From Mucilaginibacter ginsenosidivorax (GTDB taxonomy: Bacteria > Bacteroidota > Bacteroidia > Sphingobacteriales > Sphingobacteriaceae), in assembly GCF_007971525.1 (NCBI RefSeq), contig NZ_CP042437.1:6448001-6512000 (forward strand): 64,000 bases of DNA, read 5' to 3'. Under the pieces are notes generated by a model that searched no databases, was not told where the DNA came from, and worked only from the letters and a program-made list of their open reading frames with translations. Made by a program: the position numbers and the translations under genes. Below are positions 1-64,000 of the stretch, piece by piece (within the stretch, counting starts at the first letter, position 1; every line of letters begins with the position of its first letter).

Positions 1-206
1 GTACGTCCCGATTCGGTAAACACCTGGTGTGTAATTTCGTAACTTTTTGTTTTTAGCTTATCAATGTGTGTAAACTGAAATTTTTGCTCGTAGGTATCAG
101 TGGAGTTCACCGCGGTATTAAGCAGGGTTGCCATTTGAGTGGCATTGTCAACCGCCCGGTTAAATAAATCATAAAAAACCTGGTTTGAGTTGGGGAATAT
201 CGACAT
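1..206 (-). CDS. DUF47/PhoU-like family protein, 3' part outside window
   Basis: Only the first 68 codons are present; the frame runs off the left edge. The start is the ATG at 206 (complement). The peptide begins MSIFPNSNQVFYDLF and contains an alpha-helical stretch with the ITHQVFTESG motif, which resembles the conserved EADEITHEIF..L segment of DUF47 proteins (PhoU-like). These usually sit beside a low-affinity Pit phosphate transporter and are thought to modulate it. The transporter would lie outside the window, so the phosphate role is inferred from family knowledge. The family call rests on a short fragment. Confidence 0.7.
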   Translation of the reverse strand, partial: MSIFPNSNQVFYDLFNRAVDNATQMATLLNTAVNSTDTYEQKFQFTHIDKLKTKSYEITHQVFTESGR

Positions 207-495
207 CTATTGAAATTTTTTATGATACTTTTTAAGTAAAAATCAATTTAACAGTGTGTATACTAACTGTTTAGTATATGCTGGCTGTTTTTATTTTCGT
301 GGCTAAATGTAACCATTAATTTGCAGCAATAGGTCACGGAATTGTTAATCCAATGTTAATTAAATGTTATCAAATTATTGGCACTGTACCTGGCCGTTAA
401 ATAAATTTCACCGGCAAAAAAAGCTATGTAACATTTACTGTTTTTTAAAACAATAACACCATAATATATATTACATTAATATTAAGTAAACCGTT

Positions 496-699
496 ATGAA
501 ACCCGCTGATAAACATTATAAATTCATAAACAGTAAAACTGGTTATGCAATTTATTACCACTCCCTAAGCAGCGACCTCAACGCCACAGAGATCAAAAAT
601 CAACTGCAGGACATTAAAGCCCGTGTGGCCATACAAAATGGCATTTACCTGGAAACTGTATATTGGGAAGAGATAAAGGAAAATGCCGAAATACAGTAG
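496..699 (+). CDS. Small hypothetical protein (67 aa)
   Basis: This is a short, charged, soluble protein of 67 residues with no signal peptide or membrane segment and no domain I recognise. It starts MKPADKHYKFINSKTGYAIYYH and ends with an acidic tail. No Shine-Dalgarno sequence is visible, which is usual in Bacteroidota. The reading frame is flanked by AT-rich DNA upstream and by an inverted-arm repeat immediately downstream. Its composition looks protein-like, but without homologs it could be a chance frame. Confidence 0.5.
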   Translation: MKPADKHYKFINSKTGYAIYYHSLSSDLNATEIKNQLQDIKARVAIQNGIYLETVYWEEIKENAEIQ

Positions 700-700
700 T

Positions 701-832
701 AGAGTCAAGAAGCAAGAATCAAGAAAAGAATTGGCACGTAGATTATCCGATTTCAATAAAACATTGGCCCACGAACAAAATATTTAGGTTTGAGCATTTT
801 GCGCTTGTCTTGATTCTTGGCTCTTGACTCTT
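701..832. repeat. Inverted-arm word repeat (tcaag/cttga words)
   Basis: The left arm (701-728) reads agagtcaagaagcaagaatc and continues. The right arm (804-832) is nearly its reverse complement (cttgattcttggctcttgac). The arms are about 28 bases each, made of iterated CAAG words, and enclose about 75 bases. Such an element can form a long hairpin and probably ends transcription of the small gene upstream. Confidence 0.7.
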
Positions 833-909
833 ATTTTATTTGTTTTGTGCGGTTAATTGAGGTATATTTAATCACCAATTTAAATCACCTCTTTTTAAAC
901 ACTTCCCGC

Positions 910-3288
910 ATGAAAAAGATAGTACCTGCACTTTTTTGCGCCTTATGTTTTTGTGCACCCGCGTTTTCGCAGGATGCCAAAGCGCCGCTTTCGTTAGACG
1001 GAATAGTATCACGCCTGCAAACCTTATCAACCACAAAAGCCATCGAAAAAGTTTATCTGCACTTTGACAGAACAACATACAGTGCCGGCGATACCGCCTT
1101 TTTTAAGGCCTACCTTACACTTGGCGAGCAACACCAGCTATCAAAGTTGAGTGGTGTATTGCACGCCGACCTGGTGAACCCCAACGATTCGTTGGTAAAA
1201 TATATCACCCTACAGGTTAACAACGGCCTGGCCTGGGGCGATTTTCCTTTGCCAAACAGCCTGCCAAAAGGTATTTATCATATTAAGGCTTATACCAAAT
1301 GGATGCTTAATAGCGCCGACCCTAATGTTTTTGACCAGCCTATTATAATTACCAGCCCGGTATTGCCAACGCGCGTACTATCAGCTCAGCAAACTAAAAT
1401 TGCCAATAAATACGATATTCAATTTTTTCCGGAGGGCGGCACCTTTGTAAATGATATTCCGGCTAAACTGGCTTTTAAGGCTATTGATCATAATGGCATG
1501 GGGGCCAGTGTTAAGGGCGTGGTTGTAGATAACCTGAATGCCGAAATAACCAAATTTGAAACCCGACACCTGGGGATGGGTATTATTAACATAACCCCCG
1601 TTGAAGGCAGAACCTATAAAGCCAAACTTACCTATGCCGATGGAACCAACGCCACGGTTGATTTGCCAAAGGCCGACGAAAAGGGAATGGCACTGCTTGT
1701 AAATAATACCAACCCCGATAAGCTATTAATTGAAATTAATGCCAACCGGGCCTATTACCTGGCCAATAAAAACAAAGAAATTGGCATCGCTATTTATTCG
1801 GGTGGCGGGGCTGTGCGGTCGGTAAAAACAACTCTAGATGGACAGGTACTTGATCTTAACCTGGGTAAAAAAGACTTTCAGACGGGCATCGTACGGGTAA
1901 CACTGTTTTCGCAAACCGGCGAGCCGATGAACGAGCGGCTTTCATTTATTCAGAACGATGACCTCATGAATTTGCAAACGGCGGTAAATAAATCATCATA
2001 TACAACCCGGGAAAAGGTACATCTTACGCTTAATGCCAAAAAGGACGATAAACCGGTTGTTGGTTATTTTTCTGCATCGGTAATTGATGCTACGAAAATA
2101 CCTGTGGATGAAAGTGCCGAAACTACTATTTTAACCCACCTGCTGCTCACATCTGATTTGAAAGGTTTTGTTGAGCAGCCCAATTATTATTTTAACCGTG
2201 TTACTAATGATACCCGCGCCGATTTGGATGTGCTGATGCTTACCCAGGGTTATCGGCGGTTTGAGTGGAAACAATTGCTTGGCAACGATGAGACTACGGC
2301 GTTGGCGTATCCTGTTGAAAGAGGACTGGATATATCAGGCACGGTTAAGGCTAATAGCGGCACGCCGGTTGCCAATGGCAATGTAACATTGCTTGCAAAA
2401 AATGGAGGCAGTATGTTAACGCAGGTTACCGATGCCAATGGCAGGTTCAACTTCCCAAACCTGGCTTACTCAGATAACACCCCCTTTGTAATCCAGGCGA
2501 AAACCGCTGATGGAAAAAATAACATACAGATAATTATGGATCAACCTAAGGAATTGACGCTGACGCTTGATAATAACAAATTGGCGGGTGGCAACAATAT
2601 GGAAAAAAGTGATGGCAAAACCGCCCCGGCATCTGTTTACATGGCCGATGCAAGCGGTAAACTATTAAAGGAGGTAATTGTAAAAGACAAATACTTAGAG
2701 TCGCATACCAATACCATTACCGATTTTGCCGATCAATCCGGATTGGGACGTAGCCTGGAGGGGCGCCTGCCGGGAGTTTCATTAACCAACGGCGTGCCTT
2801 ATTTGCGCGAAAGGGTAGGGATTTCAGAAGCAGGCCCCATGCTGGTAATTATAGATGGCGTGCAGGGCGGATCCATTACCGATTTAAATGTATCGGATGT
2901 GGAGAGTGTTAAAATGTTAAAAAATGTTGATGCCGCCATTTACGGCTTCCAGGGATCAAATGGCGTTTTAGTAATCACAACAAAAAAGAATAAGGGCCAG
3001 GCTGTAAATAAAAAACTATCGCCCGGGCTTATTACTTATGCGCCCAAAGGTTTTTACAAAGCCCGTACGTTTTACTCGCCTGCTTATGGTGGGTCGGTTA
3101 AGCAGGCCAATAAAGCAGATGATCGTGTCACCATTTATTGGAACCCCGACGTTGTTACTGATAAAGATGGGAGCGCATCATTTGATTTTTACAATGCCGA
3201 TGGCAAAGGCAATTATCGCGTAATTATTGAAGGTATAGATGATAACGGCAATGTGGGCCGCAGCGTTTATACTTATAAAGTTGAATAA
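910..3288 (+). CDS. MG2-like / TonB-plug domain surface protein without a barrel
   Basis: This is a 792-residue exported protein. An in-frame ATG exists at 817, but the ATG at 910 gives a clean signal peptide (MKKIVPALFCALCFCAPAFSQ), so I chose 910. An N-terminal macroglobulin MG2-like segment follows (EKVYLHFDRTTYSAGD, about residues 40-140). A carboxypeptidase-regulatory-like beta domain lies at about 470-545. A TonB-receptor plug domain lies at about 582-694, with the ending GSNGVLVITTKK typical of SusC plugs. A last beta domain (TIYWNPDVVTDKDG) resembles macroglobulin-type proteins. No 22-strand barrel follows the plug, so it is not a transporter by itself. It may act at the outer membrane as a partner of TonB-dependent systems. 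The domain order is seen; the role is inferred. Confidence 0.85.
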   Translation: MKKIVPALFCALCFCAPAFSQDAKAPLSLDGIVSRLQTLSTTKAIEKVYLHFDRTTYSAGDTAFFKAYLTLGEQHQLSKLSGVLHADLVNPNDSLVKYITLQVNNGLAWGDFPLPNSLPKGIYHIKAYTKWMLNSADPNVFDQPIIITSPVLPTRVLSAQQTKIANKYDIQFFPEGGTFVNDIPAKLAFKAIDHNGMGASVKGVVVDNLNAEITKFETRHLGMGIINITPVEGRTYKAKLTYADGTNATVDLPKADEKGMALLVNNTNPDKLLIEINANRAYYLANKNKEIGIAIYSGGGAVRSVKTTLDGQVLDLNLGKKDFQTGIVRVTLFSQTGEPMNERLSFIQNDDLMNLQTAVNKSSYTTREKVHLTLNAKKDDKPVVGYFSASVIDATKIPVDESAETTILTHLLLTSDLKGFVEQPNYYFNRVTNDTRADLDVLMLTQGYRRFEWKQLLGNDETTALAYPVERGLDISGTVKANSGTPVANGNVTLLAKNGGSMLTQVTDANGRFNFPNLAYSDNTPFVIQAKTADGKNNIQIIMDQPKELTLTLDNNKLAGGNNMEKSDGKTAPASVYMADASGKLLKEVIVKDKYLESHTNTITDFADQSGLGRSLEGRLPGVSLTNGVPYLRERVGISEAGPMLVIIDGVQGGSITDLNVSDVESVKMLKNVDAAIYGFQGSNGVLVITTKKNKGQAVNKKLSPGLITYAPKGFYKARTFYSPAYGGSVKQANKADDRVTIYWNPDVVTDKDGSASFDFYNADGKGNYRVIIEGIDDNGNVGRSVYTYKVE

Positions 3289-3294
3289 ATAAAA

Positions 3295-3316
3295 ACCCTT
3301 GCCTTGCGGCAAGGGT
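3295..3316. terminator. Hairpin after the MG2/plug gene
   Basis: CCCTTGCC (3296-3303) pairs with GGCAAGGG (3308-3315) around a TTGC loop, and one more A-T pair extends it. There is an A run on the 5' side and only a weak U run on the + transcript, so termination on the + strand may be inefficient. Confidence 0.55.
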
Positions 3317-3525
3317 CAAAAAAACCACAACAATTGTTTAACCTTCTGGCTATGTAAACCTTAAGGTCAATTCCTAACTGCAATGTGATTATTCTGAATG
3401 TATAACAATGCAGATTATCAATAGTTTTTATTTGATAGCATGTTTTTATAAATGCCGAACACTTTTATTTAATTTATCAATTGCTGCCCCACAAAATTTC
3501 GCCCTATATTTATGCCAAATAAATC

Positions 3526-4053
3526 ATGAGAAATATTATGAACAAACCTTTTCAATTTAAAGCAGCATTTGTTTTTGCATTTGCCTTATTTTTAAGCAGC
3601 CTGGCCTTTGCACAGGAAAAACCAGCCAGTCCGCACGATAGTACAAGCGCTACAGTTGCAGGCTCATTAATTAAAATCAAATACGGAAGTCCGTATGTAA
3701 AAGGCCGTAAAATATTAGGCGAATTGGTGCCGTTTGATAAAGTATGGCGTGCCGGTGCCGATTCGGCAACCAGTTTTACAACCAGCAAAGCAATAAAGGT
3801 TCAAGGTAAAGCTCTTCCGGCCGGCAGGTATGCCTTTTTTGTAATTCCATCTGCAAGCGGTACATGGACTATCATTTTTGATAAAAACCCTAAACAATGG
3901 GGAGCTTACACTTATAAGCCAGAAAACGACCAGCTGCGGGTAACAGTTAAAGGCAAAACCGCGCCCAAAGCCGAAAGCCTTACCTATACCATTACACCAA
4001 AAGGTTTCAACCTGAAATGGGATACCTTTGTTGTACCGGTGGCCATTAAATAA
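3526..4053 (+). CDS. DUF2911 domain-containing secreted protein
   Basis: The protein has 175 residues with an N-terminal signal peptide ending in LSSLAFAQ. The rest matches the DUF2911 pattern: an IKIKYGSPYVKGRKI strand, the block ELVPFDKVWRAGADSATSFT, then PAGRYAFFVIPSASGTWTIIF and a closing W-containing strand (LKWDTFVVPV). The family is common in Bacteroidota and is periplasmic or envelope-associated, with no firm function. A second ATG at 3538 would give an equally good signal peptide and may be the true start. It is a single gene, with a strong palindromic terminator directly after it. Confidence 0.9.
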   Translation: MRNIMNKPFQFKAAFVFAFALFLSSLAFAQEKPASPHDSTSATVAGSLIKIKYGSPYVKGRKILGELVPFDKVWRAGADSATSFTTSKAIKVQGKALPAGRYAFFVIPSASGTWTIIFDKNPKQWGAYTYKPENDQLRVTVKGKTAPKAESLTYTITPKGFNLKWDTFVVPVAIK

Positions 4054-4069
4054 GTATTTAATTTAGCCC

Positions 4070-4110
4070 GAATACCAAAAGAGCCCCTTTAAGGGGCTCT
4101 TTTGGTATTC
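4070..4110. terminator. Perfect 41-bp palindromic terminator
   Basis: The 20 bases at 4070-4089 are exactly reverse-complementary to 4091-4110 around a single central T. The stem is GC-rich at its tip (CCCC/GGGG) and ends in A/T runs, so it can end transcription in either direction. Confidence 0.85.
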
Positions 4111-4156
4111 CACAATTAGGAAAAACTGCTTAAAAGCTATTTGAAATTAAAAAACT

Positions 4157-4228
4157 GCCGTCATCGCGAGGTACGAAGCGATCCCCGATATGCTAAGTCC
4201 CACATAGTTCGGGATTGCTTCGTGCCTC
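4157..4228. repeat. GTCATTGCGAGGTACGAAGC-type palindromic repeat, degenerate copy
   Basis: It opens CCGTCATCGCGAGGTACGAA and continues to GGGATTGCTTCGTGCCTC. It is a diverged copy of the element at 4272-4353, with the right end lost. It is a REP-like intergenic sequence. Confidence 0.8.
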
Positions 4229-4271
4229 AAAACAACATGCTTGTAAGTTGCTGACAGTCAGTGTTAAGTAT

Positions 4272-4353
4272 CCGTCATTGCGAGGTACGAAGCAATCCCC
4301 TACGTGCTAAGCCCCACATAGTTCGGGATTGCTTCGTACCTCGCAATGACGGT
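4272..4353. repeat. GTCATTGCGAGGTACGAAGC-type palindromic repeat, intact copy
   Basis: The arms CCGTCATTGCGAGGTACGAA and TTCGTACCTCGCAATGACGG are exact inverses, separated by a short non-palindromic centre, 82 bp in all. A further remnant (GCAATGACGG) occurs near 4430. The whole 578-base gap between 4053 and 4632 holds only the terminator, these repeats and A/T-rich DNA; I see no gene in it. Confidence 0.85.
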
Positions 4354-4631
4354 AGTTTATTGCATTCGTTTACCTATATCCGTCGAGCGTCATAATATTT
4401 TTTTTCAGGTTTCACCTGATAGATACTTGCAATGACGGTTGTTTAGAACACTTGTTTAACTATTATCGCTCACTTCATAGCGATTTTTTTAAGGTTTTAG
4501 CTGCTGGATACTTGCAATTATTTGTGGATATGAGCTTCCTAAGAAATATAAAAACAGCCATAATTAAATTTAGACAGCCTCTTAAAGGTAAAGCTTTGCT
4601 ATATTGGCTTGGTTAACATCTATAGTGTACA

Positions 4632-5714
4632 ATGCGTAGCTATTTCAACAAAAATCCATTCCTTAAAAGAATAACAGCCATATTGCTTTTAGCTTTGGCC
4701 ATTTTTTTGTTGATGCTGCTGGCCGGTTATCCTGCATTGGTGGAGCGTTATTATTCTCAGGGGTTTTATAAGCTCATTTGCTGGGTTTTTCATCCGGTTT
4801 TTAACTTATTTCCCTTTAGCGTAGGCGATTTGCTTTATACCGCAATTATTTTGGCAATAGTTTTAGCTATCATCAGAATGGTGAAGCTGCTGGTTAAAAA
4901 GCAGTTTAAAAAAATTGGATTGCAATTGCTGGGTTGGATAATAAGCATCCAGGTAGCGGTTGTAGCTTTTTATTTGTTTTGGGGGATGAATTATTTCAGG
5001 CCATCAGCCGCTGTACGCCTTAATTTAAGGGATACTACATTTACTACTGCCGATTTAAAAGCCGTAACCAAATTACTGATAGATAGCGCTAATGCCTGCC
5101 GCGCCAGGGTAACCGCTGCCGACCTGGCCCAAAGCAACAGCACAATTTATCAAACAGCTGTAAACGCGGTAAAAGCGCTCTCGGTCGACTCAGCCAATTT
5201 CCGTGCTTTTCAGCCTGCAATAAAGCCATCTATGATCACTTTCCTGCTGAATTATATAGGTACGTCTGGCTATTATAATCCATTTACCTCCGAAGCGCAG
5301 ATTAACTATGCCATGCCGGTATTTAACAGGCCATTTGTGGCTTGTCATGAAATGTCGCACCAGATAGGGTATGGGGCCGAGGATGAGGCTGATTTTGCCG
5401 GCTTTATCATCGCTATAAAATCAAAAGACCGCTTGCTGCGTTACTCGGGCTATCACCTGGCGGTTGACGAGTTTATGCATACCCTGCGCCGGCGCGATAC
5501 CCTGGCCCATAAGGAATTAAAAGCAATGGTATCAAAACAGGTGCACCAGGATTTTGTAACCGAACGTGCATACTGGATGGCCTATGAAAACCAGCTTAGC
5601 TGGATAAGCAGTATTTTTTACGATAATTTCCTGAAAGCAAACAACCAACCCCGCGGTTTGGCAACTTACAACCGCATGGTGTTACTGGTAATGGCCAAGT
5701 ATAATGTTCATTAG
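4632..5714 (+). CDS. DUF3810 membrane protein with HExxH motif
   Basis: This 360-residue protein starts with three predicted membrane helices (about residues 12-32, 66-83 and 98-118). A long extracytoplasmic domain follows. It carries ACHEMSHQIGYG (H239, E240, H243) and then AEDEADFAGF, the layout of a zincin-type HExxH site with a downstream acidic ligand. This matches DUF3810, a Bacteroidota family of putative membrane metallopeptidases. Activity and substrate are unknown. It stands alone between repeat-rich gaps. Confidence 0.85.
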   Translation: MRSYFNKNPFLKRITAILLLALAIFLLMLLAGYPALVERYYSQGFYKLICWVFHPVFNLFPFSVGDLLYTAIILAIVLAIIRMVKLLVKKQFKKIGLQLLGWIISIQVAVVAFYLFWGMNYFRPSAAVRLNLRDTTFTTADLKAVTKLLIDSANACRARVTAADLAQSNSTIYQTAVNAVKALSVDSANFRAFQPAIKPSMITFLLNYIGTSGYYNPFTSEAQINYAMPVFNRPFVACHEMSHQIGYGAEDEADFAGFIIAIKSKDRLLRYSGYHLAVDEFMHTLRRRDTLAHKELKAMVSKQVHQDFVTERAYWMAYENQLSWISSIFYDNFLKANNQPRGLATYNRMVLLVMAKYNVH

Positions 5715-5885
5715 TTCACTGGTTCATTAGTTCATTGGTCTTTGCAGGTGGTATTATGGCAGTTTAGTTTATTGGTTCACTTGTTCATTAGTTCATCGGT
5801 CTTTGCGGGTGGTATTATGGCAGGTTAGTTTATTAGTTCACTTGTTCATTAGTTCATTGGTCTTTGCGGGTGGTATTATAGCTTG
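5711..5885. repeat. Three tandem 61-bp repeats
   Basis: The marker tttgc(a/g)ggtggtatta occurs at 5741, 5802 and 5863, an exact 61-base period. Each unit also carries iterated GTTCATT words. The array starts at the end of the DUF3810 gene. It has no spacers of differing sequence, so it is not a CRISPR array. Confidence 0.85.
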
Positions 5886-5988
5886 TAATTATCAAGATAA
5901 ACTGCTTTCACAAGTGAACAGATAAGCGTTGGAATATGTCATGGGATTTTGAAGGAGGCTGCTTTGAAAGCTAACTATTGGTTTTATC

Positions 5989-6078
5989 CGCCATCCACCA
6001 ATGAACTAATAAACCAGTGAACCAATGAACTAAGTAAACCGCCATCCACCAATGAACTAATGAACCAGTGAACTAAAT
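5989..6078. repeat. Inverted counterpart of the GTTCATT word array
   Basis: CCATCCACCAATGAACTAAT recurs at 5991 and 6042 (51-base period). Its AATGAAC words are the reverse complement of the GTTCATT words at 5711-5885. The two arrays together form one large inverted-arm element of about 370 bases. Confidence 0.75.
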
Positions 6079-6084
6079 AAAAAA

Positions 6085-6112
6085 TGCGTTCCGTATCTCA
6101 CCCCGGAACGCA
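6085..6112. terminator. Hairpin TGCGTTCCG / CGGAACGCA
   Basis: A 9-bp perfect stem encloses a 10-base loop. It lacks a clear T run. It may help to end transcription from either side. Confidence 0.4.
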
Positions 6113-6417
6113 CTGCAATATCATTTCTCACGTGATATTGTATCAACTAAACCTCAGATCTCATGTAAGATGATAAATCCAAGCTCTTATATTTACCGAT
6201 GTAATAACCGATAAACAATTTTTTTATTATATTGTGTCAGCAGCTTTTAAAGCAGCTTTATTTTAATCTCACTGTAATAAATTACGAATAATTTAAAGCA
6301 AACGAAGATACGATATAAATATTACGTTTAAACGTTCAAATTTACCGCATATTATTAATAAGTGTCTATTTAACGTTACTTTATTTACTTAGATGTTTAG
6401 GTAAAATATTTGTTACC
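6113..6417. other. AT-rich gap, no gene seen
   Basis: These 305 bases are strongly A/T-rich and have no credible reading frame. They form the upstream region of the acylase gene. The sequence AATATTTG just before the ATG is a near match to the TAnnTTTG minus-7 box. Confidence 0.5.
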
Positions 6418-8610
6418 ATGAAATTGAATTTAATTTTTATTTTATTATTTTCTTCGCTGTTTGTATCTGCTCAAAAAATTAACCCACAAGAAATTAAACG
6501 TGCGGGAGATTTAGCTAAAAGGGTAACTATCATCCGCGATAATTACGGCGTGCCACATATTTACGGAGAAACCGATGCCAGCGTAGTTTTTGGCTTGATG
6601 TACGCGCAGTGCGAAGATAATTTTAAAGGAATTGAACGTAATTACCTTTACCAGTTTGGTAAACAAACCGAAGTGGATGGCGAAAATAGCCTGGCTACGG
6701 ATATCCAGTTACAATTAATTGCCGATAGTGCAGATGCTATAAACGATTATAAAACAAGCGCCCCTGCTTTCAGGAAACTATTGGATGCTTTTGCCGATGG
6801 TATAAATTATTACCTATACAAACATCCCGAAGTAAAACCCAAAGTATTTAAGCATTTTGAGCCCTGGTATGCGCTGATGTTTACCGACGGAAGCGTAGCC
6901 GCCACCGAAACAGGGGGCATTAAGCTGGATGAAACAAAAGAGTTTTATATAAATGGCGGCGATAAACTGGGTTATGTTCCAAATAGCCGGGCCAGAGCTT
7001 ATGAATTTGTGAATGAACGTGAAACGGGGTCGAATGGGTTTGCTATTTCTCCATCGCGGTCGGCTTCCGGTCATGCTTTATTATATATCAACCCACATGT
7101 GCCTTTTTATTTCCGCAGCGAGGTTGAGCTGGTGAGCGAAGAAGGTTTGCACGCCTACGGTGCCGTAACCTGGGGACAATTTTTTATATACCAGGGTTTT
7201 AACAAACACTGCGGGTGGATGCACACCAGTAGCTATGCCGATGTAGCCGACTTGTATGCCGAAAAAATGGCAAAAAAAGACGGTAGGTGGTTTTACGAAT
7301 ACAACGGCACCCTTAAACCCGTTACCGAACGTAAATTGGTTATCAATATAAAAAAAGGCGATAAGCTTGAACAAAAAACAATAACCGGCTACTATACCCA
7401 TCATGGCCCCGTAGTGGGGAGTCGCGATGGCAAATGGCTGGCGCTAAAGGCCAACAATCGCTCATATAATGCCCTGGTAGAATCATGGCAGATAACTAAG
7501 GCCAATAACCTGGCCGAATACAAAAAAGCCATGGACCTGGTATCTAACGCCACCAACGCTACTGTTTATGCCGATGACAAGGGCAATACCATTTTTTGGT
7601 ATGGCAATTATATCCCCAAACGCGACCCCAAATATGACTGGAGTTTACCCGTTGACGGCAGCACAACGGCTACCGAATGGCAAGGTGTACACCGTTTAAG
7701 CGAAATTGTAACCACCACAAACCCTGCTACCGGCTGGATTCAAAATTGCAATTCTACGCCTTATACTGATGCGGGTGCAAGCAGTCCGGATAAAAGTAAG
7801 TACCCGGCTTATATGGCACCCGATGGCGAAAATTACCGCGCCATTACTGCTATTAACATATTAAAGAACGCTGAGGGCCTTACACTGGATGGCCTGATAG
7901 CAAAAGGGTATGACCACTACCTGGCTGCTTTTGACGATTTACTGCCTGCGCTATTTAAAGCATATGATGAAGCTCCTGACTCAGTAAAGTATTCAATATC
8001 AGATGTTATGAAAATATTGAAGCAGTGGGACAGGCGTACGGCCGCCAATTCGGTAGCAAGCTCATTGGCTATTGAATGGGGTACGGCTATGCTTAAATTA
8101 CTCCCTCCGCCTAAAACCGACCAGGAAAGCACTTTCATTACCCGGCGTATTAAAACTCTTGCTGATAAAACCCCGGGCAACCAGCAACTTGAGCTTTTAA
8201 GCGCCGTTATGAAAAACCTGCAAAGCCGTTTTGGTACCTGGCAGGTGCAATGGGGCGATATGAACCGCTACCAGCGACCAGCCGATGGCATAACCTTTGA
8301 TGATAAGCTGCCGAGTATCCCGGTGGGCTTAACGGGCTCTGGGTTTGGGCAATTGCCGTCGTTCCAGAGCCGTACGGTAAATACTTTGAAAAGGTATGGC
8401 TACTCGGGCAATAGTTTTGTTGCCGCGGTTGAATTTGGCCCCAGGATAAAGGCTAAAAGTATCATGACCGGCGGGCAGTCATTTGATGCCACATCAAAAA
8501 ACTTTACCGACCAGGCGCAGGGTATTATTGAAGGTAAGTTTAAGGATGTTTTATTTTACCGCGAAGATGTGCTGAAACATGTAAGTAAAAGCTATCATCC
8601 GGGCAGTTAA
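6418..8610 (+). CDS. Penicillin acylase family protein (Ntn hydrolase)
   Basis: The 730-residue precursor has a signal peptide (about 1-18). An alpha-chain region begins VTIIRDNYGVPHIYGET, typical of the family. The beta chain starts at ETG-SNGFAISPSR, where Ser205 would be the new N-terminal nucleophile after self-cleavage. Downstream family landmarks include the INPHVPFYF strand and VFYADDKGNTIFWYGN-like blocks. Relatives cleave amide bonds of beta-lactams, acyl-homoserine lactones or other N-acyl amines in the periplasm. The substrate cannot be told from sequence. The small secreted protein downstream starts 41 bases after it and may be co-transcribed. Confidence 0.9.
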   Translation: MKLNLIFILLFSSLFVSAQKINPQEIKRAGDLAKRVTIIRDNYGVPHIYGETDASVVFGLMYAQCEDNFKGIERNYLYQFGKQTEVDGENSLATDIQLQLIADSADAINDYKTSAPAFRKLLDAFADGINYYLYKHPEVKPKVFKHFEPWYALMFTDGSVAATETGGIKLDETKEFYINGGDKLGYVPNSRARAYEFVNERETGSNGFAISPSRSASGHALLYINPHVPFYFRSEVELVSEEGLHAYGAVTWGQFFIYQGFNKHCGWMHTSSYADVADLYAEKMAKKDGRWFYEYNGTLKPVTERKLVINIKKGDKLEQKTITGYYTHHGPVVGSRDGKWLALKANNRSYNALVESWQITKANNLAEYKKAMDLVSNATNATVYADDKGNTIFWYGNYIPKRDPKYDWSLPVDGSTTATEWQGVHRLSEIVTTTNPATGWIQNCNSTPYTDAGASSPDKSKYPAYMAPDGENYRAITAINILKNAEGLTLDGLIAKGYDHYLAAFDDLLPALFKAYDEAPDSVKYSISDVMKILKQWDRRTAANSVASSLAIEWGTAMLKLLPPPKTDQESTFITRRIKTLADKTPGNQQLELLSAVMKNLQSRFGTWQVQWGDMNRYQRPADGITFDDKLPSIPVGLTGSGFGQLPSFQSRTVNTLKRYGYSGNSFVAAVEFGPRIKAKSIMTGGQSFDATSKNFTDQAQGIIEGKFKDVLFYREDVLKHVSKSYHPGS

Positions 8611-8651
8611 TTTAGTTGCAGAAAAAAGTATATTTGGATACAATAACAAAA

Positions 8652-9140
8652 ATGAAAAAGTTCCTGTTTGTGGCTTTATTATGTTTTTGCGGCGCCAACC
8701 TGTTTGGCCAAAGCATAACAGTTAATGACCTTACCAATTTAACCAACCTAACAAACGCCGATGCGCACAAATACCTGGTTTTGGCGAAAGGCTTTAAAAA
8801 GGCCTATACCCAGGAACTTGATGGTAATACTATTGAGCATTTGAGTAAAACGGATGCGGAAAAAAAACAAGAATCAGTAGATATTGGGGTAGCCTTGAAG
8901 TTAAGCAGCGGAGCAATATTGCGTACCGTAACCTATAAAACAGCACGCACCGAACAAATTTTCCATCTAATTTCACAGGCGAAAAGCCAGGGCCTGCCCA
9001 TGAAATTCCAGGGGGCCGATACAATAAATAACATTTACCAGTTTGATAACGACTTTTTTCACATCGTAATGTATATCAGCCGTGATAATACTTCGGGCTA
9101 TGTAGAGGTTAAGCAAAAAGAATATGTTGGCTTTGATTGA
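8652..9140 (+). CDS. Secreted hypothetical protein (162 aa)
   Basis: I chose the ATG at 8652 rather than 8616 because it yields a normal signal peptide (MKKFLFVALLCFCGANLFGQ). The mature part is about 140 residues of mixed alpha/beta character, with TNLTNLTNADAHKYLVLAKGF near its start. I do not recognise a family. It lies close behind the acylase-family gene on the same strand. Confidence 0.7.
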   Translation: MKKFLFVALLCFCGANLFGQSITVNDLTNLTNLTNADAHKYLVLAKGFKKAYTQELDGNTIEHLSKTDAEKKQESVDIGVALKLSSGAILRTVTYKTARTEQIFHLISQAKSQGLPMKFQGADTINNIYQFDNDFFHIVMYISRDNTSGYVEVKQKEYVGFD

Positions 9141-9198
9141 TAGGAGCATTTTAGTTATCTTGAGTAGCAAAGTTTTGTATATCGAATATCGGCGAGTC

Positions 9199-9346
9199 GA
9201 CTCACCCCGACGAGGCTCCGCCCGTCTGCCCCTCTCTCCGACTGCGTCGCATAGAGGGGCTGTAAAGAAATAAAAAATGGGGTTCACCCTCTTTGCGGCG
9301 TAAGCCGGAGAGAGGGTCGGCCAGCGCAGCGTAGCCGGGGTGAGTC
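9199..9346. repeat. 148-bp MITE-like element with 11-bp terminal inverted repeats
   Basis: GACTCACCCCG (9199-9209) is inverted exactly as CGGGGTGAGTC (9336-9346). Inside lie further inverse pieces (CCCTCTCTCC against GGAGAGAGGG) and GC-rich hairpins, unlike the A/T-rich surroundings. It codes for nothing. It accounts for most of the 381-base gap between 9140 and 9522. Confidence 0.75.
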
Positions 9347-9521
9347 TTAGCCAGCGTTCAACCGAAATATTTGTGTAAATCCCAACACGTTATGGTGGGT
9401 ACCAAAGAAAAATGGTAAAATATAAACCTTTTTTACTTAAAACTCCCGGCTTGATACTCCCGCAACTCTTCTGAAATTCCATCCGGCTTTTGGTATATTG
9501 CAATACCAATTTATAAAGCTT

Positions 9522-10505
9522 ATGGAAAATATCAGCCGCAAAAAGTTTATTGCTGCAGCTACAATGGCAACTGCCGGTATGGCATTAGGTTTAAACGCCA
9601 AAGGATTAACCTTACCCAAAGACTCAAATATTAGCGATACAGGTCAATTTTCCCCCGCAAAAATTAAAGTAAGCATTTTCTCCAAGCATTTGCATTGGCT
9701 CAATTACGCTGATATGGCCTCATTGGCGGCAGACATGGGCTTTGATGGGGTAGACCTGACGGTAAGGCCCGACGGGCACGTATTGCCGGAGCATGTGGCT
9801 ACTGATCTGCCAAAAGCAGTTGCGGCGGTTGAACGCGCGGGTTTAAAAGTACATACCATTGTAACCAACATCAAATCGCCCGATGAAAAATACACCCATG
9901 ATATTTTGAAGGCCGCATCGGCATTAGGAATTAAGTACTACAGGATGGCCTGGCTGGATTATGATAAAAACATCAGCATTCCCGATAACCTGAAGGCGAT
10001 AAACAAGCAGTTTAAGGCGCTTGAGGCCATTAACAGGCAATATAATATGCATGGTGCTTATCAAAACCATTCGGGCGAATTATTTGGCGCCTCGGTTTGG
10101 GACCTTTGGCTGGGGATGGATGGCACCAATCCCGATTTTATAGGCTGCCAGTACGATGTAAGGCACGCCACAACCGAAGGAGCCGACACATGGCCAACAT
10201 CTATCCAAACGCTTATGCCGCGGATTAAAACCACCAACGTAAAAGATTTTTACTGGGACAAAAAAGATGGCAAATGGCAGGTTAAAAGTGTGCCTTTGGG
10301 CGAAGGAATGGTGGATTTTCCAAAATATTTTCGTATATTAAAGGAACAGAAAATAAACAGCCCCATGAGCTTGCACTGCGAATATGAGCTCGGCGGCGCG
10401 CAGGATGGCGCCAAACAATTAACAATAAGCAGGGACGCATTTACAACTGCTGTGAAAAAAGACCTGGCCACCTTAAGAGGATGGCTAAAGGAATATGATC
10501 TGTAA
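9522..10505 (+). CDS. Sugar phosphate isomerase/epimerase (AP endonuclease 2-like TIM barrel)
   Basis: The ATG at 9522 gives MENISRKKFIAAATMATAGM, an export signal with an SRKKF core that resembles a twin-arginine signal with one Arg replaced by Lys. I preferred it to the ATG at 9498. The mature part follows the xylose-isomerase-like TIM-barrel pattern: MASLAADMGFDGVDLTV, the YHNH-like region MHGAYQNHSGELFG, a CQYDVRHATTEG metal-ligand block, then SLHCEYELGG. Such Bacteroidota proteins act on sugars in the periplasm; the substrate is unknown. The length (327 aa) is normal. Confidence 0.85.
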   Translation: MENISRKKFIAAATMATAGMALGLNAKGLTLPKDSNISDTGQFSPAKIKVSIFSKHLHWLNYADMASLAADMGFDGVDLTVRPDGHVLPEHVATDLPKAVAAVERAGLKVHTIVTNIKSPDEKYTHDILKAASALGIKYYRMAWLDYDKNISIPDNLKAINKQFKALEAINRQYNMHGAYQNHSGELFGASVWDLWLGMDGTNPDFIGCQYDVRHATTEGADTWPTSIQTLMPRIKTTNVKDFYWDKKDGKWQVKSVPLGEGMVDFPKYFRILKEQKINSPMSLHCEYELGGAQDGAKQLTISRDAFTTAVKKDLATLRGWLKEYDL

Positions 10506-10535
10506 AAGATCAAAATATCAATATATAATACATTA

Positions 10536-11207
10536 ATGAATACGAATTTAATAAAAAACAATCCACTACATATCATCACCGAATTATACCAGGATAGTAT
10601 CCAAAGATTGCCCAAAACCGGCCAGCATTTGTTAGGCCACCAAACCGAAGACCTTATTATTGTTTACCAGGCCTACAATCATAATATAGCCGATTTTGCG
10701 GTAGAAAATCAATTCCTTGGCGGTAACCATTATAGCTATAGCCGTATGTCGTGGATAAAGCCCAACTTTTTATGGATGATGTACCGCTGCGGTTGGGCCG
10801 AAAAGGAAAACCAGGAAAGGGTACTTGCCCTGTGGATTCAAAAGACAGATTTAGAGAAAATCCTGGGTGAAGCAGCCATATCTTCATTTAATCCTAAATA
10901 TTATGAAAGCCACGCACAATGGAGAGCCGGCCTGGATCAAAAGGAAGTGCGCCTGCAATGGGATCCTGATCATGACCCTTATGGCAATAAACTGCAACGC
11001 CGCGCCATTCAGTTAGGTTTAAAAGGAAAAATGCTGGAAGCATTTGGCAAACGGCAGATCAGGAAAATTGAAGATGTAACCAATTTCGTAAAGCTGCAGA
11101 AACAATTGTTAGATGCCGGCCGCCTGGATGAACTATTAGTGCCATTTGAAACTGCATTTAAAACTACCGATGCTGCTTTGAATGACAGGGTAGGCATAGA
11201 GGGATAG
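10536..11207 (+). CDS. DUF4291 domain-containing protein
   Basis: This is a cytoplasmic protein of 223 residues. Its pattern is that of DUF4291: IIVYQAYNHNIADFAVENQ near the start, SRMSWIKPNFLWMMYRCGWA in the middle, and LQWDPDHDPYG later. The family is widespread, including in eukaryotes, and has no established function. It begins 30 bases after the isomerase-like gene and could share its transcript. Confidence 0.85.
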   Translation: MNTNLIKNNPLHIITELYQDSIQRLPKTGQHLLGHQTEDLIIVYQAYNHNIADFAVENQFLGGNHYSYSRMSWIKPNFLWMMYRCGWAEKENQERVLALWIQKTDLEKILGEAAISSFNPKYYESHAQWRAGLDQKEVRLQWDPDHDPYGNKLQRRAIQLGLKGKMLEAFGKRQIRKIEDVTNFVKLQKQLLDAGRLDELLVPFETAFKTTDAALNDRVGIEG

Positions 11208-11487
11208 ATTTTGTTGGAAATTGTAAATGTAAACAACGGAGTAAGCTTATAATGCCAAAAAGATATGAGCATCAAACGATGGCCTGTGTTTATGCCTGAT
11301 CCTGGTTAAAAAATCCAGGTCGCTTCAGTACCTGTTAACCAACAGCAGGCACAAAAATTCGATGCGTTTACATTGCGTAAAACATCATTTTTAGTGTTAA
11401 CCATGGATAAAATATAAAATGTTGATTATTAATACTTTATATCGTTTTTCGCCTGAAATGTGTTAAGTTATGTTAACCCAATTTTGG

Positions 11488-11495
11488 TACGTTTG
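11488..11495 (+). promoter_or_regulatory. Possible Bacteroidota minus-7 box (TACGTTTG)
   Basis: It matches TAnnTTTG, but no clear TTTG minus-33 box precedes it. It would give a leader of about 135 bases for the DoxX gene. Confidence 0.3.
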
Positions 11496-11624
11496 CCTGG
11501 AATTCCGAATAAAAACAATTTGTAATTATAACAAGTTTGTTACTATATTTATATAGCGTAACCAAGGCGCATTATTCTCCCTGCAAGCCAGCTGGTTACC
11601 AAAACCAATTATACCTTTAAAAAT

Positions 11625-11631
11625 AAGGAGG
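11625..11631 (+). promoter_or_regulatory. Strong Shine-Dalgarno sequence AAGGAGG
   Basis: A full AAGGAGG lies 5 bases before the DoxX ATG. This is unusual here, since most genes in the window have no recognisable Shine-Dalgarno sequence. It fixes the start. Confidence 0.7.
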
Positions 11632-11636
11632 CTGTC

Positions 11637-12068
11637 ATGAACGTAGTTCATAAAATTGAACATTGGGGCGATACACATCACCCTAAATTCCTTGATCTTG
11701 TACGTATTGCGCTCGGCGTATTTTTATTGCTAAAAGGAGTAGCCTTTATGGAAAACACTGCCTATCTGCGCGATCTGATCGAAAGCCAGGATGTTGTTGA
11801 TCTTTCGCCCGGCGTATTAATGGTTTTGGTTTATTACGTAACTTTCGCCCATATGATTGGCGGCATCCTGATAACACTTGGGATATTTACCCGGCTTGCA
11901 TCCATTTTTCAGATCCCTATTGTATTGGGTGCAGTGTTTTTAACAGGCATTTTCAAGGAACCCATAAATACATTGGAATGGCCGTCTGTAACCGCATTAA
12001 TCCTCCTGGTAATGTTCACCATTTTAGGTTCCGGCCCAATTTCGTTGGATAGGTACCTGGAAGGATAA
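11637..12068 (+). CDS. DoxX family membrane protein
   Basis: The 143-residue protein has four hydrophobic helices in the DoxX arrangement. The first contains LVRIALGVFLLLKGVAFM. The second holds YYVTFAHMIGGILITLG, with the family His-Met-x-Gly-Gly core. The last two pack near the C-terminus. DoxX-like proteins are small inner-membrane proteins linked to redox or quinone chemistry in some species; no specific partner is nearby. It is one of the few genes here with a strong Shine-Dalgarno sequence. The IS element lies just downstream. Confidence 0.85.
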   Translation: MNVVHKIEHWGDTHHPKFLDLVRIALGVFLLLKGVAFMENTAYLRDLIESQDVVDLSPGVLMVLVYYVTFAHMIGGILITLGIFTRLASIFQIPIVLGAVFLTGIFKEPINTLEWPSVTALILLVMFTILGSGPISLDRYLEG

Positions 12069-12073
12069 GCTTG

Positions 12074-12184
12074 TTGATGTGCAGATATGCAGATTTTAGA
12101 TGTGCAGATGAAGAGCTTGATATGCAGATAGGCAAATTTTCAAACGTGCAAATCAAAATCATCTGAAATTTGCAAATTTGAAAT
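12074..12184. repeat. Word-repeat arm split by the IS element
   Basis: GATGTGCAGAT words repeat here, and the matching inverse arm (ATCTGCACATCT) lies at 13579-13590, on the other side of the insertion sequence. The IS therefore landed inside an inverted-arm intergenic element. Confidence 0.6.
12176..12184. repeat. Target site duplication, left (ATTTGAAAT)
   Basis: The same 9 bases recur directly after the right end of the IS at 13571-13579. A 9-bp duplication fits IS4-family insertion. Confidence 0.85.
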
Positions 12185-12205
12185 CACTGTTGTCCGGGGA
12201 AATAA

Positions 12206-12228
12206 AAAAGGAGGCATAACCTCCTTTT
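12206..12228 (+). terminator. Terminator inside the left end of the IS
   Basis: AAAAGGAGG pairs with CCTCCTTTT around CATAA, followed by a short A/T tract. It lies between the IS end and the transposase start, so it would stop read-through from the DoxX gene into the transposase. Confidence 0.7.
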
Positions 12229-12266
12229 AAAAGAGTAGCTTTAGTTACCACACCAAACTATTCTTT

Positions 12267-13477
12267 ATGCCCAAAGATAATTTTTTTAGCGGACAGCCGG
12301 TATTCGCACAATTGCTTAGTTTGATCCCCCGCCATATTGTTTCAAAGCAAAGCCAAAAGTATTCTGCCGATAGGTATTGTAAGTCATTCATGAGTTACGA
12401 CCACTTGGTCACGATGCTCTACCAAGGCTTTTTCCAATGCCTTTCCCTGCGTGAATTGGTTACGGGGTTACAGGCGAACCGAAGCAGGCTTCTCCATCTG
12501 GGGTTGACCAATACCCCACGCAGGAGCACGCTGTCGGATGCCAATAGCAGGCGCCCGGCTGATTTCTTCGCGGCGGCCTATCATCAACTGTACAGATATT
12601 TCTACGGAAGTTTACCGGACAGCCGCCCTTCGCTTAAGAAGCTTTTCATTATCGATTCGACCACGATCTCCCTTTTCTCGAATATTATGGGCGGTGCAGG
12701 TATGTCGAAAAGCAATGGCAAAAGGAAAGGCGGGATAAAAGCCCACGTAATGATCGATGCGGAACATAATTTGCCCTGTTTTACCTTACTTACGGAAGCC
12801 AGGCACCACGACCTTGTATTCCTGCAGGAAGTACAGGTACCGCCAGGCTCTATAGTCGTCTTTGACCGGGCTTATACCAATTATAAACAATTCGAGGCGT
12901 GGGGCGCACAGGGCATTGCCTGGGTTACCCGGCAGAAGAATGATGCAAACTACCAGTTGTTGTCCGAATCCCCTGTTTCTACCTATTCATCCGAACAGGG
13001 GGTAATAGCTGACCAGTCCCTGCTGTTGGACGGCATAGCAACAGGCGCAAAGTATCCCTTATCCGGGCCCGCAGGGTCGTTTTTAAGGACCCTGCCACCC
13101 AGAAAGAGCTCGCGTTCATTACCAACGAGCCCACTCTTGCGCCCGAACAGATCGCTGCTTTGTATAAAAAACGGTGGCAGATAGAATTACTGTTCAAACG
13201 CATCAAGCAGCGATACCCGTTGAGGTACTTTTTGGGGGATAATGTCAATGCTATCCAAATACAGGTCTGGTCTATGCTGATATGCGACCTCCTTGTCCAG
13301 ATCGTCCTTTCCCAAGTCAACAAAGCCGGCAAACGGAAATGGTCTTACGCTAACTTAGCAGCTATGGTCAAGCATCACCTGATGACCTATATCAACCTGA
13401 TGGCTTTCCTTTTTGACCCAGAGAAAGCCTTGTTGAACTACAAGCCGCCTGAACCAACTGCGGCTACGCTTTTCTAA
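12267..13477 (+). pseudogene. IS4-family DDE transposase, split by a -1 frameshift
   Basis: The first part (12267 onward) has an N-terminal DUF4372-like domain (FSGQPVFAQLLSLIP, YDHLVTMLYQGFFQCLSLRE, RRSTLSDAN). It also has the first two catalytic Asp sites, FIIDSTTISLFS and VVFDRAYTNYKQF. The third, YKKRWQIELLFKRIK, has the Y-2-R-3-E-6-K signature and lies in the -1 frame and runs to 13477. The frames join naturally at TAT CCC TTA (13053-13061). One extra C there would give KYPLIRARRVVFKD, the usual family sequence, so a 1-base loss from a C run is likely. Without recoding the product is cut at 13184. Joined length would be about 403 residues, normal for the family. Confidence 0.85.
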
Positions 13478-13570
13478 AGGGCCTTGATTTTTGAATTACC
13501 ACCTAAAACTGCCTTGATTTAATTGGGAGCCGGTTTTTTCTGTGTTTATAAATTTCCCCGGACAACAGTG

Positions 13571-13579
13571 ATTTGAAAT
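13571..13579. repeat. Target site duplication, right (ATTTGAAAT)
   Basis: It is a direct copy of 12176-12184, immediately outside the right terminal inverted repeat. Confidence 0.85.
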
Positions 13580-13587
13580 CTGCACAT

Positions 13588-13863
13588 CTAATACCCCTTC
13601 ACTGCGTCATCCACATAGCACCATAGCCATCTTTCGCCAGGCTCGGCCGATATTACTACCGGGTGGCCGGTGGCTTCAAAATGTTTGGTCATGTGGGTAT
13701 TGGGCGAACTATCGCAGCATAGTGTTACGCCGCAGGTTTGGCAGGTGCGCAGGTGCATCCATGATGAATGTGTTTTAATGCACTCTTCGCACAGGTAATC
13801 CTTGGGTTGTTTAATATCGGTAATTGCCGCCAGGTGCTGGCATATTTCGTCGTCGTTTTGCAT
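13588..13863 (-). CDS. UBP-type zinc finger protein
   Basis: This 91-residue protein is essentially a single ZnF-UBP domain. CQHL starts it, followed by CEECIKTHSSWMHLRTCQTCG, CC, and H-T-KHFEATGHPVVIS, with closing GERWLWCYVDD. In eukaryotes the fold binds the free C-terminal tail of ubiquitin; in bacteria its ligand is unknown. It starts 9 bases after the stop of the receiver-flavoprotein gene, so the two are surely co-transcribed. It is the last gene of the minus-strand signalling block, and the IS element ends 18 bases beyond it. Confidence 0.9.
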   Translation of the reverse strand: MQNDDEICQHLAAITDIKQPKDYLCEECIKTHSSWMHLRTCQTCGVTLCCDSSPNTHMTKHFEATGHPVVISAEPGERWLWCYVDDAVKGY

Positions 13864-13872
13864 ATGGTGTTG

Positions 13873-15534
13873 TTAAACTTCAGCTAAATATTTGTGAACA
13901 AAACTAATGGCCATTGAGCCTTCGCCCACGGCAGATGCTACCCGGTTCATGGCCCCGGCGCGTACATCGCCGGCAGCAAAAATGCCCGAGCAGCTGGTTT
14001 CCAGTAAAAATGGATCGCGCTTAAGTTTCCACACTTTGTTAAAGCTTTCGTAGCTGCGCAGCTCGCGGCCGGTTTCTATAAAATCCTTATTGTTTTTTAT
14101 AATGTCAAGCTTAATCCAGTCGGTATACGGTTTGGCGCCTATAAAAATGTACAAGGCAGCAGCCTTATTAGTAAAAGTTTCTTGCGTTATGCAGTTTTTT
14201 AAGGTTAATTTTTCCAGGCAGTTACCACCGTGTGCTTCTACAATTTCTGTATTGCCCAGCACTTCAATGTTGGGCGTTTCGCTGATTTGTGTAATCAAAT
14301 AGGCCGACATGGTTGCCACCAAATCTTCGCGCCTGATCACGATATGCACTTTGGTGGCATATTTTGAAAGGTGCATGGCCGCCTGCCCGGCAGAGTTGCC
14401 GCCGCCAATTACGTACACATCTTTACCTGTACAGGCCGAAGCCTCAGTAGTGGCAGCGCCATAGTAAATGCCTGCGCCTGTAAAGTTTTCAACGCCTTTA
14501 ACTTCCAGTTTACGGTAATCAACGCCGGTAGTTATCACTACGGTACGGCTTATAATTTCGGGCCCGTCATCTAAAATAATGGTTTTGTAGCCGTCTTTTT
14601 GTTTGATATCACTAACCGATTGCGGCGATAAAAACTCGGCTCCCAAACGCATGGCTTGTGTAATGGCGCGGCGGGTAAGGTCGGCGCCGCTTAAGCCGGC
14701 CGGAAAACCCAGGTAGTTTTCAATCCTTGAGCTGGTGCCTGCCTGCCCGCCCGGAGCTTTACGCTCAATCAGCAAGGTTTTTAAACCTTCGGATGCGCCA
14801 TAAACTGCGGCTGCAAGGCCGGCGGGGCCAGCGCCTATAATCACCACATCATAAACATCGGTTAATGTTTGGGTGTTTTTTTCAAGCTTGGCGGCTATGC
14901 CTTGTATCGATGGTTTTTGCAGATAGCTGCCGTCCTCAAAAAATACCATCGGCAGGCAATCGGTAGATAGGTTGTTTAAAGCCAGCAGCGTTCCTGCATC
15001 TACATTTTTTTCGATATCAAGCCAGCGATAGGGGATAAGGTTACCGGCAAGGTAATCTTTTATCACGTGCGATTGCGGCGAAAACTGGTATCCAACCAGT
15101 TTAATGCCCACAAACTCAGGAATGTAACTGTTATGCCAGTCTGCCAGCAAATCATTTATTACCGGGTAAAGTTTTTCCTCCGGCGGGTCCCATGGTTTCA
15201 TGAGGTAATAATCCAGCTGGACGTCGTTAATGGCTTTAATAGCGGCCTCGGTATCGCTGTATGCAGTAAGTAACACCCGTTTGGCGTCAGGAAATACTTT
15301 TTTTGCTTTTTCTAAAAATTTAACGCCTTCCATTTCGGGCATGCGCTGGTCGCAAAGAAACAAGGCTACCACATCCGATCCATTTTTGAGTTCGGTAAGC
15401 GTTTCCAATGCTTCCTGGGCCGATGTTGTACTTAGTATTTTGTACTCTTTACTGTACTGAGATCGCAGGTCGCGGCTAATAGACCGTAGTACCTGCTGAT
15501 CATCATCAATTGAAAATATAATAGGTCGATTCAT
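13873..15534 (-). CDS. Response-regulator receiver fused to thioredoxin-reductase-like flavoprotein
   Basis: The ATG at 15534 gives MNRPIIFSIDDDQQ, a proper receiver start; the upstream ATG at 15603 adds an implausible tail. The 553 residues comprise three parts. First is a receiver domain (1-125; acidic pocket D10-D12, phospho-acceptor Asp62 in CDQRMPEM, Lys113 in LMKPWD). Second is a thioredoxin/glutaredoxin-like domain (about 140-220) whose active site reads SPQS instead of CxxC. Third is a two-dinucleotide-fold flavoprotein (229-553; GAGPAG for FAD, GGGNSAG for NAD(P)H, GIFAAGDVR). The CxxC of thioredoxin reductase is replaced by AATT around 360-363, so disulfide reduction as in TrxB is not expected. 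The kinase upstream is the likely phosphodonor and the UBP finger follows. The output is probably redox-enzymatic, not DNA-binding. Confidence 0.9.
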   Translation of the reverse strand: MNRPIIFSIDDDQQVLRSISRDLRSQYSKEYKILSTTSAQEALETLTELKNGSDVVALFLCDQRMPEMEGVKFLEKAKKVFPDAKRVLLTAYSDTEAAIKAINDVQLDYYLMKPWDPPEEKLYPVINDLLADWHNSYIPEFVGIKLVGYQFSPQSHVIKDYLAGNLIPYRWLDIEKNVDAGTLLALNNLSTDCLPMVFFEDGSYLQKPSIQGIAAKLEKNTQTLTDVYDVVIIGAGPAGLAAAVYGASEGLKTLLIERKAPGGQAGTSSRIENYLGFPAGLSGADLTRRAITQAMRLGAEFLSPQSVSDIKQKDGYKTIILDDGPEIISRTVVITTGVDYRKLEVKGVENFTGAGIYYGAATTEASACTGKDVYVIGGGNSAGQAAMHLSKYATKVHIVIRREDLVATMSAYLITQISETPNIEVLGNTEIVEAHGGNCLEKLTLKNCITQETFTNKAAALYIFIGAKPYTDWIKLDIIKNNKDFIETGRELRSYESFNKVWKLKRDPFLLETSCSGIFAAGDVRAGAMNRVASAVGEGSMAISFVHKYLAEV

Positions 15535-15564
15535 AGGGTTTGCTACAGGTAAATGATAAATGAG

Positions 15565-15700
15565 CGTCAAGATATTAGATTCAAGAATCAAGAGAGAAAA
15601 CAATGATAACCTAATCTAAACTTTTTTCAATAAAGAAACGGCCGACAGAATATTAACTCTTATGTTTTTGCTTGTCTTGATTACTATATCTTAACTTGAT
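15565..15700. repeat. Inverted-arm word repeat (tcaag/cttga words)
   Basis: AGATTCAAGAATCAAGAG near 15577 is answered by CTTGATTACTATATCTTAAC near 15675. The words resemble those of the element at 701-832. It sits between the kinase gene and the receiver-flavoprotein gene. Confidence 0.55.
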
Positions 15701-15730
15701 GTTTAATACTTCAAATAAAAAAATGTTTTA

Positions 15731-17131
15731 CTACCCGTCAATCAGGAAGCAAACACTAAATACGGTACAACCGGGTGTCGATTTTACTTTGATCGATCCA
15801 CGGTGTTGTTTTACAATCCGTTGTACTACTTCCAGTCCCATCCCGGTGCCTTTGCCCATCTCTTTGGTTGTAAAAAACGGATCGAAGATCTGACTTTGGA
15901 TATCTTCCGGAATACCGGGGCCATCGTCGATAATAAAAACTTCCACAAACTCGCGGTCGCGCCGGGTTTTAATGGTTAGGATGCCTTTGCCCGCCGGTTG
16001 CATGGCATCAAGGGCATTATCAATAAGGTTGGTCCAAACCTGGTTAAGTTCGCCAATCAGTGCTTTTACTTCGGGCAAAGTTCGGTCAAAATCTTCAACA
16101 ACGGTAATATTTCCTTTACGAATTTTATACCCCAGCATGGTAAGCGTGTTGGTAATACCAATATGGATATCGGCATACTGCTTATCCTGCCCGCGGTCCA
16201 TGTGTGTAAAAGTTTTAACAGAACTTACCAGTTCGGCTATCCGTTTGGATGATTCCTGTATATCCTGGATCATTTTCTCGGCTACCAGCTTATTGCTCAT
16301 CCAGTTGAAAATGGTTGATAAAAACTGCTTCGGGATATAGCTTTTCAACGCGTCGAGGTTTTCAACCTTAAAGTTAAAATCAACAAAGCTTTCGGCAATT
16401 TCGTAGCTGTTTTCTATTTCGTTTTCATCCAGCCATTCGCCAATTTCGTCTTCCCGGTGTGTACGTTGCTTCAGGCTCAGGCGGCCTTCATCTTTGGCGG
16501 TAAGCACTTTAAACATTTCATTGGTTACGCCATCAACCTGGTCCGAGTCCATTTTTATGGCAAACATACCTTTTATGGCTTCGGGAACCAGTTGCAGATG
16601 CTTGCTTAGGGACGTAGAATCGCGTACAATGGCCGATGCCGGGTTATTCAATTCGTGAGCCAGGCCTGCCGATAGTTTGCCCAGCGCCATCATTTTTTCG
16701 TTTTGCTGCTGCAAGGCTGTAAAATCGCGAACGCGGTTGGTCATGATGTGTACCAGTGCCTGGGTAAGCTCAAAATGATTTTTTATCATTTCGGTGATCC
16801 GTTCGGTGGGGAAGCTTAGTACCCGCAATTCGCCAATAGCTTCGGCAAAGCCCTTAGAAACCAGTCCGCGTGAAAACGGAAGGTATCCTGTTATATTTCC
16901 CGGCCCAACGGCAACAAAATCGCGGCGGCCACGGCTTTGCAGCATATAAAAACGCATGCTACCTTCAACAATAATATGTGGGCCGGTCATTGGCTTACCG
17001 GGCTCATTGAGCATGGTGCCATCTTCAAATGTATTGTATTCGCTATGATCTATCAGCCATTGCAGCTGATCATCCGGGACGTGCTCTAAAGCTTCGAGCG
17101 ATTTAAGCCAGGATACGGTTACCTCTTGCAT
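15731..17131 (-). CDS. Sensor histidine kinase with N-terminal cNMP-binding-like domain
   Basis: The protein has 466 residues and no membrane helices. Residues 1-130 form a CAP/cyclic-nucleotide-binding-like beta barrel (DGTMLNEPGKPMTGPHIIVEG). The DHp helix carries His159 in LSAGLAHELNNPASAI. The ATPase domain has an N box (NQVWTNLIDNALDAM, 363-377), G1 (DDGPGIPED, from 402) and GTGMGLEVV (428-436), all intact. It is thus a complete soluble kinase that could sense a small ligand or nucleotide. Its likely partner is the receiver-flavoprotein encoded 196 bases downstream on the same strand. A LytS/LytTR pair lies upstream. Confidence 0.9.
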   Translation of the reverse strand: MQEVTVSWLKSLEALEHVPDDQLQWLIDHSEYNTFEDGTMLNEPGKPMTGPHIIVEGSMRFYMLQSRGRRDFVAVGPGNITGYLPFSRGLVSKGFAEAIGELRVLSFPTERITEMIKNHFELTQALVHIMTNRVRDFTALQQQNEKMMALGKLSAGLAHELNNPASAIVRDSTSLSKHLQLVPEAIKGMFAIKMDSDQVDGVTNEMFKVLTAKDEGRLSLKQRTHREDEIGEWLDENEIENSYEIAESFVDFNFKVENLDALKSYIPKQFLSTIFNWMSNKLVAEKMIQDIQESSKRIAELVSSVKTFTHMDRGQDKQYADIHIGITNTLTMLGYKIRKGNITVVEDFDRTLPEVKALIGELNQVWTNLIDNALDAMQPAGKGILTIKTRRDREFVEVFIIDDGPGIPEDIQSQIFDPFFTTKEMGKGTGMGLEVVQRIVKQHRGSIKVKSTPGCTVFSVCFLIDG

Positions 17132-17198
17132 AAAATAAAATTAGGGATTATTATTTAATGCGCGGGAATGGGAGAGAAAAAATTGCAAAACGATGTTA

Positions 17199-17278
17199 TC
17201 TGGATCAGGATTTACAGAATTTGAAAATTAACAGAATCCTATATGTTGAAATAAATTCTGGAAATTCTGATTCAGACA
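17199..17278. repeat. Inverted-arm repeat of the gtctgaatcag(g/a)atttacagaattt type
   Basis: Left arm TGGATCAGGATTTACAGAAT; right arm ATTCTGGAAATTCTGATTCA. It is the same family as the element at 45066-45167. It separates the LytTR gene from the kinase gene. Confidence 0.65.
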
Positions 17279-17284
17279 AAGGCC

Positions 17285-18040
17285 CTACACCCACTTACTC
17301 AAAAATACCCCGAAAGCATCTTTATACTGATCGCCAACGGTGATGTTTATTTTGCCAATTTGCAGGGCGTTGCGGGTAATGGAGTTTATTTTATCTAAAG
17401 ATACAATGAACGAGCGGTGCACCCGCATAAAACGTTTTGACGGCAGTTTTTCTTCCAGCGACTTTAAACTGGTGAGCGATAACAGGGCTTTCTCGGTGCC
17501 TTGCAGGTATATTTTAACATAATCTTTCAGGCCTTCTATATACAGAATATCCTTAAGCGCTATGCGTACCAGTTGATACTCTATTTTTAAAAACAGGTAG
17601 TCGTCTTCAATTCGATGTTCTTCGGGAGCCGCAGTTGCGGCGGGTGCAGGGTTGGTTGAGCGTTGTAACAGTTCGGCATAGCTTAATGCTTTGTTGGCGG
17701 CGTGCAAAAACTCTTCGTAATTAAAAGGCTTCAGCAGGTAATCCAATGCGTCAACTTTATAACCTTCAAGGGCAAACTGGTTGTAGGCCGTGGTAAAAAT
17801 AATGCGTGGCTTGTTGGCGCCCCGGCTATCCAGCACACGGGCCAGTTCGATGCCGTTAAGGTTAGGCATCTGTATATCCAAAAAAATAAGGTCAACCTTT
17901 TGGTCCTGTAAACCAACCAGCGCTTCAACCGCGCTGCTGTAGCGGCCTGTAAGTTTTAAAAATGGTGTTTGCTCAATAAATGCGCAAACCAGGCCAAGGG
18001 CCAGGGGTTCATCATCAACGGCAATACAGTTTAATATCAT
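17285..18040 (-). CDS. LytTR-family response regulator
   Basis: This 251-residue protein has a receiver domain (1-120; DDEP start, phospho-acceptor Asp55 in LIFLDIQMPNLNG, Lys in LLKPFNYEEF). A LytTR DNA-binding domain follows (about 150-250; DILYIEGLKDYVKIYL, KRFMRVHRSFIVSLDKI). It overlaps the upstream kinase gene by 4 bases (ATGA), so the two are translationally coupled and form one two-component system. The large outer-membrane receptor gene lies divergently behind the kinase and is a reasonable target, though this is inference. Confidence 0.95.
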   Translation of the reverse strand: MILNCIAVDDEPLALGLVCAFIEQTPFLKLTGRYSSAVEALVGLQDQKVDLIFLDIQMPNLNGIELARVLDSRGANKPRIIFTTAYNQFALEGYKVDALDYLLKPFNYEEFLHAANKALSYAELLQRSTNPAPAATAAPEEHRIEDDYLFLKIEYQLVRIALKDILYIEGLKDYVKIYLQGTEKALLSLTSLKSLEEKLPSKRFMRVHRSFIVSLDKINSITRNALQIGKINITVGDQYKDAFGVFLSKWV

Positions 18041-19107
18041 GACAGGTTGAGTGTTAAGTGAACTTTATAAGTATTGGCATCAGTGTCTTCGTTTATATCT
18101 AATGTGTATTTTTGGGCATACAACAAATCTAAACGCCGCAGGGTGTTGGTAAGGCCAATCCCTTTGTTTTCTTCCAGGTTGGGGTTGGCGTCTTTATAAA
18201 TCGAGTTTTCTACCCGTAATTCCAGTAAATCTGCGTTTTGTTCAACACTAATCAGGATGTCGCTGGGCAGCGTTGCGCTTATGCCATGTTTAAAAGCATT
18301 CTCCACAAAAGGTAAAAATATCATGGGGGCAACGGTCATATCGTTAACCGTGGCGGGCGAATTGAATGTAACCTTCACTTTATCGGTAAGCCGCAGTTCC
18401 ATCAGGCTGATGTAGTCTTTTATAAAGGCTATTTCCTGGCTTAGCAGTGCGGTACCATGTTGGGTATCATACAACACGTACCGCATCATCCGCGATAGCT
18501 GGTGAATTGCTTTGCGCGATGTTTCGGCATTGATATGTGTAAGCGCGTAAATGTTATTCAGCGTATTGAAAAAGAAATGCGGGTTGATCTGTGCTTTCAG
18601 GAAGGATAACTCCGAGCTGATCTTGTCCTGTTCTAAAGTTTCGCGCAGCCTGATATCGGCCTGCCACTTTTGGATGGCGGTGATGCTGGTGCTTATGCCT
18701 AATACCAATGCCATAATAAATATTACCGCATAGTCGAAGATCTTGTTCCGTTCGCCGTGTCTTGGCGGCCCGTGTTTATGGATAGCATTATCCATTAACA
18801 GGTGCATGTTCAATGAACGGTCGATGAAAATATTTAATAAGTAAATGACCGCTACCAGGGTAATTATAAATATGAAATACATGCCTGTCCGGTTTTTTAA
18901 CAGATATACCGGCACAAACACAATAGCGTTGATATAAAATGCAGTTACCAGCATAATGATAAACAATGCCTGTTTTATCCAGAACTGGTAGGGCAATACA
19001 ATATCCCACGTAAGGGGTTGATATAAAAATAACGCGAAGCCCAGCACTACCCATGTTAACACATGAATAAGGATAGTAATGGTACTGCTTTTTGATTTAA
19101 GGCTCAT
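18037..19107 (-). CDS. LytS-type sensor histidine kinase (four membrane helices)
   Basis: The 356 residues begin with four hydrophobic helices (about 10-28, 44-68, 77-96 and 124-144). A His_kinase family domain follows with LKAQINPHFFFNTLNNI (His177 as phospho-acceptor). The ATPase part has LPFVENAFKHGI and a GIGLTNTLRRL glycine box. No extracytoplasmic sensor domain is present, only short loops, one of them His/Pro-rich (HKHGPPRHGER). It pairs with the LytTR regulator whose start overlaps its stop. Confidence 0.93.
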   Translation of the reverse strand: MSLKSKSSTITILIHVLTWVVLGFALFLYQPLTWDIVLPYQFWIKQALFIIMLVTAFYINAIVFVPVYLLKNRTGMYFIFIITLVAVIYLLNIFIDRSLNMHLLMDNAIHKHGPPRHGERNKIFDYAVIFIMALVLGISTSITAIQKWQADIRLRETLEQDKISSELSFLKAQINPHFFFNTLNNIYALTHINAETSRKAIHQLSRMMRYVLYDTQHGTALLSQEIAFIKDYISLMELRLTDKVKVTFNSPATVNDMTVAPMIFLPFVENAFKHGISATLPSDILISVEQNADLLELRVENSIYKDANPNLEENKGIGLTNTLRRLDLLYAQKYTLDINEDTDANTYKVHLTLNLS

Positions 19108-19452
19108 TTTTGATTTGAATCAGGAGTCAAGATACGAGAATCAGGACTATTAATGTTTTTTATTTTTTCGACAGAAAATCTTGACCTGAGATTTTCGATT
19201 ACGGTTTAATAATCGTTCAATATTACTAAACCATTTGGTTATCAGGCAACCATAATCGCCTAACAGGCACAACTTGCCGACAAATGGCTAAAATTAACCG
19301 TTGAATACTGTAATTGGATATTAAGGCTGCTAAATACACGCTTCTATAGGTAAAAAACATGCCTTCGTCTACATTTACTATGCCCCTGTCTATTGCGTTT
19401 TTTGGGCTGATGCCGATGTTATTGCTTTGTGTTGCAAATAAGCCACAACACA
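19108..19452. other. Divergent intergenic region between the kinase and receptor genes
   Basis: The 345 bases must hold promoters for both directions. A weak inverted-word pair is visible (AGTCAAGATACGAGAATCAG near 19125, ATCTTGACCTGAGATT near 19178). No perfect TAnnTTTG box was found. A short minus-strand frame at 19226-19453 was judged spurious. Confidence 0.45.
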
Positions 19453-22311
19453 ATGAAACTTAAATTTACATACCTGATAATTGCAGCTTTGCTGTTTAGC
19501 CTTACAACCTTTGCTCAAACGGGCAGGCGGGTTAAGGGCACCGTAACAGACTCAACAGGGGTAACCCTACCGGGCACAACCGTTAAACTGTTAACCGGCA
19601 CCGATAGCACCAAAGTAATTACCGATAGTAAAGGAGCTTTTACTTTTGATGATGTAAAAGTGAACCAGTTTAGCCTGGTTTTAAACTCGATAGGTTACCA
19701 GGGACTGCGCCGGCGTTTTGTGTTGGATAATGCCAATACCCCCGTGTTTTTAAAGCCCATCATTCTTAAAAACGACACCTATATGCTTAACACCGTAACC
19801 ATATCGGATGTTAACCCGGTAAAACTTAAGGAAGATACGATTGAGTTTAACGCCGCAGCATATCCTGTACGTGATAATGCGCCTGTAGAGGATGTTATCA
19901 AAAAACTACCGGGCGTTGATGTTGATAAAGATGGTAATATTACCGCGCAGGGTAAAAGCGTAACAAAAGTAAGGGTAAACGGGAAGGATTTTTTTGGCGG
20001 TGATGTAAAATCGGCCACCAAAAACCTGCCTGCCGATATTGTACAAAACATCCAGATTATTGATGATTATGGCGACCAGGCCAATCTTACCGGTGTAAAA
20101 AGCGGTGAGCCCGAGAAAATTCTGAACATTACCATAAAACAAAGCAAAAACTACGGCTACTTTGGCCAGGCCAGCCTGGGCGGGGGCAGGGATGCCATAC
20201 CCGGTATAGCAAACAGCCAGGAAAGTAACAGGTATGTAGCATCGGCGAATTTTTTCAAATTCAACGGCGATCAGCAACTGGCGTTTTTGGGTAATCTGAA
20301 TAATACCAATACCAACTTGTTTACATTTAACGGCGGCGGCCCAAGGGGCGGTGGTCCTGGCGGCCCTCCAGGAGGCAACAGCAGCAATACCAATGGTATA
20401 ACCACAGCCAGATCGTTTGGGCTTAACTACCGCGATAGCTGGGGCAAAAAAGTTACGGCTTATGGCAGCTATAGCTTTGCCGATAATTCGGTATATACGC
20501 TTAACAAAACCATTCAAAACAACTTATCTACATTAAACCCAAGTACCAATACCAATAACAATACTCAAAACGACGAGAAGCTGAACCATCGTTTCAACTT
20601 CAATATCGAAATTAAGCCCGATACGGTTAACTATATCAAAATTACACCATCATTTGCATATGCACGGGTAACTACCACACAGGTAGGCAGCAGTTTGCTG
20701 GTTAATAACTCGCAAACCATAACTAATTATAATTTTGATACCTACAGTAACCAAACCGAACCAAATTATGGTGCCAACGTTTTATTTAACCACCGCTTTG
20801 CGCGTAAGGGCCGCAACTTCAGCGTTAACGTCGGGGCTGGATCATACAAGATCAATAAATACCAAAACCCGGTTTATACCTATTTAGACGGGGCCGCAAA
20901 CGCGCCGCTAAACCAATTTATTAATACCAACAGCCGCACCGATAGTGTGGGCACAAGTGTATCGTTTTTGGAGCCGGTAAGCAAAAAAGGCTATCTTGAA
21001 CTAACCTACGCCTATCATTACGCCTATACCACAGCCGATAAACTAACAGACACGCTAAATATTGATGGCGTAACCAAAGATTATTATGGCTTGCTGAGCA
21101 ATAATTATAACTCCACGTTTATTACCAATCGTTTTGGCTTAAACTATCGTTTTATCGATAAAAAGTATAATTACACATTGGGTTTGGTAGCACAGCCAAC
21201 CATACTGCGCGGGCAATCATTAACCAACGGTGCTTCACCAACAGATAGCCATACATTTAACTTGGCCCCTAATGCAAGGTTCATTTACAACTTTTCTCGC
21301 AATCAGTCGTTGAGCTTAAATTATAACGGTGCCAGCAATCAGCCAACTTATACCGAGCTGCAGCCTGTTACCGATTTTAGCAATGCATCGTACCCCGTAC
21401 AAGGTAACCCCGATTTAAAGCCCGAGTTTAATAACAACCTGTCAATCCGGTACAACAAGTTTAATTTCGAGACTGGTAACGTATTTTTTAGTAATTTATC
21501 ATTCACCACCACCGATAATAAGATTGTAGCCAATACCGTCAATTATCCTAAAACGTACACGCCAAACAGCAAATTGGCCGGGAGTATTTTAACACAGTAT
21601 TTAAATGCCGATGGGTTTTACTCGGCACAAGGTTTTTATGTATTTGCTAAACCATGGGATAAAAGAAAATATAATTTATTCTTTATAGGCAACGTTGCAT
21701 ACAATAATAACATCTCTTACATAACTAATGTCGATTCGACAAGTTATGCCATGACAACGGAGAAAAATATAGCTAAAAACCTGGTGCTATCGCAAGGCGT
21801 AAAATTCAGACTGAGTATTACTGATGTTGTAGATGCCGAGGCCAGCACAACTTATGCTGTTAATAAATCGAATAATTCGATCACGACGGCTAATATCAAC
21901 AATAATTTCAGTTCGCTTAACCTGGGCATCAACGGTAAAAATTATTTATGGAAGGATTGGACCGTTAGCTACGATTACTCCAAGATGTTTTACTATGGTT
22001 ACAAAGGTGCAACCAACCCCAATATATTAAACACCTATGTTGAGCGTAGGTTTTTAAAAGGAAACGCGGGTACCATCCGCTTATCGGCAATGGATGTGTT
22101 TAACCAAAACACGGGCTACACCAGTACACAAAGCGGTAGCTATGTAACCCAAACCAGCAGCAACAGGCTGGGCAGGTATTATTTGTTAAGCTTTACCCTT
22201 AAGCTTCAGAAATTTGCAGGTAAAAAACCAACAATGGGCCCCGGTGGTCCCGGCGGACCTGGCCCTGGTGGCCCCCCTCCGGGTGGCGGCCCTGGCGGTG
22301 GCCCGTTTTAA
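19453..22311 (+). CDS. Outer-membrane beta-barrel receptor-like protein (TonB-type, OMP_b-brl_3)
   Basis: The ATG at 19453 gives MKLKFTYLIIAALLFSLTTF, a good signal peptide; the ATG at 19429 does not. The 952 residues hold a carboxypeptidase-regulatory domain (RRVKGTVTDSTGVTLPGTTV, about 25-110). A plug-like region follows (DVIKKLPGVDVDKDGNI, VNGKDFFGGD). The rest is a long Asn/Tyr-rich beta-barrel region ending in YYLLSFTLKLQKF. Two Gly/Pro-rich stretches stand out, one in an early extracellular-loop position (about 295-310) and a C-terminal tail after the last strand (about 928-952). No SusD-like partner follows, so it is not a classical Sus pair. A strong terminator ends the gene. Confidence 0.9.
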   Translation: MKLKFTYLIIAALLFSLTTFAQTGRRVKGTVTDSTGVTLPGTTVKLLTGTDSTKVITDSKGAFTFDDVKVNQFSLVLNSIGYQGLRRRFVLDNANTPVFLKPIILKNDTYMLNTVTISDVNPVKLKEDTIEFNAAAYPVRDNAPVEDVIKKLPGVDVDKDGNITAQGKSVTKVRVNGKDFFGGDVKSATKNLPADIVQNIQIIDDYGDQANLTGVKSGEPEKILNITIKQSKNYGYFGQASLGGGRDAIPGIANSQESNRYVASANFFKFNGDQQLAFLGNLNNTNTNLFTFNGGGPRGGGPGGPPGGNSSNTNGITTARSFGLNYRDSWGKKVTAYGSYSFADNSVYTLNKTIQNNLSTLNPSTNTNNNTQNDEKLNHRFNFNIEIKPDTVNYIKITPSFAYARVTTTQVGSSLLVNNSQTITNYNFDTYSNQTEPNYGANVLFNHRFARKGRNFSVNVGAGSYKINKYQNPVYTYLDGAANAPLNQFINTNSRTDSVGTSVSFLEPVSKKGYLELTYAYHYAYTTADKLTDTLNIDGVTKDYYGLLSNNYNSTFITNRFGLNYRFIDKKYNYTLGLVAQPTILRGQSLTNGASPTDSHTFNLAPNARFIYNFSRNQSLSLNYNGASNQPTYTELQPVTDFSNASYPVQGNPDLKPEFNNNLSIRYNKFNFETGNVFFSNLSFTTTDNKIVANTVNYPKTYTPNSKLAGSILTQYLNADGFYSAQGFYVFAKPWDKRKYNLFFIGNVAYNNNISYITNVDSTSYAMTTEKNIAKNLVLSQGVKFRLSITDVVDAEASTTYAVNKSNNSITTANINNNFSSLNLGINGKNYLWKDWTVSYDYSKMFYYGYKGATNPNILNTYVERRFLKGNAGTIRLSAMDVFNQNTGYTSTQSGSYVTQTSSNRLGRYYLLSFTLKLQKFAGKKPTMGPGGPGGPGPGGPPPGGGPGGGPF

Positions 22312-22431
22312 TGAGGGATAAAGCCTGAAAAGATATTTAAAATCTGGCCATCCCTGAGAAAGATGGCAAGCAATGATCATACGCGAGGTTGATCTGGATT
22401 TAGTTGATGTTATTGGTTTAAGCAATAACGG

Positions 22432-22465
22432 AGCGTCCCGGGGGTGAGATACCGGGGCGCTTTTT
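22432..22465 (+). terminator. Rho-independent terminator after the receptor gene
   Basis: AGCGTCCCGG (22432-22441) pairs with CCGGGGCGCT (22452-22461), followed by TTTTT. It directs + strand termination just before the convergent minus-strand gene. Confidence 0.85.
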
Positions 22466-22469
22466 ATTG

Positions 22470-23723
22470 TTAAAACTCGTAATTGATGCCTGCTTTTATG
22501 CTGGTTGCGTCTATGCTATAGTCCCTGCTATTGGTGATGGCGGCAGGGGTGGAGTATGAAATGTATATATCAACCTTTTTAGCTACAGTTATGCCCAGCT
22601 TAACAGGGAAGCTTATTAACCCCGATGAAAGGGACAGGTAATTAGGGATAGTAGTTTGAAGATGGCTATTATAGATGGAGTTACCCGTGGTTTTTACAAA
22701 CGCGTAGGACATACCCGCGTCGATAAAGAATTTAAAATTGGCGGTATTATAAATATTGTATATAACCTGGGGGTTAATAATTACCAAAAATTCCTTTACG
22801 TTGAAATCGGATTTTGGTATGTCCGGCTGGTTAAAATAAAGATCTACCGAATTCTTATACGCCGCTCCGGTAACCATTACCTCGCCCCTTACAATAAGTT
22901 TACCAACGCTTGGGTTGGGATATAAATTTACGCCCGCCGCCACAGCCGGGTACACAGATGTAGTATTTTTAGCATTGTAAAATTTGTAGCCCTGACTGGT
23001 GCCCGAATTACTGGTTGTAAACAGTGTAGCATTAATTCCCAAGCCTGCAAAGAACTTCCATGCTGATTTACCACCATAAGTTTTCTTATCAACAAACATA
23101 TTGTTGAGTTTTTGCGAAATGCTTTTCAAATCCGGAAGATTATAGGCAGAGTTCTCAATCTCGGTTTTTAATTTCTCAGATGTTGGGTTGTATTTAATGG
23201 CCAGGTCATACAATTGTGGTATAAAAATATTTTCGATGCGCGTTTGTACGCCATGATCTGGCAAATAATAAATCCGGTAAACAAGTTCCTTAATCTGGCC
23301 GGTTTTGTTATCGCCAATAAAAAACCTCGTCTTTTTGGCATCAATGTATGAATACAAGGTTACGTTAGGGCCATTTTGCTCTACCCTTAAAAATACCACA
23401 TCCTGCTTTTGGGTCGAATCAACTCCTGTTTGTAATTTTGAAGTGTTGGTTTCATCCATGCTGATCTCCCCGGAATACCTTTGATAAATTGATGAATTAA
23501 GCAATTCAAAATAGCCTATATCATCTACTGTATAAGTTTTAACACCCGCCGCGCTTTTAAATTCTACGCTTTTGGGGTTGCCAAACCATTCTTTCTGGTT
23601 TATTTCGCCACGTAAAGTATCGCCTTTAAGGGTAACAACATAACCGGGCTTAAAATTGCTTTGCGCAAACGTTAAAGCAGGTAGCAACGTTAATGCCGCT
23701 GCCAATAAAAATAGAGGTTTCAT
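22470..23723 (-). CDS. Envelope protein, paralog 2 of a tandem pair
   Basis: The 417 residues start with a signal peptide (MKPLFLLAAALTLLPALTFAQ). A short domain follows, FKPGYVVTLKGDTLRGEINQ, which is repeated almost exactly in the neighbouring gene. A helical middle leads to a C-terminal region of alternating strands, ending SIKAGINYEF. The terminal aromatic suggests an outer-membrane beta-barrel of PorT-like size (about 200-417). The function is unknown. Its start lies 19 bases downstream of the paralog's stop, so the two form an operon. Confidence 0.8.
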   Translation of the reverse strand: MKPLFLLAAALTLLPALTFAQSNFKPGYVVTLKGDTLRGEINQKEWFGNPKSVEFKSAAGVKTYTVDDIGYFELLNSSIYQRYSGEISMDETNTSKLQTGVDSTQKQDVVFLRVEQNGPNVTLYSYIDAKKTRFFIGDNKTGQIKELVYRIYYLPDHGVQTRIENIFIPQLYDLAIKYNPTSEKLKTEIENSAYNLPDLKSISQKLNNMFVDKKTYGGKSAWKFFAGLGINATLFTTSNSGTSQGYKFYNAKNTTSVYPAVAAGVNLYPNPSVGKLIVRGEVMVTGAAYKNSVDLYFNQPDIPKSDFNVKEFLVIINPQVIYNIYNTANFKFFIDAGMSYAFVKTTGNSIYNSHLQTTIPNYLSLSSGLISFPVKLGITVAKKVDIYISYSTPAAITNSRDYSIDATSIKAGINYEF

Positions 23724-23742
23724 TGCGATATAGGTTTGTTTT

Positions 23743-24969
23743 TTATTTAAAATAGTAGTTTAAGGCTATTTGAACAGCGCTTACCTGCAAGTAATTTGTG
23801 TTATCCTTTGTAAAGATGGCATTCGGTATATAGCCCGCTGTGATATCGAATTTTTTATCGATCACTACACCGATATTGAAGGGGTACGATATCCAATTTG
23901 ATTGTAACAGGTAGCCATCGGTAACAGTTGTTTTGCCTGCACCGGTATAGGTATACTTGTTCCCACTGTAAGTTGATAAATTGAATGCGGCACCGGCTGC
24001 GGCATATAATTTAAAGGCATCTATATTGTAAAAATTATACAGTATTTGTGGTATCAGCGATATGTTATTTTGAGTGAGCGAATAAGTAGAGCCGCCGGTT
24101 TGACTGCCTTTAAACTTATTACCGGTATAAGCAAGCTGCGCCCTGAATATCAGTTTTCCGGTACTGGGATTAGCCAATACATTTATTCCCAATGCAATGC
24201 GTGGGAATACTGATGAGGCTGATTTACTGTCAAATTCTTTAAATGCGCCGATACCTGATGTAATGTTGCCAAAGTTTACACCTGCCGATGCGAAAAATTG
24301 GGTGCCTTTACTGGCACCGGATACCGTCGCGTCCTGTTTTGAATTAGTTTTATTAATTAATTGCGCTATTTCCGTTAGGTCATTCGCATTGTAGTCGGCC
24401 TTTTCGATGGTGGTTTTTAGGTTTTTGGATTCGCCGTACTTTTCCGATAACAGGAATAGTTGTTGTTTGTACGCATCTTCGTTTATGGTTTTCCCGTCGT
24501 TCTTATAAACCCTGTAAACCAGTTCCGTTGGCTGAGCATCGCCACTTCCGCTAACAAAGTAATGGTTCTTTAAATCGTCGGCATATTCAAATAAAGTAAT
24601 ATTGGCTCCTTTTTGGATGGTTTTTAAAAAGATAGAATCGGTTTTGGTATCCGTGTTTCGGCCGTTTGAAAGGCTGGAGATTTGGGTGGGATCGACGTTT
24701 AGCAAGCCAATATACCTTTGATATGCCTCTGAATTTGTAGCTGCAAAGGATGTGATATCGCTCACCCCAAGTTCGCGGGGATTTTTATCATTTGTTGATG
24801 TTTTGAAGCTGATTTTTCGAGGGTTAACAGCCCATTCTTTAATGTTGATGAAGCCACGTAAAGTATCGCCTTTAAGGGTAACAACATAACCTGGTTTGTA
24901 ATTGCTTTGCGCTGCAGAAAATAAAGGCAACAATAATGCCGGAAGCAGTAGTTTGTAATAAGGTTTCAT
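23743..24969 (-). CDS. Envelope protein, paralog 1 of a tandem pair
   Basis: This 408-residue protein has the same plan as the following gene: signal peptide (MKPYYKLLLPALLLPLFSAAQ), the block YKPGYVVTLKGDTLRGFIN, and a barrel-like C-terminal part ending QIALNYYFK. The two clearly arose by tandem duplication but have diverged through most of their length. It is the first gene of the pair. Its upstream region is shared with the divergent AraC gene. Confidence 0.8.
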   Translation of the reverse strand: MKPYYKLLLPALLLPLFSAAQSNYKPGYVVTLKGDTLRGFINIKEWAVNPRKISFKTSTNDKNPRELGVSDITSFAATNSEAYQRYIGLLNVDPTQISSLSNGRNTDTKTDSIFLKTIQKGANITLFEYADDLKNHYFVSGSGDAQPTELVYRVYKNDGKTINEDAYKQQLFLLSEKYGESKNLKTTIEKADYNANDLTEIAQLINKTNSKQDATVSGASKGTQFFASAGVNFGNITSGIGAFKEFDSKSASSVFPRIALGINVLANPSTGKLIFRAQLAYTGNKFKGSQTGGSTYSLTQNNISLIPQILYNFYNIDAFKLYAAAGAAFNLSTYSGNKYTYTGAGKTTVTDGYLLQSNWISYPFNIGVVIDKKFDITAGYIPNAIFTKDNTNYLQVSAVQIALNYYFK

Positions 24970-25063
24970 TAGGGTATAATTGGATTTAATCTGCCAGCAA
25001 GATATAAAAATATATCACTTAAAAGAAAATGTGACGTGTCGTTTTTTTAGTGGCGTAAAAAAA

Positions 25064-25121
25064 ATGCGACAATCAGTTATTTTTACAATTATTGGCTATA
25101 TTTATCGCATCAATTGTAAAA
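25064..25121. promoter_or_regulatory. Nested inverted repeats upstream of the AraC gene
   Basis: TTTTACAATT (25081-25090) is inverted as AATTGTAAAA (25112-25121), and ATGCGA (25064-25069) as TCGCAT (25105-25110). They lie in the divergent promoter region and end 8 bases before the AraC start. They may be an operator or a leader structure. Confidence 0.35.
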
Positions 25122-25129
25122 TAAGCTGA

Positions 25130-26002
25130 ATGAAACCGCAGTTACTAAAAGTTTCTTCGGGCCCTGCACACTCATTTAGTGTGCGGCACGATGTATTGCC
25201 CGATATTAACAACCGCTGGCATTGCCACCCCGAACTGGAACTCATTTACCTGAAAAAAGGAAGCGGTACACAGTTTATCGGCGATAGTATAAAGCAATTT
25301 AAATCGGGCGATATGGTATTGGTTGGCCCAAACCTGCCGCATTACTGGCGTTTTGACGATTTGTATTTTAATCCCGGTGAAAACAACGGGGTAGAGGTTT
25401 TTGTAGTTCACTTTTGTGAAAACTTTTGGGGCGATCAGTTTTTACAACTGCCCGAAAATAAATTAATAAAAGTGCTGCTCGAGAAATCAAAACGCGGGTT
25501 GCAGGTTACCGGTGGCACAAAAGAAAAAGTGGCCGTACAGATGGCCGCGATGTTAAGTACAGACGGTGCCGAGCGGATTATTATGCTGTTGAAGGCGTTA
25601 AATGCTATTGCCACCAGCGCGCCTTCAAGTTACATGGCTTCAATTGGTTTTAAATACGATCATAATGATTCGGAAAACGACCGGTTGAATGGTATTTATG
25701 AATACTCGATGCAAAATTTCAGGAAAAAGATTTACCTGGACGAGATTGCCGAGATAGCGGGCGTGAGCTCCAACTCCTTTTGCCGGTATTTTAAATCAAA
25801 AACCCGCAAAACCTTCTCGCAGTTTATTATCGAAATAAAAGTTGGCCACGCGTGTAAATTACTGATAGAAGATAAGCTGAACATTAAACAGTTGTGTTAC
25901 GATAGCGGGTTTAATAACTTTTCAACGTTTCATAAACATTTTAAGCTGGTAACCGGCAAAAGCCCGCTAATGTACCAGAAAGAGTTTATTAAAAATTCGT
26001 GA
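25130..26002 (+). CDS. AraC-family transcriptional regulator with cupin sensor domain
   Basis: The 290 residues open with a cupin-like sugar-sensing domain (NRWHCHPELELIYLKKGSG, GDMVLVGPNLPHYWR, 25-90). They end with the double helix-turn-helix of AraC proteins (residues about 195-290: LDEIAEIAGVSSNSFCRYFK and IKQLCYDSGFNNFSTFHKHF). It stands directly upstream of the fucose genes on the same strand, so it is the obvious candidate activator of that cluster. This link is inferred from position. Confidence 0.92.
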   Translation: MKPQLLKVSSGPAHSFSVRHDVLPDINNRWHCHPELELIYLKKGSGTQFIGDSIKQFKSGDMVLVGPNLPHYWRFDDLYFNPGENNGVEVFVVHFCENFWGDQFLQLPENKLIKVLLEKSKRGLQVTGGTKEKVAVQMAAMLSTDGAERIIMLLKALNAIATSAPSSYMASIGFKYDHNDSENDRLNGIYEYSMQNFRKKIYLDEIAEIAGVSSNSFCRYFKSKTRKTFSQFIIEIKVGHACKLLIEDKLNIKQLCYDSGFNNFSTFHKHFKLVTGKSPLMYQKEFIKNS

Positions 26003-26008
26003 GCTGCC

Positions 26009-26190
26009 GGCCCCCTCTAAATCTCCCCCGGTAGGGGAGACTTTTTGACCTTCGCTTTTTTAATCTTTCTTAATCGCTTAAAAATCAACGCATACCCCAT
26101 TAAGCCTGATAAATAAATTCTTGCTGTTAAGCACAACTAAAAAAGGGGTAAGTTAAAGTCTCCCCTACCGGGGGAGATTTAGAGGGGGCT
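26009..26190. repeat. CCCCCTCTAAATCTCCCCC-type inverted-arm element, full copy
   Basis: The left arm CCCCCTCTAAATCTCCCCCG continues to GGGGAGACTTT. The right arm at 26154-26190 is its inverse. Each arm also contains its own hairpin (CTCCCC/GGGGAG). It fills most of the gap before the mutarotase gene. Confidence 0.85.
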
Positions 26191-26290
26191 ATATGCCAAA
26201 AAAGCTGAATGTTTTAACCATTTTATGCCAACTATTTACCTGTAAACTTTATTTCTTTGTATACCGATATACTACTTTGTAAATCTATTT

Positions 26291-26623
26291 ATGGCCCACC
26301 GATATTGTTTAACGCTTGATTTGGTTGACGACGCCAGGCTGATTGCCGAATACGAAAAATACCACCAGGCTATCTGGCCCGAGATTCACAAAAGTATTAC
26401 CGATTACGGTATCACCAACATGGAAATTTACCGTTTTGATGTGCGCCTGTTTATGATCATGGAAACCGACGATACTTTCAGTTTCGAAAAAAAGTCGGCT
26501 GCGGATGCTGCAAATCCAAAAGTGCAGGAGTGGGAAAAGCTGATGTGGAAATATCAGCACGCTGTTAAAGGCGCCCAAAAAGGAGAGAAATGGGTTTTAA
26601 TGGATAAAATATTTCAGTTATAA
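26291..26623 (+). CDS. L-rhamnose/L-fucose mutarotase family protein
   Basis: The 110-residue protein matches the RhaM-like fold: YCLTLDLVDDARLIAEYEKYH with a catalytic-type His, then a HQAIWPEI helix, ITNMEIYRFDVRLFMIME, and a closing W-x-x-LM-W block. The family interconverts the anomers of L-rhamnose or related 6-deoxysugars. Because the next gene is a fucosidase and the rest of the cluster fits fucose oxidation, L-fucose is the more likely substrate here. It is the first enzyme gene of the cluster, 28 bases before the fucosidase. Confidence 0.88.
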   Translation: MAHRYCLTLDLVDDARLIAEYEKYHQAIWPEIHKSITDYGITNMEIYRFDVRLFMIMETDDTFSFEKKSAADAANPKVQEWEKLMWKYQHAVKGAQKGEKWVLMDKIFQL

Positions 26624-26651
26624 ATAACCTGTCAACTAAATTATAAACCTC

Positions 26652-28001
26652 ATGTTCAAAAAACTACAACTATCTATGCTGGTGATGCTGGTAGCCGTTT
26701 TATCGGTATCGGCACAACAAAAAACAATTGGCACCGAAACCGATGCCCAAAAAGAAAAACGTATGGAATGGTGGAAAGACAGCCGCTTTGGCATGTTTAT
26801 TCACTGGGGATTATACTCGGGTGCGGCAAGGCACGAGTGGGTAAAGCATAACGAGCAGATTGACAACGCCGGTTACCAGAAATATTTCGACCAGTTTAAC
26901 CCCGATTATTTTGATCCGCAGAAATGGGCTAAACAGGCCAAAGCAGCCGGTATGAAATACGCGGTGCTCACCACTAAACACCATGAAGGGTTTTGCCTGT
27001 TCGATTCAAAATATACCGATTATAAAGCGCCTAACACCAAAGCTAAACGCGATTTGGTACGCGAGTATGTAAACGCTTTCCGCGGGCAGGGACTAAAAGT
27101 GGGTTTCTACTATTCATTGTTAGATTGGCACCACCCGGATTATACTATTGATGAAATTCACCCGCAATCGCCAAAAGATAAAAGTGATGCCAGCTATGCC
27201 AAGCTGAACAAAAACCGCGATATGGCCAAATACCGCCAATATATGCGCAACCAGATAACAGAGTTGTTAACCAACTATGGCAAAATTGATATCCTCTGGC
27301 TCGATTTTTCTTTCCCGCGCGGTGATGGGCATGGTAAAGGTAAAGACGAGTGGGGATCTGTTGAGCTGTTAAAACTGATCAGGAAATTGCAACCCGGTAT
27401 TATTGTAGATAACCGCCTTAACCTGGAAGAATATAAAGATGGCGCCGATTTTGAAACACCGGAACAAGTAAGCACCGCCGAACTGGCCAAATACCGTGGT
27501 AAGACATGGGAAACCTGCCAAACATTTTCGGGTTCATGGGGATACTATCGCGATGAAAATACATGGAAAACCCACCGCCAGTTATTGGATTTGCTGATAA
27601 CTTCGGTAAGTAATGGTGGTAACCTTATCCTTAACGTAGGCCCAACTGCCCGCGGCGAATTTGATTACCGTGCCACAAACGCGCTGGATAGTTTGGCACA
27701 CTGGATGCATGCTAATGATAAATCAATTTACAACTGTACTTATGCTCCCGATACTTATAAGATACCCGAGGGATCAAAACTTACATACAATAAGGCTACT
27801 AAAAAACTATATGTGCAATTGTTTGATTATCCGAAGGGTAAGCTGATACTGCCTGGCTATGCCGGAAAGATTAAATACGCGCAGTTTTTAAACGATCACT
27901 CGGAGTTGTTATACAAACCATCGGGGTCTGATGATCTGGAGGTTACCATGCCGGCCAAACCGCCGTACGAGATACCGGTTATTGAGTTGTCGCTTAACTA
28001 A
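26652..28001 (+). CDS. Alpha-L-fucosidase, glycoside hydrolase family 29
   Basis: The 449 residues have a signal peptide (about 1-21), so the enzyme is periplasmic or surface-bound. GH29 landmarks are MEWWKDSRFGMFIHWGLYSG, TTKHHEGFCLFDS (H110/H111), VGFYYSLLDWHHPDY and KIDILWLDFS, in which Asp218 is the expected nucleophile. A C-terminal beta-sandwich follows. It releases L-fucose from glycans and so feeds the catabolic genes behind it. Confidence 0.95.
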   Translation: MFKKLQLSMLVMLVAVLSVSAQQKTIGTETDAQKEKRMEWWKDSRFGMFIHWGLYSGAARHEWVKHNEQIDNAGYQKYFDQFNPDYFDPQKWAKQAKAAGMKYAVLTTKHHEGFCLFDSKYTDYKAPNTKAKRDLVREYVNAFRGQGLKVGFYYSLLDWHHPDYTIDEIHPQSPKDKSDASYAKLNKNRDMAKYRQYMRNQITELLTNYGKIDILWLDFSFPRGDGHGKGKDEWGSVELLKLIRKLQPGIIVDNRLNLEEYKDGADFETPEQVSTAELAKYRGKTWETCQTFSGSWGYYRDENTWKTHRQLLDLLITSVSNGGNLILNVGPTARGEFDYRATNALDSLAHWMHANDKSIYNCTYAPDTYKIPEGSKLTYNKATKKLYVQLFDYPKGKLILPGYAGKIKYAQFLNDHSELLYKPSGSDDLEVTMPAKPPYEIPVIELSLN

Positions 28002-28083
28002 AAGTTCATGGTTGATAGTTCATGGTTCATGGTGAAAAAAAGCTGCCGGGAACTATGAACTATGATCCATGATCCATGAACAA
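28001..28083. repeat. Inverted-arm word repeat (gttcatgg/ccatgaac words)
   Basis: GTTCATGGTTGATAGTTCAT (28003 onward) is answered by AACTATGAACTATGATCCAT (28051 onward). It lies inside the fucose cluster, between the fucosidase and dehydratase genes, where a hairpin could lower downstream expression. Confidence 0.8.
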
Positions 28084-28088
28084 AAAAT

Positions 28089-29747
28089 ATGTCGCAAAAA
28101 GAAACATTTTTAAGAATCCACCCGCATGATAATGTGCTGGTTGCACTGCAAAACCTGGAGCTGGGTACCGTAATTAATTTTGAGGGCGAAAGCTTCCCGC
28201 TGGTTGACCGTGTGGCCGCTAAACACAAATTTGCGATTAATGAATTGGCACAGGGCGCCGAAATATATATGTATGGTGTATTGGTAGGCAAGGCTACCGT
28301 AACTATACCAAAAGGTGGCTTGCTTACTACGGCCAATGTGCACCACGCATCAGAGGGCTTTCACTTAGGCGAGCGTAAGCTGAGCTGGCACCAGCCGGAT
28401 ACCTCAAATTTTGCAGGCAAAACATTTAACGGTTATCACCGTGCCGATGGATCTGTAGGTACTGCTAATTACTGGATTGTGGTGCCCCTGGTGTTTTGCG
28501 AAAATCGCAACATCCAGGTTTTAAAAGAGGCTTTGGTTGATAAGCTTGGTTATAAAAAAGCCAAAAGCTACGAGGGTGATGTGGAGCAGCTCATGGAGCT
28601 TTACCAGGCAGGTAAATCTGTTGAAGAGATTTTAAATGCCGATATCCAGCTAAGCGCCGATAAACCCAATTCAAAACGTTTGTTTAAAAATATTGATGGC
28701 ATCAAGTTCCTTAATCATAGCATGGGTTGCGGTGGTACCAAAGATGATTCGGACGCTTTGTGCGGATTGATTGCAGGTTACATTACCCATCCAAACGTTG
28801 CCGGTGCCACGGTGTTGAGCCTGGGCTGCCAGCATGCACAGGTAAGCATTTTGCAGGCCGAGATTGCCAAACGCGATCCGGCTTTTAATAAACCAATGGT
28901 AGTATTGGAGCAGCAAAAAGTAGGCACCGAAAGCGAATTGCTAAAACAAGCCCTTAAACAAACTTTTGCCGGCTTGGTACAGGCCAACCAAACCCAACGC
29001 CAGCCGGCGCCGCTATCAAAGCTGTGCATCGGTATGGAGTGTGGTGGTTCTGATGGTTTCTCGGGCATTTCGGCAAACCCTGCTTTGGGTTATGTATCAG
29101 ATTTGCTGGTTACCATGGGGGGCTCGGTAATCCTGGCCGAATTTCCCGAGCTTTGCGGGGTAGAACAGGAATTGAGCGACCGCTGTGCCGATGAGGAAAC
29201 TGCCAACCGCTTTATGCAGTTAATGACCACGTACAACGCTCGTGCAGAGGCCGATGGCTCGGGCTTTTACGCCAATCCATCGCCAGGCAATATTCGCGAC
29301 GGTTTAATTACCGATGCTATTAAATCGGCAGGCGCAGCCAAAAAAGGCGGCACATCGCCGGTTACCGCAGTGCTGGATTATCCCGAAAAAGTAACCAAAC
29401 CAGGATTAAACCTGTTATGTACTCCCGGCAGCGATGTGGAAAGTACTACGGCCGAAGTAGGATCGGGCGCAAATATTGTATTGTTTACAACAGGTTTGGG
29501 CACGCCTACTGGTAACCCCATTACCCCGGTAATTAAATTATCAACCAATACGGTAATGTTTGAGCGCATGCCCGATATTATCGATATTAACTGCGGTACC
29601 ATCATCGAGGGCGACGAAACCATTCAGCAAGCCGGCGAGCGCATTCTGAACTATGTGATACATGTAGCCAATGGCGAAGTTGAACCAAAATCGGTAAAAC
29701 TTGGTCAAGACGATTTTATACCATGGAAAAGGGGAGTGTCGTTATAA
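28089..29747 (+). CDS. UxaA-family sugar-acid dehydratase (altronate dehydratase-like)
   Basis: The 552 residues contain an N-terminal SAF domain (LRIHPHDNVLVALQNLELGT, about 1-90). The large altronate/galactarate dehydratase domain follows, with GTANYWIVVPLVFCENRN, HSMGCGGTKDD, SLGCQHAQ, GMECGGSDGFSGISANPALG and a C-terminal ELSDR/NPSPGN region. Several Cys residues (CGG, GCQ, ECGGSD) fit the metal-dependent family. UxaA itself acts on D-altronate. In this setting L-fuconate is a better guess for the substrate, since its neighbours fit the other steps of fucose oxidation. The substrate is inferred. Confidence 0.85.
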   Translation: MSQKETFLRIHPHDNVLVALQNLELGTVINFEGESFPLVDRVAAKHKFAINELAQGAEIYMYGVLVGKATVTIPKGGLLTTANVHHASEGFHLGERKLSWHQPDTSNFAGKTFNGYHRADGSVGTANYWIVVPLVFCENRNIQVLKEALVDKLGYKKAKSYEGDVEQLMELYQAGKSVEEILNADIQLSADKPNSKRLFKNIDGIKFLNHSMGCGGTKDDSDALCGLIAGYITHPNVAGATVLSLGCQHAQVSILQAEIAKRDPAFNKPMVVLEQQKVGTESELLKQALKQTFAGLVQANQTQRQPAPLSKLCIGMECGGSDGFSGISANPALGYVSDLLVTMGGSVILAEFPELCGVEQELSDRCADEETANRFMQLMTTYNARAEADGSGFYANPSPGNIRDGLITDAIKSAGAAKKGGTSPVTAVLDYPEKVTKPGLNLLCTPGSDVESTTAEVGSGANIVLFTTGLGTPTGNPITPVIKLSTNTVMFERMPDIIDINCGTIIEGDETIQQAGERILNYVIHVANGEVEPKSVKLGQDDFIPWKRGVSL

Positions 29748-29855
29748 GCCCCTCCCAAACCCTCCCCGGTAGGGAGGGCTTTAAAAGAATATAAATAATT
29801 GTTAATTTAATCAAACAAAAAGTCTCCCCTACCGGGGGAGATTTAGAGGGGGCCA
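29747..29855. repeat. Composite CCCCTCCC / CCCCCTCTAAATC inverted element
   Basis: The left hairpin (CCCTCCCCGGTAGGGAGGG, from 29762) is paired with a right arm AGTCTCCCCTACCGGGGGAG (29821 onward) of the same family as the element at 26009-26190. It lies within the fucose cluster and ends 8 bases before the SDR start. Confidence 0.8.
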
Positions 29856-29863
29856 TTGGCAAT

Positions 29864-30628
29864 ATGTTCAAACTAACCAATAAATCAGCAGTAATTACCG
29901 GCGGTGGCAGCGGGATAGGCAGGGCAATGTCGATACTTTTTGCGCAGCAGAGCGCTACTGTGCACATCATCGAATTAAATGATAAGGCGGCGGCCGATAC
30001 CGTTGCCGAAATAGAAGCGGCCGGCGGCAAAGCCAAAGGCTATGCCTGCGATGTAAGTAATCAGCAACAAGTGGTTGATACTTTTACAAGCATTGGCGTT
30101 ATTGATATTTTAATAAATAATGCAGGCATTGCCCACATTGGCCGCGCCGATACTACCAGCACAGCCGATTTTGAAAAAGTATTTAACGTAAATGTAAAGG
30201 GTGCTTACAATTGCCTGTACGCCGTTATCCCTATGCTAAAGGCAAATGGGGGCGGGGTTATCCTCAATACAGCCTCTATAGCGGCCAGCGTTGGTATTAC
30301 CGATAGGTTTGCTTACTCCATGAGTAAAGGTGCTATACATGCCATGACACTATCGGTAGCGCGCGATTTTCTGCACGATAACATCCGCTGTAACTGCATT
30401 TCGCCGGCACGCATCCATACCCCTTTTGTGGATGGCTTTATCGCCAAAAACTATGCGGGGCAGGAAGCCGAGATTTTTGAAAAGCTCTCTAAAAGTCAGC
30501 CAATTGGCCGGATGGGCAAATCGGAAGAGGTGGCGGCATTGGCGCTCTATTTATGTTCAGACGAGGCCGGGTTTATCACCGGTACCGATTATCCTATCGA
30601 TGGTGGCTTTATCACCCTTAATAATTAA
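29864..30628 (+). CDS. Short-chain dehydrogenase/reductase of the fucose cluster
   Basis: The 254-residue protein is a classical SDR: ITGGGSGIGRAMS for NAD(P), NNAGIAH, catalytic Ser in NTASIAASVG, Tyr/Lys in YSMSKGA, and a C-terminal DGGF. In the oxidative L-fucose route, SDRs serve as L-fucose dehydrogenase or as 2-keto-3-deoxy-L-fuconate dehydrogenase. Lying between a dehydratase and an FAH hydrolase, the second role is more likely. It starts soon after a repeat and is 24 bases from the next gene. Confidence 0.88.
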   Translation: MFKLTNKSAVITGGGSGIGRAMSILFAQQSATVHIIELNDKAAADTVAEIEAAGGKAKGYACDVSNQQQVVDTFTSIGVIDILINNAGIAHIGRADTTSTADFEKVFNVNVKGAYNCLYAVIPMLKANGGGVILNTASIAASVGITDRFAYSMSKGAIHAMTLSVARDFLHDNIRCNCISPARIHTPFVDGFIAKNYAGQEAEIFEKLSKSQPIGRMGKSEEVAALALYLCSDEAGFITGTDYPIDGGFITLNN

Positions 30629-30652
30629 ACAAAACCTTAACAACAAGATACA

Positions 30653-31498
30653 ATGAAGCTTATTAGATTTGGCGAACCCGGCAAAGAAAAAACAGGTATT
30701 ATCCTTAACAATAAAAAATACGATACTTCGGCTTTTGGCGAGGATTATACTGAACAGTTTTTTGAAACGGATGGACTTACACGTTTAGCCGCCTTTGTAA
30801 AAGAGGCCGAACTGCCCGAGGTTGCCGCTGATGTACGTTTGGGCAGCCCCTTCGCACGCCCGTCAAAAATCATCTGCATCGGTTTGAATTATGCCGACCA
30901 TGCGCATGAAACCAATGCACCGCTGCCCCCCGAGCCGGTAATTTTTATGAAAGCTACTTCGGCTATAGTTGGTCCTAATGATAATGTTGTGGTTCCCAAA
31001 AATTCGGTAAAAACTGATTGGGAGGTTGAGCTTGCCGTAGTTATCGGCAAGAAGGCTTCTTATGTTGATGAAGCCGACGCAATGGATTATGTTGCCGGTT
31101 ATGTTTTGCACAACGATGTATCCGAACGCGAGTTTCAGTTGGAGCGTAACGGCACCTGGGATAAAGGTAAGGGCTGTGATACCTTTGCACCGCTTGGTCC
31201 ATTTTTGGCAACTGCTGATGAGATTGAAGATCCGCACAACCTGCATCTTTGGTTAAAAGTGAATGGCGAAATTATGCAATACGGTACCACATCAAACTTT
31301 ATATTTAACCTGGCGCAGGTTATATCATACACCAGTCAGTTCATGACCCTGTTGCCCGGCGATATTATATCTACAGGTACCCCGGCGGGTGTTGGCCTGG
31401 GTATGAAACCGCCTGTTTACCTTAAACCTGGCGATGTTATTGAATTGGGTATTGATGGCCTTGGCGAACAAAAACAAAATGTGGTAGCATATGCTTAA
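30653..31498 (+). CDS. Fumarylacetoacetate hydrolase family protein (diketo-deoxyfuconate hydrolase candidate)
   Basis: The 281 residues have a small N-terminal domain and the FAH barrel: KIICIGLNYADHAHET, PEPVIFMKATSAIVGPND, the metal-binding DWEVELAVVIGKKA, and FMTLLPGDIISTGTPAGVG. Related enzymes in L-fucose oxidation split 2,4-diketo-3-deoxy-L-fuconate into pyruvate and L-lactate. The match to that step is inferred from context. Its end overlaps the next start by 8 bases. Confidence 0.88.
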   Translation: MKLIRFGEPGKEKTGIILNNKKYDTSAFGEDYTEQFFETDGLTRLAAFVKEAELPEVAADVRLGSPFARPSKIICIGLNYADHAHETNAPLPPEPVIFMKATSAIVGPNDNVVVPKNSVKTDWEVELAVVIGKKASYVDEADAMDYVAGYVLHNDVSEREFQLERNGTWDKGKGCDTFAPLGPFLATADEIEDPHNLHLWLKVNGEIMQYGTTSNFIFNLAQVISYTSQFMTLLPGDIISTGTPAGVGLGMKPPVYLKPGDVIELGIDGLGEQKQNVVAYA

Positions 31499-32321
31499 GA
31501 TAGATTCGCACCAGCATTTCTGGATCTTCGACCCCGTAAGGGATAGTTGGATTGATGATCAGATGCTGGCTATAAAACGTGATTTTTCGCCGGTTGATCT
31601 GTTGCCTGTTTTACAACAGCACGGCATAGATGGTTGTGTATCTGTACAGGCAAGCCAAACCAATGACGAGACTATGTTTTTGCTGGATCATGCTGCTGCA
31701 AACCCTTTTGTTAAGGGCGTAGTGGGCTGGGTAAACCTGCAAGCTGATGACCTTGAAGATCAATTGCTGCAATATAAAAGCTACGATAAGCTCAAAGGTT
31801 TCCGGCATGTTTTGCAATCGGAGCCTGATGACGAATATATGCTGCAGCCTGCATTTCAAAAAGGCATAGCCACGCTCGGGAAGCATGGATATACCTATGA
31901 TATCCTGATATTTCCACAGCACCTGCCTTTTGCTAACCAACTGGTTGGCAATTTCCCTAACCAGAGGTTTGTGGTCGATCATCTGGCAAAACCACATATC
32001 AAGGATAAAAAACTCAATGACTGGCAAAAGGATATCGAAGTGTTGGCCAAACATGAAAATGTATCCTGTAAAATTTCGGGAATGCTAACCGAAGCAGATT
32101 GGGCTAACTGGAAGGTTGATGATTTTACCCCATATCTCGATATAATATTCAATGCATTTGGCGCGGGCCGCGTCATGTTCGGTTCCGATTGGCCGGTTTG
32201 CCTGCTGGCAGACGGCTATGAGGGTACTATGCGTGTAACACAAAGCTATACCTCAAAATTATCGGTTACCGAACAGGAACAATTTTGGGGAGGCAACGCT
32301 ATTTCGTTTTACAACTTATAA
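31491..32321 (+). CDS. Amidohydrolase family protein (L-fuconolactonase candidate)
   Basis: This is a 276-residue COG3618-type TIM-barrel hydrolase: KIDSHQHFWIFDP opens with the HxH metal ligands, VGWVNLQ and FRHVLQSEPDDEY follow, then VVDHLAKPHIKD and FGSDWPVCLLA. Members hydrolyse lactones such as L-fucono- or L-rhamnono-1,4-lactone. It overlaps the FAH gene by 8 bases, a sign of translational coupling, and is the last gene of the cluster before a double terminator. Confidence 0.88.
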   Translation: MLKIDSHQHFWIFDPVRDSWIDDQMLAIKRDFSPVDLLPVLQQHGIDGCVSVQASQTNDETMFLLDHAAANPFVKGVVGWVNLQADDLEDQLLQYKSYDKLKGFRHVLQSEPDDEYMLQPAFQKGIATLGKHGYTYDILIFPQHLPFANQLVGNFPNQRFVVDHLAKPHIKDKKLNDWQKDIEVLAKHENVSCKISGMLTEADWANWKVDDFTPYLDIIFNAFGAGRVMFGSDWPVCLLADGYEGTMRVTQSYTSKLSVTEQEQFWGGNAISFYNL

Positions 32322-32361
32322 AAATCAGCTCAAATTATCGGGCTGATTTTCCTCCTTTTTT
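32321..32361 (+). terminator. Terminator of the fucose cluster
   Basis: AAAATCAGC (32321-32329) pairs with GCTGATTTT (32342-32350). A T-rich tract (CCTCCTTTTTT) follows. The stem begins at the stop codon itself. Confidence 0.8.
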
Positions 32362-32367
32362 GTTAAT

Positions 32368-32400
32368 AAACTTACGAAGTTTCCAAAACTTCGTAAGTTT
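32368..32400. terminator. Second hairpin, 15-bp perfect stem
   Basis: AAACTTACGAAGTTT and AAACTTCGTAAGTTT are exact inverses around CCA. It is symmetric, so it acts in both directions if it is a terminator. It also looks like a dispersed repeat. Confidence 0.7.
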
Positions 32401-32553
32401 TATCTGCGGGTTCGATACTCCCACTTTTTTGCTCTCAAATCGTAACATTCTCCAGCCATAAACGTTAATAATATATTGGCACATATTTAGCTATGTATTG
32501 ACAACGATTACAGCTAAAACTATAAACCGTTAAGTTTTATCACAGTTTTAGAT

Positions 32554-32796
32554 GTGCGTATTAAACAATTTATTTTCAACGTTATGCCTTTTATATTTTT
32601 CCAAATCGCTGCACTGCTTGCCGTAATCTGTTTCACAGTTGTTATGTTCATTTTGCGCTCTAAAACACGCAAAAAATCAAATTCTGTTACAAAATATAAA
32701 ATTGATACCGATACAACCTATGCCCGGTACGCAATTAACGAGAATGGTTTCCTTGAAGAAATAAACGAAGGGAAATTATCAAAGTATAGAAATTAG
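32554..32796 (+). CDS. Small single-span membrane protein (80 aa)
   Basis: One long hydrophobic helix (about residues 10-35, MPFIFFQIAALLAVICFTVV) is followed by a basic stretch (RSKTRKKS) and a polar C-terminal tail, suggesting the tail is cytoplasmic. A start at the internal ATG 32584 is also possible. I do not recognise a family. A clear terminator directly behind the gene supports it as a real transcription unit. Confidence 0.55.
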   Translation: MRIKQFIFNVMPFIFFQIAALLAVICFTVVMFILRSKTRKKSNSVTKYKIDTDTTYARYAINENGFLEEINEGKLSKYRN

Positions 32797-32817
32797 TATC
32801 TACACAGCAAGACATGT

Positions 32818-32855
32818 AAAAGACGATTGTTCTAAATAAAGGACAATCGTCTTTT
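32818..32855 (+). terminator. Terminator after the small membrane protein
   Basis: AAAAGACGATTGT-like arm (32818-32830) pairs with ACAATCGTCTTTTT (32843 onward) around 12 bases. The T run is on the + strand. Confidence 0.85.
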
Positions 32856-32860
32856 TAGTT

Positions 32861-32890
32861 AGTAGTAAGTATCAAGTAGTAAGTATCAAG
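32861..32890. repeat. Direct 14-bp word repeat (agtagtaagtatca)
   Basis: The 14-base unit occurs twice in tandem. A poor inverse counterpart (TTGCTAC...ACTCGATACT) reaches into the end of the DinB gene at 32949. Confidence 0.55.
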
Positions 32891-32948
32891 ATTTTTGCTT
32901 TCGGGCTAACCAATTTTTGTAGCTGTCTTGCTACTCACCACTCACCAC

Positions 32949-33479
32949 TTATAACTCGATACTCGCTGCTTCGCGTTGATATTCTCCGCTCAGTTCGTCG
33001 GCGCTGGGGCCGTAGCTGCCGGGTATCGGGATGTTTAGCAGGCGCAGGTAAACACCTAACTGGGCGCGATGATGTACAAGCTGGCAAAAGGCTACCCTGA
33101 TTACTTCGGCTTTGTTATAGTTCTGTAATATCACGTCGCCATTGCTTAGCGTCCAGGGTTTTAGCAGCTCTTCTTCGCTGATGTGTTGCAGGGCTTCTTT
33201 GCCTTTGGCAACTGATTGTTCCAGCAAATCCAATAAGCCCTGGGTGTTTTCGGCTGTTGGGGGATTATAAGGTTCGGTGGCAAAATTTAATCCATCGGTG
33301 TACACGGCCAGCGCAAGCCAGTTTGGCAAATCAACAATGTGCACGGTAAGGTCTTCAATGGTCATGCTTTTTGGGTGCGGCTGCCATTTAAATTTGTCGG
33401 TTGGCACAATCTCGAGCATTTTGCGGGTGGTTTGGGCTTCCTGCTCCAACTCCTTTAAAAACATTGGGATAATATTCAT
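32949..33479 (-). CDS. DinB family protein
   Basis: The 176-residue protein has the four-helix DinB/YfiT layout. The metal-ligand His positions appear in MTIEDLTVHIVDLPNW (first helix pair) and in FCQLVHHRAQLGVYLRLL near the C-terminus. DinB-like proteins are putative metal-dependent thiol transferases; the substrate is unknown. It is a single gene convergent with the small membrane-protein unit. Confidence 0.9.
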   Translation of the reverse strand: MNIIPMFLKELEQEAQTTRKMLEIVPTDKFKWQPHPKSMTIEDLTVHIVDLPNWLALAVYTDGLNFATEPYNPPTAENTQGLLDLLEQSVAKGKEALQHISEEELLKPWTLSNGDVILQNYNKAEVIRVAFCQLVHHRAQLGVYLRLLNIPIPGSYGPSADELSGEYQREAASIEL

Positions 33480-33636
33480 AGCGTTTTTGTTTTTGATTTA
33501 TAATTCAAAGTAACAACCCGCTTGTGACAGCCCTATGTCAACAGCATTTAATAAAGTTTAATTTATTTTATTCGTTTGTCATCGCCAAAAAAATCCGGCG
33601 TTAGTCTATATTAGTACGGGTTTTAAGCCTGCGTTT

Positions 33637-34404
33637 ATGAAAAAACTAACCTTACTCTTATTACTTATTAATCTTGTCACTTTTGCCCAGCCGCGCAAAA
33701 AAGCTATCATCGTGCTTACCTATGATGATGCCTTGCCATCGCAACTGGATATAGCGCTGCCACAACTGGATTCGTTGGGATTTAAGGGCACCTTTTTCCT
33801 GACGGGGTATATAGGCCAGGTAACCATCCCGCGCTGGCGGCAGGTTGCTTTAAAGGGACACGAATTAGCTAATCATACACTTTACCACCCATGCTTAATT
33901 ACTACGGTAAAAGCCAATCCCGCAAATAACTCTGCCAATTATTCGGTATTCATGATCAAGCGCGAAATTGCTGAAATGAATAACCTGCTGTATGCCGTCG
34001 ATGGAAAAACCGGCCCGCGTACTTACGCTTATCCTTGCACCGAGATAGCTGTTGGTGGCGTAAAATACGCCGATTCGCTGGGCGCAGCCGGCATTATCAA
34101 GTATGCGCGAATTGGCGGCGGTGCCGATGCTGTTATAACCGATTTTAAAAAGATTGACCCCATGCAGGTACCGGCCTGGGGTGTACACGCCGGTGTTACC
34201 GGCGATGAATTGATTGCTTTTGTAAAAAAGACGCAGCAAAGCGGCGGGCTGGGCGTGTTGATGTTTCATGGCATAGGTGGCGATTATATTACTACACCAG
34301 CTGCAGCGCACAAACAATTATTGCTGTACCTAAAGCAACACCAGGACGAAATAGAAGTGCTTACCTTTCAGGACGCGCTTGATGCTGTTAAGCAGATAAA
34401 TTAA
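33637..34404 (+). CDS. Polysaccharide deacetylase family protein
   Basis: The 255 residues begin with a signal peptide (about 1-17). The NodB domain has the catalytic pair Asp30-Asp31 in LTYDDALPSQ, the metal motif NHTLYHP (His80, His84), and RTYAYPCTEIAVG. A later His (MFHGIGGDY) closes the site. It probably removes acetyl groups from an extracellular or imported glycan. It lies 94 bases before the rhamnosidase gene on the same strand, consistent with shared glycan use. Confidence 0.9.
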   Translation: MKKLTLLLLLINLVTFAQPRKKAIIVLTYDDALPSQLDIALPQLDSLGFKGTFFLTGYIGQVTIPRWRQVALKGHELANHTLYHPCLITTVKANPANNSANYSVFMIKREIAEMNNLLYAVDGKTGPRTYAYPCTEIAVGGVKYADSLGAAGIIKYARIGGGADAVITDFKKIDPMQVPAWGVHAGVTGDELIAFVKKTQQSGGLGVLMFHGIGGDYITTPAAAHKQLLLYLKQHQDEIEVLTFQDALDAVKQIN

Positions 34405-34498
34405 CAGGCTTGTTTAGCTGATATGGTTTATAGGCAAAAGACAGATAGGGTTGCCGCTGTAGCCGGCAATCAATAACATTGGTATCCAATAGTAAACC

Positions 34499-37231
34499 AT
34501 GAAACATATTTTACTTTTTTTATTCGCTGTTTTGCCGGCAGTTTGCCTGGCGCAAAAACCAGTCGCCGAAAGCCTGACGGCCGAGTATTTAACCAATCCG
34601 GTTGGCATTGATATGAGCCATCCCCGCCTGAGCTGGAAAATTAATACCACGCAACGAAATACTTTACAGCAGGCGTATACTATTGTTGTTGCTACTGATG
34701 CTTCCTTTTCGTCCTCCAAAACCGTTTGGAATACGGGCAAGGTTGCGTCCGATTCATCCGTGTTTGTTACTTATAGTGGCGTTGCGCTAAAATCGGCAAC
34801 ACGCTACTATTGGCGGGTAAAACTATTGGATAACCACGGCAATACATCTGCCTGGAGCAAACCTGCTTACTTTGAAACAGGTTTGTTTAACACCACCGAC
34901 TGGACGGCCAGTTGGGTGCAACCCAAACAGGACAGCTCGCGCAAAATGCCTGCGGTAATGTTACGCAAGCAATTTTCGGCAACTAAAAAAGTGGTATCGG
35001 CCCGGGTTTATGCTACCGCCCACGGTGTGTATGAGCTATACCTCAACGGCGGCAAAATAGGTAACCAGGTGCTTACACCCGGCTGGACGGAGTATAAAAA
35101 ACGCCTGCAATACCAGGTTTATGATGTTACCACTATGCTGCAGCCCGGCGATAACGTGATTGGCGCCATGATTGGCGACGGCTGGTTTAAAGGCACGCTG
35201 GCTTATATGAACAACTGGGGTTTCTGGGGTAAAAACCTTGCCCTGTTATGCCAGTTACAAATTACCTATGCCGACGGCACTACAGAAAACATAAACTCAG
35301 ATGGCTCATGGAAAGGTACCCAAAACGGGCCGGTAACACTTAACGGCATTTACGATGGTGAAAATTATGATGCCCGTAAAGAGATGACAGGCTGGAATAA
35401 GAAAGGGTTTAACGATGCAGCCTGGTTGCCGGTTGATGTAGCCAACAACATCACAAAAAACACATTGGTTGGGGTACAAAGTGTGCCGGTACACCAAATT
35501 GCCGAACTGAAGCCCATAGCGATTTTTAAAAGCCCGAAAGGAACCCAAATTATTGATTTTGGCCAGGATATGACGGGCTGGATAAGAATGAAGGTGAGTG
35601 GGCCGGCCGGAAAAACCGTTACCATAAGGCATGCCGAAGTGCTGGATAAATTTGGTGAGTTTTACACAGCCAACCTGCGGAATGCCACCGCAACCATTAA
35701 TTATACCCTGAAGGGCGATGGCGTGGAAACATTTGAGCCGCACTTTACTTTTATGGGTTTCAGGTATATTGCTGTAGAGGGTTTTCCGGGCGAGATTAAG
35801 CCTGAGAATTTTACAGCTGTTGTAATACACTCGGATATGGCTGTTACCGGGCAGTTTACATGTTCAGATACCATGATTAACAAGCTACAACACAATATTC
35901 AATGGGGGCAAAAAGGTAATTTTTTAGATATCCCTACAGATTGCCCGCAGCGCGATGAACGATTGGGCTGGACAGGCGACGCACAGGTTTTTTCGCGCAC
36001 GGCGGCATTTAATATGAACGTAGGTCCTTTTTTTGCCAAATGGATGAAGGATGTAGCAGCCGACCAGTTTCCGGATGGTGGAGTACCTTTTGTGGTGCCC
36101 GATGTTTTACAAACCAACCGCGCCACATCGGCGGGCTGGGGCGATGTGGCTGTTATTGTTCCGTGGACGATGTACCAGGTTTATGCCGATAAACGCATTT
36201 TGCAAACCCAATATCCCAGCATGAAGGCTTACGTTGATAAGATCATCAACAAAGCAGGGGATAGCTACATTTGGCGCGGGGGCAGTGTTTTTGGCGATTG
36301 GTTGTTTTACCGCCCGGGCATCTATGATTTTTCGGAGCCAAATGGTTATACCAACCCCGATATGATTGCTACGGCTTTTTATGCGTATTCGGCAAAACTG
36401 CTTAGCCAGGCCGCGGGTGCTATAGGCAACACTGCCGACGAGAAAAAATACAATGATGTGTTTGAAGGTGTGAAAAAGGCATTCATCCATAATTATATGA
36501 CCCCCACAGGGCGTATTTTTGCCGATTCGCAAACCGGTTACGTACTTGCGTTGAAGTTTAACCTGGTGCCCGATAGTTTAAAAAGCAGGGCCGCAGCTTA
36601 CCTGGTTGAGGATGTACGCAGCCGGAACAATCATCTTTCAACCGGTTTTTTAGGTACACCTTACCTGTGTCAGGTATTATCGCAAAATGGCTATACCAAT
36701 GTGGCTTATGACCTGTTATTGCAAAAAACTTATCCATCGTGGCTATATCCTGTAAAAATGGGTGCAACAACCATTTGGGAACGTTGGGACGGTATTAAAA
36801 CCGACAGTACTTTCCAGGATAAAGGCATGAACTCTTTTAATCACTACTCATACGGCGCCGTTGGCGATTGGATGTACCAGCATGTTACCGGCCTGCAAAT
36901 TGGTAAACCAGGCTACAAATATATTCTGCTGAAACCCGAACCCAGTTCCAAATTTACCTTTGCCAAAGCAACGTTTGAAACCATGTATGGTCAGCTACTT
37001 TCTGAGTGGGAAGTTAAAGACGGTACCATGCGCATCCATGTTAAAATCCCCGCCAATACCACAGCCGGGCTAACACTGCCACAGGCACATGCCGAAGACG
37101 TAAAACAGGATGGTAAGCCGCTGGCAGGTGCCAGTAACGATGCAAACGGCACAACAATACAGCTGGGATCAGGCGATTACACGTTTAGCTATCCATGGGT
37201 TGTGGTAAAAGATAAGGTTACCGCTAAATAA
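34499..37231 (+). CDS. Alpha-L-rhamnosidase, glycoside hydrolase family 78
   Basis: The 910 residues have a signal peptide (about 1-19). A fibronectin-like N-terminal domain follows (DMSHPRLSWKINT, RYYWRVKLLDN). Next is the jelly-roll with ARVYATAHGVYELYLNGGKIG and GDGWFKG. The (alpha/alpha)6 barrel carries DIPTDCPQRDERLGWTGDAQ near residue 480, which holds the family acidic residues, and GATTIWERWDGI further on. A C-terminal beta-sandwich closes the protein. It releases L-rhamnose from plant or bacterial glycans. No SusC/SusD pair is adjacent. Confidence 0.93.
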   Translation: MKHILLFLFAVLPAVCLAQKPVAESLTAEYLTNPVGIDMSHPRLSWKINTTQRNTLQQAYTIVVATDASFSSSKTVWNTGKVASDSSVFVTYSGVALKSATRYYWRVKLLDNHGNTSAWSKPAYFETGLFNTTDWTASWVQPKQDSSRKMPAVMLRKQFSATKKVVSARVYATAHGVYELYLNGGKIGNQVLTPGWTEYKKRLQYQVYDVTTMLQPGDNVIGAMIGDGWFKGTLAYMNNWGFWGKNLALLCQLQITYADGTTENINSDGSWKGTQNGPVTLNGIYDGENYDARKEMTGWNKKGFNDAAWLPVDVANNITKNTLVGVQSVPVHQIAELKPIAIFKSPKGTQIIDFGQDMTGWIRMKVSGPAGKTVTIRHAEVLDKFGEFYTANLRNATATINYTLKGDGVETFEPHFTFMGFRYIAVEGFPGEIKPENFTAVVIHSDMAVTGQFTCSDTMINKLQHNIQWGQKGNFLDIPTDCPQRDERLGWTGDAQVFSRTAAFNMNVGPFFAKWMKDVAADQFPDGGVPFVVPDVLQTNRATSAGWGDVAVIVPWTMYQVYADKRILQTQYPSMKAYVDKIINKAGDSYIWRGGSVFGDWLFYRPGIYDFSEPNGYTNPDMIATAFYAYSAKLLSQAAGAIGNTADEKKYNDVFEGVKKAFIHNYMTPTGRIFADSQTGYVLALKFNLVPDSLKSRAAAYLVEDVRSRNNHLSTGFLGTPYLCQVLSQNGYTNVAYDLLLQKTYPSWLYPVKMGATTIWERWDGIKTDSTFQDKGMNSFNHYSYGAVGDWMYQHVTGLQIGKPGYKYILLKPEPSSKFTFAKATFETMYGQLLSEWEVKDGTMRIHVKIPANTTAGLTLPQAHAEDVKQDGKPLAGASNDANGTTIQLGSGDYTFSYPWVVVKDKVTAK

Positions 37232-37479
37232 TGAGCGATCCGCAGGTAAAAGGTAAAACTTTACTGCCCGATTTTGTCGGATAGCCGTGGCTATATCCAT
37301 AACAGATAGCTCGTGGTTTCTAAAGTTTTTATTGAAAATGGTTTGTTAATATAATGATTTTTGTTGCCGGGTAAACGTCCCGGTCGGTCGTTTTCTTGGT
37401 TTTATGACGCTTTGCATGGGTAACATCGACGTGGTTGTCAATCAGTTTCTAAAGACATATTTTGTTGACACATCGTATC

Positions 37480-37740
37480 TTGTTCAACACGACTTAGAGG
37501 CGTAGCCTCGGCCAATCTTGTAGCCACGGGTTTTAACCCGTGGAAAAAAACGAAGAAAACGATTGAGAGCCGTAGGTTCGACCCATATTATTAACGGGTA
37601 TATATCGTTTGAACAAATTGAAAATACCTGGATTTACACCCCAATATGTGCCGTGCCGATGGCACTTTTGTTGTGCTTTGGCCAATCATCCACCGGTTGA
37701 AACCCGTGGCTATAATATGTGCCGGGCCTATGGCCCTTAG
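37480..37740. repeat. Cluster of REP-like hairpins
   Basis: Stems include CCACGGGTT/AACCCGTGG (37524-37543), GTGCC/GGCAC (37648-37665) and GGGCC/GGCCC (37724-37736). A further diverged inverse of the first (GGTTGAAACCCGTGGCTA) lies near 37695. They resemble dispersed palindromes associated with REP-associated tyrosine transposases, but no such transposase is in the window. Confidence 0.6.
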
Positions 37741-37837
37741 CAAGAGTTATGTATAAGCTAATTGAAATCGAACAACCCATACAACGAGTATAGAGCCGGT
37801 TTATTCAATACACACGCAAAAAGCGCGTAAAGAATAT

Positions 37838-37925
37838 ACGGGTGCACCGGTGGGTATCGGGAGGTGTTTTAAAGGTGTTGGCAAGGTGCTCAAAAGGTAT
37901 TCAAAGGTGCATCAATGGTACACCA
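37838..37925. repeat. Helically phased GGT array
   Basis: GGT(G/A) occurs at 37841, 37853, 37863, 37874, 37885, 37896, 37906 and 37917, with spacings of 12, 10, 11, 11, 11, 10 and 11 bases. The surrounding bases are mostly AAAGGTG. The period is close to one DNA turn and is not a multiple of three. Confidence 0.7.
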
Positions 37926-38113
37926 AAAGATATGTAAAATTTAATTAACTAACTGATAATCAGTTTGTTTTATTTTGTTTTTGCTTAATTCGATATTTAA
38001 AACACTAAAAAGCCTGCCGGGTTTTACCAATTAAAATTAGTGGAGCCCATCCTTTTTTACATATTTGTTTCAGTAGGTATTCGCCACTGATTTTTGACTG
38101 TATTTAGGCAATT

Positions 38114-38494
38114 TTAACCAACCAACTGAATAAATAACCGCCTTAAAGTCAATTCTGCATCTTTGCACAAACCCGGATGCACCTTTGATGATTGCACCAC
38201 GGTGCTACGTGTGGCAGTAAGCCATCTAAAACGCGAAGCTATATCCAGCTTGGCAATTGGGCCGGCATCGGGAGCGCCATGGGCTATTTTTTCAAACGAT
38301 TTAACGTTATCTTTAAGGCAATCTATATCCAGACCGGGTGCAAAAGCCGCTATCCGGGCTTCATCTATTGATACTATTGCTTTTAAAAACTTCTGTTTGG
38401 GGCAATAAAGTATCACGCCAATATTTACAAATTCCTCGCGCTCTACCCTGGGTACAACGCGTACTACGGCGTACTCAAATAGCTGATCGGGCAT
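38114..38494 (-). CDS. DUF3037 domain-containing protein
   Basis: The 126-residue protein opens with the DUF3037 signature FEYAVVRVVPRVEREEFVNIGVILYCP and has a central RFRWLTATRSTVVQSSKVHPG. Its function is unknown, but it is very often encoded next to a HipA-like kinase, as here. Its start lies 20 bases inside the end of that kinase gene, so translation is probably coupled. A 3' repeat-rich desert follows. Confidence 0.92.
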   Translation of the reverse strand: MPDQLFEYAVVRVVPRVEREEFVNIGVILYCPKQKFLKAIVSIDEARIAAFAPGLDIDCLKDNVKSFEKIAHGAPDAGPIAKLDIASRFRWLTATRSTVVQSSKVHPGLCKDAELTLRRLFIQLVG

Positions 38495-39269
38495 TTTTAG
38501 CTTCGGTTACAAATATTGCTGATGATGCAATACGGGTTAATAAAAATTGAGCGTAAACCTCCCTGCGCTCGGCTGGTGTTCCGTTTCCTGATTCATCGGT
38601 AAGCCAGTCATCAGGGATTAAATTGACAATGTTGTAAATGCGTTCGGGTGTTAAAATAGATTTAAATTCGGCATCCACCTCATCCAATTCAGATGCTTGC
38701 GGAAGCAGCACATGGTCTTTTACCTGCACAAAGGGCCGTTTTGCCGATTCCTGCCAGTTATGCCACGAGTGGTGAAAATAGAGGGCTGCGCCATGGTCAA
38801 TAAGCCAAAGTTCCTTGTGCCACATCAGCATGTTGGTGTTGCGCGGGGTACGGTCGACATTTGTTAGCAGGCAATCAAGCCAAACTATTTTGGATGCCAG
38901 TTTAGCATCCAAAGTGTTAACAACCGGGTCGTACGTGATAGCGCCCGATAAGTAGTGCAAAGCAAGATTAAGACCGACGCTGAATTTGAGCAGGTCCTGT
39001 ATCTCTTCGTCGGCCTCAGAACGGCCGAAGGCTTCATCAAGATTGGCAAACACCAGTTCGGGCACTTTAAGGCCCAGCAGGCGGGCTATCTCGCCGCCAA
39101 TAAGCTCGGCTATCAGCGCCTTTACACCCTGGCCGGCCCCGCGGAATTTAAGTACATATAAAAACTCGTCGTCGCCTTCGGCAATAGCCGGCAGCGATCC
39201 GCCCTCACGTAATGGCGTAACGTAGCGGATCACCTTAATGGTGCGGAGTTGGGGTGGATTATAATTCAT
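38475..39269 (-). CDS. HipA-like kinase family protein
   Basis: The 264 residues form a compact HipA-type kinase: FLYVLKFRGAGQGVKALIAE carries the ATP-binding Lys and a glycine turn. LLTNVDRTPRNTNMLMW contains the catalytic Asp/Asn, and LWLIDHGAALYFH the metal-binding Asp. It lacks the HipA N-terminal subdomain, and no HipB-type antitoxin gene is adjacent. The overlapping DUF3037 gene is the constant partner. Substrate and role are unknown, and the toxin label should not be assumed. Confidence 0.88.
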   Translation of the reverse strand: MNYNPPQLRTIKVIRYVTPLREGGSLPAIAEGDDEFLYVLKFRGAGQGVKALIAELIGGEIARLLGLKVPELVFANLDEAFGRSEADEEIQDLLKFSVGLNLALHYLSGAITYDPVVNTLDAKLASKIVWLDCLLTNVDRTPRNTNMLMWHKELWLIDHGAALYFHHSWHNWQESAKRPFVQVKDHVLLPQASELDEVDAEFKSILTPERIYNIVNLIPDDWLTDESGNGTPAERREVYAQFLLTRIASSAIFVTEAKNARSAI

Positions 39270-39281
39270 TAATTTTTTGCG

Positions 39282-39632
39282 CTATCTGCTTTTTGTCCGA
39301 CTGACGTACTCAGTATAATCGGTAGGATTATATATCGAAACGCGAAGTCTTATGCTATCGCCAACCTCTAAACTGTCATTTATTGAAGATTCGCAAGTAG
39401 ACGATATTTTTTTTCCATTAAATGGTAATTCAACTTTCAATATTTCGCCACCCTTGGTGCGGTGTAAATCTGTTATTTTTCCATCAACAACAATCGAATT
39501 TCTCATTACATCATTATAATGATTGCTTTGAATAACCTTCGTAATTATAAACACCAATCCGAGTATGATGAAGAAGCCGAATGTCTTTAAAATTCCGGTC
39601 CAGTTATTCACAATAGAAGAATTGTATGCCAT
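39282..39632 (-). CDS. Hypothetical membrane-anchored protein (116 aa)
   Basis: I prefer the ATG at 39632 (MAYNSSIVNNWTGILKTFGF) over 39671. One membrane helix lies near residues 15-33 (TFGFFIILGLVFIITKVI). A small extracytoplasmic beta domain follows (VDGKITDLHRTKGGEILKVELPF, DSIRLRVSIYNP), resembling DUF3592-like OB-type folds. Its stop is 12 bases before the HipA-like start, so it may belong to the same transcript. The function is unknown. Confidence 0.65.
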   Translation of the reverse strand: MAYNSSIVNNWTGILKTFGFFIILGLVFIITKVIQSNHYNDVMRNSIVVDGKITDLHRTKGGEILKVELPFNGKKISSTCESSINDSLEVGDSIRLRVSIYNPTDYTEYVSRTKSR

Positions 39633-39723
39633 AAATTGAAAAATTAGGACAAATTTATGATATTTAAGCAATGCTATCTTTTATTTCCGCCATCCCAAAG
39701 ATAAATCCTATTTTGGCTGATAC

Positions 39724-41223
39724 ATGATGCAGGAATATATATTAGGTATTGATATTGGTACCGGCAGCACAAAGGCAGTAGCTGTTGGTTTAACCGGCAA
39801 GGCTTTGGGTGTAACCCAGCAGCATTACGGTATTGATATTCCCGAACCCGGTTATAGCGAACAGAACCCGTTGATTATCTGGGATGCTTTTGTAAAATGC
39901 GTGCAGCAAATAGTTGTTGAAATAGGTCGCGCACCGCAGGCGCTTAGTTTTAGCAGCGCCATGCATAGTATTATCCCTGTTGATAAAACAGGTACGCCAT
40001 TAGCACCCATGATTACCTGGGCTGATGCGCGTGCCGAAAATATAGCCCAGGATTTAAGGAATTCACCAACGGGGGAGGAGATATACCGCATAACAGGTAC
40101 ACCAATTCATGCCATGTCGCCCTTATGCAAGCTTATTTGGCTGAAAGCAAATAAGCCCGGCCTGTTTGTACAGGCAGATCTTTTTATATCGATAAAAGAG
40201 TTTATCTGGTTTAAACTGTTTAATGCTTTCCAGGTTGATTATTCTATCGCCTCGGCAACAGGGCTTTTTGATATTTTAAAATTACAATGGAGCAATGAGG
40301 TCTGCCAGCTGGCCGGTATAACTGCCGATAGATTATCGGAGCCGGTAAATACCACCTATTACAGGGATAACCTTGACGCCGTAACTGCAAACTTGCTGGG
40401 CGTACCAAATGATACCAAATTTATTATAGGTGCAAGCGATGGCTGCTGCGCAAACCTGGGCAGCCATACTACGGGGCCAGGTGTAGCGGCCCTCACTATT
40501 GGTACAAGTGGGGCGGTACGCATTACCAGTCCGGTACCGGTTTATAATTTTCAGGGCATGACATTTAACTACCTGCTTAACCAAAATACTTATGTATGCG
40601 GCGGAGCTGTAAATAACGGCGGGATTGCCATAAACTGGCTGCTGAAAAATTTTTTACAAAAAGAGAACCTAACCGGTGCCGATTATGATGCTTTATTTAA
40701 CACTATTGAAACAGTACCGGCCGGCAGCGACGGCCTTTTGTTTTTACCCTATTTATACGGTGAGCGGGCACCGCTTTGGGATACCAAAACCAGCGGTGCT
40801 TACTTAAATATTAAACCGGCCCATAACCAGGCCCATTTTTTAAGGGCTGCGCTTGAAGGGGTTTGTTTTGCTTTGTATGATGTGCTTAAAACCGTGGAGG
40901 ATGCCTCGGTTGCTATTATACAGGTTAATATAAGTGGTGGTTTTGTAAGTTCGGGCACCTGGACACAGGTACTGGCCGATATTACCGGTAAAAAACTGGT
41001 AGTGCTGCAGCCCGAAGACGCATCTGCTGTAGGCGCTGTTTATCTTGCCATGCAGGTAATGCATCCCCAAAGTTATGACGAGCTAATCCATGTGAACAAT
41101 GAAACCACTATAATTCCTAACCAGCAAAATCATGAATTGTATAACAGGTCCTTCGTGATTTTCAAAAAACTTTACCACGATTTGAAGGATACTATGCACC
41201 TGGTTAATGACCGCGGTATCTGA
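39724..41223 (+). CDS. gntK: FGGY-family carbohydrate kinase, probably gluconokinase
   Basis: The 499 residues have the N-terminal phosphate-binding block YILGIDIGTGSTKAVAV. The sugar-site segment PGYSEQNPLIIWDA follows, then MHSIIPVDKTGTPLAPMITWADARA, typical of gluconate kinases of the GntK (Bacillus) type. The C-terminal domain carries GTSGAVR and a VNISGGFVSSGTWTQVLADI block for ATP. D-gluconate is the likely substrate but xylulose-like sugars cannot be excluded. The start could be either of the two adjacent ATGs. It is a single gene with no transporter next to it. Confidence 0.82.
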   Translation: MMQEYILGIDIGTGSTKAVAVGLTGKALGVTQQHYGIDIPEPGYSEQNPLIIWDAFVKCVQQIVVEIGRAPQALSFSSAMHSIIPVDKTGTPLAPMITWADARAENIAQDLRNSPTGEEIYRITGTPIHAMSPLCKLIWLKANKPGLFVQADLFISIKEFIWFKLFNAFQVDYSIASATGLFDILKLQWSNEVCQLAGITADRLSEPVNTTYYRDNLDAVTANLLGVPNDTKFIIGASDGCCANLGSHTTGPGVAALTIGTSGAVRITSPVPVYNFQGMTFNYLLNQNTYVCGGAVNNGGIAINWLLKNFLQKENLTGADYDALFNTIETVPAGSDGLLFLPYLYGERAPLWDTKTSGAYLNIKPAHNQAHFLRAALEGVCFALYDVLKTVEDASVAIIQVNISGGFVSSGTWTQVLADITGKKLVVLQPEDASAVGAVYLAMQVMHPQSYDELIHVNNETTIIPNQQNHELYNRSFVIFKKLYHDLKDTMHLVNDRGI

Positions 41224-41315
41224 AATAAATAAAAGATAATGCATTAAAGTTGCATTGGCGGTTTTCTGAAAGTTAGCCTGCTTTTTTGAACTTTGCTAAA
41301 AAAACTTCATTTTAT

Positions 41316-41422
41316 TTTGTGTGAATAAATATGCTTTTTGTATCAATAAATAGCGCATTTGTTGCCAAAAAGTTCAAATTAATTACCCTTTTTTAGCCTG
41401 TTTGTGTATGAATAAATAGCGG
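41316..41422 (+). repeat. Three direct repeats TTTGTrTnAATAAATAgCG
   Basis: Units are at 41316-41334, 41337-41356 and 41401-41422. The third ends directly before the minus-33 box of the orphan promoter. They could be operator copies or chance A/T-rich similarity. Confidence 0.4.
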
Positions 41423-41423
41423 T

Positions 41424-41454
41424 TTTGAAGTATAAAAAGAAGCAGGTAAATTTG
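41424..41454 (+). promoter_or_regulatory. Full Bacteroidota consensus promoter without a gene
   Basis: TTTG at 41424-41427, a 19-base spacer, and TAAATTTG at 41447-41454 match the TTTG / 19-21 / TAnnTTTG consensus. A transcript would start near 41461 and run toward the convergent PAP2 gene. No coding frame follows. Confidence 0.55.
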
Positions 41455-41613
41455 TACTGTTTACCAACAAATAAAGATAATTTCTATTCTGTTTTGCACA
41501 GCATTAGATTTGTGAAATTCGCTTTAATTTGTGTGAATTAGTGTCTATCAAATTTTTACTACCCACACCAGCCGTCATAGATCCGAAAAAATAAAGCTGT
41601 GATGATTCTCCGG

Positions 41614-42249
41614 TTATTTAAAACCTAATGCTTTGGTAAAACGATGACAGCAATAAACAATAACCGGGGCGGCCAATACATCCATGGTATAGTGAATATG
41701 CTGAATGAGCAGCAGGAACATTAAAATGATAGTGGCGGCGAGTGCAATGCGTTTATCGTTTTTACGTTCGAGATTTAAGTAAATTAAAAACAGGGTTGAT
41801 GTGTGGCCCGAAAAGAAAAGGTCTTTAGTGATTGAAGCATGCCCGTAAAAGTAGCCGGTAAGCGGATCAATCAACGGTACAAGCCCTGCCGGCGGGTCGA
41901 GTTTTACCAGGGTTAATGTTATAAAACGGGCTATACATACAAAAATGATAGTCCAAAGGTAAGTGATGCCCAAATCCGGTTTGTAAAGCGTCCTGACTAT
42001 CATGAGGATACCCATACCCCATATTATTGCAAAAATTGGTATCGATACATCAAGTGCCGGCAAATTTGCCAGTACCCAGTCCTGCAGCACTACGCCATGC
42101 CTTTGTTCAATAGCCTTAAAAAACGAAGGCATTGTATTAATTATCGCCACAATAAGCATGGTGCCAATAATAAGCCTTACCCGTTTTAAGCTTGTGTTAA
42201 ACGCGGTTTGCCAGTTAAGTTTTATTCTATATAGCGTAATCTGGGTCAA
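41614..42249 (-). CDS. PAP2_C family membrane protein (sphingomyelin synthase-like)
   Basis: The 211-residue protein has about five or six membrane helices. It carries the two phosphatase-like motifs of the PAP2_C group: DLFFSGHTSTLFLIYL (His near the second motif) and LIQHIHYTMDVLAAPV (catalytic His and Asp). This group includes sphingomyelin and ceramide-headgroup transferases. Sphingobacteria make sphingolipids, so a headgroup-transfer role is possible, but simple phosphatase activity is equally likely from sequence. Confidence 0.8.
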   Translation of the reverse strand: MTQITLYRIKLNWQTAFNTSLKRVRLIIGTMLIVAIINTMPSFFKAIEQRHGVVLQDWVLANLPALDVSIPIFAIIWGMGILMIVRTLYKPDLGITYLWTIIFVCIARFITLTLVKLDPPAGLVPLIDPLTGYFYGHASITKDLFFSGHTSTLFLIYLNLERKNDKRIALAATIILMFLLLIQHIHYTMDVLAAPVIVYCCHRFTKALGFK

Positions 42250-42350
42250 AATTTTATCAGGGAAATGATTTGCAAAGGTAATTATTGACGCGGTTATTAA
42301 TAATATGTTACATAAATGTTAAAATTATTGCCAAATATAATGTAAATTTA

Positions 42351-42369
42351 AATGCAATGTTGTTGCATT
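42351..42369. promoter_or_regulatory. Dyad AATGCAA-TGTTG-TTGCATT, candidate metal-regulator operator
   Basis: A perfect 7-bp inverted repeat lies 5 bases upstream of the minus-7 box of the MerC gene. TGCAA...TTGCA dyads suit Fur/Zur-family repressors. The assignment to a metal regulator is inferred from the gene downstream. Confidence 0.5.
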
Positions 42370-42374
42370 AGTTT

Positions 42375-42382
42375 TATATTTG
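42375..42382 (+). promoter_or_regulatory. Minus-7 box TATATTTG directly before the MerC start
   Basis: It matches TAnnTTTG exactly and ends only 4 bases before the ATG at 42387, so the mRNA may begin at or next to the start codon. No good minus-33 box is present; the dyad occupies that area. Confidence 0.5.
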
Positions 42383-42386
42383 TGGC

Positions 42387-42812
42387 ATGGCTCATTATAA
42401 AACTACGGCACGGATAGATAGGATTGGTATAACAGCATCTACCTTATGCGCGATTCATTGCGCGGCGGTGCCGCTTATATTTACAAGCCTGCCGCTTATT
42501 GGCCTGGGCTTTTTGGCGTTGCCACTGGTAGAGTGGGGGATGATTGTTTTTGCGCTGATGATTGGCTTATACTCGATAGGTTTATCTTACCTGCGCATCC
42601 ACAGGCGACCACTGCCGGTAATTTTATTGGTAACAGGCTTTGCAATTATTATACTGGGGCATGTTTTTTTGAGCGGACGAATGGAAGGTATCATTGTACC
42701 GACCGGCGGGCTATTGATAGCGGTAGCTCATTTTATTAATTACAGATGTGCAGGGCCGCATCCGGGTATCTCCAACGCTATTAAGTTAAGAGAAACAGAA
42801 AGTGAGAAATAA
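42387..42812 (+). CDS. MerC domain-containing membrane protein
   Basis: The 141-residue protein has four hydrophobic helices. It starts with the MerC landmark DRIGITASTLCAIHCAAVPL, whose CAIHC cluster binds metal. The last segment has a CAGPHPG motif. MerC was named for mercury uptake, but in Bacteroidota such genes often stand alone and are more likely linked to zinc or other metal handling. The dyad upstream supports metal control. A long inverted-arm repeat starts at its stop codon. Confidence 0.88.
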   Translation: MAHYKTTARIDRIGITASTLCAIHCAAVPLIFTSLPLIGLGFLALPLVEWGMIVFALMIGLYSIGLSYLRIHRRPLPVILLVTGFAIIILGHVFLSGRMEGIIVPTGGLLIAVAHFINYRCAGPHPGISNAIKLRETESEK

Positions 42813-42892
42813 TATCGAACACTGAATTTCGAATATCCAACACCCAAGTTTTTCCTTCATCATTCGAAATTGGGCATTGGGTGTTCGATATT
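42811..42892. repeat. Inverted-arm repeat (aatatcgaacac ... gtgttcgatatt)
   Basis: The outer 12 bases at both ends are exact inverses. The inner parts carry further TTCGAA and CCAACACCCAA/TTGGGTGTT words. It probably forms the terminator of the MerC gene. Confidence 0.8.
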
Positions 42893-43011
42893 AAATTGGT
42901 CTTAATTCCTTAAGTTATAACTTAATAGCATCCGGGTATCTCCAAACGGGCGGTTGCTGATTGAAAGCCCGCATTTTTTTGCTTCGTGCGCTTTGCACAG
43001 GATAGTAAAAC

Positions 43012-43881
43012 CTAAAATGCTAACTCTCCATGCTCAATAACTGCAGAATCGCAAACGTAAGTAGGAACAATACCGGTTGCATTTATACGGTTTTCGGCAT
43101 CAACTGCCTGGGTGTTGCCTGATAATACCAGTACGGTATCGAGGCCAAACTTATTGCCACCCAAAATGTCGGTTTGCAGGGTATCGCCAACCATTACAAT
43201 GTCTTTTTTGCTGATTGGCCCCTGGTCGCGCAGCAAATCGTAAGCAAACATAAACATCTGTGAATCGGGTTTGCCAAAACGAATAAACTCCTTGCCCACA
43301 ATTTTTTCAATCATGTGGGCAATCCCGCCAATGGCTATCGATACATCGTGTTTGCTAAGCGGATAAGCATGGTCGGTGTTGGCAACAATTGCGGGGATGG
43401 TGCGTTTGCGAAGTATATTTACGGCTTTGTTTAAATCTTCAAACCAATCAAAACCTTCATCATCTAAAAATACCAGGGCATTTACTTTATCAATATTCGA
43501 GGCATTTATCTGGCTTACGGGCAGGGTGTGCAGCCCGGAGCTATCTATATAATGCGCCGAATCCGGCGTGCCCAGGTATGCCACAATACCATCATTCACT
43601 TTCAGGTCAAGATACTCTTTAGTAAGCATGCCCGACGAGATGATCTTATCCGGAGTTATGGCAAGCAGGCCTTTGTTGTTATATGATTCTGCCAGTTGTG
43701 CAGGGCTGCGCGATGCATCGTTGGTAACAATGTAGTAATCCTTCTTTTGCTGATCAAGGTAGGCAAACGTGTTTTCGATGCCCGGCAGCAGCCCTTTATA
43801 GTTTTTTAGTACCCCAAAAGCGTCAAAAAAAACAACTTTGTACCTGTCTATTATAGATTTAAAGTTGTCTATCCTGTTCAT
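43012..43881 (-). CDS. HAD-superfamily class IIA hydrolase
   Basis: The 289 residues have the HAD motifs VVFFDAFGVLKNYKGLLPG (nucleophile Asp, though DAFGV replaces the usual DxDGV), YYIVTNDASRSP (motif II), a Lys-containing FGKPDSQMF (motif III) and VMVGDTLQTDILGG (motif IV). A type IIA cap domain sits in between. Relatives include NagD and phosphoglycolate phosphatase-like enzymes; the substrate is unknown. It is the last gene of the GS-like/kinase/HAD set. Confidence 0.88.
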   Translation of the reverse strand: MNRIDNFKSIIDRYKVVFFDAFGVLKNYKGLLPGIENTFAYLDQQKKDYYIVTNDASRSPAQLAESYNNKGLLAITPDKIISSGMLTKEYLDLKVNDGIVAYLGTPDSAHYIDSSGLHTLPVSQINASNIDKVNALVFLDDEGFDWFEDLNKAVNILRKRTIPAIVANTDHAYPLSKHDVSIAIGGIAHMIEKIVGKEFIRFGKPDSQMFMFAYDLLRDQGPISKKDIVMVGDTLQTDILGGNKFGLDTVLVLSGNTQAVDAENRINATGIVPTYVCDSAVIEHGELAF

Positions 43882-43933
43882 ACCTGCTATTTGCTTTAAT
43901 AAGCTGCAATATGCTCAAATATTAACTGAAAGC

Positions 43934-44971
43934 CTATTTTAATTTGAGCGCCTCTATGATTTTTTCGGCATCAAAATCCCTGTCTACCGATGGTAAATAA
44001 ACATTAAATGCTTCAGTTTGCAGTTTTTGGGCATATTGCTCGCTAAAAAAGTGTTTACCATCCTTAATTACATAGTTCAGGATAAAAAAACGGTATGCTT
44101 CTTTCATAAATCTTATTTCGTCGGCAGTAAGCGGGTTAACTTTATGGTATTCTTTCAGGAATAAGATAAACCTGTCTTCCATCATGGTGTTAATCACATA
44201 ACTGAATACCGTACGGTCGCCAATATCCGATACCACCCGGCTAAAAAAGTAAAAATCAAGCACGCGATAACTCATCCTGAACCAGTCATAATCCCAGCGG
44301 GAATATAATTCAAGACTTGGTGTTACCGAGAAGTTACCGATATTCCAGTCGATAAATACCGGGATGATCTCGAAAGAGCTCATATTGTATTTCGACCGGT
44401 TTTTCATGAAGGTTTCGCAATGGTACTTCAAAAAATCGGCCTGCATGGCGGTGCCGAACTGTTTTTCGTTGGTTTCCAGCTGATGCATCAACGACGAAAT
44501 ATCAGTACGCAACGTTTTTGACGATTTTGGCAGTACATTTTTAACCCTTGAACAAGCTTTATGAAACTTACCCACTTGCTGGCCAAGCTTTTTAATATGG
44601 CTGTCTTCCAGGCGCCGGGGCAGGCGGTTTAATATGCGGGTTGGGTTATAAAACACAACCCATGCATCTGTTTTGGCATGTTTATAATGATAGATATATA
44701 CCCTGTTATTTTTAAGTAACGATCGGGCAAGCAAATTTTCAAAAGGGTAAAGCAGGTTATTGGCTAAGGTTTGGATGATACGGTGATCCTCTTTAAAATG
44801 CTCAAACTTACCAAAATAGGATAGTTTGGCTATAATGATATCGTCGTCATCAAAAGTAATACGGTACACATGGTTGGTAGATACCATGGCGCTAATGTCC
44901 TCGATAAGTTTAATCGTTTTGGACGCGTCATACCCTTCCCATGCTTTTTTAACAATTAAAGAAAAGTCCAT
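43934..44971 (-). CDS. APH-like phosphotransferase family protein
   Basis: This 345-residue protein has an aminoglycoside-phosphotransferase-like fold: an N-lobe with YRITFDDDDIIIAKLSYFG (ATP-binding Lys), a Brenner-type motif VFIDWNIGNFSV in place of HGDxHxxN, and the metal-binding SRWDYDWFRMSYRVLDFYFF. The catalytic Asp is kept though the His is lost. It likely phosphorylates a small molecule. The gene lies 52 bases before the HAD gene and 200 bases after the GS-like gene, all on the minus strand. Confidence 0.8.
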   Translation of the reverse strand: MDFSLIVKKAWEGYDASKTIKLIEDISAMVSTNHVYRITFDDDDIIIAKLSYFGKFEHFKEDHRIIQTLANNLLYPFENLLARSLLKNNRVYIYHYKHAKTDAWVVFYNPTRILNRLPRRLEDSHIKKLGQQVGKFHKACSRVKNVLPKSSKTLRTDISSLMHQLETNEKQFGTAMQADFLKYHCETFMKNRSKYNMSSFEIIPVFIDWNIGNFSVTPSLELYSRWDYDWFRMSYRVLDFYFFSRVVSDIGDRTVFSYVINTMMEDRFILFLKEYHKVNPLTADEIRFMKEAYRFFILNYVIKDGKHFFSEQYAQKLQTEAFNVYLPSVDRDFDAEKIIEALKLK

Positions 44972-45065
44972 TTACATAATTTAGGCTACAAAGATTAGAT
45001 AATTAAATGGAATAAGAATATGATTTGTGTAATGTTTTGTCGGTGATGGGATAAATGGGTTCTTT

Positions 45066-45167
45066 GTCTGAACCCGGAATTTGTGGAATTGAAGAATTAG
45101 CAGAATTCTGAAAAGTACCCCGGCATTCTGTTAATTCTATAAATTCGTTTAATTTCGGTTCAGACAA
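45066..45167. repeat. Inverted-arm repeat of the gtctgaacccggaatttg type
   Basis: Left GTCTGAACCCGGAATTTGTG; right TTTAATTTCGGTTCAGAC. It is the same family as 17199-17278. It lies between the GS-like gene and the APH-like gene. Confidence 0.75.
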
Positions 45168-45171
45168 CCAC

Positions 45172-46530
45172 CTATATCACCTCAAAATACCTTTTTAGCT
45201 CCCAATCGGTAACATGTTTGGCGTATTGACGATGCTCCCACAGGCGGGTTTGGGTAAAATGCTCAACAAAGCCTTCGCCAAAAAGCTCTTTGGCCAGTGG
45301 CGAGTTTTGCATATCCGTTGCAGCGTCAAACAAGTTTTTGGCCAGTATGCCGTTGCGTTTATCTTCGTAACCGTTACCAACTGTGGGTGCTATAGTTAAG
45401 GGCAATTTGTGTTTAATACCGTATAAGCCCGAAGCCAATGCCGCTGCAATGGCCAAATATGGGTTAGTATCTGAACCTGGTATACGGGTCTCTAACCGGG
45501 TGTAGCCCGGTGTGGTATTAATAACACGCAGGGCGGTGGTCCGGTTGTCAAGCCCCCAGGTTATGGTAGTTGGCGCCCAGGCCCCTTCAACAAGGCGTTT
45601 ATAGCTGTTAATAGTGGGGGCATACATTGGTAACAGGTGCGGCATGCAATATAGCTGACCTGCAAGGTAATGCTTATGCAAATCGCTCATCTTGTTAACA
45701 TCGTCGCCGTTGTAAAACAAGTTATCACTTTTATCTTTGTTCCATAAGCTTTGGTGGATATGGCCGCTGCAACCAGGCAGGTCTTCGTTCCATTTGGCCA
45801 TAAATGAAGCCATGATGCCGTGTTTGTAAGCAATCTCTTTAACGGCGGTTTTAAATAATACCGCTTTATCGGCGGCAGCCAAAACTTCGTCATGAGCTAT
45901 GGCGGCTTCGTAAACGCCGGGACCGGTTTCGGTATGTAAGCCTTCTATGGGTATGTTAAATTGAGTAAGCAAGTTAAACAGGTCGTAATAAAAATCGCTG
46001 TTTTGCGATGTACGGAGTATGGAGTACCCAAACATCCCTGGTGTAAGGGTATTGATATTGGTAAAGCCTTTATCATTAATAGATTGCGGTGTTTCCCTGA
46101 AATTGAACCATTCAAATTCCTGGGCAAACTCGGCGTGATAGCCCATGTCCTGGCATTCTTTAACTACTTTTTTTAACAGGCTGCGGGGACATGCGGGCAG
46201 GGCTGTGCCGTTTGGGTTGCTGTAATCGGCCAAAAAGAAGGGGATGTTATCCTGCCAGGGTACGTTACGCAACGTATTCAAATCAATACGGCAAAGCTTA
46301 TCGGGGTAACCGGTATGCCAGCCTGTAATTTTCACATTATCATAACAAACGTCATTACTATCCCATCCAAAAACTACATCGCAAAAACCATAACCGCTTT
46401 GCAAGCCTTCAATGAATTTTTTGGGGTGAATTACCTTCCCGCGCAAAACGCCATCAATATCGGCAAAGGCAAATTTTATTTTCTGGATGTTATTTTCTTC
46501 TATGTAAGTTTTTATCTGTTCGGTATTCAT
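45172..46530 (-). CDS. Glutamine synthetase family protein (GS I-like gamma-glutamyl ligase)
   Basis: The 452 residues follow the type I fold: an N-terminal beta-grasp (IKFAFADIDGVLRGKVI), then the catalytic half with AEFAQEFEWFNF, IEGLHTETGPGVYEAA, a CSGHIHQSLW ATP/glutamate segment, and TTALRVINTTPGYTRLETRIPGSDTNPYLA. It is closer to the PuuA/FluG-like side branch than to housekeeping GlnA. It therefore probably joins glutamate to an amine other than ammonia. The window already has a GSII gene for glutamine. The neighbours suggest a gamma-glutamyl pathway. Confidence 0.85.
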   Translation of the reverse strand: MNTEQIKTYIEENNIQKIKFAFADIDGVLRGKVIHPKKFIEGLQSGYGFCDVVFGWDSNDVCYDNVKITGWHTGYPDKLCRIDLNTLRNVPWQDNIPFFLADYSNPNGTALPACPRSLLKKVVKECQDMGYHAEFAQEFEWFNFRETPQSINDKGFTNINTLTPGMFGYSILRTSQNSDFYYDLFNLLTQFNIPIEGLHTETGPGVYEAAIAHDEVLAAADKAVLFKTAVKEIAYKHGIMASFMAKWNEDLPGCSGHIHQSLWNKDKSDNLFYNGDDVNKMSDLHKHYLAGQLYCMPHLLPMYAPTINSYKRLVEGAWAPTTITWGLDNRTTALRVINTTPGYTRLETRIPGSDTNPYLAIAAALASGLYGIKHKLPLTIAPTVGNGYEDKRNGILAKNLFDAATDMQNSPLAKELFGEGFVEHFTQTRLWEHRQYAKHVTDWELKRYFEVI

Positions 46531-46659
46531 GGTGTAAGTATAAGGCTGGTTTCAAATTAAGCAAGATAGCCATTACGATGTAAACATAAAAAAATGCCCC
46601 TGGTGTTTACAAGTATTCATACGTTTTTGCTGTTACCTTTGTTTACGGTAGTTTATATA

Positions 46660-47076
46660 ATGATTACAATTAACCAATACCTTTTTGTTTATGGTACGTT
46701 GCTTGAGCAGGGTAATACATACGCGCAATACCTGCAGCAGCATTGCACATTAATAGGAGGGGGCAAATTTGGCGGCATACTTTACGATGTTGGCCATTAT
46801 CCGGGTGCTACCATTGATGCCATAACGGGCAGGTATGTTTATGGCAGCATTTACCTGATGGATGATGCCGAAAAAATACTACCGGTAATTGATGAGTACG
46901 AGGGTATTGGTGCCCAGGAGGCAAAACCACATGAATATACCCGCCAATTGATTGAAATTGATACTGAACAAGGTCCGGTTGTTTGTTGGGTGTATATTTA
47001 TAACTGGCCAACCGATAATTTACCAGAAGTGCCTGGCGGAGATTATATTCGCTACATCGGCCCCAAAAAACAATAA
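46660..47076 (+). CDS. Gamma-glutamylcyclotransferase family protein
   Basis: I chose the ATG at 46660 (MITINQYLFVYGTLLEQG), since the 46594 start adds a tail not typical of the family. The 138 residues have the signature FVYGTLLEQG, a YGSIYLMDDAEKILPVIDEYEG block with the catalytic Glu81, and a closing WVYIYN strand. Members cyclise gamma-glutamyl amides to release 5-oxoproline and a free amine. The gene diverges from the GS-like ligase gene, so the two may act on the same conjugate. Confidence 0.85.
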   Translation: MITINQYLFVYGTLLEQGNTYAQYLQQHCTLIGGGKFGGILYDVGHYPGATIDAITGRYVYGSIYLMDDAEKILPVIDEYEGIGAQEAKPHEYTRQLIEIDTEQGPVVCWVYIYNWPTDNLPEVPGGDYIRYIGPKKQ

Positions 47077-47087
47077 ACACGCAAAAA

Positions 47088-47121
47088 AAAGTCCCCTGAT
47101 CTTTTCAAACCAGGGGACTTT
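47088..47121. terminator. Bidirectional terminator
   Basis: AAAGTCCCCTG (47088-47098) pairs with CAGGGGACTTT (47111-47121). A and T runs on both sides serve both the cyclotransferase gene and the convergent GSII gene. Confidence 0.88.
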
Positions 47122-47139
47122 AATATAATATGCGGGGAA

Positions 47140-48150
47140 TTAAACTTTCGCTGTTTTTACAGTTTTGATAATTACAGCAGCTACTTTGTAAGGATCTGCA
47201 GCCGAGTTAGGGCGACGATCTTCTAAGTAACCACTCCAGTTGTGCTCAACTGCATAAAGTGGGATACGGATAGAAGCACCGCGATCTGATACACCATAGC
47301 TAAAGTCGGTGATTGAAGCAGTTTCGTGTTTACCGGTTAAGCGTTGATCGTTATCGGCACCGTATACAGCAATACACTCAGAAACAGCCGGACGGAATGA
47401 CTCGCAGATAGCTTCGAAAGTAGCTTTGCTGTTTGCAGTACGTAAAGTTGTGTTTGAGAAGTTAGCGTGCATACCAGAACCGTTCCAGTCTAATTGACCA
47501 AGCGGTTTGCAATGCCAGTTGATAGATACGCCATAGCTTTCGCCAATTCTTTCTAATAAATAACGGGCAACCCAGATTTGGTCACCAGCTTCTTTAGCGC
47601 CTTTAGCGAAGATCTGGAATTCCCACTGACCTGCTGCTACTTCGGCATTGATACCTTCAACATTTAAGCCTGCTTCTAAACATACATCTAAGTGCTCTTC
47701 AACAATTTCGCGACCGTAAGCGTTGTTTGCACCTACAGAGCAATAATATGGGCCTTGCGGGCCTGGGTAGCCACCAGCCGGGAAACCAAGTGGTTTGTTG
47801 GTTTTAGGATCCCATAAAAAATATTCCTGCTCAAAACCAAACCAGAAATCATTATCATCATCCTGTATAAGTGCACGGCCGTTTGACTCATGAGGTTTAC
47901 CTGTTGAATCTAAAACTTCGCACATAACAAGGTAAGCGCTTTTTCTTTGTGGATCCGGGCATACAAAAACTGGTTTTAAGATACAATCTGATGAACCACC
48001 TGGTGCTTGTTCAGTTGATGAGCCGTCAAAGCTCCAGTTATCCAGATCTTCTACTTTACCGCTGAAATCTTTAACGATTTTTGTTTTGCTACGCAGGCTT
48101 TGTGTTGGTTTGTACCCATCAAGCCAAATGTACTCGAGTTTAGTTGCCAT
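47140..48150 (-). CDS. glnII: Type II glutamine synthetase
   Basis: The 336-residue enzyme is of the eukaryote-like GSII class: LEYIWLDGYKPTQSLRSKTK in the beta-grasp, DNWSFDGSSTEQAPGGSSDC, FGFEQEYFLW, the catalytic NAEVAAGQWEFQI and DWNGSGMHANFSN segments, and the late HETASITDFSYGV/RGASIRIP block. It makes glutamine from glutamate and ammonia in the cytoplasm. The length and all motifs are intact. It has its own upstream region of 306 bases. Confidence 0.95.
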   Translation of the reverse strand: MATKLEYIWLDGYKPTQSLRSKTKIVKDFSGKVEDLDNWSFDGSSTEQAPGGSSDCILKPVFVCPDPQRKSAYLVMCEVLDSTGKPHESNGRALIQDDDNDFWFGFEQEYFLWDPKTNKPLGFPAGGYPGPQGPYYCSVGANNAYGREIVEEHLDVCLEAGLNVEGINAEVAAGQWEFQIFAKGAKEAGDQIWVARYLLERIGESYGVSINWHCKPLGQLDWNGSGMHANFSNTTLRTANSKATFEAICESFRPAVSECIAVYGADNDQRLTGKHETASITDFSYGVSDRGASIRIPLYAVEHNWSGYLEDRRPNSAADPYKVAAVIIKTVKTAKV

Positions 48151-48456
48151 TTTTTAATTAATTTGTAAAGTTGGGGTTCTATTTATAGTTTTTGTATTAA
48201 TCTCGCCAATTAACAAGGCGAATTTAAATTATTTTTACAAAAATCACCATGATTTTGTGAAAATTTTATAATTTTTTTCAACAAATACCTTATTTTAACT
48301 GTAAATGCATAATAATTAACCTAATCGGTAGCGTTTTTGATAATTTTGCATTTTTTAACTCATAACCATAAGGTATTTTAAAAAAAATGCAAAATAGGGC
48401 ACATTTGTAAACAGAAATAATTAAAAAACTTTAATTGTGTTGATCCATTCGGAAGA
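48151..48456. other. AT-rich upstream region of the GSII gene
   Basis: No gene is visible in these 306 bases. They serve as the leader and promoter area of the minus-strand GSII gene, but no exact TAnnTTTG box is found on that strand. Confidence 0.5.
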
Positions 48457-49923
48457 TCAATCCATTTCGCTAAGCTTTTCTGAAACGTTTTTAACGTTTT
48501 TGTCCAATTCCTCGGCCGAGTAAAGTAAATGTTTGCGTATTTTAAGCAGTTCTTCTTTGGTTTCTATGTCCTTAACCAGGTCAAGCAGGCCCAATATATT
48601 CGATAGGTGCTTGCGTACTTCGTGCGAATTGATTGTGGCCAGTTCTTGCTTTTTGGCTGCAAACAATAGCTGTTCATAATGGCGTTTTTGCCTGCTGCTG
48701 CGGTAAAAAATAGCAACAACAATAACTGCTAAAACAGCAAGCGCAATGGCAAATATCATCCATAAACGCTCACGTTCATACCTAAGCAGGTTTACATAAT
48801 AAAGGCTTTGTACTTCATTTATTTTTAATTGCGATGATTTATCACCCACCTGCAAAAGATTATCGATGTTTTGTTTTAACTCGCCCAGCGCCAGTTTGAA
48901 ATTTTCGGCAGCGAGTTTTTCGTCATTGTTGCGTTCCGCAATTTTTCCAAGTACTTCGTACAGGTGATATCTTATTTCGGGGTGATTTTTTTGAGATGGC
49001 AGGTTAAGTTGTTTCTCAATCATATACCGGGCCGAATCTGTTTGGCCGTTGCTAAAATAGGCGTCGGCAAGCATTTGCCCCTCCAGGTCGCCTTTCACAT
49101 AAAGGCTGTCTCTTAATAGGTCGTTAATTTGTTTTATAGCGCCCTTGTAGTCGCGTTTTAACAAAGTGAGATAATAGCCGGTGCGTTTTTGGTAAGTGTG
49201 TAATTTGTATGTCCGGTTTTTGGGGCCGAAGAGTTTCTCGTGGCACACCTTTAACGAATCGTAGTTTTGAGTTCTGAAATAATTTTCGGCTTTATTATAA
49301 GTGATCAAACTTAAAATGTTTAAACGGTTGATCTTATTATCGTCAATTAACCGTTGGGCCTGGTTAAGGTAGGACAGCGATTGGCTATATAAGCCACTTT
49401 TATAATATATATCAGATATATTAACATTTAACACTGCCTCTAAATAAGGATCGTTTAAATTTTTTACCTCGTTTTTGGCTAATCCATAACTGGATACTGC
49501 TCCAATCGCGTTTCCTTCGTCGGTTTGTACAAACGCAAGATGGGTGAAGTAATCAAAAAGAAGCAAATGATCGCTGCTTTTGTGAGCCTCGTCGATAGCC
49601 CTTACCAAGGCATTTTGTGATTCCTGGAGTTTCTCAAGCCTTCTTTGATATATACTTTCCATGAAATATAAAATGGACTCCCGCTGTTCCAAATTATATT
49701 TTACAAAGGTATCGGTGATGGCCTTTTTTTTGTCAACAAGTTGGCTTAATGGCGCATTTTGAAAGAATCCCTTGATATATCTGATTACTTTGTCTTCACG
49801 TTTCTGCTGATCTTTCAGCAAAACGTAATCAACCAGGCTATCCTTTTTTACGCTGGTTTGCGCAGAACTCGCTTTTAGTGAGCACGTCAATAAAATTAAT
49901 ATAGTAAAGCGGAGTGTTTTCAA
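48457..49923 (-). CDS. TPR sensor protein with DHp-like helix but no kinase ATPase domain
   Basis: The 488 residues have a signal peptide (about 1-21). A periplasmic part rich in TPR-like helical hairpins follows (about 60-375; for example LDYFTHLAFVQTDEGNAIGA). One membrane helix comes next (LWMIFAIALAVLAVIVVAIFY), then a cytoplasmic coiled helix. In the latter, ELATINSHEVRKHLSNILGL places a phosphoacceptor-like His near residue 434. The frame stops 54 residues later, before any HATPase domain. It is either a natural short form or a regulator acting with another kinase. No second piece lies downstream. Confidence 0.85.
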   Translation of the reverse strand: MKTLRFTILILLTCSLKASSAQTSVKKDSLVDYVLLKDQQKREDKVIRYIKGFFQNAPLSQLVDKKKAITDTFVKYNLEQRESILYFMESIYQRRLEKLQESQNALVRAIDEAHKSSDHLLLFDYFTHLAFVQTDEGNAIGAVSSYGLAKNEVKNLNDPYLEAVLNVNISDIYYKSGLYSQSLSYLNQAQRLIDDNKINRLNILSLITYNKAENYFRTQNYDSLKVCHEKLFGPKNRTYKLHTYQKRTGYYLTLLKRDYKGAIKQINDLLRDSLYVKGDLEGQMLADAYFSNGQTDSARYMIEKQLNLPSQKNHPEIRYHLYEVLGKIAERNNDEKLAAENFKLALGELKQNIDNLLQVGDKSSQLKINEVQSLYYVNLLRYERERLWMIFAIALAVLAVIVVAIFYRSSRQKRHYEQLLFAAKKQELATINSHEVRKHLSNILGLLDLVKDIETKEELLKIRKHLLYSAEELDKNVKNVSEKLSEMD

Positions 49924-50249
49924 AGTGCAGGTAATTTAGGATAAAAATACGCTTGCTAAAAATAAAATTAAACTTGTAATTCATTCAAAAGTGTTATTGT
50001 CATGAATTCATCGTAATGTTTAAACCTTTGTGTGTGGGGTAACGTATAATGATTTGTTTATGAGGAAATATATTATGATAAGTATTGTCGCGTATTTCGC
50101 TCAAAATCAGGAGGGAGGTGATTATTAGGTTAACTATGATGAAATATTGCAAATTAGTGAATTAGGATAGACCATATACAATGCGGTTTTGTAGAATTAT
50201 TTGATTAACACATTTATTTTGACTATTATTGTCCAATTGTTTTAAAATT
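49924..50249. other. Gene-poor gap with two micro reading frames
   Basis: The 326 bases hold no normal gene. On the + strand, a 22-codon frame at 50060-50128 ends in EGGDY, and a 9-codon frame at 50136-50165 follows a GGAGGTGATT sequence (50114-50123). They are recorded only because of the unusual Shine-Dalgarno-like match. Confidence 0.35.
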
Positions 50250-50435
50250 ATGAAAAAAATTACGTTTTTATGTTTGGTAATTGTTGCCACAGGCTATTTC
50301 TCCTGTAAAAAAGAAAATGCGGCTCCTGTGCCTTCTAAAAGCACAACAAAAAAGGAATTGGCAATTAGCAGTAAAAGAGACACAACAACTCAACGATTTG
50401 TTGCTGCTAAAGATACTACTACTCAAAAGAAATAA
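50250..50435 (+). CDS. Small lipoprotein (61 aa)
   Basis: The ATG at 50250 gives MKKITFLCLVIVATGYFSC, a lipoprotein signal with Cys at about 19; I prefer it to 50229. The mature part is short, polar and Lys/Thr-rich, with two DTTTQ repeats near the end. No family is recognised. Confidence 0.7.
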   Translation: MKKITFLCLVIVATGYFSCKKENAAPVPSKSTTKKELAISSKRDTTTQRFVAAKDTTTQKK

Positions 50436-50464
50436 TTACCCCGTTTGCTGTTAAAATAGAAAAA

Positions 50465-51184
50465 TTAACTATCAAATTTTTCTAACAATTTTAACAGCGT
50501 TTCAAAATCCTTGGGATAGGGGGCATGTATAGTGACTTCTGTCTCAAGGTTTATTTTGAAGGTAACCTCGTAAGCGTGCAATGCGAAGCGTTTCATGATT
50601 GGTAATTCCTCCTGGTCTTTTCCTAAATGATATTTCCTTTTTATTTTAGATAAAAATACCGGCTCACCTTTGTACATTTCATCGCCGGCTATTGAGGCCC
50701 GTTGGGTAGCCAGGTGAATCCTTATCTGGTGCATACGACCGGTAACGGGGCGGCACTCCACCAAAGTATAATGCTTAAAGTATCTTAACGATTGAAACCA
50801 GGTTTCGGCTCGTTTGCCTTCCTGTCTGCTAATGGTTACGTTTCCTTTGCCTACATTTAATATCGGCAGGTCAATAAGTAAATTGTCAAAAGTATGGGTA
50901 CCATCAATAATGGCGTGGTACACCTTTTTTACCTGCCGTTTTTCAAACTGCATAGATACCATCCGGTAAGCTTCCGGGTTTTTGGCAATAATGAGCGCAC
51001 CCGAAGTTTCTTTGTCCAGGCGATGACAAATTTGTGCATCCTCCCAATATCCTTTGGCCAATCTTAATAAATTTACCTCGCCACCTTCGCGCTCATCTAG
51101 CGAACTCAAAAAAGGAGGTTTGTTAACCACAATCACATCATCATTCTCAAATAGTATCAGGTCGGCGAATTTCGGAAACTTCAT
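50465..51184 (-). CDS. RluA-family pseudouridine synthase
   Basis: The 239 residues carry ENDDVIVVNKPPFLSSL, the catalytic motif ICHRLDKETSGALIIAK with Asp57, and GRMHQIRIHLATQRASI. This is the RluA/RluC/RluD group that modifies uridine in rRNA or tRNA. No S4 domain precedes it, so the exact target is unclear. It is a single gene, convergent with the small lipoprotein gene. Confidence 0.93.
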   Translation of the reverse strand: MKFPKFADLILFENDDVIVVNKPPFLSSLDEREGGEVNLLRLAKGYWEDAQICHRLDKETSGALIIAKNPEAYRMVSMQFEKRQVKKVYHAIIDGTHTFDNLLIDLPILNVGKGNVTISRQEGKRAETWFQSLRYFKHYTLVECRPVTGRMHQIRIHLATQRASIAGDEMYKGEPVFLSKIKRKYHLGKDQEELPIMKRFALHAYEVTFKINLETEVTIHAPYPKDFETLLKLLEKFDS

Positions 51185-51411
51185 ATTTTATATATAGCCG
51201 ACAAAAATACGGTTTATAATAATGATAACACGCCTGTCGTCAATTTTTTAAATAACAACTACCTGAAAGAGGTGTTTAACAATAGTCAAATGATATTGTA
51301 ATATGGCCTTAAAAAAGTACAATAAACTTAAAATAAGGCCACTTACTTAGATAGATTAACGATGGAATAGTATTTGTTTATTGTTAATCAACAATCTAAC
51401 TGTAAAACAAC

Positions 51412-51894
51412 ATGAGCACTAACAAAACCGAACCTGAAGAAAAGGGATTTTTTGAGAAGGTTAAAGAAACAATTGAACATTTGTGGGAAGGTACCAAAGA
51501 TACAGCCGAAGATGTAAAAGAAGCCGCAGCGGATAAGCTGGAAGATATTAAAGAAAAGGTAGCCACAAAAAAAGCAACCACCACCCGGAAAACCGTGGCT
51601 GCAAAAACTGTAGTGGCAAAAAAAGCCACTGAAGCTGCCGACAAGGCGAAAACTGCGGTAGCCAAAGTAAAAGAACAGGCAAGTGAGAAAGCAAAAAATA
51701 TTACCGCCAAAGCAAAAACCGAAACCGCTGTTGCCAAAAAAGAAGCTGCCGATATAAAATCCAAGGCCGAAGCAAAAGCAAAAGACATCTCGGCCAAAGC
51801 TAAAGATTCCGTTGCCAGCGCTAAGAAAGCAGCCGCAACTAAAACAGCAAAGGCTGTTGCAACCGTAAAGAAAAAAGCTGTAGCAGCTAAATAA
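51412..51894 (+). CDS. Lys/Ala-rich histone H1-like protein
   Basis: The 160-residue protein has an acidic helical N-terminus (EEKGFFEKVKETIEHLWEGT). A long Lys/Ala tail follows (about 48-160) with repeats such as AKAKDISAKAKDSVASAKKA, ending KKKAVAAK. The tail resembles the C-terminal domain of histone H1 and bacterial H1-like nucleoid proteins. It may bind DNA or, alternatively, act like LEA/YtxH-type stress proteins. The strand opposite is also open (51396-51797) but only as a shadow. Confidence 0.8.
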   Translation: MSTNKTEPEEKGFFEKVKETIEHLWEGTKDTAEDVKEAAADKLEDIKEKVATKKATTTRKTVAAKTVVAKKATEAADKAKTAVAKVKEQASEKAKNITAKAKTETAVAKKEAADIKSKAEAKAKDISAKAKDSVASAKKAAATKTAKAVATVKKKAVAAK

Positions 51895-51913
51895 TCGTTT
51901 TAATATTAGTTTG

Positions 51914-51947
51914 AAAGCGATGCGCCTTATAGGTCATCGCTTTTTTT
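51914..51947 (+). terminator. Terminator after the H1-like gene
   Basis: AAAGCGATG pairs with CATCGCTTT around 12 bases, and seven Ts follow. Confidence 0.88.
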
Positions 51948-52052
51948 GTGTAACACGTTTTAACAGAGGGTTTAAAAGCCTATCCTTCCGTTAGCCGGGC
52001 AGTAAGCAATTAATCTTTTTTATTTTAAATGTATGGTTTACATTTATTTTTC

Positions 52053-52060
52053 TACTTTTG
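52053..52060 (+). promoter_or_regulatory. Minus-7 box TACTTTTG upstream of galT
   Basis: It matches TAnnTTTG and lies 58 bases before the galT start. The minus-33 box is weak. Confidence 0.5.
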
Positions 52061-52118
52061 AAAAATCAAAAGCAATTACCAATTGCCATAAGCCAATAAA
52101 ACCTGTACAAATAACACA

Positions 52119-53174
52119 ATGGAGACTAATAATTTCGATCTTAAAGAGCATCCGCACAGTCGTTTAAATATTTTAACCGGCGATTGGATCCTGGTATCGC
52201 CACACCGTACCAAACGGCCATGGCAAGGTAAAGTGGAAGCCACCCAAGCAAACGACCGCCCTGCTTACGACCCCCAATGTTACCTTTGCCCAACTAACAA
52301 ACGGGCCGATGGCAGCGAAAATCCCGACTATAAAGGCAGCTTTGTATTTACCAATGATTACTCATCCCTGCTATTAAATACACCCGATGGCGGCCTTAAC
52401 GATGATGAGCTACTGGTGGCCAACAGCCAGAAAGGCATTTGCCGCGTTATCAGCTTTTCGCCACGTCATGACCTTACGTTGCCGCAAATGGAGACCGCCG
52501 AAATTCGTAAAGTGGTAGATGTATGGCAATCTGAGTTTGAAAACCTTGCAACATATCCGTGGATAAAACACATACAGATATTTGAAAATAAAGGCGATAT
52601 AATGGGGTGCAGCAACCCGCATCCTCATGGCCAGATATGGGCGCAAAATAGTATCCCTGTTGAGGTTGCCAAAGAAACGCAGCAGCAAAAAAAACACTTT
52701 GAGCAAAAAGGCCGCAGCCTGCTTGGCGATTACCTGGCGCTTGAGCTGAAGCGTGCTGAGCGTGTAATTTTCGAAAATGATCATTTTGCGGTACTTGTGC
52801 CGTTTTGGGCGGTTTGGCCTTATGAAACCATGATTATTAGCAAAAGGCACGTTACAAGCATTCTGTATTTTACTGATGATGAAAAAGATGCTCTTGCCGA
52901 TGCTATTAAAAGGCTTACGGTGAGATATGATAATATGTTCGAAACCTCGTTCCCTTATTCCGCGGGGATGCACCAATCGCCGGTTAACATGGGCGAGCAT
53001 CCTTACTGGCACTGGCACATGCACTTTTATCCGCCGCTGCTGCGTTCGGCAACGGTTAAAAAGTTTATGGTTGGGTACGAGATGCTGGCTAATCCTCAAC
53101 GCGATATAACTGCCGAATATGCGGCCGAAAAACTGCGCGGATTGAGCGAAATTCACTATAAAGTGAAAGGGTAG
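52119..53174 (+). CDS. galT: Galactose-1-phosphate uridylyltransferase
   Basis: The 351 residues contain the catalytic [13 protein letters not shown] (His170 as the uridylyl acceptor), a metal-binding CYLC pair (Cys54, Cys57), [13 protein letters not shown]-like and [13 protein letters not shown] segments. It swaps UMP between UDP-glucose and galactose-1-phosphate in the Leloir pathway. It is followed after 42 bases by galM on the same strand, giving a compact galactose operon. No galK is present in the window. Confidence 0.95.
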
Positions 53175-53216
53175 GTAAAAAAAGCTATTTTTAAACCAAC
53201 TAATATAAACCTATTT

Positions 53217-54392
53217 ATGAATCATTTATTTAAAAATCTATCATCAATTATGATACCGGCCTGCCTATCTTTGGCGGCTTGTAATCAACCAACAACCCAA
53301 CAGAAAAACAGTATGACAGATAGCACCAAAACGGATAGCACCAAATCATTCGCTGCTGCATTTGAATCAACCATCAATGGTAAACAAACTCACCTTTACA
53401 CCCTTAAAAACAAAAACGGCGTTACCGCTACTTTTACCAATTACGGCGGTCGTATAGTAAGCCTGCTGGTGCCCAATAAGGATGGTAAGCTTACCGATGT
53501 GGTTTTAGGCTATGAAAGTGTAGAAGGTTTCGAGAAATCAACCGAGCCTTATTATGGCGCTACCATCGGCCGTTTTGGTAACCGTATTGCTAAAGGTCAT
53601 TTTAAAATTGATGGCAAAGATTACCAATCGTCTATCAATAATCCGCCAAACACGCTGCATGGCGGTAAAAACGGTTACCAAAGCGTAGTTTGGGACGCCA
53701 AACAAATTGATTCGACAACGCTGGAACTTACCTACCTGTCAAAAGACATGGAAGAAGGTTTTCCCGGCAATCTTACCGTGAAGGTGGTTTACAGCCTTAC
53801 CGACAATAACGAATTTAAATGCGTGTACGAAGCCCATACCGATAAAACAACTGTAGTAAATTTAACCAACCATGCATTTTTTAACCTTAACGGCGAAGGC
53901 AGCGGCACCATACTTAATCATTTAGTACAAATTGACGCTGATAATTATACCCCTGTTGATGCCGGTTTAATCCCTACAGGTAAAATTGAGCCCGTGAAAG
54001 GCACGCCGTTTGATTTTACCAAACCTGAAACCATCGGCAAACGCATTAATGACGATAATGTGCAACTAAAAAATGGTAAAGGTTATGACCATAATTTTGT
54101 GCTTAACAAACATGATTTAAGCACCCCGATTGCTACTGTAATTGGTGATAAAAGCGGGATTAAAATGGAAGTTTACACCGAAGAACCAGCCATGCAGTTT
54201 TACAGCGGCAACTTTATGCAAGCTAAAAACGCTATGAAACGCGGTATTAAAGATGAATTCCGTACCTCATTTGCTATGGAAACGCAACATTACCCCGATT
54301 CGCCAAATCAGCCGCAGTTTCCGTCAACTGAGCTTAAGCCCGGGCAAACGTATAAAACCCAGTCGCTGTATAAATTTACGGTAGTGAAATAA
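53217..54392 (+). CDS. galM: Galactose mutarotase (aldose 1-epimerase), lipoprotein form
   Basis: The 391 residues begin with a lipoprotein signal (LSLAAC, Cys22), so the enzyme is membrane-anchored, probably in the periplasm. The mutarotase domain has FTNYGGRIVSLLVPN, FGNRIAKGHF, NPPNTLHGGKNG, the catalytic His in LTNHAFFNLNG and the catalytic Glu in METQHYPDSPNQPQF. It interconverts alpha and beta galactose. A strong terminator ends the operon. Confidence 0.94.
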   Translation: MNHLFKNLSSIMIPACLSLAACNQPTTQQKNSMTDSTKTDSTKSFAAAFESTINGKQTHLYTLKNKNGVTATFTNYGGRIVSLLVPNKDGKLTDVVLGYESVEGFEKSTEPYYGATIGRFGNRIAKGHFKIDGKDYQSSINNPPNTLHGGKNGYQSVVWDAKQIDSTTLELTYLSKDMEEGFPGNLTVKVVYSLTDNNEFKCVYEAHTDKTTVVNLTNHAFFNLNGEGSGTILNHLVQIDADNYTPVDAGLIPTGKIEPVKGTPFDFTKPETIGKRINDDNVQLKNGKGYDHNFVLNKHDLSTPIATVIGDKSGIKMEVYTEEPAMQFYSGNFMQAKNAMKRGIKDEFRTSFAMETQHYPDSPNQPQFPSTELKPGQTYKTQSLYKFTVVK

Positions 54393-54416
54393 GTTTGCAA
54401 CTTTTTAAATATTTTG

Positions 54417-54450
54417 AAAAGATCCGGTCATTTGGCTGGATCTTTTTTTT
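54417..54450 (+). terminator. Terminator of the galT-galM operon
   Basis: AAAAGATCC pairs with GGATCTTTT and a run of Ts continues the arm. Confidence 0.88.
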
Positions 54451-54526
54451 TCGCCAGGCAATACAGCCCCTGCAATCCGATCGGCATGTGTTTTTTGACG
54501 TACAAGAGCTCCTAACATACCTTTGT

Positions 54527-54566
54527 CTCAAATCTCATATCTCATATCTCACATCTCAAATCTATC
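54527..54566. repeat. Direct word repeat (aaatctcatatctcatatctcac)
   Basis: Five TCTCA(T/A)A-type words occur in tandem. The inverse arm is absent, so this is a half element. Confidence 0.55.
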
Positions 54567-54588
54567 CGTATCTTTCGGCCAGCCAACA

Positions 54589-56514
54589 ATGAAACCTTTA
54601 TTATCAACCGTATTATTAAAAAAATGGTTACGGGCAAAGCATCGCCTTTGGCTGGTTTTATTTTGTATATTCCAATTGGTGTTTGCTCAAAAAGCCAGTG
54701 CGCAACTGGTCACCATCGGCTCGCAGCCAACAAGTGGCTGCGTTGGGCAACCTATAGCCTTTACGGCAGTTGCCGCTAATCTGGGCGCGGCACCAGCCTA
54801 CCAATGGCAGGTAAATGGGGTTAACGTGGGTGCCAACCAAAATAAATTTACCAGCAGTACGCTTGTTAACGGCGATGTGGTGCAATGTCGTGTAACTACG
54901 CCCGGCCCTAACGGCACGGTTAGTACTACCAATAGCAACGCGCTTACCATGACCATCCTGTCGCCGCCCACTATTGTGCAGCATGATACGGCCATTTGCC
55001 CGGGCAGTACCATGCTGCTCCAGGCCGACGTTTCCGGGGCGGCGTATGCCAAATTTAAACCGGTCGATTTTTCGAACCAATTCAATTTCAACATCTCAAC
55101 CAATACTTTCGGGCATCAGTTTGTCAATTGCCCCACCGGCAATGTTACTTTCAACGGCGTTCCGTACATCCTGTACCCCTGGAGCGATAACTTTACCGGC
55201 TGGAATGCAAGCAACGCTACCGGCCCCGATCCGCGTAAACTTTTTATTCCTGTTAATGAGGATGGTGCCGTAGCCATTAACCTGCTGGCCAATACTTATT
55301 TTGGCGTGCCCGGCCCTGCGTCATATGTAAGCGTAAGCTTTTGGGCCAATGGTGCCGAAGTATACAAAAAAGACCTTATAGGCGATCAGGATATCCGCGA
55401 TTTTAACGCCGCCCAGTTTACCAACCAAATCAATAACGTAACCACAACCAACGCCTGGCTATCGCCTAACGGCCAAAACCGGCTTGATAATGTGCGCATC
55501 CAAATGCCCTCACCAACACGGATAGATAGTATTGTAGTAAATGATCATGGCGGCAATGGTCAGCGCCTGTTCATCATTGGCGCCACCGTCGAGAAAACGC
55601 CTGTAGCGCTAAAATGGTCTACCGGCGAAACTTCGCCGTCTATTACCGTTGCGCCATCGCAGCCAACAACTTACACCGTAATGGCCACCAATGGGGTGGC
55701 CAGTTGCAGCGGCGGCAGCATCCACGTAAGCTTTATTACGCCGGTGGTACCCTCCATAAGTATAAGCCAGTTAACCGGCAACGTTTGCCCGGGCAACCCG
55801 GTAACCTTTACAGCAAGCGTGTTTAATGGGGGCAATGGGCCTACACTTCAATGGCAGGTAAATGGTGCCGATGCAGGTACAAACAGCTTCACATTTACTA
55901 CCAATAGCCTTACAACCGGCGATATAGTTACCTGCCGCGTAACCCCACACAACCTGTGCCTTACTATACCCACAGCAACAAGCAATGCAATTACAGCAAC
56001 GCTTTTACCACAACCCGTAGTTGATGCAGGCCCCAATGTAACCATTCACCAGGGCGATGCCACCCAGTTAAAAGCCACCGTAAGCGGCGATATATTGAAC
56101 ACGCAATGGAGCCCGGCCACCGGGCTTGATAATCCCGGCATACTTAACCCGATAGCCACTCCAACCCAAACCACCAAATACACCTTGCTGGTGCAAAACC
56201 AAAGCACCTGCACGGCTATCGATAGTGTTATTATAAAAGTGCTGCCGCTTGATGTGCTGATCCCCAACGCTATCAGCCCCAATCATGACGGTGTAAACGA
56301 TGTATGGAATATTCAGCACCTGGATCAGTTTGCTGCCTGTACGGTAAACATATTTAACCGCTATGGCCAAAGGCTTTTCACATCCACCGGCTACGCCCGC
56401 CCATGGGATGGCACCTATAAAAACAAGCGCCTCCCTGCCGGTACCTATTATTACATTATTGACTTGAAAGATGGCAGCGCTGTACGATCGGGGTATGTGG
56501 TGTTGGTGTATTGA
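54589..56514 (+). CDS. T9SS type B sorting-domain protein with Ig-like repeats
   Basis: I chose the ATG at 54589 (MKPLLSTVLLKKWLRAKHRL, followed by a hydrophobic helix and AQKASA) over 54523. The 641 residues hold two Ig-like repeats with nearly the same core, YQWQVNGVNVG near 71 and LQWQVNGADAG near 420. A lectin-like or sandwich region lies between them. The C-terminal gliding-motility/CHU_C domain starts at about 552: IPNAISPNHDGVNDVWNI, VNIFNRYGQRLF, PWDGTYKNKRLPAGTYYY. That domain directs export by the type IX secretion system. Confidence 0.9.
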   Translation: MKPLLSTVLLKKWLRAKHRLWLVLFCIFQLVFAQKASAQLVTIGSQPTSGCVGQPIAFTAVAANLGAAPAYQWQVNGVNVGANQNKFTSSTLVNGDVVQCRVTTPGPNGTVSTTNSNALTMTILSPPTIVQHDTAICPGSTMLLQADVSGAAYAKFKPVDFSNQFNFNISTNTFGHQFVNCPTGNVTFNGVPYILYPWSDNFTGWNASNATGPDPRKLFIPVNEDGAVAINLLANTYFGVPGPASYVSVSFWANGAEVYKKDLIGDQDIRDFNAAQFTNQINNVTTTNAWLSPNGQNRLDNVRIQMPSPTRIDSIVVNDHGGNGQRLFIIGATVEKTPVALKWSTGETSPSITVAPSQPTTYTVMATNGVASCSGGSIHVSFITPVVPSISISQLTGNVCPGNPVTFTASVFNGGNGPTLQWQVNGADAGTNSFTFTTNSLTTGDIVTCRVTPHNLCLTIPTATSNAITATLLPQPVVDAGPNVTIHQGDATQLKATVSGDILNTQWSPATGLDNPGILNPIATPTQTTKYTLLVQNQSTCTAIDSVIIKVLPLDVLIPNAISPNHDGVNDVWNIQHLDQFAACTVNIFNRYGQRLFTSTGYARPWDGTYKNKRLPAGTYYYIIDLKDGSAVRSGYVVLVY

Positions 56515-56518
56515 GGTT

Positions 56519-56624
56519 TAGTATCAGGTAGTTAGTAGCAAGTATCAAGACTGCTGCGAAGATTGGTCAGTCCATCCTTGATTTGAATGATAGCAACACG
56601 ACTTGATACTATCCCTGATACTTT
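56519..56624. repeat. Inverted-arm word repeat (agtatcaag/cttgatact)
   Basis: AGTATCAGGTAGTTAGTAGC (56520 onward) is answered by ACTTGATACTATCCCTGATA (56601 onward). Confidence 0.65.
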
Positions 56625-56793
56625 CTAAAAATATTTCCTCCGTTCACCGATGATTTCACTGCGTTCGCCGATAAAAACCGGGTGTACATCTAAATGAGCC
56701 AAAACCGCTGTAACGTTTTAAAAACGGGGGCGTCTTATTGGTGTATTTAAAAATGACACAATACAATTACTTGACAATCAAAATATTAATATT

Positions 56794-57399
56794 ATGAAAA
56801 CTACATTATTAACCATCGCCGCTTCATTAGTTTTAGTAGCTGGTTTATCAAACACAACTTTTGCATCTACCAAAAATACTCAAAATGTTGCTACCGTATT
56901 GACAGATGTAAGCAACATCAATAAAATTGAAGTTCGCGGTAATGTTGAGCTTTATGTTTCTGCCGGTACTGCCGATCAGGTTAAGGTTTACAACAAATAC
57001 TATGCATCTGGTGCATTGGTACAAAGCTCAAAAGGTGTATTGAGAATAGCATCATATACAAAAGAAAAATTAGTGGTTTGGGTTACTGCAAATGACCTGC
57101 GGGCCATCAGTGCTTATGATAACGCCGAAGTAAAATCATTTGGAAAGTTATCTGCCATCGACCTGGATGTTAACCTGAGCAACAACGCTACCGCTAAATT
57201 GGATTTGGATACCTACAACACCAACGTAAATGTTAATAACAATGCTAAAATTGAACTTGCAGGCACAACAGAGGTTTATACCCTTAACCACAACCTGCAA
57301 TCAAGCGTTAATAATAACAATTTTATCGCCGGCACTTATACCGATAAATTAAACGGTATCACATCTGCCAAAAACGAAAACGAGTTAGCAGGTTTGTAA
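56794..57399 (+). CDS. Secreted DUF2807 (GIN-domain) protein
   Basis: The 201 residues have a signal peptide (about 1-24). The auto-transporter adhesin head/GIN-like domain DUF2807 follows: INKIEVRGNVELYVSAG, ELVVWVTANDLRAISAYDNAEVKS, and then short Asn-rich beta-helix rungs (NLSNNATAKLDLDTYNTNVN). Such proteins are exported and form a right-handed beta-helix; their role is unknown. Another DUF2807 gene follows 132 bases downstream but has its own promoter. Confidence 0.88.
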   Translation: MKTTLLTIAASLVLVAGLSNTTFASTKNTQNVATVLTDVSNINKIEVRGNVELYVSAGTADQVKVYNKYYASGALVQSSKGVLRIASYTKEKLVVWVTANDLRAISAYDNAEVKSFGKLSAIDLDVNLSNNATAKLDLDTYNTNVNVNNNAKIELAGTTEVYTLNHNLQSSVNNNNFIAGTYTDKLNGITSAKNENELAGL

Positions 57400-57445
57400 T
57401 TATATAAGCATCAGTAACTTTTGCAAAAGTCCATCATATATTCTG

Positions 57446-57479
57446 AAAAGCTATCATTTAAAATATGGTAGCTTTTTTT
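57446..57479 (+). terminator. Terminator between the two DUF2807 genes
   Basis: AAAGCTATCAT pairs with ATGGTAGCTTT (one G-T pair) and is followed by a T run. The T run merges with the next minus-7 box. Confidence 0.8.
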
Positions 57480-57486
57480 AATTTTG
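57479..57486 (+). promoter_or_regulatory. Minus-7 box TAATTTTG for the second DUF2807 gene
   Basis: It matches TAnnTTTG and lies 45 bases before the ATG. It starts at the last base of the preceding terminator; no clear minus-33 box is seen. Confidence 0.45.
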
Positions 57487-57531
57487 ATGTAACATCTCAA
57501 TCGAAACCAACGTCAAAAAAATCAAAACACT

Positions 57532-58251
57532 ATGAAAAAATTTAACCTGAATATTGCCGCTTTAATTGCTATTGTATCTGTAGGTGTATTTTCATCATGC
57601 CGCTTTCATTGCGTGCGTGGTTCTGGTAACATGACAACCGAAAACCGCCAGGCCGAGGAGTTTACCAAAGTAGATATTGCGGGCGCGTTTAAAGTAATTT
57701 TAAAACAGGATAGTTCGCTAAAAATCAGTATCACCGGCGATGATAACCTGCTTAAATATGTATCAACCTCTGTCGAAAATGGCGAGTTGCACATCAAGTC
57801 GAGAAAGTCTTTTTGTGACGATCATATCGAGATCACCGTTGGTGTGCATAACCTGAAAGAAATAGGCGCATCCGGCGCGGTTGAAGTATCATCAGACGGG
57901 AAAATAAATGCAGGCGATTTTAAATTCGACTTATCGGGCGCTACAAAGGTTAACCTGGACCTGAACGCGGCCAACGTAAAAACCGAGGGAAGCGGCATGA
58001 GCGAATTAAACCTGAAGGGGCAGGCAGCATCGCATAACGTAGAATCGAGCGGAGCTACCAAGATAAACGGATTTGATTTTGTTGTCGGCGATTATGAAAT
58101 TAATACTTCAGGTGTGAGCAACTGCAAAATCAATGTGTTAAAAACGTTGAATGTGCACTCCAGCGGCGCAGCCGAAATTGAATATAAAGGTTCGCCTGCA
58201 ACGGTAAACAACGATAAATCCGGCGCATCAAGCATAAAAAAAGTTGATTGA
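57532..58251 (+). CDS. DUF2807 (head GIN domain) lipoprotein
   Basis: The 239 residues start with a lipoprotein signal (VGVFSSC, Cys about 23). The GIN domain follows: FTKVDIAGAFKVILKQDSSL, VENGELHIKSRKSF, ITVGVHNLKEIGASGAVEVS. It ends with beta-helix rungs built on GxSGATK-type repeats (DLSGATKVNLDL, ESSGATKINGF, HSSGAAEIEY). It is related to the gene upstream. It is close to the cytochrome gene (38 bases). Confidence 0.9.
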   Translation: MKKFNLNIAALIAIVSVGVFSSCRFHCVRGSGNMTTENRQAEEFTKVDIAGAFKVILKQDSSLKISITGDDNLLKYVSTSVENGELHIKSRKSFCDDHIEITVGVHNLKEIGASGAVEVSSDGKINAGDFKFDLSGATKVNLDLNAANVKTEGSGMSELNLKGQAASHNVESSGATKINGFDFVVGDYEINTSGVSNCKINVLKTLNVHSSGAAEIEYKGSPATVNNDKSGASSIKKVD

Positions 58252-58289
58252 TGCCAATGTTAAGTTGAAATACCTACCACTATCTTATC

Positions 58290-59267
58290 ATGAAAAAGTT
58301 TTTAAAATACACAGCCTACGTTGTAATAGTTGTTATCTTAATTGTTGTAGCAGGCGTATCATATATTACGCTTGCTTTACCTGATGTGGGCAAACCCGAA
58401 GACATTAAAGTAGAAGCCACGCCCCAACGTATTGAGCGTGGCAAATACCTGGCCAACCATGTAACCCTGTGCATGGATTGCCACTCCACCAGAGACTGGA
58501 CGAAATTTGCCGGCCCCATGCTGGAGGGTACCGCGGGTAAAGGCGGCGAAAAGTTTACCGCCGCTGTAGGTTTCCCCGGCAATGTAGATGTGCCCAATAT
58601 TACGCCATATAATTTGGGCGGATGGACAGATGGCGAGTTGTTTCGCGCTATTACCGCAGGGGTAAGAAAAGATGGTTCGGCCATCTTCCCGCTGATGCCC
58701 TGGCCGTATTACTCCAAAATGGATCGTGAAGATCTTTACAGTATCATAGCTTATATCCGCTCGCTTAAGCCAATAAAAGCAGATTACCCCAAAAGTAAAC
58801 TCGATTTTCCGTTGAATATTTTGGTACATACCATGCCGCAAAAGGCAGGTTTAGGCACACGCCCTGATGAAAAGGATACGTTGAAGTATGGCGAATACCT
58901 GGTTACTTCGGCGGCCTGTATGGAATGCCACAGCCAGGTGGATAAAGGCAAAATAATACCAGGCCTTGAATATGCCGGGGGGCGCGAATTTGTGATACCG
59001 GGTTATGGTGCCGTAAAATCGTCAAATATCACATCCGATAAAGAAACCGGCTTGGGCAGCTGGACAAAAGAGCAATTTGTAAATCGCTTTAAGGTTTATG
59101 CCGATACCACCAAAGGGCCGGCTGGTGTTAAACCACATGAATACCAAAGCATTATGCCATGGTACAAATACGCCGGCTTAAAAACAAGCGACCTGGAAGC
59201 TATTTATGCCTTTGTTAAAACCATTAAACCGGTTAAAAACCAGTTTGTGAAATTTGTGGCGAAGTAA
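58290..59267 (+). CDS. Diheme c-type cytochrome
   Basis: The 325 residues have an N-terminal membrane anchor (about 7-30) and two heme c sites, CMDCH (Cys61, Cys64, His65) and CMECH (Cys210, Cys213, His214). Each is followed by a Met-containing loop (PLMPWPYYSKM, SIMPWYKYAG) that may give the axial ligand. It resembles the cytochrome subunits of periplasmic dehydrogenases, but no dehydrogenase gene is near. It probably transfers electrons in the periplasm. Confidence 0.92.
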   Translation: MKKFLKYTAYVVIVVILIVVAGVSYITLALPDVGKPEDIKVEATPQRIERGKYLANHVTLCMDCHSTRDWTKFAGPMLEGTAGKGGEKFTAAVGFPGNVDVPNITPYNLGGWTDGELFRAITAGVRKDGSAIFPLMPWPYYSKMDREDLYSIIAYIRSLKPIKADYPKSKLDFPLNILVHTMPQKAGLGTRPDEKDTLKYGEYLVTSAACMECHSQVDKGKIIPGLEYAGGREFVIPGYGAVKSSNITSDKETGLGSWTKEQFVNRFKVYADTTKGPAGVKPHEYQSIMPWYKYAGLKTSDLEAIYAFVKTIKPVKNQFVKFVAK

Positions 59268-59447
59268 GAGGATATGAGAAGTAAAGTTGCGCAACGGATT
59301 CAGGCTGAAACTCCCGGTCATGTGCGTGTTTTTGTGCGGTTCTATACTTATATGGTAGTTGGGATAAATAAAATAGCGCAAATGAAAAATCGTCGGTGAC
59401 GAACAAAAGCTTTATGTATGCAGGAGTTTTAATTAAAAATAAATTCA

Positions 59448-59455
59448 TACTTTTG
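59448..59455 (+). promoter_or_regulatory. Minus-7 box TACTTTTG for the tig gene
   Basis: It matches TAnnTTTG and is followed by GCG. The expected transcript start is near 59460, about 70 bases before the trigger factor ATG. Confidence 0.6.
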
Positions 59456-59532
59456 CGCCTCGAAATTTGTATAGTCCGCAAGTTATTTTCGGCCTACATT
59501 TCAATGGATCAATTAAAATACCCGGTAAAAAG

Positions 59533-60888
59533 ATGAATATTACACAGGAAAAAGTAGATGCCCTGAATGCAGTTGTTAAGATCAATATCGATCCTGCCGA
59601 TTATCAGCCACGTGTTGATAAAGCGATAAAAGAAAACGCGAAAAAAGCAAAATTACCAGGTTTTCGCCCGGGCATGGTGCCAGCATCACATATAAAAAAA
59701 ATGTACGGTAAAAGTATTTTGGTTGATGAGATCAATAACTTGTTACAGGATACTTTAACCAAATATATTGAAGAGCAGGACCTGCGTGTATTAGGCCAGC
59801 CTTTGCCAAAAACTGATAACGAAAAAGAATATAACTGGGATTTTGCCGATAATTTTGAGTTTAATTATGAACTTGGTTTAGCTCCTGAATTTAACATTGA
59901 TTTTTCATCAAAAGATAACGTTACCCAATACGTAATTAAAGTTGATGACGAAACATTAGCTTCACGTATCAAAAATATTCGCCGTAGCTATGGCAAAATG
60001 ACAAATCCTGACGTATCGGCAGACGATGACGTTCTTTACAGCGAATTAGTCCAGCTTTCTCCGGATGGTAGTGTTTTTGAGGGTGGAATAAGCAATACAG
60101 CATCTGTACGTTTAGACCAAATTAAAGACGAAGCCATTAAAGCTTCATTAATAGGTTTAAAAAAGGGCGATGTATTGACGTTTGATATTCAAAAAGCTTA
60201 TGATAACGACGCAGCCAAGGTAGCCGGTTTATTAAAGATAGAAGAAGACGAAGCGGCCGATTTAAAATCAAACTTCCAGCTAACTGTTAAAAACGTTAAC
60301 CGGTTAGAAGAAGGCGATTTAAATCAGGAGTTCTTTGACAAATTATTTGGTGAAGGTGTAGTAACAACCGAAGCGGAATTTACGGCTAAGATTACCGAAG
60401 AACTTGAAACAATGATGGTGCAGGATAGCGAACGCAAATTGCAGGACGATATCTACAAAGCAAGCATTGCTAAAGTTGACTTTAATTTACCTGACGATTT
60501 CCTGAAGCGCTGGCTAAAAGCTACCAACGAAAAACTGACTACCGAAGAGCTGGAAGGCGGTTATAACGATTTTGCTCAAAACCTTAAATGGACTTTGATT
60601 GAAAACAAAATAATTACCGATAACAAAATCGAAATTAAATACGATGAGGTTTTCGCGCTTGCAAAAGTTAGGTTAGATCAGCAATTCAGAATGTACAGCC
60701 CACAGGCTATCCCTGAAGATCAGTTGGCGCAATACACCGTACAATACCTGCAAAATAAAGAGAATGCTAACAAAATATTCGAAGAAGTAAAAGCACTAAA
60801 GGTGTTTGATTATATTAAAAGTGTGATCACTTTAGATAAACAAGACATCCTGTTTACTGATTTTAATAAATTGGTTTCCGAAAAATAA
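59533..60888 (+). CDS. tig: Trigger factor
   Basis: The ATG at 59533 (MNITQEKVDALNAVVKINID) is the family start; the frame open from 59467 is upstream leader. The 451 residues have the ribosome-binding domain with the GFRPGMVP signature (43-50). A middle domain has the place of the FKBP-type PPIase but is poorly conserved (SADDDVLYSELVQLSPDGSV). A long helical C-terminal chaperone domain completes the protein. It binds nascent chains at the ribosome exit. It is followed by clpP and clpX, the usual order. Confidence 0.93.
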   Translation: MNITQEKVDALNAVVKINIDPADYQPRVDKAIKENAKKAKLPGFRPGMVPASHIKKMYGKSILVDEINNLLQDTLTKYIEEQDLRVLGQPLPKTDNEKEYNWDFADNFEFNYELGLAPEFNIDFSSKDNVTQYVIKVDDETLASRIKNIRRSYGKMTNPDVSADDDVLYSELVQLSPDGSVFEGGISNTASVRLDQIKDEAIKASLIGLKKGDVLTFDIQKAYDNDAAKVAGLLKIEEDEAADLKSNFQLTVKNVNRLEEGDLNQEFFDKLFGEGVVTTEAEFTAKITEELETMMVQDSERKLQDDIYKASIAKVDFNLPDDFLKRWLKATNEKLTTEELEGGYNDFAQNLKWTLIENKIITDNKIEIKYDEVFALAKVRLDQQFRMYSPQAIPEDQLAQYTVQYLQNKENANKIFEEVKALKVFDYIKSVITLDKQDILFTDFNKLVSEK

Positions 60889-60925
60889 GCCCCCTCTAAA
60901 TCTCCCCCGGAAGGGGAGACTTTAA
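60889..60925. repeat. CCCCCTCTAAATCTCCCCC-type half element after tig
   Basis: A single arm of the family at 26009-26190 follows the tig stop directly. Its internal hairpin CTCCCC/GGGGAG may act as a terminator. Confidence 0.75.
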
Positions 60926-60938
60926 GAAAATATATTAT

Positions 60939-60971
60939 CACCAAAAGCAACTCACAAGGTTGCTTTTGGTG
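60939..60971 (+). terminator. Hairpin CACCAAAAGCAAC / GTTGCTTTTGGTG
   Basis: A perfect 13-bp stem encloses 7 bases. No T run follows, so it may be an RNA-stabilising or processing hairpin between tig and clpP. Confidence 0.6.
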
Positions 60972-60982
60972 TATAAGGAAGG

Positions 60983-61100
60983 TTGGAAGTTAGAAAGTCC
61001 GGAAGTTAGTAAAGTCCGGAAGACGGGGAAGTAATAAGGGTTTAAGTGAAGAAGTATTCAACAACTTTCGGACTTCCGGACTTTCCGACTTCTCGACTCC
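60983..61100. repeat. Inverted-arm word repeat (agtccggaagt words)
   Basis: AAGTCCGGAAGTTAGTAAAG (60995 onward) is answered by CTTTCGGACTTCCGGACTTT (61065 onward). Together with the two elements before it, it fills the 335-base gap between tig and clpP; no gene lies there. Confidence 0.8.
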
Positions 61101-61223
61101 CTTCACCGCCCAAATAATTTTTACTTTATACAAACTATCTTCCTAAAATTGTATTCAACTAAAAACTATATTTATCCGCAGGTAAAATGCCTGCATCCTA
61201 AAAATAAAACATACACAAACACC

Positions 61224-61952
61224 ATGAGTAATAATATCGATAAAAATGAATTCAGAAAATACGCTGTTAAACACCACCGTATTAACAGCCTCTTTGTAGA
61301 TAAATATCTTGGAAATTTTGATAGCCGCCGCATGCCGCAGGGCATTGCTACCACGGTACCAACCGGCATGACGCCTTACATTATTGAAGAACGCCAGCTT
61401 AACGTTGCCCAAATGGACGTGTTCTCGCGTTTGATGATGGACCGCATCATTTTCCTTGGCGATGCGATTTATGAAAATATTGCAAACATTATTCAGGCTC
61501 AATTGCTATTCCTGCAATCGGCCGATGCTAAACGCGATATCCAGATTTATATCAATTCACCTGGTGGTTCGGTTTATGCCGGTTTAGGGATTTATGATAC
61601 CATGCAGTTCATTTCAAATGATGTAGCAACTATTTGTACAGGTATGGCCGCTTCAATGGGCGCTGTATTATTAGTAGCTGGTACCGAAGGTAAAAGGGCA
61701 GCGTTACCACACGCAAGGGTAATGATTCACCAGCCATCGGGCGGTGCGCAAGGTCAGCAATCAGATATTGAGATCACCTACCATGAGATCACTAAACTGA
61801 AAAAAGAATTGTACCAGATAATTGCCGATCATAGCGGTGCGTCATTCGAAAAAGTATGGGATGCATCAGACCGTGATTACTGGATGATTGCCGAAGAAGC
61901 CAAAGAATTTGGAATGGTAGATGAAATTTTAAGAGGAAATAAAGGGAAATAA
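61224..61952 (+). CDS. clpP: ATP-dependent Clp protease proteolytic subunit
   Basis: The ATG at 61224 (MSNNIDKNEFRKYAVKHHRI) is chosen over 61149. The 242 residues carry the catalytic triad Ser144 (GMAASMGAVLL), His169 (ARVMIHQPSGG) and Asp218 (ASDRDYWM), with SPGGSVYAGLGIYDTM for the substrate groove. The N-terminal extension of about 50 residues is longer than in E. coli ClpP. It forms the peptidase barrel used by ClpX from the gene downstream. Confidence 0.95.
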   Translation: MSNNIDKNEFRKYAVKHHRINSLFVDKYLGNFDSRRMPQGIATTVPTGMTPYIIEERQLNVAQMDVFSRLMMDRIIFLGDAIYENIANIIQAQLLFLQSADAKRDIQIYINSPGGSVYAGLGIYDTMQFISNDVATICTGMAASMGAVLLVAGTEGKRAALPHARVMIHQPSGGAQGQQSDIEITYHEITKLKKELYQIIADHSGASFEKVWDASDRDYWMIAEEAKEFGMVDEILRGNKGK

Positions 61953-61953
61953 G

Positions 61954-62042
61954 TAATAAGTCCGCAGTCTTAAGTCTAAAGTCAGAAGTTATTGGTAACT
62001 GAAATTTAGACTTAAGGCTACTGACTTAAGACTTAAAACTTT
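61954..62042. repeat. Inverted-arm word repeat (agtcttaagtctaaagtcag)
   Basis: The left arm begins just after the clpP stop; the right arm is ACTGACTTAAGACTTAAAAC (62020 onward). It separates clpP and clpX. Confidence 0.8.
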
Positions 62043-62088
62043 GTTTTCTCGCTCTAAATAACTAATTTTGATTAAGTAAACGAATCAG

Positions 62089-63327
62089 ATGAATAAAAAC
62101 AGTAAGGAAATCAGGTGCTCATTTTGCGGTGCCGGTAAACAGGATTCCCTGATGTTGATTGCGGGGCTCGACGCTCATATCTGTGATAAGTGCGTTAACC
62201 AGGCTAATGAAATATTAGCTGAGGAGTTAAAGGTACGTAAAGTAAAGTCATCGCCGCTGGCGCCTGCCTTGCTTAAACCGTACGAAATCAAAACTCACCT
62301 CGATCAATATGTAATTGGTCAGGATGATGCCAAAAAGATATTATCAGTAGCCGTATATAATCATTACAAGCGCCTTAACCAGCGTATTGATAAGGATGAG
62401 GTTGAGATTGAAAAATCAAACATCATTATGGTTGGCGAAACAGGTACAGGTAAAACACTGCTTGCCAAAACCATGGCAAAAATATTAAACGTACCGTTTT
62501 GTATTTGCGATGCTACTGTACTGACTGAAGCAGGTTACGTAGGTGAAGATGTGGAAAGTATCCTGACCCGTTTATTACAGGCTGCCGATTATGATGTAAC
62601 CCTTGCCGAAAAAGGTATTGTATACATTGACGAGGTTGATAAAATTGCCCGTAAAAGCGACAATGCTTCTATAACCCGCGATGTATCCGGAGAAGGTGTG
62701 CAACAGGCTTTGTTAAAGATATTGGAAGGTACTATGGTAAACGTACCGCCACAAGGCGGCCGTAAACACCCAGATCAAAAAATGATTACGGTGAATACCA
62801 GCAACATCCTGTTTATATGTGGTGGCGCGTTTGACGGCATAGACCGGAAAATAGCTAACCGCCTGCGTACCCAAACAGTTGGTTATAAATTAAAGCGCGA
62901 CGATGGCGAGATAGATATGAAAAATCTGTACAAATACATCACCCCGCAGGATTTGAAATCATTTGGCCTGATACCCGAGTTAATTGGCCGTTTGCCTATA
63001 TTAACTTACCTGAACCCGCTTGACAGAGCTGCCCTGCGCAACATACTAACTGAACCTAAAAACTCGTTACTAAAACAATACAAAAAACTGTTTGAATACG
63101 AAGGGGTGAAGCTGGACTTTGAAGATGAAGTGCTGGAATTTATTGTTGATAAGGCAATGGAATTTAAGTTGGGGGCAAGGGGCTTACGCTCAATTTGTGA
63201 AGCGATTATGATAGATGCGATGTTTGAGTTTCCGTCGAAAAAAGATGTGAAACGCCTGCACATCACGCTGGATTACGCTCATGAGAAATTTGAAAAATCG
63301 GATCTGAAAAAATTAAAAGTAGCTTAA
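62089..63327 (+). CDS. clpX: ATP-dependent Clp protease ATP-binding subunit ClpX
   Basis: The 412 residues begin with the zinc-binding domain (Cys10, Cys13, Cys32, Cys35). The AAA+ part has Walker A GETGTGKT (116-123), Walker [11 protein letters not shown], a [10 protein letters not shown] pore-region loop and a sensor-2 [11 protein letters not shown] segment. It unfolds tagged proteins and passes them to ClpP. All motifs are intact and the length is normal. Confidence 0.97.
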
Positions 63328-63371
63328 CCTGCAGGTAAATCTCCGAAGCTATCTTTACTAAAATAACGCAG

Positions 63372-63398
63372 ACCCTGGTGAAACGCCGGGGTTTGTTG
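63372..63398 (+). terminator. Weak terminator after clpX
   Basis: ACCCTGG pairs with CCGGGGT (one G-T pair) followed by TTTGTTGT. Confidence 0.5.
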
Positions 63399-63408
63399 TA
63401 TCTGGCGG

Positions 63409-63517
63409 TTTCAGTTCGCAGTTTTCAGTTGGCAGTTTGCAAGTAGCTGCCTGATAAATAAATTTAACTGTAAACTGCAAACAGGCAACTGCGCACTGCA
63501 AACAGATAACTGCAAAC
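63409..63517. repeat. Inverted-arm word repeat (cagttggcagtttgcaag)
   Basis: CAGTTTTCAGTTGGCAGTTT (63419 onward) is answered by AACTGCAAACAGGCAACTGC-like words at 63474-63517. Confidence 0.75.
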
Positions 63518-63573
63518 TAATAAGGCAGCCCCACCAGGCTGCCATTGCTGGTTAAAACAAAAAATTATTTAAT

Positions 63574-64000
63574 ATGAACGAAGAATTAAATGCAAAAAAG
63601 AACCCTACCGATGCACCGGTAGTTAAAGAAGTGCAGTCGCCCGTAAAATCGGGGCTGAAGACAAAAGAGGCAATTGTGGCCAACTGGCTGCCACGCTATA
63701 CAGGCCGCCCGCTGGAGGCTTTTGGCGATTACATTATCCTTACCAATTTCTCAAAATATATTCAACTATTTAGCCAGTGGAATGATGACGCGCCGATAAT
63801 GGGCCTCGAGAAACCCATGCAAAGTGTTACCGCCAATGGCATTACCATTATTAACTTTGGTATGGGTAGCTCTGTTGCGGCAACTGTAATGGATTTGCTT
63901 ACCGCCATACACCCTAAAGCGGTGATATTTTTAGGAAAGTGCGGAGGTTTAAAAAAGAGGATCGCTGTAGGCGAGCTTATACTGCCCATTGCAGCAATCA
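63574..64000 (+). CDS. amn: AMP nucleosidase, N-terminal part (runs off the window)
   Basis: The first 142 codons are present. After a polar N-terminus comes VKSGLKTKEAIVANWLPRYT, then PLEAFGDYIILTNFSKYIQL, ITIINFGMGSSVAATVMDLL, and VIFLGKCGGLKKRIAVGEL. This is the phosphorylase-superfamily fold of the short AMP nucleosidases found in Bacteroidota. It splits AMP into adenine and ribose-5-phosphate. The 3' end lies beyond base 64000. Confidence 0.88.
   Translation, partial: MNEELNAKKNPTDAPVVKEVQSPVKSGLKTKEAIVANWLPRYTGRPLEAFGDYIILTNFSKYIQLFSQWNDDAPIMGLEKPMQSVTANGITIINFGMGSSVAATVMDLLTAIHPKAVIFLGKCGGLKKRIAVGELILPIAAI

Follow-up and report, generated by a model that had tools for sequence, protein, structure and literature searches.

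A conserved gene set of histidine kinase, UBP zinc finger and a receiver fused to a cysteine-less redoxin/flavoprotein pair, with a possible output in redox chemistry

Three genes in the Mucilaginibacter ginsenosidivorax window (the whole stretch of 64,000 nucleotides that was analysed) encode a soluble histidine kinase, a receiver fused to a redoxin-like domain and a flavoprotein that both lack the expected cysteines, and a UBP-type zinc finger. The set is conserved in other bacteria, and in some relatives the UBP finger is part of an antiporter protein. We propose, as a tentative reading, that a phosphorelay acts on the cysteine-less NAD(P)H flavoprotein, with the UBP finger as an adaptor that in some lineages may lead to a redox-gated K+/H+ antiporter. 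The genes and their neighbours are as follows.

15731..17131, reverse strand: soluble histidine kinase, 466 aa (Pfam, conservation, AlphaFold model), with a Crp/cNMP-like domain (about 1-119), DHp helix 1 with His159, a helical insert of about 80 residues (184-263), DHp helix 2 (268-311) and HATPase (361-459)
13873..15534, reverse strand: receiver/redoxin/flavoprotein fusion, 553 aa (Pfam, conservation, profile and structure matches), with a receiver (1-130, Asp62), a cysteine-less glutaredoxin/mycoredoxin-like domain (about 138-222, SPQS) and a cysteine-less TrxB-like FAD/NAD(P)H flavoprotein (226-553, AATT)
13588..13863, reverse strand: UBP-type zinc finger protein, 91 aa (zf-UBP match, relative 2ida, Cys/His pattern)
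11637..12068, forward strand: DoxX-family membrane protein (PF07681, 41.7 bits), a convergent neighbour and possible partner only
17285-19107: LytTR regulator and its kinase, preceding the three-gene set in the window

All three frames are intact, lie on the reverse strand and carry the domains named in the initial annotation, whose positions for His159, Asp62, SPQS (152-155) and AATT (360-363) agree with ours. The 9-base gap that it reported between fusion and UBP gene was also found, the stop codon of the fusion ending at 13873 and the UBP ATG lying at 13863. The fusion starts at the ATG at 15534, and aligned homologues begin with MxxPIIFSIDDD; the mechanical open reading frame begins at a TTG at 15603. 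Between the kinase stop (15731) and the fusion ATG lie 196 bases. In 24 of 80 related loci, a DoxX relative lies downstream of the fusion and is encoded on the opposite strand; a LytTR regulator with its kinase stands ahead of the set in 11 of 80 relatives.

The initial annotation had called for a survey of co-occurrence. Kinase and fusion proved to be close neighbours: of 44 Bacteroidota genomes, 42 had the kinase no more than 6 kb from the fusion (it was not nearby in the other 2), and in 74 of 80 loci it lay at most 300 bases upstream on the same strand; three of the 80 6-kb flanks contained none. Eight plasmid loci from four other phyla were also examined, and each had a kinase beside the fusion. 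On plasmids H2 and H5, outside these eight, the best kinase match was 8.7 kb and ~220 kb away. The UBP gene is conserved too, but less often, being near the fusion in 21 of 44. It was found in 26 of the 44 Bacteroidota genomes that carry the fusion and in 6 of 301 that do not (Fisher P=7e-22 for the phylum, 3e-11 for the family, phylogeny ignored). The other 18 fusion genomes had no UBP match over the cut-off, so the finger is not essential everywhere. Where UBP genes stood apart from the fusion (10 short loci), a radical-SAM gene adjoined in five, all in Mucilaginibacter, and we recognised no antiporter. That the three genes lie together by chance is excluded by the co-occurrence in the family and phylum samples together with the neighbourhood counts. 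The cysteine-less redoxin/flavoprotein pair occurs in at least five phyla.

The kinase passed the Pfam cut-offs for the Crp/cNMP family profile (cNMP_binding, 34-119, 30.7 bits; cut-off 27.5) and for HATPase_c (86.9 bits; cut-off 26.4), and matched HisKA partially and below threshold (22.5 bits; cut-off 26.9). His159, N372 and the ATP-site glycines are kept in 97-100% of 138 aligned kinases. The phosphate-binding cassette of cyclic-nucleotide domains carries a canonical Glu/Arg motif. In the kinase, the pocket region reads ITGYLPFSRG and has conserved residues of its own (G82, P85, S87 and R88). The AlphaFold model (pLDDT 78, pTM 0.42) scored 50-77 in the first part of the helical insert and 83-89 in the second; its best Foldseek matches were histidine kinase structures and were uninformative on the insert. 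In the fusion, the receiver (Response_reg, 6-118, 56.4 bits; cut-off 30.2) has invariant D10-D12, D62, T90 and K113 in 43 sequences. The residues of a two-component pair are thus in place on both sides: the His, N- and G-boxes of the kinase, and the acidic pocket, Asp, Thr and Lys of the receiver. In line with the initial annotation, Pfam detected no DNA-binding domain in the fusion.

The flavoprotein part matched Pyr_redox_2 (228-539, 112.2 bits; cut-off 26.1) and, at 231.8 bits, stayed below the 343.45 cut-off of the NCBIfam TrxB model TIGR01292. Its FAD motif GGQAG..SRIENYLGF and NAD(P)H motif GGGNSAGQ are retained (GGQ in 161/161 relatives, GxxNSAGQ near-invariant), and residues 220-553 matched TrxB/AhpF structures with Z ~25. 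In 161 aligned relatives, Cys never occupies the TrxB positions 360 and 363, and Glu364 is fixed in 144/144 receiver-bearing relatives. Both cysteine sites are therefore absent, as initially described, but 'lost' is not the right word for an absence that is family-wide, and a recent loss in this strain is excluded. The claim that standard thioredoxin reduction is not possible holds on the same count; an ordinary thioredoxin reductase is excluded, and a TrxB with CAVC is encoded elsewhere in the genome.

The middle domain, described initially as thioredoxin-like, is glutaredoxin/mycoredoxin-like. A profile of 26 homologues of this domain matched mycoredoxin 2lqo (E 3.5e-9). Among four homologue fragments, one passed the Pfam Glutaredoxin cut-off (27.5 bits; cut-off 22.9), one scored 20.4 and two had no such hit; the isolated domain from the window gave no Pfam hit at E 0.1. 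The glutaredoxin active-site Cys is absent: all 144 receiver-bearing relatives have Ser at position 152, and a single one of the 144 has Cys at position 155. P195, at the expected cis-Pro position, is kept in 161/161 aligned relatives. We placed the domain by sequence profile because the structural comparison covered 220-553 only. The structure model of the fusion is weak (pLDDT 71.7, pTM 0.44, mostly <50 in 260-270 and 523-553), so we claim no active-site geometry.

The smallest protein matched zf-UBP (48.7 bits; cut-off 22.7), and its pattern of ligand-type Cys/His residues is 98-100% conserved in 126 relatives. A solved bacterial relative, 2ida, matched it with E 2.4e-26; it is of the same family and was deposited as a hypothetical protein. 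The CGR of HDAC6, the Arg of which holds the C-terminal glycine of ubiquitin, aligns with a gap to CCD of the UBP protein, where D51 (98%) and S53 (100%) are conserved. We know of no function assigned to the UBP fingers of bacteria. Among the papers listed in literature searches, we recognised nothing relevant to bacterial UBP or to the function of receiver-TrxB proteins beyond PMC5847659.

A point overlooked in the initial annotation is that in relatives UBP is joined to, or fused with, a Kef-like antiporter. In 21 of 44 loci (0.40 expected), a Kef-like CPA2 antiporter is encoded no more than 6 kb from the fusion, which excludes chance although 16 of the 21 belong to one family; outside this richest family the count was 5 of 28 (0.25 expected). 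Its association with UBP gave a Fisher P of 2e-6, phylogeny ignored. In three loci (L221, L225 and L228), a single ORF beside kinase and fusion combines Na_H_Exchanger, TrkA_N and zf-UBP; its best NCBIfam match was KefC, under the cut-off. Deinococcus ficus likewise has an antiporter-UBP protein. In G021, UBP adjoins a potassium uptake gene (K_trans) instead. No antiporter was nearby in 23 of 44 fusion loci, in the flanks (up to 6 kb) of 80 close relatives or in the 64-kb window, the five PF00999 genes of this genome all lying elsewhere. Within one family, an esterase gene occurs in 12 and a dioxygenase-like gene in 11 of 16 loci; the pair is also present in L070, L073 and L248, and 11 of its 14 occurrences are from one family. 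With 16 of 21 antiporter loci and 11 of 14 gene pairs in one family, few independent events underlie these counts. VOC and Abhydrolase_2 genes occur in the cluster, and a passage of PMC6798810 gives these as the protein families of the quinone-response genes mhqE and mhqD. The literature searched contained no report of an antiporter link to the receiver-TrxB set.

The receiver-less relatives, too, had been missed initially; a cNMP-binding N-terminus was found in 7/7 long ones scanned, and several adjoin UBP. This suggests a flavoprotein core with exchangeable sensor domains. In Rhodococcus the cNMP-TrxB and UBP genes come after dnaJ-cbpM-clpB-trxA, in Streptomyces after cbpM-clpB-trxA, and the UBP gene of Paraburkholderia has a Clp ATPase gene next to it on the other strand.

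The initial view that phosphorylation may switch a flavoenzyme is partly supported. We infer a two-component system that would not itself have an output in transcription. Its cytoplasmic kinase would phosphorylate Asp62, and this may alter either the interactions of the flavoprotein or the way in which it uses NAD(P)H to reduce a non-disulfide acceptor, at best guess quinone-type electrophiles. The UBP finger would carry the state of the flavoprotein to a target. By analogy with the flavoprotein KefF acting on KefC, the target best supported by comparison would be the Kef-like CPA2 K+/H+ antiporter. Against the analogy, KefF has a fold other than TrxB-like. KefF, as PMC10224563 describes it in part, is a quinone reductase required for full KefC activation, for which its enzyme activity is not needed. 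The set beside or fused to an antiporter-like protein in some relatives suggests a fast response, possibly serving rapid protection from electrophile or redox stress.

Calling the flavoprotein an output might be wrong. It could be a redox input whose FAD/NAD(P)H occupancy reports redox state, receiver contact tuning a kinase that acts on other regulators while UBP titrates or stabilises. The soluble kinase with its own conserved pocket residues fits this, as do the sensor-flavoprotein units in which a cNMP-binding domain holds the receiver's position; other regulators can lie close, such as LytTR and its kinase or the response-regulator clusters in 8 to 14 of 140 loci. Against it, no single other regulator accompanies the set beyond a small share of loci, and the receiver retains the catalytic residues expected of a phosphoacceptor. 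We consider this input role rather doubtful. It is also unlikely that the fusion is simply a phospho-regulated NAD(P)H:quinone or electrophile reductase acting by direct detoxification, with antiporter and UBP merely co-regulated. The esterase and dioxygenase-like genes would suit such an enzyme, and enzymes of the TrxB fold are known that lack the cysteines and reduce ferredoxin or flavodoxin, but it leaves unexplained both the antiporter-UBP fusions and the conserved redoxin domain with its fixed Ser152 and Pro195.

The cNMP-type relatives in ClpB/TrxA operons point, by gene order, to proteostasis and against our preferred explanation: UBP might recognise damaged proteins or the exposed termini of proteins, and under redox stress the flavoprotein might aid ClpB/DnaJ-type machinery. 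The Clp ATPase gene of Paraburkholderia agrees with this. However, no chaperone was recognised by eye in 45 neighbour clusters of receiver-bearing and receiver-less Bacteroidota loci, and the Arg of HDAC6 CGR is replaced by a conserved CDxS; we regard this role as improbable. Returning to phosphorelay control of the flavoprotein, its boldest form, for which the chances seem low to us, is that the flavoprotein gates a Kef-like antiporter via UBP, with receiver and cNMP domains as interchangeable sensors on an ancient flavoprotein-UBP core. If true, a two-component system would govern ion flux without any intervening gene regulation, and the UBP fingers of bacteria would gain their first biochemical role, serving as redox adaptors instead of reading ubiquitin.

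The gene set is widespread in bacteria yet unstudied, and receiver-TrxB fusions are annotated without function. The fused antiporter-UBP proteins bring these fusions and the bacterial UBP fingers into one specific proposal that can be tested, in which a two-component system would act directly on redox chemistry and ion transport, not transcription. The cysteine-less pair would count as a family of its own, not as 'thioredoxin-disulfide reductase'.

The fusion shares its fold and both dinucleotide-binding motifs with TrxB (TIGR01292) and AhpF, the latter also having a redoxin-fold N-terminus; unlike these, it has no redox cysteines, an added receiver and a cysteine-less redoxin domain. It resembles mycoredoxin/glutaredoxin (2lqo) in sequence profile, redoxin-like secondary structure and the Pro at the expected cis-Pro position, and has SPxS in its family where these have CxxC. 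The cNMP-binding 'thioredoxin-disulfide reductase' (PGAP name) has the same redoxin-TrxB core without TrxB cysteines, and UBP adjacent in several loci, but no receiver; it lies in a ClpB-TrxA operon on two plasmids and not in Deinococcus grandis. The receiver-TrxB combination itself is already published, in an archaeal census, as 'Mycobacterium-like' REC-thioredoxin reductase response regulators (PMC5847659), the mention there assigning no function and including no analysis of kinase, UBP, cysteines or antiporter. KefC/KefF and KefB/KefG, as outlined in PMC10224563, likewise pair a CPA2 antiporter bearing a KTN/TrkA_N domain with an accessory flavoprotein reductase. Here, by contrast, the flavoprotein is TrxB-like and joined to a receiver, no antiporter is adjacent in the window genome, and in relatives UBP forms the antiporter C-terminus.

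The kinase, the fusion of receiver, redoxin-like domain and TrxB-like flavoprotein (REC-TrxB) and the UBP zinc finger protein are encoded in the window as follows:

17131-15731, minus strand: soluble histidine kinase with a cNMP-like domain, 466 aa, first gene in transcription order
15534-13873, minus strand: fusion, 553 aa, 196 bases after the kinase gene
13863-13588, minus strand: UBP zinc finger protein, 91 aa, 9 bases after the fusion gene

The host genome is one contig of 7.81 Mb. Pfam supported the domains of the set with two exceptions: HisKA matched only in part, and the fusion's middle domain had no match of its own. The positions proposed in the initial annotation, His159 in the kinase, Asp62 in the receiver and SPQS and AATT in place of the two CxxC sites, were all confirmed. 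Judging from PGAP product names, the genes are already known as annotations, and the REC-TrxB combination is mentioned once in the literature found (PMC5847659). An insertion sequence (window 12267-13477, plus strand; DUF4372 and DDE transposase in two overlapping frames) lies between the DoxX and UBP genes; in L032, a near-identical relative, the equivalent gap measures only ~106 bases.

The neighbourhood was followed in close relatives, taken as the best 80 of 529 fusion matches among named records. In 74 of these, the kinase gene had the strand of the fusion and lay at most 300 bases upstream of it; three of the other six contigs begin less than 1 kb upstream of the fusion, and three had no kinase within 6 kb. 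UBP was at most 300 bases downstream in 47 loci, elsewhere in the examined flank in 4 and absent from the examined flank in 29. A DoxX gene was found downstream on the other strand in 24/80, likewise in the window. In the window, the set comes after genes for a LytTR response regulator and a LytS-type kinase (17285-19107, minus strand), and relatives of both occur near the set in 11 of the 80 loci.

Among 101 genomes of the host family, 15 encoded the full fusion, 17 UBP and 13 both. The corresponding numbers for 345 Bacteroidota genomes were 44 (one of them truncated at a contig end), 32 (above cut-off) and 26, and three of the six UBP-only genomes carried a receiver-less flavoprotein. Within 6 kb of the fusion in these 44 genomes, the kinase was present in 42 and UBP in 21. 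Other phyla were covered via plasmids only, 11 records of which match over 80% or more of the fusion's length. At eight plasmid loci examined (Cyanobacteriota, Pseudomonadota, Deinococcota and Actinomycetota) the kinase always adjoined the fusion, and UBP did so at three, all from Actinomycetota. On plasmids H2 and H5, outside these eight, the best kinase match was not adjacent to the fusion.

Several loci carried further genes. Two cyanobacterial plasmids (L112, L150) have glgX and an AGE-family epimerase gene ahead of the REC-TrxB and kinase genes, and a 'low temperature requirement protein A' gene is near the cluster in L112 and L114 (Nostoc, Deinococcus). In Caballeronia (L113 3484-8062) two related kinases flank the REC-TrxB gene, one on either side. 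In Tsukamurella (L115 8559-10267), REC-TrxB, kinase and UBP are directly followed by S-(hydroxymethyl)mycothiol dehydrogenase and an MBL hydrolase, a thiol-dependent detoxification route. The contig L078, titled Williamsia (an actinobacterium), encodes a fusion 76% identical to that of the window and is probably a mislabelled Bacteroidota bin.

The flavoprotein scores under the TrxB equivalog cut-off, and an ordinary TrxB with CAVC is encoded elsewhere in the host genome. Cys was found at positions 360 and 363 in none of 161 aligned relatives, while the FAD and NAD(P)H motifs were retained; Glu364 was present in 144/144 receiver-bearing and 15/17 receiver-less members, and Cys368 was frequent (115/144 receiver-bearing) but not fixed. 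In the middle domain, the expected cis-Pro, Pro195, occurred in 161/161, and receiver-bearing relatives had Ser at position 152 (144/144), Pro at 153 (128/144) and Ser at 155 (128/144; Cys in one). The pattern across these 161 relatives is that of an old cysteine-less family under constraint rather than of a decayed thioredoxin reductase. A profile of 26 homologues of the middle domain matched mycoredoxin 2lqo (E 3.5e-9), glutaredoxins and glutathione S-transferases; one of four fragments tested, that from Nostoc, passed Pfam Glutaredoxin. The structure model of the fusion was too weak to support active-site claims. The acidic pocket, D62, T90 and K113 of the receiver were invariant in 43 sequences, and all seven scanned receiver-less relatives with long N-termini have a cNMP-binding domain there.

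The kinase alignment comprised 138 sequences, eight of them from Nostoc, Gloeothece, Caballeronia, Deinococcus, Tsukamurella, Streptomyces, Nonomuraea and Nocardia records. Conservation was 97-100% at His159, N372 and the glycines of the ATP site. The cNMP-like domain scored above the Pfam cut-off, but its pocket region has conserved residues of its own, which cautions against assuming a cyclic nucleotide as ligand. By Pfam matches, ~110 residues separate the first DHp helix from the remainder of the kinase. In the structure model (pLDDT 78, pTM 0.42), DHp helices 1 (within 120-180) and 2 (268-311) are separated by a small helical insert (184-263). E227 (98%) and W233 (94%) are conserved in this insert, within a stretch that resembles DREDELxxWL in members from several phyla. 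The insert sits at the tip of the DHp hairpin, close to the docking site of response regulators, and may sense the redoxin-flavoprotein part of the partner.

The Cys/His pattern of UBP was 98-100% conserved in 126 relatives, with the bacterial signature W-x-H-L-R-x-C-x-x-C-G-x-x-x-C-C-D-x-S. A solved relative, 2ida, is named hypothetical. HDAC6 has a CGR motif whose Arg appears not to be retained in these proteins; the motif aligns to CCD with a gap. UBP genes separate from the fusion lie next to a gene for a radical-SAM protein ending in a helix-hairpin-helix in 5/10 short loci (L122, L127, L130, L132 and L133, all from the window's genus). The TrxB-like gene beside UBP appears to be split into two pieces in Rhizobium ruizarguesonis (L148 3295-5023) and Hymenobacter volaticus (L141 3265-4116), unlike in Agrobacterium (L149). 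On Streptomyces and Rhodococcus plasmids (L117, L118), cbpM, clpB and trxA precede a cNMP-type cysteine-less TrxB and UBP on one strand, with dnaJ upstream of this run in Rhodococcus.

An antiporter of the Na_H_Exchanger family was encoded within 6 kb of the fusion in 21 of the 44 Bacteroidota genomes, where 0.40 were expected from 122 such genes in 188 Mb. Sixteen of these loci belong to one family, in which 16/16 have the antiporter; outside it the count was 5/28 (expected 0.25), the antiporter of L223 being on the opposite strand. The antiporter goes with UBP, occurring at 18/21 fusion loci with UBP nearby versus 3/23 without. In L221, L225 and L228 a single ORF beside the kinase and fusion combines Na_H_Exchanger, TrkA_N and zf-UBP. 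Joined antiporter-UBP frames also occurred on two Deinococcus plasmids and in L239, with no fusion in the 12 kb examined there. The antiporter-UBP proteins had KefC, YbaL and KefB as their nearest NCBIfam names, all below cut-off. In genome G325, a partial UBP match lies 2.2 kb from an antiporter, on a contig different from that of the fusion. In G021, the gene after UBP (L123 2174-3184) encodes a potassium transporter of the K_trans (KUP-type) family, and a receiver-less flavoprotein is encoded elsewhere in the genome. A literature search that excluded most subscription journals returned no report of a UBP-antiporter link.

Genes at the 16 loci of the antiporter-rich family, in cluster order (number of loci)
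VOC dioxygenase-like: 11/16
Abhydrolase_2 esterase: 12/16
Antiporter: 16/16
DsbA-like protein: 11/16, with CPYS in the sequences inspected
UBP: 14/16
Kinase, then fusion: kinase 16/16

Those cluster genes that are present share one strand in each of six loci inspected, not all of which have the full gene set. The VOC and Abhydrolase_2 pair was also near the fusion in three loci of the host's family (L070, L073, L248). At the level of protein family, the pair matches the quinone-induced genes mhqE and mhqD (PMC6798810).

From the observed parts and their neighbourhood, the set most likely works as a chain in which the kinase would pass a phosphoryl group to the receiver, the receiver would control the flavoprotein, and the flavoprotein would act through UBP on a target. 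No antiporter lies beside the set in the host, and the target there would therefore be either a distant antiporter or something else bound by UBP. KefC with KefF offers the closest working analogy; if this proposal is right, the set works likewise, without belonging to that family. KefF is a quinone-reducing flavoprotein that binds the regulatory domain of the K+/H+ antiporter KefC and is needed for full KefC activation under electrophile stress, for which its enzyme activity is dispensable (PMC10224563).
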